This document shows, one piece after another, positions 1-41,567 of a stretch of DNA of 41,567 nucleotides. The position numbers and the translations under genes were made by a program. The notes under the pieces were generated by a model. The model made no database searches and was not told the DNA's origin. It saw only the letters and a program-made list of their open reading frames with translations. Numbering within the stretch: the stretch's first letter is position 1; every line of letters starts with the position of its first letter. Source of the stretch: Methanobacteriota archaeon (GTDB taxonomy: Archaea; Thermoplasmatota; Poseidoniia; Poseidoniales; Poseidoniaceae); contig NZFU01000021.1 in the NCBI GenBank assembly GCA_002689345.1, positions 1-41,567 of the forward strand. The letters are read 5' to 3'.

Positions 1-1
1 T

Positions 2-1066
2 ACAACTACTACAACTGAGAACCACCAGTGCGAGGTATCTATCACGCTTAATGAAACCCACTTGATTATTGCAACAAATGGGTTGCCTAATCATGATTTT
101 GAATCTACTTTAGCTTGTTCTCAAGGGGGTGATTGTGCTGTGGCTCAATCTTATACTTGGTCAATTCCAAGAAGCCCTGTTAACGATACCTCAGGGGGTC
201 ATAATAGTGCAGATTGCCCGGAAACAAATGGCGATTATGAGTGTGCGCCTGACAGAGGTGCTGTTGCACTTTCGATTAATGGCGTTCCAATCTATGGTCC
301 AGAAGATGGTCCTGGTGGAGACGCAGTTGCTGCCGAACATGGCGCCTACAACGAAGATAGGCAACCAATAGAATTGGGTATTTGTCACGGTCACGCTGCT
401 CAAGGTGGAACTTATCACTACCATGCTGATGGAAATTGTATGCATTGGCATCCAGAGGCTGGAGAATCTATTGAGAATGATTATGATGAATCTACAATCC
501 AAGCAGTTGCTCAAAATACCTATGACGGCAATCACTCCAAAGTAATCGGAGTCGCATATGATGGATATCCAATCTATGGTTTCTGGGGATATGATGACAA
601 TATGAATGTTGTAGAAATGAAGAGTTCCTATGAATTAAAGGATGGAGAAACTGGCTACAATGGAATTGACGATTACAAGTTTACTGAAGGATTAGGCCAT
701 CTTGATGTTTGCAATGGTCATTTTGGACCAACTCCTGATTTCCCTCAGGGAATCTACCATTACCACACAACTATGCAAAATGGCGATGGCGATATGGGAT
801 TCCCATACTTCTTGATCTGCTATTATGGTGAAGCCGACATGTCTAGCGATGCCGGTGGCGGCCAAGGTGGTGGCGGTGATTGTGATGGATTTGGCGAGAC
901 TTGGGGTCCTGGAATTGGCCCTCCTCCTCCAGGTTGTGAAGGAGGTCAAGGTGGCCAAGGCGGCCAGGCCGAAATTTCAGTTATTGACAATTGGAGTTTT
1001 GACCCGATGATTCTACTAATTATCGGACTTTGCGGGGCTACGGCTTGGTCTCTCCGGGTGAAGTAA
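2..1066 (+). CDS. YHYH-domain secreted protein with C-terminal TM anchor, 5'-truncated by window edge
   Basis: Reading frame stays open upstream of the TTG at 62 to the window start (..TTTTENHQCEVSITLNETHLIIATNG..). Motifs GGTYHYHADGNCMHWHP and QGIYHYHTTM, paired GVPIYGP/GYPIYGF, Gly-rich linker and a terminal hydrophobic helix. Confidence 0.8.
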   Translation, partial: TTTTTENHQCEVSITLNETHLIIATNGLPNHDFESTLACSQGGDCAVAQSYTWSIPRSPVNDTSGGHNSADCPETNGDYECAPDRGAVALSINGVPIYGPEDGPGGDAVAAEHGAYNEDRQPIELGICHGHAAQGGTYHYHADGNCMHWHPEAGESIENDYDESTIQAVAQNTYDGNHSKVIGVAYDGYPIYGFWGYDDNMNVVEMKSSYELKDGETGYNGIDDYKFTEGLGHLDVCNGHFGPTPDFPQGIYHYHTTMQNGDGDMGFPYFLICYYGEADMSSDAGGGQGGGGDCDGFGETWGPGIGPPPPGCEGGQGGQGGQAEISVIDNWSFDPMILLIIGLCGATAWSLRVK

Positions 1067-1068
1067 AA

Positions 1069-1083
1069 TCACCCGTAGGGTGA
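1069..1083 (+). terminator. Short hairpin TCACCC-GTA-GGGTGA just after the stop codon, possible terminator
   Basis: Perfect 6-bp stem with GTA loop, 2 nt after the TAA of the YHYH gene. No strong T-tract. Confidence 0.35.
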
Positions 1084-1148
1084 CTTCCTAAGGACACAAT
1101 GTGTGCAAAACGGTTTAACACCCCGGCGCAGACGGTATATTGGTGCGC

Positions 1149-4043
1149 ATGCTGAAATCTCGATTTGTTCCTGCCCTCGTGCTGCTGTTGATGCTATCAT
1201 CATGTCTTCCCGTTGTAGAGTTTGAAACTCTATCAGATGAGTCGACTATGAAGGAAGTTCCTGCCAATTTGGAATCATACAATCTTTACCTAGATGAGGA
1301 AGGAGGTTCCGGCGGTGATGGAGCAATTACTACAATGGAGCCAGAAGGTGCTCACAAGGAAGGAGATATCCTTTCAGGAGTCGAATTCCGTTCAGATGAC
1401 CTGATTAGTGACCTGACAATTTATGGCCAAGGAAGCGCCACTGAAGTCCACCTATACATCTATCTTCAATTCAAGGGCCAGGAAGGTTCAACTGCAGATT
1501 TGACGTTCACTCTAAATTCGGTTGGAGGCTCTACCTATACCGAAACAATGAGTCTTAGTGATCCATGTAACAGTGGCTTGTTTAACAGCGATTGTTCATG
1601 GACTTTGAACGAAGTATTCTTTGATGTTCCCGAAGAAGGTTTTACCGTTGAACAGGGCGCACAATTACGTCTACAAATAGATGGTTCAGCTTCTTGTGAA
1701 GGCCAAGGTGGAATTGGACAATCAGGAGAATGTGATGTTCTAGTAGCCTATGGCGATGTTGAGCAAACCAATGGTTTCTCAAGATTGTCACTAAAGGCAA
1801 ATGCACTTTCTGATTCTAGTGTAAAGGTACACGCACCAGGTGGAATTTGGATTGATGATGAACAACTTGAATGGTCACCTAATCATAGGCCTGAATACCG
1901 TACAATTCAATTTTCAGTTGATGTAAGAGATGCATTTGGTAGGGATGATATAAACTCTGTAAACCTAGTTCTTTCAACACCATCGGGGACGAACACAGTC
2001 TTCGATAAAGAATTCGAAGATGACGATTTACGCCTAGATAACAATGGTCTAGTTGGAAATTATACTTGGACTTATGATGCAGGAATTGCAGCAGGTCACT
2101 ACAACTTATCTCTAGAGATAACCGATGTTCAAGGTCACGTAGTTGTTTATCGCCACATTGGAATTGATTTCATGGATCATGGAATGTTCCTTTCACTACC
2201 TGTTGATCAGTCCGATAGTGTTCTAATCGCTCCGGGGCAAATTAGCAGTGTTGAATTTATGATTGAACATACAGGTTCTGCCGGGATTGAAATGGAAGTT
2301 GAATTTGAACTGTTCACATCATTGCCGTCTTCATGGTCGGACCCACTTTGGGATTCACCAGAGGGGTACTCTCTAGCAGGAGGAGGGGCTTTCAAGATTG
2401 CAACACTGTCTGTTGAGACGCCAGAGGGGGACCTCTCTACTGCACCCGATAGAATCGAAGTGAGGGCTTACGGGTTTGCATATGATGAAGATGATATTCG
2501 TCAACAGGTGGTAGTTGAAACCATAGTTCTCGATGTTGAAGAAGTAGGAGTGTTTGCACCTCCTAGGCTGAATGTCTACGAAGATGAAGAGCATCAAATT
2601 CAGATTGCAGATTCCAACCGCCCTGAGGCTTTCGATGAAACCCTATCACACTATATTGACTCGGATATGGCTCAATCTGGAGAACCATTCTACCTAGATT
2701 TGTTTAATGCAGGTTTTGATACAGACACATACAGACTCAAAGTTGACGAATCACCTAGTTCAAGTTGGTCTTATACCTTCTTTGACAATGATACAGGTGT
2801 CGAACTAACAACAGAGGGACCATATGCGATTACACCGGATATTGGTTCGCATGAAACACTATCTTTGATGCTGAAAATTTATCCGCCTACAGACCGTGAA
2901 GATGTTGACATAGGATTATTCACTATAATTTGCTTTAGTGCTGGAGATGATGATCTGAGTTCAGTAGTTTCCTTTACAGTCCACAGAACATTTGGAATCT
3001 TGGCTCAAGTAACTGCAGATTCTGACGGTCAAGATATCGGTAGTGTTGGCCCAGTAGCTCCTGGTTCAACAGTTAGTTTTGACGTGAGAATAACCGACAG
3101 TACTGAAGGAACTGGAGAAAATACTTGGAGAATTATTTCTCCTGAAAAGTTGGATAAGAATACCAATGAAGACGAAGGTGGAAACCCATCTTATGGGGCT
3201 TGGGATTATGAAATTAAAAGCGACACAGGTGAAGATGTAGTTGCAATTCAATTGATGCCAGACTCCTCTGGAGATATTGAAATAACTATCCAAATGAGGG
3301 ACCAAGTTCTCGCCGGTAATCACACATTGTATTTGCGTGTGACCGAAGAGGTATCAGAAGGTGACCCTAGGTATTTCGATCTTCCATTAGAGATACAAGT
3401 TGAAGAAGAAGTCAAACCTGGAAGAATCTTTGTTGAAAGAGTAACTGAATTGACGCCATTCCTTCCTGCCTCAGAGCAGAGTTATGAATTCCGAGTAGAG
3501 AATCAAAACAATATCGTCCTCGATGTGATTATTTCCGCTCAAGACCTACCTAGCGGCTGGGATGCAAGTTTCTCCACAAGTGGCTCAGCCCAAGAAGGAA
3601 ACACAATTCTGTTGGAGATTGCTCCATTCAGTACTAGCGAATTCACCCTTATCTTGAATGCTCCTGCCGATGTAGTTGCTGGAAAAGACGCAGTAGTAGT
3701 ACTTTCAGTAGAACCTCTGGACAGTGAAGTGAGTACTTCTAATCTAAAGCAAACACCTCAATTCAAATTCACAATTACCTGTGAAGGACTTGATTGTGTA
3801 GTAAATGCTGCTCTTGACTTTGAAAGCCCTCAGACCATTGGATTGTACGTCGGTATTCTGTTAGTGATTTTCCTAGCAGTGTACAGAAGAGGTCAAACAT
3901 CCGCTAGAGAGGTTTCAATGTGGGAGGAAGAGGAATCTAACTTTGAGATGTTAAATGATGAATTTGGCGACCTTCCTGAAGCAATTAGCGATGAAGAATT
4001 AGAAGACGATTTGGAATTATTAGAGGATCTTGAAGACCTCTGA
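1149..4043 (+). CDS. Large secreted/membrane-anchored protein with NEW3-like beta-sandwich domains, lipobox-like N-terminus and acidic cytoplasmic tail
   Basis: ORF opens at TTG 1140; ATG at 1149 gives MLKSRFVPALVLLLMLSSCLP signal. C-terminal TM (GLYVGILLVIFLAVYRR) followed by a Glu/Asp-rich tail. Confidence 0.8.
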   Translation: MLKSRFVPALVLLLMLSSCLPVVEFETLSDESTMKEVPANLESYNLYLDEEGGSGGDGAITTMEPEGAHKEGDILSGVEFRSDDLISDLTIYGQGSATEVHLYIYLQFKGQEGSTADLTFTLNSVGGSTYTETMSLSDPCNSGLFNSDCSWTLNEVFFDVPEEGFTVEQGAQLRLQIDGSASCEGQGGIGQSGECDVLVAYGDVEQTNGFSRLSLKANALSDSSVKVHAPGGIWIDDEQLEWSPNHRPEYRTIQFSVDVRDAFGRDDINSVNLVLSTPSGTNTVFDKEFEDDDLRLDNNGLVGNYTWTYDAGIAAGHYNLSLEITDVQGHVVVYRHIGIDFMDHGMFLSLPVDQSDSVLIAPGQISSVEFMIEHTGSAGIEMEVEFELFTSLPSSWSDPLWDSPEGYSLAGGGAFKIATLSVETPEGDLSTAPDRIEVRAYGFAYDEDDIRQQVVVETIVLDVEEVGVFAPPRLNVYEDEEHQIQIADSNRPEAFDETLSHYIDSDMAQSGEPFYLDLFNAGFDTDTYRLKVDESPSSSWSYTFFDNDTGVELTTEGPYAITPDIGSHETLSLMLKIYPPTDREDVDIGLFTIICFSAGDDDLSSVVSFTVHRTFGILAQVTADSDGQDIGSVGPVAPGSTVSFDVRITDSTEGTGENTWRIISPEKLDKNTNEDEGGNPSYGAWDYEIKSDTGEDVVAIQLMPDSSGDIEITIQMRDQVLAGNHTLYLRVTEEVSEGDPRYFDLPLEIQVEEEVKPGRIFVERVTELTPFLPASEQSYEFRVENQNNIVLDVIISAQDLPSGWDASFSTSGSAQEGNTILLEIAPFSTSEFTLILNAPADVVAGKDAVVVLSVEPLDSEVSTSNLKQTPQFKFTITCEGLDCVVNAALDFESPQTIGLYVGILLVIFLAVYRRGQTSAREVSMWEEEESNFEMLNDEFGDLPEAISDEELEDDLELLEDLEDL

Positions 4044-4065
4044 TTGCTAAAATTAATCACCCATT

Positions 4066-4082
4066 TCTCCCCGTAGGGGAGA
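4066..4082 (+). terminator. Hairpin TCTCCCC-GTA-GGGGAGA followed by TATTTTCT, possible terminator
   Basis: Perfect 7-bp stem with the same GTA loop as the 1069 hairpin, downstream of a stop codon, then a T-rich stretch. Confidence 0.45.
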
Positions 4083-4095
4083 TATTTTCTCAAAA

Positions 4096-7000
4096 TTGTG
4101 TATGAACAATACTCCATTTGCCTTAAGTGCCTTTGGTGGAACCGTTACTCCGGTGTTAGCCCTGCGTATGTCCTCCATCCAATCGTCAGCGCGTCCTAAA
4201 CTCCTTAGAGAGTTAGATGAAAAGAAGTTCAAGTCCATTGGTCTAGCCATGCTTATGCTTCTGTCTACAATAGCCTCTATTGAATTCGTTTCATTCACTG
4301 CTTTAGCTGCTACAGACCAAGATGGAGACGGTCTGACATATGGGCTTGAGTACCTCATTAACACACAACCAAATGATTGGGATTCCGATAATGACCAATT
4401 GCCAGATGGCTGGGAATGGCAATACGGTTTAGACCCACTTTCTGCAAGTAATTCTGATGGTGCAATTGGGGATCCTGACGGCGATGGATTCTCAAATTTG
4501 CAAGAATATAATTACCTTCAACCGTCAAATTGGGACCTTTCTTCGACCACATCTGTGTTGGATAACGGAGTTTGGTGGAATGGAACAGTTCCTGTCAATA
4601 ATTGGGATGAAGAAAACGCAATGCAATACAATCAGTTAGCATGTGGAGCATCCGGTGCAGATGGTACCGGTAGCATCATCCTTTGTGATGAAGATCCTGT
4701 TGGAAACATCTGTACTGATGGATTTGACAATGACAAAGATGGTATGGTCGATTCCAATGACAACGACTTCGATGGTGATGCCGATTGTGCAACCAATGAT
4801 GACGATGGAGATGGCGTATTTGATGAAGACCCAATGGGATGGGATACCGATGGTGATGGAATGCCAGATGGTTGGGAAGCTTCCAATGGATTGAATGCCA
4901 CCTCACCTTCTAATGCTGATGGAGCAAATGGTGACCCTGATGGTGACGGACTAATCAATATCTACGAATATGTCAATCCATCTTGGACAACAACATGTGG
5001 AGGCCAGCCTTGTTACAGACCAGGCCCTACTGGTTCCTTTACTGAAACCACAACCCCTTGTTCACCTCATTTGGGAATTGGACCTGGCGGCTGTGCAACT
5101 ATGACAGCAGAAACAGATGGTGTAACTTCTACCAATCCTCTTGATTCAGATACGGACAATGATGGATTAAATGATTCACATGAAGCTCTGACATTACTAA
5201 CCGATCCTACTAATGTCGATACAGACGCTGATGGAATCAACGATGGTATCGAAATCAATGGACAATACGGTTTCCCTGCACAGGCTAGCGATCCTAGAAA
5301 CAACAATACTGATGGCGATGCTTTTGATGATGGTGATGAAGATAAAAACGGAAATGGCGTAATCGACTCCAATGAAACCGACCCTACTCGCCGTGAAGAT
5401 TCTGGGGACTTTGACAATGATGGCCTTGAAAATTGGCAAGAGAATCTATCATGCACATTATGGAATGTCGCAGATACAGACTTTGGAGGAATCAATGATG
5501 GTGATGAATCGAATGCCTCACATGGAACTGACCCATGTGATTCACTCCTAGTATTCACCTCCACTATCGGTCCAAGTGCCTACAATTCAGGTTCTAGTCA
5601 ACTAACTGTGGCCGATGGTTCAGGCTTCAGTCCATCTGGAGGGATTGCCTACTACAATAATTCTGGAACTTATACTCAATTTTCTTATGCTGGTGAGGTG
5701 AATAGTGTATTGCAAGGAGTATTTGTTTCTCCACCAAGCGGTGCATCCTCAGTAGATGCACGAAATAACTCTTGGTGTCATGACATCTCAGGGGGCTCAT
5801 TCCCATCATACTGTGATGATGATTACTCAGATTCTGATGGAGATGGATTAGCAGATTGGGAAGAGACTTTGGGTGTTTATGGTTACTTCTCTAATCCTAC
5901 ACTTGCAGACTCAGATAATGACGGAGTAAATGATTTTGATGAAATTTTAGTCGATACAGATCCAATGCAGCCTTGTGATAACACACTGGATGATGACGGA
6001 GATGGATTGAATAATTACTTCGAAATTACTACTGGATGTGACAATTCTTGGATTGGAATAACCAATGGTAGTCAAGATATCTGGACTACAGATGAAAATA
6101 ACGAAGACACCGATTCAGGTGGAGTAAACGATAAGCAAGAATACTTTGATTCAACAAATCCTGAAAACGATCCTACCGATGATATATTCCCTGATGATTT
6201 TGATGGAGACAAAATCCCGGATGCTGTTGAAAATCAAACAGGTACCGATTGGCGCAATCCAGATACCGATGGTGGAGGGATGCTAGACGGAGATGAATGT
6301 CCTCAACAATTCTGGTTTACAAATTGTCAAGGGTCGCCATTTAACCCATGGGACCCTTCAGATGATGTTATGCAGAATGATGTCATCTTCTGGGCTAACA
6401 ATACTAGCGGCGTCGTCGATTTGAATCGTGTCCATCTATGGCGTGTTCATACATATGATTTCTACACAGGTGCCGCTTACGGACTAGAGACCGATGTTCA
6501 TTCTGCTAGTGAAGTTAGTATTCCTTATACTAACAATACCCACTTAGCATCATCGAACTACGCAAATGATACAGTTGCTTGGAATCTTGCATTTGCAAAT
6601 CCAATGATGTCAGGAAAAGTACCAATGCCTGCCTATCAATTCAATATCACTTTCTGGTCAGATGCTTCTTTGGCAATGACAAGAACAAATGATACTCATT
6701 CCTACGAAATCTCAGCAGGACTGTTGGATGCAGTTTGGGTTGAAGAGTATGAATACTGGTTTGATTGGGCCACACTCTCAGCTAACACAATTGCTGGAAC
6801 GAACTCATCTTATGAAACAATAGTTCCTGATTTCTTCACCAATTCATCACTACCTGAATCTCTAGTGTTGAATGTGACAAATGATGTGATTAGCAATGCG
6901 GGAGCTACTGATGCTTATTCTAAGGCAGATGCAATTGCAACATTCCTTCGTGATGGAAATTCAACATTCGATTTCAAGCGAAACTACAATGGAAGCGGTT

Positions 7001-10000
7001 CTGCACCTGAAGCAGACCTCACTTTCGAAGTTCTTAATCGTGCAAAAGAAGGAACTTGTTCTGAATTCACTACTGTTTTCGTAACTATGGCTAGACTTGC
7101 AGGTTTGCCTGCAAGGTTCGTTACTGGATACAAAGGCGGTACTTGGACTGGAAATGGATACGCCGTATATGGCGGAAATCTTGCACAATGGGGCGAAGTT
7201 CGTCTTGAAATGAGCCCTGGAAGCGGGGGAGATGATCTTGGATGGATACCTTTCGATGCTTGTCCTGACCCAGAGGAAATCGAGGTTGTAAATCTAACCT
7301 GGTCTCCAACTACCTACGACCGTGAAGGATTGGTTGATGTCAATGTTACTGGAACTTTACAATTCGTAGATAATACAACAGCGATTCCTGATATCACATT
7401 ACGTGGCTATGTCGTAAGTGTTGATGATATAGGTAATGTCCCAGGTTCTGCAGCATCAATCGATAACCTATTTGGAACAATTACCACTGATGCTAACGGC
7501 AATTTCGCAATGAACGGTACAATGGAGTCTCCAGCAGCGCCTGGGTTTGCTAGCATTGTTCTAGAGCATATACAAAGTGGATATGTTTCACATGATGGAT
7601 TAGATATGGGCGTTTTCATCAATATGACTGATGATTCTGTAATCAATCATAGTGAGCCAGGACCTATTGACCAACCGGTGTTAGGAGCTGGAGCAACTAC
7701 TGTTTTATCTGGACAGTTATTGTTTGAAAATAACAAAACAAGCGGCTCTCAAGATTTAGGTAATCTCGAGGTATGGCTGGAATTCATATCTTCAGAAGAT
7801 GGAACTACCAATCTTTCAGGTATGGTCGGTCCAGGTGGCGTTTGGGAAATCAATGTCACACTCGATGAATTAGAAACTAAGACAAATGTTTCTGCAACTC
7901 TCGGATTTAGTGGATGGCAGGATACATCGCAATCAGTTGGTGGGCCACAATTCCACCTAAGGCCGTCTACGCATTCTATTACACTCGATATCAGAGATGC
8001 ACCAAACTTGACAGCAGTTATTGAAGGGCCAGGAGCAAATGACTCAATTTTACAAATCGATGAATTAGTTTACATCAACGGTTCAGCAATGTCCTTTGGT
8101 GCGTCACCAGCGGCACTTTCAGGAAATCTTTCATTCGGAATGAGAGAATTGAATGGCGGTGGTACTTTCGTTGAATTATTCAATCAGTCTGTAAATGGAG
8201 CATTTACAATTACGCACATTCTAGATATGAATAATACTACTGTTAAGGCTGGAGAAATCGAATTAGAATTGGTATTCTACCCCGATAATCTAGAGGCTAC
8301 GGATTCACTGAATACATCCGGAACACCTTGGTGGTTACAGGGACTGTTATTCTTTGAATTGCAAGCCAATCCTCAGTTGAGAGGTAATGATGTTGGAATT
8401 ATTGTACAGGTTACCGATCACTTGGGTGGTCAATTCGATCTAAATCTTTCAGGAACCTTCACGTTCGATTTTGATGGCACTAATGTAAATACTACTTCTG
8501 ACCCAGATTCTAGCACAATTTCACCAACATTTACAACAAATGCAAATTTGTTTGCTGGTGATTATGTCTTTGATATGGCATTTGGTGGAAATGAGTACTT
8601 CTTGTCTTCTAGTAATAGTTCATCATTGCGAATTATGGGTACTGTCGACATTACAGTTACTGTGATTGATGATTGGACATATTTGGGCAACACTACTTGG
8701 CTAGTGGGCGACTTTACTGATGCAGTTCATGGAACCGCAATATTGGGTAATGATTCGATAATTATGGCTCAACTTCTCACTCCAAGTGGAATTGTTGATT
8801 TGGCAAATGGTATGTTGAATAATACTACAGGAACTTACAACATCACAATAACGGCACCAAACAACTTCCCTTCATCAGTTTATGATATCGAAGTCATCAC
8901 CGATTTCGATTCACCTTCACAGATTGGTGGAGCTTACTTCCAATGGGTCGACAATGCAGTTCCACCGGCATTGCCTCAAATACCTTCTACACCTTGGGGT
9001 ATCGAGTCTGAAGTCACTCTCGCACCACCTCCTAATGCCGATGTTATTGCTGTGATGAATACTTCAGTTGACATTACGGTAAGAGTTGGAGATGTTGCAG
9101 ATAATTCCAATGTAAGTGGAGCACAAGTCAACTATATTTTGGATTATGGTGGAGCTAATATTTCTCTAGGAAATGCAATTAGCGCAGCGGATGGAAATGC
9201 AACATTGACTTGGTTAGTTTCCAGTATTGATCCTGGACAATATGTCTTGAGGATGGAAGTATTAGATGACGTTTCTTCGCCGAAGATTGCTGGTGCAACA
9301 AGACACTATGGTAACTTTACAGACATCAATGTGACAGTGCAAGTACCTTCCAATATACGAGTGGATACAATACCTTCAACAGTTACTGCAGGTGTGAACT
9401 TCCAAGTTATAGGGCAGATTGAGGATGGAGACAACTCCAGTCGAAATCTAACCAGTGCTGTAGCATTAGAGATGTTCTGGTTAGATAACCCTGATGAGAA
9501 ATTGGTCAATGGCGTCTATACTACTATGAATGGTAGTTTCAACTTTTCAGTCCCTACTGACGTTCTTAACAATGGAACTCTAAGAGGGCCAAGGTCGTTC
9601 ATTATCTCAGTTGTAGATGGTTCATCTCCATTCTACTTGACCGATTCAAGTAATCATTCGATATTGGTTCAAGGAGTCACCTTGTTCGAAAATGTACAAC
9701 CTCTAAATCCAATAGTTAGAAATCGAGGAGAGGATGTCAATATCACTCTACAAATGGTTGAATCATCTAATATGTGGCAACCGTTAGGTGGGTACACAAT
9801 AGATGTATTATTCGATGATACTTGGTTGCCATCAAATACTACAGATTCACAAGGAAGAACGAATTTCACCTATTCAATTCCTTTCGATCAGCCTTTGGGA
9901 TTGATTACTATCTCTCTATACTACAATGGTAGTTTTGATTTACTTCCAACTCAGAGGAACTTGTCGACAGTAACTATTCGCTCGATTACTATAATGGTTG

Positions 10001-13000
10001 TAGACCCAATTATCGCCAATCCAGTAGCAGGTGAATCATTTGCGATTACCGGCTCTATTGAAAGTGACAATGGTAGTGCTCTACAATTGAGGAATGGAGA
10101 TCCTTTGACTGCAAATGTACTGTTTACAATCGATGGATTAGCAACAGGATTTACCTTATCTAATGGCCAAATACAAGCAGATGGAAATTGGACAGCCAGT
10201 ATCATGCTATCTTCAGGTTTCAGTGCTGGTACTCATATTGCTGAGGCTCAATATATTCCTTCAGTGAATTATTATTCAGGTTCAAGTGCAAATCAATCCT
10301 TTGATAGCCGTGGATTTACTACTCTTTCTTTCATTGCTCCTTCCTTAGATGGCGTGAATTTACCTTCGCTAAATGATAGAACAGACAGAGGGGATGACGT
10401 TAATGCTAGACTACAGTTATTCGATAATACAGGTGCAGCAGTTGTTGGCGTCCAAGTCACAGTATCGCTAAATGGTACAGCTGTCACCACTATTGGTACA
10501 ACCGATTCAATGGGAACTATAGATGTTAATTTGACAGTTCCAACAACAATAGATGTTGGCTTCCATGACTTGAGTGCCGAATTCTTAGGCACTCCTGGAA
10601 CTACTGGATTAATTGGAGATACTGATGATGTTACATTCGTAGTACTAGCCCAGACCGTTGTTAATATCACCGAGAGTTCACCTGCGATTACCGCTGGAGA
10701 AATTCTGTATGTCAATGGTACTCTACTAGATGACTTAGGTAATTCATTGCAAATAGATGGTAATGATTCGATTGCAGTTGTATATCTGTTAATCGATGGA
10801 GTTCCAGTATCTAGCGTGCAGTCCAATGCAGGAGATGGCATGTTCATGTTTGCATGGAACTCTCCTGAAAGTATTGGCGCAGGACCTCATAACATCCAGG
10901 TTAAATTTACTGGTGGTAGAGATTGGGTTGACCCAATCGGTGAAGGAGATAGTGCTAATCCAGACTTCTATCATCCAAGTACTGATTCTGTTAATTTCAC
11001 AGTTGCAGTTCCTACAAAGATTCTACTAATCACTCCTGGTGGTCAAGTTGACCGTGAAGATGTACTGACTGTTCAAGGACGATTATTGGATTTGGTCGAT
11101 AACCCATTGGAAGGCGAAACAATTGAAATCTGGCTTGGTGGAAACTTCCTGACTAATGTTACCACTACCAATGATGGTACATTCACCGCGGTTCATCCAG
11201 TTCCTGCTGATGCCGAATTAGGTCCTGTTGTTCTTGAGACAAGATATAATGGATCGATACAATACTTGCCTTCAACAAATGATGGCACATGGAATATCTA
11301 TTCTAAGATCTTAGTGCAGGTAAATATCGAATCACCATTAGCAGTTGAGCAGTTGACTACTATCGATGGATTTGTTGGAGATAATCAAATGAATCCACTT
11401 TCAAATATGATTGTCTTAGTAAGCATTGAAGGCATTTCAATAGGTAATGCTACAACCGATTCAAATGGTAATTTCAGTTTCAATTGGCAAGTACCTAACA
11501 TCTTCTCTGATGGGAACCACACAGTTGAGGCAGATGTCCCGGCGCAAGGATGGTACCGCTCAGGTCAAGGAAATACAACTTTCTTCCTAGCACACCGCAC
11601 AGGAATGACAGTGAGTATTGTTGACAATGATGTAACAAGAGATGACTTCTGGGAGATCTCTGGTACTCTATATGATGTAGATAGTGCAACTAATGAAGGC
11701 CTAGGTAATGAGATAATTACTATCTCTATTGGAGGAGTAGAAGTTGCTACAACAACCACTACACCGAATGGTGCTTTCACGACCACTATTCGTGCGGAAT
11801 CTTCCTATGACCGTGGTAATCATATCATGACTTTCGCATTCGCTGGAAGTACTGGACATTTACCTGTAGATTCTAACAAAACTGTTACCGTTTGGGCCGA
11901 TGTAATCGTGTACATCGATTCTGCAAACACCTATGTGGTGCGAGGCGACAGTGTTGAGAACCGAATACAGATTACTGGTAGGGTTACTGAAATAGGTGGC
12001 CAGGGAGTATTAATCGACGGAGCAACTCTAATTCTTGGAGACGGAATAGATTGTGATTCAAGCGGAAATGATAACCGCTGTATCAATATCGAAAATGTGG
12101 TTTGGAATGGTGGAACTTACACTATCATAGCAACAGCACCTACCTGGATGGAGCCTGGTCAAATGCAATTGAATGTACAGGCGCCACAAAACTCCTCACT
12201 TTACCTAAGAACTGGTAACCAATGGACGCCAGATATCGCTATTAGAATTAATCTAAAGACACCTATCAATGTTGATATTGAACCAATTATTGAGGACGAA
12301 CAAGAAGTGATAATGGGTGATCTCGAATTAATTGCTGAAGATAGTGATGAAGGTGTAGAAGGTATTGCAATAACAATTTACCTTGAACATGCTAACGGTA
12401 CACGATTAGATGAAGTGGTAATAGCTACAGATTCAGAAGGAAAGGCATCCTTCGAGTTCAATGCTGAACCACCATACGGAGATGCATCCAATTGGGGAGA
12501 ATTAACTCTCAAGATGTCACTCGCACCTAATTTCATCATATCTGATGATTCGATGACCGAATTTAACACGCAGTATAACTCAGGTGTCCAACCTGATTAT
12601 ACCTATGAGGATGAAGGAAATTCGATATTTAATTCATTCTGGTTCTATGTGTTCCTCATGGGATTCCTCGGGGGAGTGACTGCATTTGTAGTCTTGAGAA
12701 AGAGAGCGGAGGATGCTGCTAAGGAACTTGCAGACATATTCTCCTACACTGCCGAGTTATTGGCTGCAGGAGATTCGATGAGAGAGGCTATTTTCGAGTG
12801 CTACGAAAGTTTGGTTCACATCCTAATGGGACGTGGTTTCCTACGCCGTGATTTCGAAACTGTAAGAGAATTCGAGATGGCGATTAGGGCTGCATTACCA
12901 AATCTGTCTGAAGAATCTCTATCCGCTCTTGATTCTATATTCGAAGAGGCAAGGTACAGCCGTCACGAGATGGGTCAAGTTCACAAGGCCAACGCACAAG

Positions 13001-13059
13001 AGGCATTGACTCGAGTAGCTAACGAGATTGGACAGGTTGGAGAAATTCCAAACCGATGA
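4096..13059 (+). CDS. Giant (about 2987 aa) secreted protein: TSP3-type Ca-binding repeats, transglutaminase-like domain, tandem Ig-like/carboxypeptidase-regulatory-like domains, TM, C-terminal DUF4129-like domain
   Basis: Many DxDxDGxxD repeats (approx. 4315-6360); Tgl-like block RAKEGTCSEFTTVFVTMARLAGLPARFVTGYKGG (7030-7140); repeated 90-110 aa beta-sandwich units; TM FWFYVFLMGFLGGVTAFVVL near 12640-12700; tail with DUF4129-like MREAIFECYESLVHIL..RDFETVREFE. True start may be ATG 4168. Confidence 0.9.
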   Translation: MCMNNTPFALSAFGGTVTPVLALRMSSIQSSARPKLLRELDEKKFKSIGLAMLMLLSTIASIEFVSFTALAATDQDGDGLTYGLEYLINTQPNDWDSDNDQLPDGWEWQYGLDPLSASNSDGAIGDPDGDGFSNLQEYNYLQPSNWDLSSTTSVLDNGVWWNGTVPVNNWDEENAMQYNQLACGASGADGTGSIILCDEDPVGNICTDGFDNDKDGMVDSNDNDFDGDADCATNDDDGDGVFDEDPMGWDTDGDGMPDGWEASNGLNATSPSNADGANGDPDGDGLINIYEYVNPSWTTTCGGQPCYRPGPTGSFTETTTPCSPHLGIGPGGCATMTAETDGVTSTNPLDSDTDNDGLNDSHEALTLLTDPTNVDTDADGINDGIEINGQYGFPAQASDPRNNNTDGDAFDDGDEDKNGNGVIDSNETDPTRREDSGDFDNDGLENWQENLSCTLWNVADTDFGGINDGDESNASHGTDPCDSLLVFTSTIGPSAYNSGSSQLTVADGSGFSPSGGIAYYNNSGTYTQFSYAGEVNSVLQGVFVSPPSGASSVDARNNSWCHDISGGSFPSYCDDDYSDSDGDGLADWEETLGVYGYFSNPTLADSDNDGVNDFDEILVDTDPMQPCDNTLDDDGDGLNNYFEITTGCDNSWIGITNGSQDIWTTDENNEDTDSGGVNDKQEYFDSTNPENDPTDDIFPDDFDGDKIPDAVENQTGTDWRNPDTDGGGMLDGDECPQQFWFTNCQGSPFNPWDPSDDVMQNDVIFWANNTSGVVDLNRVHLWRVHTYDFYTGAAYGLETDVHSASEVSIPYTNNTHLASSNYANDTVAWNLAFANPMMSGKVPMPAYQFNITFWSDASLAMTRTNDTHSYEISAGLLDAVWVEEYEYWFDWATLSANTIAGTNSSYETIVPDFFTNSSLPESLVLNVTNDVISNAGATDAYSKADAIATFLRDGNSTFDFKRNYNGSGSAPEADLTFEVLNRAKEGTCSEFTTVFVTMARLAGLPARFVTGYKGGTWTGNGYAVYGGNLAQWGEVRLEMSPGSGGDDLGWIPFDACPDPEEIEVVNLTWSPTTYDREGLVDVNVTGTLQFVDNTTAIPDITLRGYVVSVDDIGNVPGSAASIDNLFGTITTDANGNFAMNGTMESPAAPGFASIVLEHIQSGYVSHDGLDMGVFINMTDDSVINHSEPGPIDQPVLGAGATTVLSGQLLFENNKTSGSQDLGNLEVWLEFISSEDGTTNLSGMVGPGGVWEINVTLDELETKTNVSATLGFSGWQDTSQSVGGPQFHLRPSTHSITLDIRDAPNLTAVIEGPGANDSILQIDELVYINGSAMSFGASPAALSGNLSFGMRELNGGGTFVELFNQSVNGAFTITHILDMNNTTVKAGEIELELVFYPDNLEATDSLNTSGTPWWLQGLLFFELQANPQLRGNDVGIIVQVTDHLGGQFDLNLSGTFTFDFDGTNVNTTSDPDSSTISPTFTTNANLFAGDYVFDMAFGGNEYFLSSSNSSSLRIMGTVDITVTVIDDWTYLGNTTWLVGDFTDAVHGTAILGNDSIIMAQLLTPSGIVDLANGMLNNTTGTYNITITAPNNFPSSVYDIEVITDFDSPSQIGGAYFQWVDNAVPPALPQIPSTPWGIESEVTLAPPPNADVIAVMNTSVDITVRVGDVADNSNVSGAQVNYILDYGGANISLGNAISAADGNATLTWLVSSIDPGQYVLRMEVLDDVSSPKIAGATRHYGNFTDINVTVQVPSNIRVDTIPSTVTAGVNFQVIGQIEDGDNSSRNLTSAVALEMFWLDNPDEKLVNGVYTTMNGSFNFSVPTDVLNNGTLRGPRSFIISVVDGSSPFYLTDSSNHSILVQGVTLFENVQPLNPIVRNRGEDVNITLQMVESSNMWQPLGGYTIDVLFDDTWLPSNTTDSQGRTNFTYSIPFDQPLGLITISLYYNGSFDLLPTQRNLSTVTIRSITIMVVDPIIANPVAGESFAITGSIESDNGSALQLRNGDPLTANVLFTIDGLATGFTLSNGQIQADGNWTASIMLSSGFSAGTHIAEAQYIPSVNYYSGSSANQSFDSRGFTTLSFIAPSLDGVNLPSLNDRTDRGDDVNARLQLFDNTGAAVVGVQVTVSLNGTAVTTIGTTDSMGTIDVNLTVPTTIDVGFHDLSAEFLGTPGTTGLIGDTDDVTFVVLAQTVVNITESSPAITAGEILYVNGTLLDDLGNSLQIDGNDSIAVVYLLIDGVPVSSVQSNAGDGMFMFAWNSPESIGAGPHNIQVKFTGGRDWVDPIGEGDSANPDFYHPSTDSVNFTVAVPTKILLITPGGQVDREDVLTVQGRLLDLVDNPLEGETIEIWLGGNFLTNVTTTNDGTFTAVHPVPADAELGPVVLETRYNGSIQYLPSTNDGTWNIYSKILVQVNIESPLAVEQLTTIDGFVGDNQMNPLSNMIVLVSIEGISIGNATTDSNGNFSFNWQVPNIFSDGNHTVEADVPAQGWYRSGQGNTTFFLAHRTGMTVSIVDNDVTRDDFWEISGTLYDVDSATNEGLGNEIITISIGGVEVATTTTTPNGAFTTTIRAESSYDRGNHIMTFAFAGSTGHLPVDSNKTVTVWADVIVYIDSANTYVVRGDSVENRIQITGRVTEIGGQGVLIDGATLILGDGIDCDSSGNDNRCINIENVVWNGGTYTIIATAPTWMEPGQMQLNVQAPQNSSLYLRTGNQWTPDIAIRINLKTPINVDIEPIIEDEQEVIMGDLELIAEDSDEGVEGIAITIYLEHANGTRLDEVVIATDSEGKASFEFNAEPPYGDASNWGELTLKMSLAPNFIISDDSMTEFNTQYNSGVQPDYTYEDEGNSIFNSFWFYVFLMGFLGGVTAFVVLRKRAEDAAKELADIFSYTAELLAAGDSMREAIFECYESLVHILMGRGFLRRDFETVREFEMAIRAALPNLSEESLSALDSIFEEARYSRHEMGQVHKANAQEALTRVANEIGQVGEIPNR

Positions 13060-13060
13060 T

Positions 13061-13480
13061 TTACCATCGAATGTCGAGAATGCCACCGTTGATTGTGGCT
13101 TTAATTGAGTCGTAATTTGCAGGTAGAGGTAGATTTCTCTCAAAGTTTCCAACTCTAAGCTTGAGGATGCTATGTCCTTCAATTAGACCCTTAGACAAAT
13201 CGACTGATTCGGTTTCAGCCCCGTGCAGTGGGATGGAAAGGCCGTCACTGTGTCTTCGACCATTCAATTCTTCAATGATCCAGTTCAAACGCCTTTCTGG
13301 TGCGATTTCATCCATGTGTCTTTCAGGTAATTCTCCAGAAGTTACCAGCATCATTGTATGGCGATCACGAACTTCTCCAAGGTGGTCACCTGATAATTCA
13401 AAGGCAGCGTGTAATTCACTCGGGGTTGCATCAAGACCGTCACTGACAGTCTGAATTTCGACTTCTTCCCACTCTTCCAT
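13061..13480 (-). CDS. Small Hsp20/alpha-crystallin-like (or CS-domain-like) protein, divergent
   Basis: C-terminus NLPLPANYDSIKATINGGILDIRW resembles the Hsp20 'LP..vd..kikA.y.nGvL.v' signature. The rest is not recognised. Confidence 0.5.
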   Translation of the reverse strand: MEEWEEVEIQTVSDGLDATPSELHAAFELSGDHLGEVRDRHTMMLVTSGELPERHMDEIAPERRLNWIIEELNGRRHSDGLSIPLHGAETESVDLSKGLIEGHSILKLRVGNFERNLPLPANYDSIKATINGGILDIRW

Positions 13481-13515
13481 AGTTACCCCTCCTGTGGCCG
13501 AACATATTGAACCTT

Positions 13516-15576
13516 TCAGATGTCGACCTCTCGCTTGACCTTCGAGAAAAATCGTTTTGCAAATCTTCCCGAGCCCTCTGCATCACCTACCTGATTCATC
13601 TTAGTATCAGGTGGATAGCAAATCGAATAGGTTCTGTCTGTATTACGGCGATCTAGTAGTACGATTAATGCACGGTCCCCCATTGCTCTAATCGGTCTGC
13701 CCATTGCCTGAAGAATTGTATTTATCGCAGGTTGTGAATTAGCATATCTCCAGAAATTAGATTTTCCAAATTTATCTTTGATATATTCTCCATATGATTT
13801 CTGAAATACGGAAGGTGGGGCGTTTTGTATTCCGACACAAATTACGGTGTCTAAAAGGCCTCCTGCGTAATCGACACCTTCTGATAACCTGCCATTGAAT
13901 ACTCCTGCCAACAGTACCTTTTTGCCCATTTTAGGGGCTTCCTCTAGGTCGACCAATAGGGCATTGATGTCCTTTTTGTTCCAGGTTTTCGATTCGACCA
14001 TCTTCTTGACCCCGGGAATAAAGAATGTCTCAAAAATATTGTTCAAGGCTTTGTATGAAGGAACGAAAACAGCGACATTTCCTGGTGTGTTTTGCACAAT
14101 CGAATAGATGTGTTCACGTATTTTCTTATCATTTTCAGCACCCCTAGCGCGATAAAGTGTGGTTACATCTGTGGCAACAACAATTGGCCGTCTCTCTTTT
14201 GCGAAAGGAGATGGCAGAATTGACTCTCCACGCATTTCTTTGGTAATGCCAAGTAAATCTGCAAACATATTGGGGGGGTCTAATGTCCCAGACATCAGAA
14301 TCGCCCCAGCAACATCTTCAAAGATTGGTCCAGCAACTAATCCTGCATCTAACAGGTGCGTGATTATTCGACCATCCTTCCCTTCACCTTCGAAAACTAG
14401 GCAAAGGGCCGGCCCACTTCCAAATCGGTCTAATACGTCGATTAGGTGAGACAAAAGATGTGCTGAAGGCTCATTATCTCCATCTTCATCAATTTCTACC
14501 TCATTTGTTTCTAGTAATTGTTTGAACATTTTTAGACGGATTATTGTATCGGGATTAGCAAAAGTGTTTGCTTCGCCAGTAAGGGTTGACTGATTTGCAA
14601 TGGCAGCAACTGCATCGAAGGATTCGTTGAGCCAAGATAGTACGTCACTGGCTTGAATTAACATTTCATTATTGGAATCAAGTTCTGCAATCATTCTTCG
14701 GAATTCTCTAGTAAGAACTAATCTAAATTCCTTGCATACCGCTAGGCTCCAAGATTTTAGCATGATGGCATCGCTCATAGCATCATTAAGTGCAGCAACT
14801 CGCTGCAAATTACCAAGATGCTCTTCTACCTCACTTGCTGCATTTCTAACCATTATGGGTGTCAATCTTCGTTGCATTCCCATTCTTACTCTGTCGGGTA
14901 GATTATGTGCTTCGTCCACGATGATTATTAGATCATCAAGCCGTAAATCCATAGCCTTCAAAGAGGCATTTCTAACCCCTTCAATGAATAAATGATTGTA
15001 ATCACATACTATGATTTGAGCCTCTTTCGCAGCATTTCTAGCCGCCTTCCATGGGCAAGTCTGTCTTTTCTCACCATCTTCCATGTGAGTTTTGCTCATC
15101 TCAACCAACTCGTCTACATGCATTGGGTCAGAAAGGATTCTTCTTTCAAACCCAGGAGCATTTGTCATCCAAGGACGGCATTGCTTGTTTTTACGATGGT
15201 TCGAGCAGAGCAATGAGAAACTTACTCCGCGGTTTCCAGCAAATGGCTCAACGCACATTCCAGATTGACCAATCATATCGACAAGAGTGATTTTTTCTTG
15301 TTCGCGCATGTCATTTATTCTACGAACAGTATCGACTACAATTTTGTGTTGACTTTGTCTTGGAGTAAGAAACATGATCGTTTTTCGTTCAGGACTAGAA
15401 GATGCAAATTCCAATGCTGCAGCTAGTGCTGCTGCTGTTTTACCGATTCCAGTTGGTGCACTGGCGAGATGTGCGCCACCTTTGGCCAGCGTATCCAAGC
15501 ATGCCGCAATCATCTCCGGCTGCCCTTCCCTAGGTGTGGGATGAGCGAGCCAAGATAGTCCGGCTACTTCACGCAT
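13516..15576 (-). CDS. XPD/Rad3-family (DinG-like) superfamily 2 DNA helicase with probable Fe-S cluster
   Basis: Walker A SAPTGIGKTAAALAAAL, DEAH (IIVDEAHNLPDRVR), Cys residues in the Fe-S region (GMCVEP, LLCSNH, KQCRPW, QTCPWK), C-terminal QAMGRPIRAMGD. Confidence 0.92.
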   Translation of the reverse strand: MREVAGLSWLAHPTPREGQPEMIAACLDTLAKGGAHLASAPTGIGKTAAALAAALEFASSSPERKTIMFLTPRQSQHKIVVDTVRRINDMREQEKITLVDMIGQSGMCVEPFAGNRGVSFSLLCSNHRKNKQCRPWMTNAPGFERRILSDPMHVDELVEMSKTHMEDGEKRQTCPWKAARNAAKEAQIIVCDYNHLFIEGVRNASLKAMDLRLDDLIIIVDEAHNLPDRVRMGMQRRLTPIMVRNAASEVEEHLGNLQRVAALNDAMSDAIMLKSWSLAVCKEFRLVLTREFRRMIAELDSNNEMLIQASDVLSWLNESFDAVAAIANQSTLTGEANTFANPDTIIRLKMFKQLLETNEVEIDEDGDNEPSAHLLSHLIDVLDRFGSGPALCLVFEGEGKDGRIITHLLDAGLVAGPIFEDVAGAILMSGTLDPPNMFADLLGITKEMRGESILPSPFAKERRPIVVATDVTTLYRARGAENDKKIREHIYSIVQNTPGNVAVFVPSYKALNNIFETFFIPGVKKMVESKTWNKKDINALLVDLEEAPKMGKKVLLAGVFNGRLSEGVDYAGGLLDTVICVGIQNAPPSVFQKSYGEYIKDKFGKSNFWRYANSQPAINTILQAMGRPIRAMGDRALIVLLDRRNTDRTYSICYPPDTKMNQVGDAEGSGRFAKRFFSKVKREVDI

Positions 15577-15648
15577 GTAGGGATGCCTTCGTCGAAGGTA
15601 TTTGAGGTTGAGGTTGTTGACGGCGCGGTCGCACCGGTTGAGTAATTT

Positions 15649-15673
15649 GCACCCGGATGTGGGGTCCGGGTGC
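15649..15673. other. Perfect 9-bp GC-rich hairpin GCACCCGGA-TGTGGGG-TCCGGGTGC
   Basis: Exact inverted repeat in the intergenic region downstream (minus sense) of the 59-aa ORF. Confidence 0.7.
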
Positions 15674-15691
15674 GTGTGGAACTAATCCTGC

Positions 15692-15871
15692 TCAACAAGC
15701 GGGATTGGAATCGGAGTCCCCCCGGTTTGCCGGGGGGACGTTTGTTGGGTAGCCAGTTTGTGCTAATTTAGCACGTAGACGCAGTGCAGCGAAACCGATG
15801 TTACCTGGCATTGTAACATCAGTTCGGAAGGCGGGAGTACTATCGTTTCCAATTTTGTCCTCCCAGCGCAT
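15692..15871 (-). CDS. Unannotated 59-aa small ORF MRWEDKIGNDSTPAFRTDVTMPGNIGFAALRLRAKLAQTGYPTNVPPANRGDSDSNPAC
   Basis: Read by hand on the minus strand: ATG at 15871, stop TGA at 15694-15692, GGAGGGG Shine-Dalgarno-like stretch just upstream. Codon use resembles neighbouring genes. Absent from the supplied track, apparently due to a 60-aa minimum. Confidence 0.55.
   Translation of the reverse strand: MRWEDKIGNDSTPAFRTDVTMPGNIGFAALRLRAKLAQTGYPTNVPPANRGDSDSNPAC
15716..15739. other. Perfect 10-bp GC-rich hairpin GTCCCCCCGG-TTTG-CCGGGGGGAC
   Basis: Exact inverted repeat with a 4-nt loop; falls in the C-terminal codons of the 59-aa ORF. Confidence 0.7.
15797..15820. other. 8-bp hairpin GATGTTAC-CTGGCATT-GTAACATC
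   Basis: Exact inverted repeat inside the 59-aa ORF. Confidence 0.55.
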
Positions 15872-15909
15872 TTTCCCATCCCCTCCATTATGTGGCTCTC
15901 ACCCTGTTT

Positions 15910-16308
15910 TCACTCAGTGAACTCCTTGCGTCTTACAGTCTTGCTTCTGGATTCTTCTAAACCATCAGCGAGAATTTCATTTAATGCCGCTTCTTCTTGT
16001 ATTAGGCGGCGTACATAATCCTGCAGTCCTTGAGATGCAGCTTGTTCGGGACTAATTCCCTGGAGTTCGTATAGGTCTCCAAGTCTGCTCTTCATCGAGC
16101 GCCCTACTGGAATTTTAATTGTGTCCATATCTGGGAGTAGAGGTTGGCCATCTAGGAACAAACGTATTGCTGCTCTAATGACATCACTTCTGTTTCTTGC
16201 TCCGTCGAGTCCAACGCGAGCATCTAGAAGAGCGATCTCTTCATCGGTAATTCGCAATGAAACTAGCGTGCTAGGTGTGGTCATCCGCTTCCCTCGTACC
16301 ACTTCCAC
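15910..16308 (-). CDS. Ribbon-helix-helix (CopG/Arc-type) transcriptional regulator
   Basis: TLVSLRITDEEIALLDARVGLDGARNRSDVIRAAIRLFLDG is a classic RHH N-terminus; extended C-terminal region. Confidence 0.85.
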   Translation of the reverse strand: MEVVRGKRMTTPSTLVSLRITDEEIALLDARVGLDGARNRSDVIRAAIRLFLDGQPLLPDMDTIKIPVGRSMKSRLGDLYELQGISPEQAASQGLQDYVRRLIQEEAALNEILADGLEESRSKTVRRKEFTE

Positions 16309-16332
16309 ATAACATCCGGTATATAATATGTA

Positions 16333-16370
16333 TTACAAATGATGACAAATTGACTTACAGATGATTACAA
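16333..16370. repeat. Two imperfect 16-bp direct repeats TTACArATGATkACAA at 22-bp spacing, candidate operator
   Basis: TTACAAATGATGACAA (16333-16348) and TTACAGATGATTACAA (16355-16370), 14/16 identical, in the divergent RHH/wHTH promoter next to GTATATAATATG. Confidence 0.6.
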
Positions 16371-16393
16371 GATAACTGACGTATTGGAGCACA

Positions 16394-16732
16394 TTGAAAT
16401 GTAGAATGTCTCAGCGATGCATCATGGTCGGCAATCTTCACTTCCTCCGCCGACTAGGAATTCCAGGAAGTGCTGTAACTGTACTTTCTGAGTTGTCCAA
16501 CGGGGAAAAGACAACTACAGAAATGTCGAAATCCTCTGGTTTGTCAAGAAGTGCAATAATTAATGGAATAAAATATTGGCAAGAAGTTGGAGTAGCCAAG
16601 CGATTTGAAACGAACAAATGGCAAATCACTCAATTATCTCATGTTACCGATTTAACATCAATATTGAAAGATGAAGAGAGTGAATTGATTACTTCAATAG
16701 CCAAACTTGATCAAATCCTCATTGATGTCTGA
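16394..16732 (+). CDS. Winged-helix/HTH (MarR/ArsR-like) regulator
   Basis: LRRLGIPGSAVTVLSELSNGEKTTTEMSKSSGLSRSAIINGIKYWQEVGVAKRF fits a wHTH. Start may be a downstream ATG (16406 or 16424). Confidence 0.7.
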   Translation: MKCRMSQRCIMVGNLHFLRRLGIPGSAVTVLSELSNGEKTTTEMSKSSGLSRSAIINGIKYWQEVGVAKRFETNKWQITQLSHVTDLTSILKDEESELITSIAKLDQILIDV

Positions 16733-16773
16733 AATGGTAATCCTCAAACAGTATAATCTCCGCAGGTGAAAAT

Positions 16774-17220
16774 ATGACACTAGTACCGAGCCGTGGTTTG
16801 CATCTTTACATAGAGGTCCTTCGTACTGCTTTAGATGACAGTATTGTGACCGATGACGAAGCATCTATTCTAAAAGTCCTGGCAGTAGCTTTAGGAATCT
16901 CTCCATCTAATGTCGGTGACGCTCTAGATGTGGCTCGTGGGATTGATCCATCTCCTATATCAAACCCAGAACAATATTCCTCTCATCAGATGGGAGATGT
17001 AACAACTTACCAATCCGCTTTGGTAGCAGCACTCGATGACGAAGTAATTACTGAGGACGAATGGGCAATGCTGGATAGTTTGAGAAATCTATTCGGGATT
17101 CAGCCTGACCAACACGCCTTGATTGAAGAGGCTATCAGAGCAATGTCTGAATCTGATGAGAACGGTGTACGTCGACTTGAGCGTCTGGAACGCTTCAACA
17201 CTGTCTGTCCCTGTGCCTAA
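16774..17220 (+). CDS. Small acidic protein with internal duplication, TerB/EF-hand-like in appearance, C-terminal CPCA
   Basis: Two 35-aa units YIEVLRTALDDSIVTDDEASILKVLAVALGISPSN and YQSALVAALDDEVITEDEWAMLDSLRNLFGIQPDQ, 14/35 identical. Confidence 0.6.
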   Translation: MTLVPSRGLHLYIEVLRTALDDSIVTDDEASILKVLAVALGISPSNVGDALDVARGIDPSPISNPEQYSSHQMGDVTTYQSALVAALDDEVITEDEWAMLDSLRNLFGIQPDQHALIEEAIRAMSESDENGVRRLERLERFNTVCPCA

Positions 17221-17259
17221 GGTACTCTAGTTTAGGCAACGCTTGTAAGGGGCCTTTAG

Positions 17260-18660
<1,401 letters not shown>

Positions 18661-18727
18661 TTCGCCTATACGAATCATATATCTGATCGACCACCGATAT
18701 AGCGGTAACTAGAATCTGTTACTAAAT

Positions 18728-19276
18728 TCAGAATTCACCGAATCCAAAAATAATCATTACGGCTGAATATATTATTGCAATGGTGGCAAAAATAATGTCG
18801 AATATCATTCCAGTCATCGAGCCTCCGTTTGATTGACCTGTAGATGTTTGCCAATCCGATTTACCCTTGTAATATGCGGCATCCATTAAGAAGGCAATCG
18901 CAAATGAAAAACAGCAGACTGAATTGCTAATGGCATATGCTGAGCCTTCGGCCCCATATCCAATACTACCCACTGTGCCGAAATAGACTAACAATCCAAA
19001 ACCTATAGCGAGGTAAGACCAATTTCTATAATTTACATCAGGACGATAATTTAGGTCTATGTAAATCACTTGTTGTTGTTGAGGGGCCATCATTGGTTGA
19101 CCCTGTAGCACTCTAGGATCAACTTGTTGTTGATGCACTACCGGTATTTGATTTTGAACTGGATTTGGATTTACATATTGCTGTGTTACAATATATTGTG
19201 GGTCTGGAGAATTAGTTCCATCTTCCGGTTGCATGATAAATTCTAGAGGTGAATGGTATTGAGGTTTGTCCTTCAC
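18728..19276 (-). CDS. Membrane protein with Pro/Gln-rich N-terminus, unknown function
   Basis: 182-aa ORF, N-terminal QQQ-rich segment then several hydrophobic helices. Confidence 0.6.
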   Translation of the reverse strand: MKDKPQYHSPLEFIMQPEDGTNSPDPQYIVTQQYVNPNPVQNQIPVVHQQQVDPRVLQGQPMMAPQQQQVIYIDLNYRPDVNYRNWSYLAIGFGLLVYFGTVGSIGYGAEGSAYAISNSVCCFSFAIAFLMDAAYYKGKSDWQTSTGQSNGGSMTGMIFDIIFATIAIIYSAVMIIFGFGEF

Positions 19277-19347
19277 AAGAATATATAATCAGGATTTGAC
19301 AATAACACTCAAGTGTAATCTTGCTGAAAAAGTGTTTATGATTACAT

Positions 19348-19620
19348 TTAGTCATCAGCTGGTGAATTACCATAGGCCGCAAGTGCTATTCCAATTATGA
19401 TAAAAATAATGGTTTCAGTCAAAGAGAAATAATAAGTTGATAGACTCAATTTTGTAATGTCTGGGAAACCAAATTTTGAGATATTAATAATTAGTTTGAC
19501 AATAAAAAATAATGCTAATACTGTGCCAGATACAGAAATATACCAAGATTTTATCGAATTAAACTCTTTCTCAATTTTCCTGCGTTTTTTCTTTCTCATC
19601 CTCTTAAGTTCAGATGACAT
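19348..19620 (-). CDS. Small membrane protein (2 TM), unknown
   Basis: 90-aa ORF, basic N-terminus MRKKKRRKIEKE then two hydrophobic helices. Confidence 0.5.
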   Translation of the reverse strand: MSSELKRMRKKKRRKIEKEFNSIKSWYISVSGTVLALFFIVKLIINISKFGFPDITKLSLSTYYFSLTETIIFIIIGIALAAYGNSPADD

Positions 19621-19672
19621 AAAATGCCTTATCCAAGCTTAGTAATTAAGGTGATTGCATTCCACCCTGAGT

Positions 19673-19897
19673 TTAGCGATTAGAAAATAGATGCGCAGGT
19701 GGAGGGGCAATAGGTGGAGGGGGAATTGGCGTGGTAATTGGAATACGCTGAGTATAGTTTGGAGCTGGCGCAGACTTAGTTGCCCAGATATTTTCTGGCT
19801 TACTCTTACGTCTTTTTATCGCTCTTGTAGTAAGTAATCCTGCCAGTACAACAATCAATCCGCTAAGTGCATATATCAGGATATTTGCCTCGACCAT
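19673..19897 (-). CDS. Small single-TM protein with Pro-rich tail, unknown
   Basis: 74-aa ORF: N-terminal TM ILIYALSGLIVVLAGLLTT, C-terminal PITTPIPPPPIAPPPA. Confidence 0.45.
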   Translation of the reverse strand: MVEANILIYALSGLIVVLAGLLTTRAIKRRKSKPENIWATKSAPAPNYTQRIPITTPIPPPPIAPPPAHLFSNR

Positions 19898-19974
19898 ACA
19901 CTTATTTTCTCACAACAGTATATGAATAGTTGTTAGAAAGCACATATTTCTCCAATCAGGAGATTCAATGAAAT

Positions 19975-20214
19975 CTAAATTGCAGTAGGTGCTACGTGGC
20001 CATCTTTTTTGTCATCAGGTTTCCTGACTCTAGACCAAACGCCGCCCATCAATTCTTCATGATGATCTCCACAATAGTGGAAACGACGGTAAGCTTCACG
20101 GAATGAGTATGCCTTCTTTCCAGTGGCCACTAAGTATCCTTCTGGAGAGAGTCGAGAGATGATATCTCCTACTGCTCCACAACCTGGATAATCGCAGACA
20201 GCATCTTCTCCCAT
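19975..20214 (-). CDS. Small putative zinc-binding protein
   Basis: CDYPGCGAVGD ... HYCGDHHEEL Cys/His arrangement in 79 aa. Confidence 0.6.
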   Translation of the reverse strand: MGEDAVCDYPGCGAVGDIISRLSPEGYLVATGKKAYSFREAYRRFHYCGDHHEELMGGVWSRVRKPDDKKDGHVAPTAI

Positions 20215-20257
20215 AACTTCACCTAAATGCTCGTCCCGTTTTAATGATTGTAATTTA

Positions 20258-20665
20258 TCATGACTCTTCTTCGGTTTCAGCAGGAGTAATTACCAGCAAA
20301 GGAACGTTGGCTTCAATCGATTGTCCCTCTTCACAGTGAATCTCTGTAACCGTGCCACTAACAGGTGCTTGAATTTCGTTCTGCATCTTCATCGCTTCTA
20401 AAATCATGACAACATGTCCTTCTTCGACTTCATCGCCAATCGAAACTTCAACAGTGACAACTTTACCTGGAATATTTGCACTTACCTTTCCAGATTTCTT
20501 GGATTTACCACCTGAGGATCGCTTTTTCTTAGGCGCAGGTCCAGCATCTGGAACATTAATCTCGAAGGTTTCTCCACCTACGGTTGCTTTCCAGATCTCT
20601 CCATCTTGCTCGAGTTCAACTTCAAACTCTTCACCGTTGACTATGACTTTACGAGTTTCACCCAT
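20258..20665 (-). CDS. Biotin carboxyl carrier protein / biotinyl subunit of acyl-CoA carboxylase
   Basis: VVMILEAMKMQNEIQAPVSGTVTEIHCEEGQSIEANVPLLVI with the AMKM biotinylation motif; SD GGAGGTGA upstream; next to a carboxyltransferase. Confidence 0.93.
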   Translation of the reverse strand: MGETRKVIVNGEEFEVELEQDGEIWKATVGGETFEINVPDAGPAPKKKRSSGGKSKKSGKVSANIPGKVVTVEVSIGDEVEEGHVVMILEAMKMQNEIQAPVSGTVTEIHCEEGQSIEANVPLLVITPAETEEES

Positions 20666-20669
20666 TTTT

Positions 20670-20855
20670 TCACCTCCAAGGGGAGCGAGCGCTCCTACTA
20701 TGCATCAAAGAAGACATCCCCATATTCATTCTACGATGATCTTGTGCCCAAGCCTCACCCAATTGACGCCCAGCCTGTGCGGGGTCATCCCTGTTTGATG
20801 TCGCTGCTAATACAGCTGCTATTGCAGCCATTCTAAGAGTTTCAATGTCCGCCAT
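20670..20855 (-). CDS. Small acyl-CoA carboxylase accessory subunit candidate (epsilon/OadG-tail-like)
   Basis: MADIETLRMAAIAAVLAATSNRDDPAQAGRQLGEAWAQDHRRM.. sits between carboxyltransferase and BCCP genes, with the 'AAIAAVLA...W' pattern of small biotin-carboxylase-associated subunits. Confidence 0.5.
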   Translation of the reverse strand: MADIETLRMAAIAAVLAATSNRDDPAQAGRQLGEAWAQDHRRMNMGMSSLMHSRSARSPWR

Positions 20856-20864
20856 AAAAATCAC

Positions 20865-22430
20865 TCACAATGGTATGTTTCCGTGCTTTCTTGCCGGTCG
20901 TAATTCCTCTTTGTCAATTAACATTCCAAGAGCCTTACATAATCGTTCACGAGTCTGGTTTGGCTCGATCACGTCATCTAGGTACCCCAAAGCAGCAGCC
21001 TTGTATGGGTTAGCAAATTTCTCTTCGAAATCATCGATTAATCTTCCTCGCTCACCTTCAGGGTCTCTAGCATTCTGCAATCTCCTACGATGAATAATTT
21101 GTACTGCACCTTCAGCACCCATAACTGCCAATTCTGCACTAGGCCATGCGACATTGTAATCTCCTCGAATGTGTTTTGAGGACATTACATCATAGGCTCC
21201 TCCATACGCTTTTCTCAAGATTACAGTCAACTTTGGAACGGTTGCTTCAGCATAAGCGTAGAGCAATTTAGCACCATGTCGAATTATTCCACCCCATTCT
21301 TGATTAGTTCCTGGCAAGAACCCAGGTACATCTTCTAAGGTGATAATTGGAATATTGAAGGCGTCACAGAATCGTACAAATCTGGCGGCTTTATCACTAG
21401 CATCGATATCTAAGCATCCTGCTAGCATCTTTGGTTGGTTGGCAACAATCCCAACGGTTGAACCGTTTAGGTGTCCAAATCCAACAACAATGTTACCTGC
21501 CCAGTTCTCTTGAACCTCCAAGAATCCACCATCGTCAAGGATTTCTGTAATTACATCCTTGACATCATATGGCTTGGTGGCATCTTCTGGTACAATGGAA
21601 TCTAATTTCTCACAAATCCTATTGGCAGGGTCACTGGTTTTCTTAATCGGAGGTTTTTCCATATTGTTTGAAGGTAATAAGTCAACCAAGTCTCTTGCAA
21701 GATCAATTGCGCTTTGGTCATCTTCTGCGGTAAAGTGAGATACTCCTGACTTGCTACCATGCGTACCTGCGCCTCCTAAATCTTCGAATGACACTTCTTC
21801 ATTGGTAACCGTCTTGATAACTTCAGGTCCTGTGATGAACATATGTGCGGTCTTATCGACCATTATTACGAAATCAGTGATTGCAGGAGAATAAACTGCT
21901 CCACCAGCACATGGACCCATAATTACACTGATTTGAGGAACTACTCCACTCGCTCTGACATTTCTAAAGAAAATCTCAGCATAAGAACCTAAACTGGCAA
22001 CTCCTTCTTGGATTCTAGCGCCGCCGCTATCGTTGAGGCCAATAACGGGTCTTCCTGTTTTGAGGGCCATATCCAATACTTTGCAAATTTTTAGGCCATG
22101 CATTTCTCCAAGGCTACCCCCATAGACGGTGAAATCTTGAGCGAATGCAAAAATCTCTCTCCCATTTACAGTTCCATGCCCAGTAACAACGCCATCTCCC
22201 GGGATTACGTTCTTGTCCATGTCGAAATCTCTACAACGATGTTCTACCAAAGCATCAATTTCTTGAAACGATCCTTCATCAAGTAACATTTCAAGGCGTT
22301 CACGTGCAGTCATTTTGCCCTTATTATGCTGGGCATCAACCCTTGCTTGGCCGCCACCTGCTTCGACACGAGCTTTCCGTGCGCGCAGGTCCCGTAGTCT
22401 CTCGTCGGTACCCATCATGCCTTTCGCCAA
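20865..22430 (-). CDS. pccB: Acyl-CoA (propionyl-CoA) carboxylase carboxyltransferase subunit
   Basis: [124 protein letters not shown]. Start may be ATG 22418 or 22415. Confidence 0.95.
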
Positions 22431-22518
22431 ACCGAGACAGTGTTAGCCCCTCCTTATTGCTTGTGTGAGCATTTCTACACCGCAACCGCTTCATAGACGC
22501 CCCTACACACAGCCGTTT

Positions 22519-22956
22519 ATGGGAGCGCGTCAACGCATTGTAATAGCCAAACCGGGCCTTGATGGTCATGACCGTGGCGCAAAGGTGGTTGCCCGAGCAC
22601 TGCGCGACGGTGGCCACGAAGTAATCTATACTGGATTGAGGCGAACACCCGACCAAATAGTGCGTACAGTAATGGATGAAGATGCACGTTTTGTCGGTCT
22701 CTCTTCATTATCGGGGGCACACAGTCATTTATTTCCCAAAATTTGCAATCTTCTTAGAGAATCTGGATTGAATGATGTAATTGTTTTCGGTGGGGGAATA
22801 ATTCCTGAATCTGACCGAGCAGTCCTATTCGATGCAGGAGTTAGAGCAATATTTGGGCCTGGTACTCCATCTGCTGAAATTCTTGAATTTGTTGATTTTG
22901 CATCAACTAAAGACTGCGGAGTCGGTTCTAAGGATGATTGGCATTGGGGTGATTGA
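22519..22956 (+). CDS. Methylmalonyl-CoA mutase small/C-terminal B12-binding subunit
   Basis: RIVIAKPGLDGHDRGAKVVARALRDGGHEVIYTGLRRTPDQIV with the DxHxxG cobalamin motif. ATG 22519 chosen over the track's 22465 start. Confidence 0.95.
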   Translation: MGARQRIVIAKPGLDGHDRGAKVVARALRDGGHEVIYTGLRRTPDQIVRTVMDEDARFVGLSSLSGAHSHLFPKICNLLRESGLNDVIVFGGGIIPESDRAVLFDAGVRAIFGPGTPSAEILEFVDFASTKDCGVGSKDDWHWGD

Positions 22957-23778
22957 TTGGACCGCAGAATACTCGCCAAGCAGTTATCTGCAATAGAAAA
23001 TGGTGAGATGAAGGTACCTGATTCCTCAGGTAATATCATCGCGATTACCGGACCTCCCGGGATTGGAAAATCATGTCTTGTCGATGGATTATTGCAACGA
23101 TTAACTCCAGCTCTTAAGGTGGCAGTCTTGGCCGTAGACCCTACCTCTCCACTGAGTGGAGGGGCATTGCTGGGAGATAGAATTAGACTAAGTGTTCTCG
23201 ATGACAAGACAAAGTCCGATTCGATATATGTCCGTAGTGTGGCAACCAGATCATCAAGCGGCTCAATGCCTTCTATAGTTCAAGGCCTTGCAAGTCATTT
23301 ATTGGCAAACGCTTTCGATATGGTGTTAATTGAAACAGTTGGTGCTGGGCAATCTGAAATGCGTTGTGCAGCAGTTGCTAATCGGATCATTGTAGTCGAA
23401 GGTCCAGCAAGAGGCGATTCAGTACAAGCCGAAAAAGCAGGATTATTGGAATTGGCAGATCTAATCGTAGTCAATAAAGCCGACCTTGAAGGTGCAGATA
23501 GGGTGATTAATGATCTGACTATTTCATTGACAATTAATGAAGACGCTCCACCAATTGTCAAAACAAGTGCGATAACCGGCGAGGGTTTGGACGAATTAGC
23601 AGAGAAGGTAACTAATCTTGAAGAGAGAACCTCTTCTCGAAGAGCGAGATGCCGTCAAAAACTTTTGATGGCGCATGAGAATATTCTAATCGAAAACCCA
23701 CTCTTCGAAGGCATTCTTGACCGCATGTCTCAAGAAGGGTTGGAACTCGTGGACGCATTGAGGGAACTCAGTGAGTGA
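22957..23778 (+). CDS. meaB: MeaB/ArgK-type methylmalonyl-CoA mutase-associated GTPase
   Basis: GPPGIGKSCLVDGLLQRL, VDPTSPLSGGALLGDRIRL, VLIETVGAGQSE, VNKADLEGAD. TTG start directly after the mutase stop. Confidence 0.94.
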   Translation: MDRRILAKQLSAIENGEMKVPDSSGNIIAITGPPGIGKSCLVDGLLQRLTPALKVAVLAVDPTSPLSGGALLGDRIRLSVLDDKTKSDSIYVRSVATRSSSGSMPSIVQGLASHLLANAFDMVLIETVGAGQSEMRCAAVANRIIVVEGPARGDSVQAEKAGLLELADLIVVNKADLEGADRVINDLTISLTINEDAPPIVKTSAITGEGLDELAEKVTNLEERTSSRRARCRQKLLMAHENILIENPLFEGILDRMSQEGLELVDALRELSE

Positions 23779-24388
23779 ACAAGTAGAATTAACCGACCCT
23801 GTAGACCATTCAGTTGGTGGGATGTATGGCCATTTGTTTAGGAGAGGCTTCCATATTGGTATGTCCATCATACCTTTGATCTATTATGAATATGGAGAAA
23901 AATTGTCTACTATGGTCTCGATTACTGAATTGCAATTAGTTTCTGCTTTGACCATTACAATAGTACTGGCGGAAGGAATTCGTTTGAAGTTAGGAGTAAC
24001 TATTTTCGGCCAACGCGACTATGAGTCTAAACAAGTAAGTGCACTTGCTTGGGGTGGTTTCGCAGTGGGCCTGACATTCCTAACATTATCGGAATATCCC
24101 GAATTAGTTTGGCCACTAATACTTTCACTATCCCTCGGCGACCCATTTTTAGGTGAAATTAGAAGGAAAGGGTTAGATGCAAAATCAGTATTCATATACG
24201 GTTCGATATTTGTTGGATTAATTTGGGTCGCCACTTGGCATTTCTTCGATACTCCAATTTGGATGGCTATTTTGATGGCGCCAATATGTGTTGCAGCAGA
24301 GTGGCCAAGATTGAGATGGATAGATGATAATGCAACTATGTTGCTGATTCCACTATCTGTCATAATTATGCTAGTACCTTGGTTGTAA
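23771..24388 (+). CDS. Polytopic membrane protein, dolichol kinase / CTP-transferase-like
   Basis: LFRRGFHIGMSIIPLIYYEYG start plus SLSLGDPFLGEIRRKG resemble the dolichol kinase family; multiple TM helices; overlaps meaB by 8 bp. Confidence 0.55.
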   Translation: MSEQVELTDPVDHSVGGMYGHLFRRGFHIGMSIIPLIYYEYGEKLSTMVSITELQLVSALTITIVLAEGIRLKLGVTIFGQRDYESKQVSALAWGGFAVGLTFLTLSEYPELVWPLILSLSLGDPFLGEIRRKGLDAKSVFIYGSIFVGLIWVATWHFFDTPIWMAILMAPICVAAEWPRLRWIDDNATMLLIPLSVIIMLVPWL

Positions 24389-24440
24389 GACCATTATGTT
24401 GAAATGGCTCCTAGTCCCGCCATTGGATAGGTGAGACGCC

Positions 24441-24551
24441 ATGAGTGACGATGTGCCATCCAAGGACCCAGCTCAAAGTACCTATCTAATTACATTCTTG
24501 TTATCCTTCGTAATTCTAATGGTTACGATGTTTGTTTACCCTCTTTGGTGA
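24441..24551 (+). CDS. Unannotated 36-aa single-TM small protein MSDDVPSKDPAQSTYLITFLLSFVILMVTMFVYPLW
   Basis: Read by hand: GGTGAG SD-like element, ATG 24441, one hydrophobic helix, TGA at 24549-24551. Below the track's size cutoff. Confidence 0.6.
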   Translation: MSDDVPSKDPAQSTYLITFLLSFVILMVTMFVYPLW

Positions 24552-24597
24552 AAAAAACAAAGCAAGGTCTCTTGAATGACCTCCTTAACCCCGTGCT

Positions 24598-26310
24598 ATG
24601 TGTGGTATAGGTGGTATGCTTGGTCAACCTGACCAAACTGTCCTTTCACGCATGATTAAACTGATGCATCACAGAGGTCCAGATGGAAATGGGGTTTTCA
24701 ATGATGATAATTGTGGATTAGCTCATACACGTTTGGCTATTTTGGATATCGTGGGCTCACCTCAACCCCTTCATGGCCCAGGGAAAGTAGCGGTTGTCAA
24801 TGGTGAGTTATACAATCATCTTGATTTGAAAGACAATATGTACAATTATACCACTCAAGGGGACAGCGAAGTAGTTTTATCATTGCATGACGGTAAAGGT
24901 TCTGCATCTGATCACGCAAAGTGGATCTCAAAATTAGATGGCATGTTTGCATTTGCTATTTGGTCGAATGGACAACTAATTCTTGCCCGTGACGCTATGG
25001 GAATCAAACCATTGATGAGAACAATTGTTGGCAATTCATTGCTGTTTGCTTCAGAGGCAAAAGCGCTTAGAGCTCATGAAGAATATATTCCAGTTATTGA
25101 TAATTTGGCTATGAAGGCCAGAATCGCTTGGGAATATCCTTTGGATGGAACAACGTTATTCCAGGATGTTCATCAAGTACGCCCTGGTACAGTTGAAGTT
25201 TGGGAATTAGTAGATGGCAAACCAATGATGACTAGCGTTTCTAGATTTGAAATTCAAAATGTAGAGCCTGCACTAAATTGGAATGACCCAAAGGGTTTGC
25301 TGGAGAGTTTTACACTCAGCGTTAGTGATAGATTGATGGCAGATGTACCTGTGGGAATTGTACTTTCAGGTGGACTTGATTCAAGTTTGGTTTGTGCTGT
25401 TGCTAGAGAGGCGGCCCAGATTGCAGAACAACCAGTACCTGCTTGTTGGACTGTCGCAGAAAGTGAAGATAATCCTGATTGGTTGGCCGCTGAAAATGTT
25501 GCTTCAAGCCTCGATTTGAAGCATCATCAACATATTCTAGAGGCAGATACTTTCCATTCTAAATTACCTGATTTGGCCTGGCATGGTGAAGATTTAGATG
25601 TAACAGTTCTATTCTTCCAACCATTGTTTGAGAAAATGTCACAATCGGTTACAGTAGGTCTTTGTGGCCAAGGTGCAGACGAATTACATGCAGGTTATCC
25701 TAGGTACAGAGATTTGCCTAAACATAGTCAAATAATTAGTGAAAGGTTGAGTGAATTAGATTGTGATTTGAATAACCTTCAGGGTGAAAGTTGGTGGTCT
25801 AATAGCCATTCACCTGATTTACACACAAAATCACTCACTGATTTTTTGCAATTCGAATTAGACCATGGTCAATTATCTAATTTCCAACTCAGATTAGTCG
25901 ATAGGCATTCAATGGCACATGGGCTGGAAGTAAGAGTTCCATTTTTGGGAAGTAGGCATCGTAAAGCTTCCAATAAGTTGCCTATGGATTGGCGACTACC
26001 AGATTCAGGTGAAGAAAAAGCCGCTTTGCGTGCAGCGGCTCAACTTACCTCTTTGCCAAAGGAGATAGTTAGTCGGCCAAAATTACCTGCTGGGAGGGCG
26101 ACATCTCCTAAAATGATAGATTCATTATTGGAAGAATTAAGTCCATATGTAGAAAAAATTGCAAATCGTCATCTCGGATTGGAACGCGCATTGATTAAGC
26201 AACCAGAAATCGCCATCGGTATGGGACTGTTTGAAGCAATGCACATTTTGGATGCAGGAAGAAGTAAGCGTGCTGGAACAGTAGTTGATATGTTGGAGGA
26301 ATTAGATTGA
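24598..26310 (+). CDS. asnB: Glutamine-hydrolysing asparagine synthetase family protein
   Basis: N-terminal MCGIGGMLGQ..MHHRGPDGNGVF glutaminase and LSGGLDSSLVCAVARE ATP-PPi motif. Confidence 0.92.
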   Translation: MCGIGGMLGQPDQTVLSRMIKLMHHRGPDGNGVFNDDNCGLAHTRLAILDIVGSPQPLHGPGKVAVVNGELYNHLDLKDNMYNYTTQGDSEVVLSLHDGKGSASDHAKWISKLDGMFAFAIWSNGQLILARDAMGIKPLMRTIVGNSLLFASEAKALRAHEEYIPVIDNLAMKARIAWEYPLDGTTLFQDVHQVRPGTVEVWELVDGKPMMTSVSRFEIQNVEPALNWNDPKGLLESFTLSVSDRLMADVPVGIVLSGGLDSSLVCAVAREAAQIAEQPVPACWTVAESEDNPDWLAAENVASSLDLKHHQHILEADTFHSKLPDLAWHGEDLDVTVLFFQPLFEKMSQSVTVGLCGQGADELHAGYPRYRDLPKHSQIISERLSELDCDLNNLQGESWWSNSHSPDLHTKSLTDFLQFELDHGQLSNFQLRLVDRHSMAHGLEVRVPFLGSRHRKASNKLPMDWRLPDSGEEKAALRAAAQLTSLPKEIVSRPKLPAGRATSPKMIDSLLEELSPYVEKIANRHLGLERALIKQPEIAIGMGLFEAMHILDAGRSKRAGTVVDMLEELD

Positions 26311-27521
26311 GTTCCTTCTTACACGACTTAAGTGACCGTCTCGAAAGTAAGAGAGGCGAAATTTCTGAATGGATGAGTAAAAGGCGTGCCGAAGTTCCAA
26401 TTCCAATCTATGGTAGTGTGGATATTAGAGATAGCGGGTGGAAAATAGCAGTAGTAGATGCTAATCATTTCCCAGCAGGATTCAATAATGTCTCAAAAAG
26501 TGATGAATCAACTCTGTCTTCATTATTGAAAGATCATATTTTACGTCAAAATCCTGATTGCAAGTGGGTTCATTTGTATCCTGAATCACATACTAGGAAT
26601 CCTGGTTACGTTGAAAATGTTGCAACAATAAAACGATTAATCATCGCAGCAGGTTTCACCTGTACAGTTGGCTCACCTGAATTAGATGGTCATGGCTCCC
26701 TCGATGGAATTTCAGGACCCCTAGTTTTAGATGGTGTAGTTTTAGAAGGAGAATCGTTGTTGATTAATGGTGATAGTCCTGATTTAATTATGCTAAATAA
26801 TGATTTGACAGAGGGGTCAATTCCTGGATTAAACACTAGTAATGTATCTCCTCCTCCTCACATGGGTTGGCATAGGCGTAGAAAATCTGAACATTATGCC
26901 TGTCTACAAGAATATGTTGACCAGATAGCACAGATGCTTGATATTGATTCATGGCATCTCTTAACAGATTGGTTTGTCAGTGAAGATAAATGTCTAGAAA
27001 AAGAAACATGTCGTCAAATTTTAGCATCAGAAGTAGATGAGTTCTTGGCTAAAATTTCAGTCAGATATCAATCGTTAGGCATTGATAGAGAGCCAGTGGC
27101 ATTTATCAAAAACGATAGAGGAACATACGGTTTAGGAATAATGGCTGTTAGGAGTGGGGAAGAACTGCTAAATTTATCAAATCGTAAATTTAAGAGATTA
27201 ATGTATTCGAAAGGTGGCGTTGATGTTGAGAATTTCTTGATCCAAGAAGGAATCCCTACCGGTATCAAAACATCAGATGATTCACCAGTTGAGCCTGTTG
27301 TGTATCTAGTAGATGGTGAGGCAGCATCCTGGTTTTATCGAATAAATTCCAAGAAAGGTGAAATGGAAAATTTGAATTCACCTTCCGCTCAATTCCTTCC
27401 CTACAGTGAAGTTGGGAGTAAGTATGGCGAGCATGCTCATGGGTGGCATGCTTTAGTAGCCGAATTATCTATGCTCGCTATGGGTAAAGAGTCGATGAAA
27501 CAAATGGAGGCTAATAATTGA
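26307..27521 (+). CDS. gshA: Glutamate-cysteine ligase of the proteobacterial GshA (PF08886-like) ATP-grasp-type family
   Basis: IPIYGSVDIRDSGWKIAVVDANHFPAGFNNVSK and FIKNDRGTYGLGIMAVRSGEELLNL..LIQEGIPT match my memory of this family. TTGA overlap with asnB. Confidence 0.78.
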   Translation: MSSFLHDLSDRLESKRGEISEWMSKRRAEVPIPIYGSVDIRDSGWKIAVVDANHFPAGFNNVSKSDESTLSSLLKDHILRQNPDCKWVHLYPESHTRNPGYVENVATIKRLIIAAGFTCTVGSPELDGHGSLDGISGPLVLDGVVLEGESLLINGDSPDLIMLNNDLTEGSIPGLNTSNVSPPPHMGWHRRRKSEHYACLQEYVDQIAQMLDIDSWHLLTDWFVSEDKCLEKETCRQILASEVDEFLAKISVRYQSLGIDREPVAFIKNDRGTYGLGIMAVRSGEELLNLSNRKFKRLMYSKGGVDVENFLIQEGIPTGIKTSDDSPVEPVVYLVDGEAASWFYRINSKKGEMENLNSPSAQFLPYSEVGSKYGEHAHGWHALVAELSMLAMGKESMKQMEANN

Positions 27522-28501
27522 GAATTCATTGTTTAGGAGGCGGTTTGGTCGGGCTCTTTGTCACTCAGCGTCTGGTTAATTCAGGATTTGAGGTACACCT
27601 CTATGATATTGTTAATCGTGATACTGATGCCATATTCCATCATGGAGATGCTTTAGGTTTCAGCCATGATGAAGCTCAGTTAATCATCAACATGTTACCT
27701 GGTTCTCTTGGAAGTAAAGCGACTGAAATGCTAAAGGATTCAGGACAAAGAATTGTTGATTTATCATTTAGTGAAGAAACGCCAGACCGTTTACAAAATG
27801 TAAACAGTTCAATTTTGTGGGACGTAGGAATAGCCCCTGGTTTGTCGAATATGTTGGTTGCGATGGCACTTCGAGAATTTGGCAGTCTAGATAGTGTCAG
27901 CATCAAGGTTGGAGGTAATCCTCAGCAACCCGATGGCAATTGGTCATACATGGCCCCATTCTCACCACATGATGTGATTGCAGAATATACTCGCCCAGCA
28001 AGAGTGATACAGAATGGAAAGCAAGTCGAAGTTGCTGCAATGACGGAATTACATTCTATCGATGCGAATGGCCGGAATATGGAAGCATTCTTGACCGATG
28101 GTCTTCGCTCTTTGCTCAATCTACCTGCGAAGAAAATGGGAGAGTACACCGTTAGATGGCCCGGACACATACAGAAGTATCAGCAAACAGATTTGACTCC
28201 TGACCAGTTAGTTGAGGCATGGAGATTGGATTCAAGTAAGAAGGAATTCACATGGATGGAAGTTCATATCACTTCAGGGAGTGAACAACGTAAGTGGATT
28301 ATTGAAGATGGTGGGATGAATGGTGATTCTAGTATGGCTAGAACTACAGGTCTGGTTACATCTTGTTGTGCAATAGCTTGGGCTGAGCATCCAGACCTAC
28401 TATCACCTGGTGTTCACGCACCTGAAGATTTACCCGATGATGTGATACAATCAATCATCGAAGTGATGCGCTCAGAAGGAGTCTCTATCGTTCTACAGTG
28501 A
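27518..28501 (+). CDS. Saccharopine dehydrogenase-like NAD(P)-binding oxidoreductase
   Basis: MRIHCLGGGLVGLFVTQRLVNSGFEVHLYD Rossmann start; WDVGIAPGLSNMLVAMAL and GHIQKYQQ are typical of the Lys9 / lysine-dehydrogenase-like group. TTGA overlap. Confidence 0.78.
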   Translation: MRIHCLGGGLVGLFVTQRLVNSGFEVHLYDIVNRDTDAIFHHGDALGFSHDEAQLIINMLPGSLGSKATEMLKDSGQRIVDLSFSEETPDRLQNVNSSILWDVGIAPGLSNMLVAMALREFGSLDSVSIKVGGNPQQPDGNWSYMAPFSPHDVIAEYTRPARVIQNGKQVEVAAMTELHSIDANGRNMEAFLTDGLRSLLNLPAKKMGEYTVRWPGHIQKYQQTDLTPDQLVEAWRLDSSKKEFTWMEVHITSGSEQRKWIIEDGGMNGDSSMARTTGLVTSCCAIAWAEHPDLLSPGVHAPEDLPDDVIQSIIEVMRSEGVSIVLQ

Positions 28502-28516
28502 TTCGGAGTTTTCCAT

Positions 28517-29164
28517 ATGAAAAGAGTTGCAATTTATGCATTGACAATAGCAATAGGGCTATTCGTAAGTGCAGAATATGGTGAATGGCCGGTAAATATC
28601 TGGTGCATTTCACTTTTCATGGCCCTATACATCAGGGCGGAAAGGAAAGAAAGAATCGAGATGATTACAGTATTAGCATTTGCAACTCCAATGGAGTTGT
28701 TTTTCAGTGAAGTATGGTTAATTTACGAATATCAGCGTGACCTAATGCCATTGTTTGTACCAGTTGGACATTGGTTTTTATTCGATGCAGGGCGAAGAAT
28801 ATCACAGTATTTGCCTGTCAAAAAAGCGATGTATTCCCTGATTCCCTTCATACCATTAGTGATCTATGGTGTTTGGACAGGGGGAGATACCTCTGGCCTA
28901 ATCTTGTTATTATTGGTACTTGGATTTACCAAATGGGGCCCACAGCCCGCACTATACGCCACGATGGCATGGGTGGCATTGTTAATGGAATTGTGGGGCA
29001 CATATTTGGCAAACTGGACATGGGCAAATGAAGTGCCATGGACTGGATTAACCGCTTGGAATCCCCCATTATTAGTTGGGGCATTTTACTGTCTTGGAGA
29101 TTTATTGGTTAACCTATCAGTCGCGAGGTTTGAAGGTGAGCACCCCTTGGAGGAGTCTGAATGA
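28517..29164 (+). CDS. Polytopic membrane protein, unknown
   Basis: 215 aa, about 6-7 hydrophobic helices. No family recognised. Confidence 0.6.
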   Translation: MKRVAIYALTIAIGLFVSAEYGEWPVNIWCISLFMALYIRAERKERIEMITVLAFATPMELFFSEVWLIYEYQRDLMPLFVPVGHWFLFDAGRRISQYLPVKKAMYSLIPFIPLVIYGVWTGGDTSGLILLLLVLGFTKWGPQPALYATMAWVALLMELWGTYLANWTWANEVPWTGLTAWNPPLLVGAFYCLGDLLVNLSVARFEGEHPLEESE

Positions 29165-29493
29165 CATCCTCTGAGGATTTGGCAAAGCGTCGTGCAGCGG
29201 AGGCTGAACGAATTGCAATTTCTCTGGCTAGGCAGAAAGGAGAGCGTCGTTCTTCGATTAAAGGTGGAGAAGGAACCGTTGCTTGGGTAACCGAGAAATT
29301 GTGTATTGGTTGTGACCAATGTACAATCGTGTGCGATGATGATGCCATTGAATTATATTTCAAAGATATGCAATCCCCTCTTTTAGAGGTTCCAAGTAAC
29401 AGAAAAGCGAAAATCATTCGCGATGCATGTACTGGTTGTAGATTATGTGTGCTAGCATGCCCTACTGATGCGATTACAATGATAGATAGGTGA
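29161..29493 (+). CDS. Dicluster 4Fe-4S ferredoxin-like protein
   Basis: CIGCDQCTIVCDDDAI and CTGCRLCVLACPTDAI; ATGA overlap with upstream gene. Confidence 0.88.
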   Translation: MTSSEDLAKRRAAEAERIAISLARQKGERRSSIKGGEGTVAWVTEKLCIGCDQCTIVCDDDAIELYFKDMQSPLLEVPSNRKAKIIRDACTGCRLCVLACPTDAITMIDR

Positions 29494-29774
29494 TTTATTT
29501 GTCCAAACAACCAGAACACGAAGGAGCACAGAGATTTGGTGGAGAGTTTGGCCCAGCACGTGGCCCTAATACAACAGGAGTTTCTCTTTCGACATTCAAG
29601 ATGCTGGTTTGGGTATCTAATATCGGAGGTCTTCTACTTGTTGTATTTGCCTTGGAATTTTTGTTTGTCGAGCAAAAATTCGGCCTGGGCTTAGGTTTCC
29701 TAATAGCTGGAGTTTTAGTTGCAATGTTCCCCTCTAATTATGAAATTAGAGGAATGGACGAAGATGAATCTTGA
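29490..29774 (+). CDS. Small 2-TM membrane protein
   Basis: 94-aa ORF with GTGA overlap to the ferredoxin gene and two hydrophobic helices. Confidence 0.6.
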   Translation: MIYLSKQPEHEGAQRFGGEFGPARGPNTTGVSLSTFKMLVWVSNIGGLLLVVFALEFLFVEQKFGLGLGFLIAGVLVAMFPSNYEIRGMDEDES

Positions 29775-29778
29775 ATCC

Positions 29779-30549
29779 TCAGTCCACTCTGAATTTTTCT
29801 TTACACATTGGACAGCGTACATTACCAGAGAAATCGCTTGGAACTTTGAGTGACTTGGAGCAATGGTCACAGGAAATAACAACCTTATCCTCTACACTTG
29901 GGGGTGTAGAATTCGTTGATTGTGCAGAACTGCGCACCGTATTCACTTTACCGATTACAGAGTTGAATAATTGTGATTCTCCTTCCTTAAACTCATTTGG
30001 AGCAGCCAATAATGGAATACTAACTATCATTATACAACTTGCTGAACAGCAGATTGTCCATTCTAGTGGAAATACATCTCCCATTCCAATAGAAAGTGGG
30101 CTGAATTCATTATGATAAATTATTGATAATGAACCTGAAATTAATAGAACTATCAATGTCCCATAAATCCCCTCTTTATGGCCCTGCATTGTAATTACTC
30201 CACATAACAAGTAACCTAATCCAAGGGCTATGGCAATAAGTGCCTCAAAACCTGAACCTTCTCCATCGAAAGTCAAGAACATCATTCCAACGTATGATCT
30301 AAACATTGCATAAAATATAATCAGAAGACCCCAAACTACTGGAAACACTTTGCTAGTATTTTCCAATCTGATAATTTGTGGTGCGAATTGAGTCATTTGT
30401 TGCATAGGAATATTCACTTGCTGAGGTAATTCACCCTCATCATCTTCCATCAAGCGAATTACAACTTCAGCCTTATTGCCACTAACACGCAATCCTCTAT
30501 CCTTACACATAGTTTTGAGTTGGATTAGAGTCATACTGTCGTAATTCAT
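29779..30549 (-). CDS. SAP-domain, multi-TM, C-terminal zinc-ribbon membrane protein
   Basis: N-term MTLIQLKTMCKDRGLRVSGNKAEVVIRLM (SAP), central TM helices, C-term ISCDHCSKSLKVPSDFSGNVRCPMCKEKFRVD. Confidence 0.75.
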   Translation of the reverse strand: MNYDSMTLIQLKTMCKDRGLRVSGNKAEVVIRLMEDDEGELPQQVNIPMQQMTQFAPQIIRLENTSKVFPVVWGLLIIFYAMFRSYVGMMFLTFDGEGSGFEALIAIALGLGYLLCGVITMQGHKEGIYGTLIVLLISGSLSIIYHNEFSPLSIGMGDVFPLEWTICCSASCIMIVSIPLLAAPNEFKEGESQLFNSVIGKVNTVRSSAQSTNSTPPSVEDKVVISCDHCSKSLKVPSDFSGNVRCPMCKEKFRVD

Positions 30550-30582
30550 AACATCGACTAAACCTATTCATTAATCAATATT

Positions 30583-30598
30583 AACCCGTTTTCGGGTT
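30583..30598 (-). terminator. Hairpin AACCCG-AAAA-CGGGTT then AATATTGATT, downstream of the cytb-Hdr fusion
   Basis: Perfect 6-bp stem with 4-nt loop located 3' of the stop codon at 30609 on the minus strand. Confidence 0.4.
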
Positions 30599-30608
30599 TG
30601 ATACTTGA

Positions 30609-33422
30609 TTATGCTTCAGCAGGAACATGCACGGTTGCAGTTTCTTCAGCCATCGATTTCTTCGCCTCTACTTGACGAGCAAGGAAAGAGACAACATCTA
30701 GAATCTCGATGTCATATTTCTCTTCATCTTCGAATTTGAGACATTCAAAGTGTGAAACACATTTTGGACAAGATGTAATCATCATATCTGCTCCCGTATT
30801 TTTTATTTCTTCCATACGAGAAACTCTCAAGGAACGAGCGTTTTCATTACATGACATCATGCTTGAAACTCCACAGCACATTGCATCTTCACCGTGATGC
30901 TCCATCTCAACAAGTTCAACACCTTCAACGCCTGCTACCAGTTCACGTGGCTCATCATAGATGCCCATTTGTCGACCAAGTCTACATGGGTCATGATAAG
31001 TTACTGTCAACTCATCTTCAGCCTTCATCTTCATGTCAAATCCATTCTCGATTAGGTATTCAGTGGTATGCATTACCTTGACCCCTTCTAACTCATAGTC
31101 ACGTGCAAATGTACGGAAACATTCAGCACATGAAGAGACTAGAGTATCGATTCCAGAAGCTTCAATCTTCTTTTGGTTGTATGATTTTAGTTTGTCGAAA
31201 ACTTCGTCAAGTCCCTGCCACTTTTGATCGTGGCCACAACACTTCAAGAAATCACGGCCAAGGTATGAAACCTCAGTGCCCATTTCCTCGAATAATGTAA
31301 ATGCAGCGTTTGTGGTGTCTCCTAAGTTCATGTCACCTTCATTGAGGTGGCTGAATACCATTTCTTGGTCTAGGTAGTCGACGCATCCAGGATAGTATCC
31401 AACATTGGAATCGATTGGATAGTCCTTTACCGATACGAAGTCTTTGTCGCTGTCTTCTTCCGCTTCTGCAGCAAGAACTGCTTGTAATACTGTGTGTGGT
31501 ATTTCTGCGGCAGGTCCCCCTACAATTAGAGAGCGGCGAATATCTACGTATGAATCGTAATCCACAAGTTGAGGGCATGCATTGGTACATGCGGTACAGG
31601 TTAGACAGGAATACATCGGAACTCCATCATCTTCATTATTCCAAGAGTTGTAAATGATGTTCAACTTGTCTCCAGCATTGAATAATCTAACAGGGCAAGC
31701 ATCATCACAAAGGTCACATCCGTAACATTTGTTCATTTCGAATTCGTATCCTCTTGCCATATTTCTTAGTATTACGAATACAATCGCTCCTGCGGTTAGA
31801 CATGGAATGAACATTGCATAGGTTAGTTTAGCATCCAGAGACTTTGGATTTGAATGGTATGTTGGGTTTACAATAACTCCCATGTTCTCACCTTCTAATT
31901 CCATATCTAAGGAATTAGAGATGTCGACAACGTGTCCTGCTAATCCATTACCAGCATCATCATCGTACAATAGAAGTGGCTGGAATGCCTTAATTGTCAA
32001 GGTTGTTTCAACGGTTACACTTTCGTTGGTCCTTAGACCATCAGTGGATTCAACTGTGAATACATAATCATAGATTCCAGCTTCCAGTTCAATACCTGTT
32101 TCACCAGTATTACAATCGGTTTCAATAACAGTTTTATCGGTATCATGTTCTGAGATTACAAGGCTTGATACAATCATACTAGATGTTGAATCTCCTCCGT
32201 CAATAATAACCTCACTCGCTCTAGTAGCGCAAGTAGCATCGACTGGAACTGTTTTGAAATCTACATCATCAGGCCAATACTGGTCTGTGATGATGAATGA
32301 ACCAGTTGCATAGATCGAATCATCGGCTGAATAGTTGCTAATTCTCATAGCACCATTTGTTCCCACTGCGGCATCTAGGTCTTGTTGATGACCGTTTTCA
32401 TCTGAGAAATCTATCAGATAATATCTCGCGGGTTGGTATATGTTCCAATCCATCCAAGCAGCTGCAGGAACAATCTCGCCATCGAATCCTTGAGCATCCA
32501 TGAATTCATTACGCTCATGAACATGAATATCAGTTGGCTGAGAGCGCATGTCCTCTAACTCATCATAATCTGCAATCGTTAGAAGTCCTTTAGCATCCCA
32601 GAATCCATTGTCATAAACAGGGTATGATACCACACTAGCAGCGGTTGCAACAATGAATGCTCCAACAATTAATTTCTTTCCATGTGCGGGAGTAAATCTT
32701 GCACCCCATGCATTATTGAAAAGCCACTTAGCAATGAAGTAGATTACAATCCATAACAGAATACCCGTCATTATCCACGGTATCATATTGAATAAATCAG
32801 CAATCCAAGGGTCCCTCGTACCACAAATCAAATCTCCATGGCTATCGAGTTTACAGTAATCGCTCCTATTCTTCCCATACAATTCGAGGAAGATATTGAT
32901 TGAGAATACCGAGATGAACCAAATGTGAGCCAGGTAAACAGCACCAGCACTTGCAAACCAAGGGTCTTCAACTGGGCGCTTTTCACGTCCGCCTAGGAAT
33001 GGAGGCAATGCAAGGATTCCGACAGGGATTCCAGTCAGGAATGCACCCCACCATGCAGCGTTCCATGGGAAGGAAGGCTGTCCGAAGAAATCGCCGACCG
33101 GACCTAATGGTACGTCGAACTGAGGAAGATATTCTCCCCATCTTAGGTATCCATAAGAGAACAATACATACCAGTCAGGGAATACGAAACCTGCTTGTGC
33201 GAAAGGATCTGCTGCACTGTGCAATGGTGGTGGAATTAGCCATGCATAGAATAGTAATACACATCCCATAAACGCGAAGATTAGGGTGTCACGAAGGACT
33301 TCATGTGGCCAGAAACCATGTCCTGTACGAGTCCGCATCCTTCTTTCATCAGCAGTTTCTAGTTTCTCTTTTTCATCCATGTAGGACGAAGCAACTGCGC
33401 CAAGATTCTCTATTAATCCCAT
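30609..33422 (-). CDS. Fusion: cytochrome b C-terminal half (subunit IV-like) + extracytoplasmic insert + dicluster ferredoxin + two CCG domains (HdrD/GlpC-like)
   Basis: FPDWYVLFSYGYLR (PEWY-like Qo motif), CYGCDLCDDACPVRLF and CLTCTACTNACPQLV ferredoxin motifs, then PGCVDYL..KCCGHD..CAEC and DPCRLGR..MCCGVS..CPKC. Confidence 0.88.
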   Translation of the reverse strand: MGLIENLGAVASSYMDEKEKLETADERRMRTRTGHGFWPHEVLRDTLIFAFMGCVLLFYAWLIPPPLHSAADPFAQAGFVFPDWYVLFSYGYLRWGEYLPQFDVPLGPVGDFFGQPSFPWNAAWWGAFLTGIPVGILALPPFLGGREKRPVEDPWFASAGAVYLAHIWFISVFSINIFLELYGKNRSDYCKLDSHGDLICGTRDPWIADLFNMIPWIMTGILLWIVIYFIAKWLFNNAWGARFTPAHGKKLIVGAFIVATAASVVSYPVYDNGFWDAKGLLTIADYDELEDMRSQPTDIHVHERNEFMDAQGFDGEIVPAAAWMDWNIYQPARYYLIDFSDENGHQQDLDAAVGTNGAMRISNYSADDSIYATGSFIITDQYWPDDVDFKTVPVDATCATRASEVIIDGGDSTSSMIVSSLVISEHDTDKTVIETDCNTGETGIELEAGIYDYVFTVESTDGLRTNESVTVETTLTIKAFQPLLLYDDDAGNGLAGHVVDISNSLDMELEGENMGVIVNPTYHSNPKSLDAKLTYAMFIPCLTAGAIVFVILRNMARGYEFEMNKCYGCDLCDDACPVRLFNAGDKLNIIYNSWNNEDDGVPMYSCLTCTACTNACPQLVDYDSYVDIRRSLIVGGPAAEIPHTVLQAVLAAEAEEDSDKDFVSVKDYPIDSNVGYYPGCVDYLDQEMVFSHLNEGDMNLGDTTNAAFTLFEEMGTEVSYLGRDFLKCCGHDQKWQGLDEVFDKLKSYNQKKIEASGIDTLVSSCAECFRTFARDYELEGVKVMHTTEYLIENGFDMKMKAEDELTVTYHDPCRLGRQMGIYDEPRELVAGVEGVELVEMEHHGEDAMCCGVSSMMSCNENARSLRVSRMEEIKNTGADMMITSCPKCVSHFECLKFEDEEKYDIEILDVVSFLARQVEAKKSMAEETATVHVPAEA

Positions 33423-33439
33423 ATTTCAAACCTCCAATA

Positions 33440-34306
33440 TCAGTGCGGCTCCGCAATTCCTTGAACCCATACAATGAACAAATGTATTATGATCAATGTA
33501 GTTACAATAACCGGCAAAATAAACACGTGAATGAAATACATACGTGTTACTGTGCGATGAGATAGTGATGATCCTCCGAATAATAATGTAGCAATATATT
33601 TCCCAATAAGAGGAGTTGAATTTGCGAGATTGATTCCAATTACAGCAGCTCCATATGCTAGGCTATCCCAAGGTAGTAGGTATCCTGAATATCCAAAGAC
33701 AATAGTCAATGCCATGAGTGCAACTCCAATCAACCAATTCAGTTCACGAGGGTTTCTGTAAGCGCCTGTGAAGTATACTCTACACATGTGGAGGAATACT
33801 GATGCTACCATGAAGTGTGTACCCCAATGGTGTACTGCGCGGATAATATAGCCGAACGGCAACTGTGTCATGATGAATTGCATACTTGCGTATGCAGGAG
33901 ATGGGTCTCCTTCTCCGCCAGGGACATAGTAGATTCCAAGAACAGTTCCTGTGATAACTAGGATGATGAATGATAGGAATGAAATTCCTCCTAAGCAGTA
34001 TAACGGGTACCAATACCAAATGATTCTCAACTTATACTTCTCAGCGTGTGTTAGTGGCATCTGCCTGTGCATGTTGTAGTATGCACCTTTGCTCATGTTC
34101 CAATAATCCTGTATTCTGAAACGAGTATCTAGGAACGAGAATACCCAGAGGAACGTTCTCTCAGCGAATCCCATCTTGCCGCTAGTTTCTACAGCGCGTA
34201 GAATCTCACGGCGAGGGATGTCCTCGTTTTCCTTACGAAGTGTAAATGCAATCAAGACAATGATGAATGCAATAAAGAACCAAAGTACCCAGAATATTGT
34301 GCTCAT
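33440..34306 (-). CDS. Cytochrome b N-terminal half (b6-like)
   Basis: VHHWGTHFMVASVFLHMCRVYFTGAYRNPRELNWLIGVALMALTIVFGYSGYLLPWD, second His pair in SHRTVTRMYFIHVFILPVIVTTLIIIHLFIVW. Confidence 0.95.
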   Translation of the reverse strand: MSTIFWVLWFFIAFIIVLIAFTLRKENEDIPRREILRAVETSGKMGFAERTFLWVFSFLDTRFRIQDYWNMSKGAYYNMHRQMPLTHAEKYKLRIIWYWYPLYCLGGISFLSFIILVITGTVLGIYYVPGGEGDPSPAYASMQFIMTQLPFGYIIRAVHHWGTHFMVASVFLHMCRVYFTGAYRNPRELNWLIGVALMALTIVFGYSGYLLPWDSLAYGAAVIGINLANSTPLIGKYIATLLFGGSSLSHRTVTRMYFIHVFILPVIVTTLIIIHLFIVWVQGIAEPH

Positions 34307-34315
34307 ATCTTCACC

Positions 34316-35164
34316 TCAGTCGCAATAGGTCAGCCAGCCCGTGTAATCTGTAGACGCCTCAATGGTGTCTCCATTCATAATGATAGGAATAATTGGTAAT
34401 CCTACAGGCGCAGGTCCACCTGCACGTCGAATTCCTAAGTATTCGAAAGATGCTCCAGTTGAACGGTTAGCATTTCTGTTGACTTCAATAGCGGTGGGGT
34501 CGAATCGGCTTGAGTGGCATATGCAGAACATTTTACTTCCACCATCATCTCCTCCACCAGGAGTCCAGTTGTCATCTGTGAATGAGTTTGAGACCAGTTG
34601 CCATCCAGGGATACAACAAAGATGTGTGCATCTTGAGAAACTCATTACTAGATTGTTATTTGGATCGAAAATATCTGGGTTACCTAGTAGGTATTCTGTG
34701 GCGTGGCCGACATAATTTCCTCCAATGTCATAGCCTGCCATTTCTTGGAAACGTGGTGAATTGTCTGCAATCGGTGTTACCGCATTAGTTGCGTGAGGCA
34801 CATAGTTGACAATTACAGGAAGGCCATTCCACACACCCTGTGCTCCAGACATACCTACATTTGAGTTAGCGGCTTCAGTTTCAAAGTCCGATTTCATCAT
34901 TGGTTGGAGGTGTTTTGCCCCATACCATGCTTCATCTTCACGACCCTTGGCCCAATACAGAACCGAAGCATCTCCTCCGCCTCCACCTGATGGTGGAAGT
35001 AAAATTGATGCGAAACCAAGTGCTCCAAGTGTTGCTGCTAATACTCCACCTACTGCATTGAATCCATGGCGCATAAATTGGCGGCGGTTAACCGACATGG
35101 CCCCATCTTCAATCAATGAGGTCCCATCGATAGCTGGTGCTGGTCTTAATTTCATATCATCCAT
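34316..35164 (-). CDS. Rieske 2Fe-2S protein with Tat-like N-terminus
   Basis: CTHLCCIPGW...MFCICHSSRFDPT; NRRQFMRHGFNAVGGVLAATLGALGFA. ATG 35164 (after GGTGATCT) fits better than the track start 35236, which overlaps the upstream gene. Confidence 0.9.
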   Translation of the reverse strand: MDDMKLRPAPAIDGTSLIEDGAMSVNRRQFMRHGFNAVGGVLAATLGALGFASILLPPSGGGGGDASVLYWAKGREDEAWYGAKHLQPMMKSDFETEAANSNVGMSGAQGVWNGLPVIVNYVPHATNAVTPIADNSPRFQEMAGYDIGGNYVGHATEYLLGNPDIFDPNNNLVMSFSRCTHLCCIPGWQLVSNSFTDDNWTPGGGDDGGSKMFCICHSSRFDPTAIEVNRNANRSTGASFEYLGIRRAGGPAPVGLPIIPIIMNGDTIEASTDYTGWLTYCD

Positions 35165-35168
35165 AAGA

Positions 35169-35624
35169 TCACCAATTGTATTCTCTCCAGTCCTTCTGAT
35201 GTTCAGGGACATACTTGTTTTGGCTATGCTTGACAATGATGGTATTTGGTAGAACCCACTTCATGTAAACTATGCCCATCATAATTAGAGTGCTAGTTCC
35301 CATTGCCAAGTGGTAGGATAATAGTTGTTGGTCCCAAGCCGAGCCATTTAGTAGACCGTATAGCATGGTTCCGAACCAGTACAAGCTCCAGAATATTCCC
35401 CATCCAAAGAAGAATATAGTCAGTGCTGAACTTCCAGATGGGGCTAATGATGCTGAAACAACGGTTCCTGATTCTGCAAGATTGAACACGCCGTGGTTAA
35501 TGGCAGCATCCATTTGCTCTTCGGTCAAGGCAGCATCTTCAAGAGCGGTTCTAGCATCTTTGACGCTGACCTTGCCCGAGGCAACCTTTTCCAATAATTG
35601 GGTAATGGTATCTTTTGCCATCAC
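35169..35624 (-). CDS. Two-TM accessory subunit of the bc-type complex, unknown
   Basis: 151-aa ORF between the Rieske and the Reeler-like gene; soluble N-terminus then two hydrophobic helices. Confidence 0.65.
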   Translation of the reverse strand: MMAKDTITQLLEKVASGKVSVKDARTALEDAALTEEQMDAAINHGVFNLAESGTVVSASLAPSGSSALTIFFFGWGIFWSLYWFGTMLYGLLNGSAWDQQLLSYHLAMGTSTLIMMGIVYMKWVLPNTIIVKHSQNKYVPEHQKDWREYNW

Positions 35625-36532
35625 TGGTCACCTCTTCTGTTAACCTTGTACCTTAGTCGTAATAGGTTTGAACGTCCTTTGTAGGAGGTTGAGAATCCAT
35701 ATCTTAGTAGTAGTCCACAAAATACGATCACAGCGATAACTGCTCCGAATCCAAGCAGTCCAAGCCAGTGTGCTCTGAATTGAGCACCCATGGTGTGTAG
35801 GTCGATTTCGCCAGAACTACCTTCAGGTGCTTCAGGGGTTCCGCTTCCTGCGATTAAGGTACGTGTTCCTCTTCCATCATCTTCTTCAACTTCGATTAAG
35901 TTGAAAACAAGTTGATTCCAATTATCCCCTGCAGGACCGTCGGCTCCATTTACTGCATTAGCACTAATCCAGAAATCAACATGGCCAACTCCTGCTTCAG
36001 GAGCAATCCAAGTTAGTTCAAAGATTCTAGTTGCAGATGAAGAATGTGAACGTGTAGCAGAGTCTTCTTCCCATGCGTCTCCATCGCCAGATAATTCTCC
36101 AGCACTAACTCTGGCTGAGAATCCACCAAGAGCAGTGTCTGGGCCACCTATGATTTCCAAACGCATATTGTACTCTTCACCAGTGGTCCAAGTGTGGGGT
36201 ACATCGACAAGGATTACCATGACCGAATTACTAGGGTCTCCTCCATGACAAAGGCACCCTTCTTTGGCTACATCATCAATCGTCTGGTCTCCATTAATTT
36301 GTTCTCCACCAATTCCGTTTGGGTAAGCATTGCTTAGCCCCGGAAGCAGCATCAAAGATACAAGGATTAGGGGTAGCAGACTTCGGATGAAAACCCGTGA
36401 TGTGCGCATAGCGTATCCCAACCGATTTATGCGACTTGGATTGCGCCTATAATCGTTCCTTGCCCTATCTTCGATAGGGGGTAGTGCAGTGTTACTTTTT
36501 GCTCTTGTTTTTGCCCAAACATACAATGGCAA
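35621..36532 (-). CDS. Reeler-like / choice-of-anchor V type secreted membrane-anchored protein with CxCH motif
   Basis: Signal-like SLLPLILVSLMLLPGLSNA, EGCLCHGGDPSNS, beta-sandwich GGFSARVSAGELSGDGDAW..., C-terminal TM. Confidence 0.7.
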   Translation of the reverse strand: MPLYVWAKTRAKSNTALPPIEDRARNDYRRNPSRINRLGYAMRTSRVFIRSLLPLILVSLMLLPGLSNAYPNGIGGEQINGDQTIDDVAKEGCLCHGGDPSNSVMVILVDVPHTWTTGEEYNMRLEIIGGPDTALGGFSARVSAGELSGDGDAWEEDSATRSHSSSATRIFELTWIAPEAGVGHVDFWISANAVNGADGPAGDNWNQLVFNLIEVEEDDGRGTRTLIAGSGTPEAPEGSSGEIDLHTMGAQFRAHWLGLLGFGAVIAVIVFCGLLLRYGFSTSYKGRSNLLRLRYKVNRRGDQ

Positions 36533-36563
36533 ACCATATGTTCAATTACGGTGAGCAAGGTTC

Positions 36564-36869
36564 ATGTCAGACCACCCTTTTGAGAATACTTATGACCTCT
36601 CAAACGACCAATTATTGTCATTAGAACAAGCTGAAGAAGAAATGCTCAGAAATAATCTTGGCAAGGCCGAGAATCTTCTACTTTCGATGTTGAAAGAAGA
36701 TGATGAATGCATACCCGTCCTCAATAATTTAGCGCACCTTTATGGTAGACATTTTTCAGATTTCGAAAAGGCTGTTGAACTCTATGACAAGGTTTTGGCA
36801 TTAGAGCCCGATAATGCTTGGGCTAGAGATGCTAGGCGTCGTTATCTGAGATATGTGGGCAGAGATTGA
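36564..36869 (+). CDS. TPR-like small protein
   Basis: NLGKAENLLLSMLKEDDECIPVLNNLAHLYGRHFSDFEKAVELYDKVLALEPDNAWA repeats. Confidence 0.75.
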   Translation: MSDHPFENTYDLSNDQLLSLEQAEEEMLRNNLGKAENLLLSMLKEDDECIPVLNNLAHLYGRHFSDFEKAVELYDKVLALEPDNAWARDARRRYLRYVGRD

Positions 36870-36894
36870 ATAACCTCCACTCAAAGGGCTTAGC

Positions 36895-37824
36895 ATGGAT
36901 GGCGCCCAGATATTGATTGCTGGCGTCGGCGGGCTAGGTGGCTCTTGGGCTCAGCGTGCTCATTCTAGAACCGGTCATGGAATAGATTTGGTTTTGATCG
37001 ATGCAGATGAGTCTACATTCAACACTCCGGATGCACATGTCATTCGTTTGGGTAAGGATTTAGATTCAGCCGGATGTGCTGCTCTTCCACCTTTGGGGGA
37101 GCAAAGAATGCGCCAGGCTGCGAGTGTTTCTAGAACATTACTCGATGGAGTTGAAATGGTTATTCTTTTGACTGGACTAGGTGGTGGTACTGGGACTGGT
37201 GCCGCACCTGAATTTGCCAGGCAGGCTCGACTATCAGGAGCAATTGTAATCTCTATTGCAGCAATTCCTTTCGAGGCCCAAGAAACCAGATTAAAAGTCA
37301 GCAGAGAAGGTCTATCAAAATTAGAAGCCAATTCGGATGTATGCGTCCGGCTAGATTTGGATAGGTTGGCTTGGCAAGCTAGAGAGAGAGGTACTGATTG
37401 GAGATTAGGAGCGTCTTGGGTTGAAGAATTTGTAGATGGTCTTGTAAGGACATTGATGAGATTAGGTTTAATCAATCTAGATATGATGGATTTGAAAACT
37501 ATAGTTGGACATTCCGGAGGCTCAACGTTGATGGTTGGACAAGGCGATCCTGATGACGCAAATGGATTGCTCCAAGACGCATTAAGTGCACCTTTAGCCG
37601 ACCTTTCTCTCGATGGTGCAAAGGCTTGTTTATTGCAGATTGAAGGTGGCCCAGGTATGACTGTGGGCCAAGTTGGATTAATCGCCGATGCATTTACTGC
37701 ACGATTTGATGAAGATGCTCAAGTAATACTTGGAGCAAGAGTTAGTGATGATTTGCGCGGTAAGATTAGAGTTGTTGCTGTTGTAGCAGGACTGGAAGAG
37801 AAATCTAATCTAAGCCTCGTCTGA
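36895..37824 (+). CDS. FtsZ/tubulin superfamily GTPase, divergent
   Basis: GVGGLGGSWAQRA, tubulin signature LLTGLGGGTGTGAAPEFAR, T7-like NLDMMDLKTIV. Confidence 0.85.
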   Translation: MDGAQILIAGVGGLGGSWAQRAHSRTGHGIDLVLIDADESTFNTPDAHVIRLGKDLDSAGCAALPPLGEQRMRQAASVSRTLLDGVEMVILLTGLGGGTGTGAAPEFARQARLSGAIVISIAAIPFEAQETRLKVSREGLSKLEANSDVCVRLDLDRLAWQARERGTDWRLGASWVEEFVDGLVRTLMRLGLINLDMMDLKTIVGHSGGSTLMVGQGDPDDANGLLQDALSAPLADLSLDGAKACLLQIEGGPGMTVGQVGLIADAFTARFDEDAQVILGARVSDDLRGKIRVVAVVAGLEEKSNLSLV

Positions 37825-39120
37825 ATCAGCGATTTCTACATCGGAACCGTCTTCTTCCCAATCGGTTCCTTCAGTAATGTCCAAACCCTTGTCCCAGTCG
37901 ATTTCATTATCTTCCTGCCATTCCTCTTCGTCTTCATTGGCTTCATCTTTTACTTCATCGCTTACTTCGACTTCTTCTTCCTCTTCGCTGGATTCTATGT
38001 CGATTTCTTTGGCTACTGCAAACATATCAGAAGTAATTCGGCTAGTTCTCAGTGTTGGTCGTAATAGTAACAACATGGCACATATTGAAAGAATGTGTCC
38101 AAAAATCATGACTTCTTTCAGACTATCAAAGGTCCCAGTGAGCATTGCAACGGACCCTGCATAGGCATATCCGAATGAAATTCCCAACGGTAATGATGCA
38201 TTTTCTGATATCAATCTCTTGCCGTCTCTAACCGTATAGGTTGTAAGTGACCAAACTGCAAAAATGACTGTGAAAGCCATTAGCAACCCTTCTTCAATAA
38301 CTGTAGAAAATGTAGTTGGTTCCATGAACCCTCTTCGATATACGCTAAATGCGTGCCATGTGATGAATATTTGAGCGACTATCATCCACTTGAATGAAAA
38401 GGCAGCCATTCCTTTTTCGCCACCTGCTGCCTCTCTTTCATCCCGAGTAAGCCACAGTGTCAAGGCCTGTAAAAAGAAACTGATTAGCAAAAATACAAAT
38501 CCTTCCAGGAGTGCATCTTGCCAACTCATACTTCCTCCTTCACTAATCATCTGTCCGAGCCAAATAATGACAAATGCGAATGATTGTACAACCAATACTT
38601 GGGAAAAGGTAGAGATTTTTTCGCGATATGTATGTAATTTGGCATCTCCCAAACCGTTTGCCAACCATTCAACCATTCCTGTTCTAAATGATGCAGCTTG
38701 TGCAATAGACCACACAATGAATAAAGACGCTAGTAGGGGCGATATCCAAAAGTTGTCATTTCCACCAGTAAAACTCCAAAATATTCCTACTATAATCGCA
38801 GCAGACAAAATCGGGACAATTGTAATCTTAAAACTGAATAGGAATCTAACAATCCAATTAGCATCTCCTTTCTCATCCGGTAGTTTCGTTAGATTCTGAA
38901 CGATCTCCTTGTTGGATAGAGATGCAATAAGGGTGTAAGAGATTGCTAATGAGATAAACGACATAGCAACAAATACTTCCTGCGACTCTACTAGGAATAG
39001 TAGAATTGATGAAATCAATGCGATCATAATTATGTGAGGGAGTGTCCTAGGAGAAAGCATATTTCGAATTAATTGAAGTATTCCAATTTGCTCAAATTGG
39101 TCTTCGGATTCGTCGGTCAT
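37810..39120 (-). CDS. Polytopic membrane protein with long acidic C-terminal tail
   Basis: Around 10 hydrophobic helices then SSEEEEEVEVSDEVKDEANEDEEEWQEDNE... tail. Confidence 0.7.
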   Translation of the reverse strand: MTDESEDQFEQIGILQLIRNMLSPRTLPHIIMIALISSILLFLVESQEVFVAMSFISLAISYTLIASLSNKEIVQNLTKLPDEKGDANWIVRFLFSFKITIVPILSAAIIVGIFWSFTGGNDNFWISPLLASLFIVWSIAQAASFRTGMVEWLANGLGDAKLHTYREKISTFSQVLVVQSFAFVIIWLGQMISEGGSMSWQDALLEGFVFLLISFFLQALTLWLTRDEREAAGGEKGMAAFSFKWMIVAQIFITWHAFSVYRRGFMEPTTFSTVIEEGLLMAFTVIFAVWSLTTYTVRDGKRLISENASLPLGISFGYAYAGSVAMLTGTFDSLKEVMIFGHILSICAMLLLLRPTLRTSRITSDMFAVAKEIDIESSEEEEEVEVSDEVKDEANEDEEEWQEDNEIDWDKGLDITEGTDWEEDGSDVEIADSDEA

Positions 39121-39177
39121 AAGTTCGCCCTGATGGGGCGAGTGATGGCATTATGTTAAGACAAATGCCCTTGACGA

Positions 39178-39468
39178 ATGGTTATGGCCAAGAAATTGAC
39201 AAAGGCGTTGCGTGGCAAACGTCGTTGGATTGGCTGTAAATGTGAAGGATTTCAATCAAGGGATGAGTTGGAGAGATATTTATCTGCTCATCCAGTGAAA
39301 TTGTATGATTTTGAAAATAGTAATTGTATCATAGTGACTCAATTAGAAAATTATGATTCTGTAAAGGAAATATTCTCCACAGGACGAGTCATTAGTCAGA
39401 CTTCAAGTGGGAAAATCCGTTTGGTTAGAGAGAGGATGAATTTTTCTCGTAAGCCAAGAAAGCGTTGA
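39178..39468 (+). CDS. Small basic protein, possible divergent RNase P subunit Pop5-like
   Basis: LRGKRRWIGCKCEG..QTSSGKIRLVRERMNFSRKPRKR loosely resembles the Pop5 pattern 'LR.K.RYI...G.IRV.R'. Confidence 0.4.
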   Translation: MVMAKKLTKALRGKRRWIGCKCEGFQSRDELERYLSAHPVKLYDFENSNCIIVTQLENYDSVKEIFSTGRVISQTSSGKIRLVRERMNFSRKPRKR

Positions 39469-39986
39469 AGTGCTTCACACTCTCCCCTTGTTATATGGGA
39501 GCGGGAGGAGAGGCACCACCTGTGAAAAGTTCAGATGTGATGATTCTTGTCGGTGCATCGATTTTGCTAGTAGTTTTCATCCTTCAAGCTTGGGCTGTGC
39601 CCATAACTATTACCGCTGGCGAAGAATATGTTGTAAAGTATGATCTCGCAGAAGGAGATACTTTCTCATTAGTGGTCGAAGAAGGTTCAGTTCGCCCAAC
39701 CGTATTATTGCCATCAGGGGACTACTATTTCGCTGATGATTCAGATGATGAATGGTCTTACGTGGCTGAAGAAAGTGGCGTTCATTCATTCAAGTTCCTT
39801 GCACTTTGTAACGAACCTTCTGGATGTACTACAGATAATTCTCCAGTAATTGATTACTCGGTTAGTAGAGGATTATTGCTAGACTTTGCACTATATCCGA
39901 TAGGTGCTCTTATTCTTGGTTATGGTATTGTAAAGCGTTTGGCTGCAAGTAAGAATGAACCGCTTGAAGCGGTATTGGATGATTAA
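39465..39986 (+). CDS. Membrane-anchored protein with small extracytoplasmic domain
   Basis: TM VMILVGASILLVVFILQAWAV, beta-rich external segment, second TM. ATG 39495 possible instead of TTG 39465. Confidence 0.6.
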   Translation: MKCFTLSPCYMGAGGEAPPVKSSDVMILVGASILLVVFILQAWAVPITITAGEEYVVKYDLAEGDTFSLVVEEGSVRPTVLLPSGDYYFADDSDDEWSYVAEESGVHSFKFLALCNEPSGCTTDNSPVIDYSVSRGLLLDFALYPIGALILGYGIVKRLAASKNEPLEAVLDD

Positions 39987-41344
39987 ATCCAATCAACATC
40001 TTCACCATCATCAATAATTAATTCTCCAAGAATTAATTCACCTCTTTGATTCAACTCAAACGAATCATACACGATTCCCTTGTGAGAGGGCTTACCGTAA
40101 CTTTTCATATGCTCAATTATCTGGTTGCGAATTTCATCATATCTTATTGGCGGTAGTTTAGGCCCTTGCTCGAGTAGGGATGCCAGTTCACAATTTAGTC
40201 GTAAATCAAACTCTTGATGTGTCAATTTAACTATTTCATCCAACGCCGCAATTTCAACTTCAACATCATTGTCTCCACTTTGTAAATTAACTCCAATTCC
40301 AAGGATAACTTTGGTTCCTTTTAGGTTGGTTTTTCCTTCGGCTAAAACCCCACACATCTTTCGATTTCCAATCAAAATATCATTCGGCCATTTCAATTTT
40401 AAATTATCATTATTTATCGAATTTATAACTGCTAATCCACCTGATAATTGCAGGTGTCCTGGATTAATTTCTCCTCCTTCGGCTACAATCCAAGAGCCTG
40501 CATAACAACCTTCTATAGAGGACCATGTTCTTTTTCTTCTGCCTCTACCTGCCTCTTGCCAGGATGAAGAGATATGAGTTCCAATTCCTGACTTTTCCAT
40601 GAGATCATCGTTGGTAGAACCTGTTCTTTCAACATAATATTTTTCTGAATTTTCAAATGGTCTCCACAAGCAGGTTATAACCAATTTTTCGCCGTCATCA
40701 AATATCATTTCATCCCATACGCGATGAGCTAAATGTTGGGTGTTTTGTATGGAGTCCTCTCTGCCTAAGACTAGAATAATCCCGTTGGGCGCTAGTAATT
40801 GGTTACTAACTATGCTGCGAATCATTCGATTACCTAGGCCTTGTTCATCAGAATCAATTAGTCCTGCTTCCTCCATCGGCCCTAGAACTTGGTCGACTTC
40901 ACTAACCGGAACATATGGCAAATTCCAAATTATCAGATCATAGTTTGTATCAAATGGAAATAGTTCTGGGCCGATTCCACCTTCTTTTACTATTCCTTTT
41001 TGCTGATTGAAATCCAAGTTTCCTCTAGTTGCTGCTACGGCGAATGGATTTATGTCGCACGCATTTATCTTCCATCCCATTGAAGCGGCTAGAACCGACA
41101 GTGCTCCAGAACCACACCCGATCTCAAGTAACCTCCTTCCTCTGCCGGGACCCATAGTGATCAATCTACGAGCCAATAGGTTAGTGTCTTCTCTTGGTGG
41201 GTAGACAGTACTAGGTATTGTCAACTCGAAACCTATGCCTTCAAATGGGGTCCAATTTATTGTACTTGGTGGCCTTAGTAGCCTTTCAACTTCAGAGTTT
41301 GTATCCTCTGGATTGAAAATCTGTTTTTCTGGCATGCGACCCAT
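39983..41344 (-). CDS. Fusion: PrmC/HemK-like methyltransferase (N) and biotin-protein ligase (C)
   Basis: RRLLEIGCGSGALSVLAASMGWKINACDINPFAV, LIIWNLPYVPV; then VERTGSTNDDLMEK, EAGRGRRKRTWSS, KLKWPNDILIGNRKMCGVLAE, ILGIGVNLQSG. Confidence 0.92.
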   Translation of the reverse strand: MGRMPEKQIFNPEDTNSEVERLLRPPSTINWTPFEGIGFELTIPSTVYPPREDTNLLARRLITMGPGRGRRLLEIGCGSGALSVLAASMGWKINACDINPFAVAATRGNLDFNQQKGIVKEGGIGPELFPFDTNYDLIIWNLPYVPVSEVDQVLGPMEEAGLIDSDEQGLGNRMIRSIVSNQLLAPNGIILVLGREDSIQNTQHLAHRVWDEMIFDDGEKLVITCLWRPFENSEKYYVERTGSTNDDLMEKSGIGTHISSSWQEAGRGRRKRTWSSIEGCYAGSWIVAEGGEINPGHLQLSGGLAVINSINNDNLKLKWPNDILIGNRKMCGVLAEGKTNLKGTKVILGIGVNLQSGDNDVEVEIAALDEIVKLTHQEFDLRLNCELASLLEQGPKLPPIRYDEIRNQIIEHMKSYGKPSHKGIVYDSFELNQRGELILGELIIDDGEDVDWI

Positions 41345-41507
41345 GCCTCCGTTTGTGCCGAAGCCTTTATGCCTCTTGGCGGTAAAGGCGTTATGAAGAC
41401 GAGTTACTCGTCAAACCCTCTGTGTCGTGCGTTCAGCGTGCCCGTTTTGCTGGCGGAGGATTTAAGAACCCTATACAGGTCGGCCAAGAAGCCCAACACA
41501 TACATTT

Positions 41508-41567
41508 GGGCCTGTAGCTTAGTCAGGTAGAGCGTCCGGCTTTTAACCGGACGGTCGCGGGTTCGAA
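41508..41567 (+). tRNA. tRNA-Lys(TTT), 3' end cut by window edge
   Basis: GGGCCTGTAGCTTAGTCAGGTAGAGC, anticodon arm TCCGG-CTTTTAA-CCGGA (anticodon 41542-41544 = TTT), T-arm start GCGGGTTCGAA. Confidence 0.93.

Follow-up and report, generated by a model that had tools for sequence, protein, structure and literature searches.

A Rieske-cytochrome b complex of Poseidoniales with an HdrC-HdrB-like iron-sulfur arm fused to subunit IV, a candidate electron inlet

Introduction

Beside complex III, Angelarchaeales-1 has genes resembling hdrD and rnfB, and Diamond et al. 2022 (PMC9038741) suggested that complex III may serve as a further entry for reduced ferredoxin in Ca. Angelarchaeales; the concept of ferredoxin entry at complex III is hence already known and is not new. 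For MGII, Tully 2019 (PMC6336850) described a specific complex III consisting of cytochrome b and Rieske proteins without a canonical bc1 complex, noted RnfB, and reported RnfACDEG to be absent. In the b6f complex, haem c_n has been suggested as the conduit from ferredoxin in cyclic flow (PMC9342900). EtfD is reported to pass electrons from ETF in the cytoplasm on to haem and menaquinone in the membrane; catalysis by HdrB relies on noncubane clusters, and the first CCG domain of EtfD has lost one Hdr cysteine (PMC13083937).

Here, we analyzed a stretch of 41,567 nucleotides from a member of the Poseidoniaceae (contig NZFU01000021.1, termed the window herein), and compared it with other genomes, mostly metagenome-assembled, in a survey covering the Thermoplasmatota. 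Poseidoniales are among the most abundant archaea of the surface ocean and have no cultured isolates, so that their respiration is inferred from genomes alone. A preliminary description of the window had pointed to a gene that joins a cytochrome b segment to iron-sulfur domains.

Results

One open frame joins subunit IV, a ferredoxin domain, and two CCG domains

The frame (Table 1) is open over 937 codons without an internal stop and joins a cytochrome b half, a ferredoxin, and a CCG pair in a single chain, as had been described. A profile built from six sequences matched bc1 cytochrome b C-halves (7.6e-9), HdrC (1.5e-7), and HdrB (2.5e-7) in this order along the chain; its best overall and PDB match was EtfD, with which the ferredoxin/CCG part is homologous (7e-37). 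Pfam recognized two CCG stretches (4e-25) and Fer4_8/Fer4_9 (about 8e-7). The window's fusion gave no match to PF00032, its cytochrome part being too divergent, and the homologues from G177 and G169 passed that model (39.3 and 22.5 bits, respectively, at a cut-off of 20.7 bits); of the two profile checks first suggested, the CCG one thus succeeded on the window sequence itself and the PF00032 one on relatives. The cytochrome b C-half match and the PDWY motif, unchanged across 47 aligned homologues, bear out the subunit IV-like assignment. Matches to the curated NCBIfam HdrB/HdrC families stayed far under the cut-off; the nearest CCG families of the arm are GlpC, GlcF, LutA, EtfD, and TfrB.

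Table 1 Features of the fusion gene, its operon, and the neighboring ferredoxin genes in the window
Feature	Position	Strand	Basis
2x[4Fe-4S] ferredoxin (fd110), resembles the RnfB ferredoxin region	29161..29493	+	Pfam, neighborhood
Small membrane protein (tm94) paired with the ferredoxin	29490..29774	+	Neighborhood
Fusion: subunit IV half, two extra TM helices, extracytoplasmic insert, TM helix, HdrC-like 2x[4Fe-4S], HdrB-like CCG pair	30609..33422	-	937 aa
CCG domain 2, five cysteines (HDPC..CCG..CPKC)	30747..31004	-	Pfam, cysteine alignment
CCG domain 1, five cysteines (YPGC..CCG..CAEC)	31113..31403	-	Pfam, cysteine alignment
HdrC-like 2x[4Fe-4S] ferredoxin domain, cytoplasmic by helix count	31557..31742	-	Pfam, profile, cysteines
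Extracytoplasmic beta-sandwich insert, ~260 aa, fast evolving	31839..32621	-	Model pLDDT 82; dN
Two extra TM helices, present in Poseidoniales, missing in other lineages	32628..32807	-	Alignment, model
Subunit IV-like cytochrome b segment, three TM helices	32868..33317	-	Profile match to bc1 cytochrome b C-halves and b6f subunit IV; alignment
PDWY motif, quinol-oxidation (Qo) loop	33168..33179	-	Sequence; homologue alignment
Cytochrome b6-like subunit	33440..34306	-	PF00033 4.8e-43
Tat-type Rieske protein (CTHLCC ... CICHSS)	34316..35236	-	Motifs CxHxxC and CxCHxS
151-aa conserved membrane protein of the operon	35169..35624	-	Neighborhood conservation
Choice-of-anchor V membrane-anchored protein, CxCH motif, first operon gene	35621..36532	-	Family match, neighborhood

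All eight cysteines of the two reported CxxCxxCxxxCP clusters were found (C566/569/572/576 and C606/609/612/616), and both CCG modules are complete, with five cysteines each (C680/728/729/765/768 and C813/849/850/885/888). These 18 cluster cysteines (8 ferredoxin plus 10 CCG) are essentially invariant among homologues, the one named break being an ambiguous residue at C888 in L045.

The N terminus of b6f subunit IV lies in the cytoplasm. In Poseidoniales, helices E, F, and G are followed by two extra helices and a last one, giving an even number, and in the other lineages by one more helix, giving the same sidedness; an even helix number from a cytoplasmic start would put the beta-sandwich insert on the extracytoplasmic face and the ferredoxin and CCG domains on the cytoplasmic one. 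The extracytoplasmic insert of about 250 aa in the preliminary description is therefore retained on the outer side by this count, and is now divided into two TM helices and the beta-sandwich. The insert has no family match. Foldseek related its model to the GOLD domain, other beta-sandwich domains, and viral jelly rolls, with scores too low for a family name, and a Prenyltransf Pfam match, which was under the cut-off, was judged spurious. The full-length AlphaFold model (pLDDT 54) was not used for geometry; its CCG part matches EtfD, LutA, and HdrB structurally.

The fusion is the last gene of a Rieske-cytochrome b operon

The operon runs from the choice-of-anchor V gene through the genes for the 151-aa membrane protein, the Tat-type Rieske protein, and the b6-type cytochrome to the fusion, all on one strand. 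The gaps are 9 nt (Rieske to cytochrome b6) and 17 nt (cytochrome b6 to fusion), consistent with the reported position of the fusion directly after these two genes. In cytochrome b6, His159/173/260/275 all align with the haem ligands of b6, and Cys104 occupies the aligned position of the cysteine that binds haem c_n in b6f (b6 YCLGG). The Rieske protein, whose gene probably has its ATG start near 35164, matched TIGR01416 with 4.7e-9, under the cut-off of that model. No cytochrome c match, whether c1 or f, was obtained among the operon proteins. As c1/f is also missing from many genuine archaeal Rieske/cytb complexes, this bears on the subtype only. The CxCH motif of the choice-of-anchor V protein is conserved as GCLCHG and GCYCHA, and in G177 this protein is fused, together with Ig-like domains, to cytochrome b6; it might belong to the extracytoplasmic acceptor side.

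In most Poseidoniaceae, the ferredoxin and its small membrane protein stay near the fusion gene, with the ferredoxin gene on the opposite strand; in a genome of family f2, both lie downstream of the fusion and share its strand. The ferredoxin did not reach the cut-off of the RnfB family (48.7 versus 68.7 bits). The tm215-ferredoxin-tm94 block (28517-29774) is on the strand of the fusion in some Poseidoniaceae (L010, L049, and L050), and this variation suggests local inversions. No flavoprotein gene is present in the Poseidoniales operon. A gene at 36895-37824 for a divergent FtsZ/tubulin-family protein (309 aa) adjoins the operon, as it does at the f2 locus and at most loci of Poseidoniaceae. 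Elsewhere in the window (4096-13059), a protein of 2,987 aa has a transglutaminase core with Ig-like/MG2 segments and is probably exported.

The fusion is conserved throughout Poseidoniales

The survey for the fusion envisaged at the outset, carried out across Poseidoniales and other Thermoplasmatota, located it in both Poseidoniales families and in 21 genera, with related forms in the sister family f3 and a second Thermoplasmatota class. All 146 Poseidoniales genomes searched gave a match; those of G039, G054, and G101 were weak and of paralogue strength, and that of G015 was a contig-end piece only, these genomes being incomplete or fragmented. An assembly join or frameshift at the fusion was rejected, as the frame is open in >100 independent genomes, including G002, which is a single contig. 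Between the window and its relatives, dN was about 0.02 to 0.09 in the cytochrome, ferredoxin, and CCG parts at dS >1; each of these parts is thus under strong purifying selection. The insert evolves several times faster by dN. Profile matches and purifying selection together exclude a chance motif. The proposed physical joining of a bc-type complex to an Hdr(C+B)-like module is accordingly conserved and does not reflect an assembly join.

Split, fused, and unfused forms in other Thermoplasmatota

Sister family f3 has the same operon with the frame split in two: one protein of 342 aa comprises subunit IV and the ferredoxin, and another of 295 aa the two CCG domains. At locus L114, genes for a polyferredoxin and a membrane protein come next. 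In the second class, the G169 fusion (789 aa) precedes a polyferredoxin, and that of G177/G182 (about 606 aa) precedes a gene for an HdrA/FlpD-like protein. The insert is missing from all of these forms. In Poseidoniia and the second class, the full or partial fusion always lies immediately 3' of cytochrome b6; among the matches listed from 390 genomes of the phylum, there was no additional fused case.

Nine other Thermoplasmatota genomes, from seven families, have an unfused operon in which a plain subunit IV follows cytochrome b6 without an Hdr module; eight of them also have the Rieske and 151-aa-type genes, and the remaining one is cut by a contig end. These nine operons indicate, at the level of sequence, that the Hdr-like arm was appended to a pre-existing bc complex. 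In a small, unrooted cytochrome b6 tree, drawn with a midpoint root, eight unfused forms (100/99) stood apart from G199 and from all arm-bearing forms but the G177/G182 pair, which joined at the base, on the unfused side of the root. The simplest reading would be that the arm was gained once, and that it was subsequently divided in f3 and enlarged in Poseidoniales.

The five-plus-five CCG cysteines are complete in Poseidoniales and in the G169/G177 class. Both sampled f3 genera (L113 and L114) have lost one CCG1 cysteine, at different positions (KCSG versus CAEG), while keeping the arm, suggesting that the system as a whole does not conserve disulfide chemistry. The haem c_n cysteine was present in every sampled arm-bearing lineage except one sister genus (g23), and the position held S, T, or A in six of the seven unfused sequences readable there. 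G199 (L154), which forms a long branch in the tree of cytochrome b6, has an unfused bc operon and nevertheless the cysteine. The haem c_n cysteine thus tends to accompany the arm in these sequences, with exceptions both ways and a contribution of shared ancestry to be allowed for.

Sources of electrons encoded in the genomes

POR was present in all 10 genomes tested and ETF in 9 of them; ETF-QO did not exceed the cut-off in any genome tested. NuoF was found in none of eight Poseidoniia genomes, which argues against direct NADH entry by that route and contrasts with the "canonical NADH dehydrogenases" of PMC6336850. FlpD was likewise absent from eight of eight Poseidoniales genomes, and an HdrA/FlpD donor was rejected for this order.

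Apart from the fusion, there is another CCG protein, whose anchor is NarI-like; in f3 its gene adjoins the etf genes. In genome G000 (contig C10; L126:7834-9867), it is an EtfD-like NarI-like/ferredoxin/CCG protein of 677 aa with a four-cysteine CCG1, and its sister-family counterparts lie directly before the etf genes (L129 and L130). This protein is probably the partner of ETF, providing an ETF:quinone route in archaea without ETF-QO. Its existence disfavors ETF as a donor to the arm.

Discussion

The gene order, cofactor ligands, domain order, conservation, and derivation from an unfused operon are established here from sequence comparisons. On balance, we think that the operon probably encodes a b6f-like Rieske-cytochrome b complex whose subunit IV has gained an HdrC-HdrB-like cytoplasmic arm acting as an electron inlet. 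Entry of electrons, from ferredoxin or a flavoprotein, is most likely the function of the arm rather than disulfide reduction; we infer this direction from the neighboring ferredoxin, universal POR, the separate EtfD-like route for ETF, and the f3 cysteine loss.

Under this proposal, 2-oxoacid:ferredoxin oxidoreductases would supply reduced ferredoxin, and the conserved neighboring ferredoxin (in one other class, the HdrA/FlpD-like protein) would relay electrons to the Fe-S/CCG clusters of the arm and from there to haem c_n/haem bH at the cytoplasmic quinone site. The quinone reduced at this site would be re-oxidized at Qo, and the Rieske protein would pass electrons towards a terminal oxidase, so that ferredoxin oxidation could be coupled to proton translocation via the Q cycle. 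A ferredoxin or polyferredoxin gene adjoins the arm or lies downstream of it in Poseidoniales, the sister family, and G169, in favor of an inlet. The cytoplasmic side predicted for the arm, the haem c_n cysteine that tends to go with it, and its homology with EtfD point the same way. Several observations count against it: Poseidoniales retain all five-plus-five Hdr-type cysteines, which are catalytic in HdrB; the haem c_n cysteine is missing in g23, which has the arm, and present in G199, which does not; and the ferredoxin gene is on the opposite strand in most Poseidoniaceae. In addition, complex I without NuoF could be an alternative consumer of ferredoxin.

More tentatively, the cycle might be hard-wired, running from ferredoxin through the HdrC-HdrB arm, haem c_n/bH, quinone, Qo, and Rieske, so that ferredoxin would drive proton pumping with hardly any net draw on the quinone pool, or none. 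We regard this as possible but doubtful; if true, it would amount to a natural and permanent counterpart of the contested ferredoxin-b6f route in cyclic photosynthesis.

A different inlet is conceivable, in which a two-electron flavoprotein dehydrogenase (of the lactate, glycolate, glycerol-3-phosphate, ETF, or HdrA type) docks on the CCG domains and ferredoxin is accessory. GlpC, GlcF, LutA, EtfD, and TfrB being the nearest CCG families, the reception of ETF electrons by EtfD (PMC13083937), and the HdrA/FlpD-like gene directly 3' of the G177/G182 fusion are in line with such docking. Against it, the sister-family ETF genes adjoin a different CCG protein, FlpD is missing from the eight Poseidoniales genomes, and the operon has no flavoprotein gene, and we consider it unlikely.

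The preliminary description preferred an acceptor of the disulfide type. The arm would then be an outlet: electrons from quinol at Qo would be split between Rieske and the b haems and pass via CCG to a cytoplasmic disulfide or similar acceptor, as in HdrDE with methanophenazine. This would suit the full HdrB-type cysteine sets of Poseidoniales and the G169/G177 class and the presence of HdrB among the top structural matches. However, the membrane potential opposes electron flow to the negative side, and the fact that each sister-family genus has lost a CCG1 cysteine, not the same one in both, argues that disulfide chemistry is not a conserved requirement. CCG-type modules in EtfD, GlpC, and LutA are inlets to the quinone pool. 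Given the cysteine loss, the ferredoxin neighbor, and these inlet modules, we depart from that preference and hold an outlet to be improbable. A regulatory or assembly role (redox sensing or anchoring) without significant electron flux is very improbable, as the 18 cluster cysteines hardly vary among homologues and the ferredoxin and CCG parts have a very low dN.

For the electron inlet that we favor, the consequence would be that the respiratory chain drawn for Poseidoniales is altered, with complex III gaining its own cytoplasmic electron entry. Essentially every member of the order has a complex III with a built-in cytoplasmic Fe-S arm, through which carriers of the cytoplasm such as ferredoxin most likely deliver electrons directly. 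This bears on how aerobic archaea re-oxidize the ferredoxin from 2-oxoacid:ferredoxin oxidoreductases, which is not settled, and on the debate in photosynthesis about ferredoxin reduction of b6f-type complexes via haem c_n; a covalent version would render both questions testable.

In the literature searched, we found no description of the covalent fusion, its fixation in Poseidoniales, or its derivation from an unfused operon; what is on record is a related gene neighborhood and the idea of ferredoxin entry (PMC9038741). The Angelarchaeales locus, likewise of the bc type and from Thermoplasmatota, has HdrD-like and ferredoxin-type genes in its vicinity, but these are proximal genes in one genome, described without a subunit IV fusion, a survey of Poseidoniales, or derivation from an unfused operon. 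The MGII complex III of PMC6336850 comes from the same organisms, and the Fe-S/CCG fusion is not described there. With HdrBC and HdrDE, the arm shares the HdrC-HdrB order and the five-plus-five cysteine sets; in contrast to them, it is attached to a Rieske-type bc complex, has no HdrE-type anchor, and occurs in Poseidoniales without FlpD. EtfD (Rv0338c of mycobacteria) has the same plan, in which a membrane anchor precedes a 2x[4Fe-4S] domain and a CCG pair. Its anchor, however, is a NarI-like five-helix haem b protein rather than cytochrome b subunit IV, and there are four cysteines in its CCG1, as in the sister family, whereas the Poseidoniales fusion has five; no ETF genes adjoin the fusion, and fusion-bearing genomes have a separate EtfD-like paralogue. 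The b6f and other Rieske-cytb complexes share the split cytochrome b (b6 plus subunit IV), the four haem histidines, the haem c_n cysteine, the Rieske protein, and PDWY. The operon described here differs from them in having no cytochrome c1/f gene and in a subunit IV that bears an HdrC-HdrB arm, to which Poseidoniales add two helices and a beta-sandwich.
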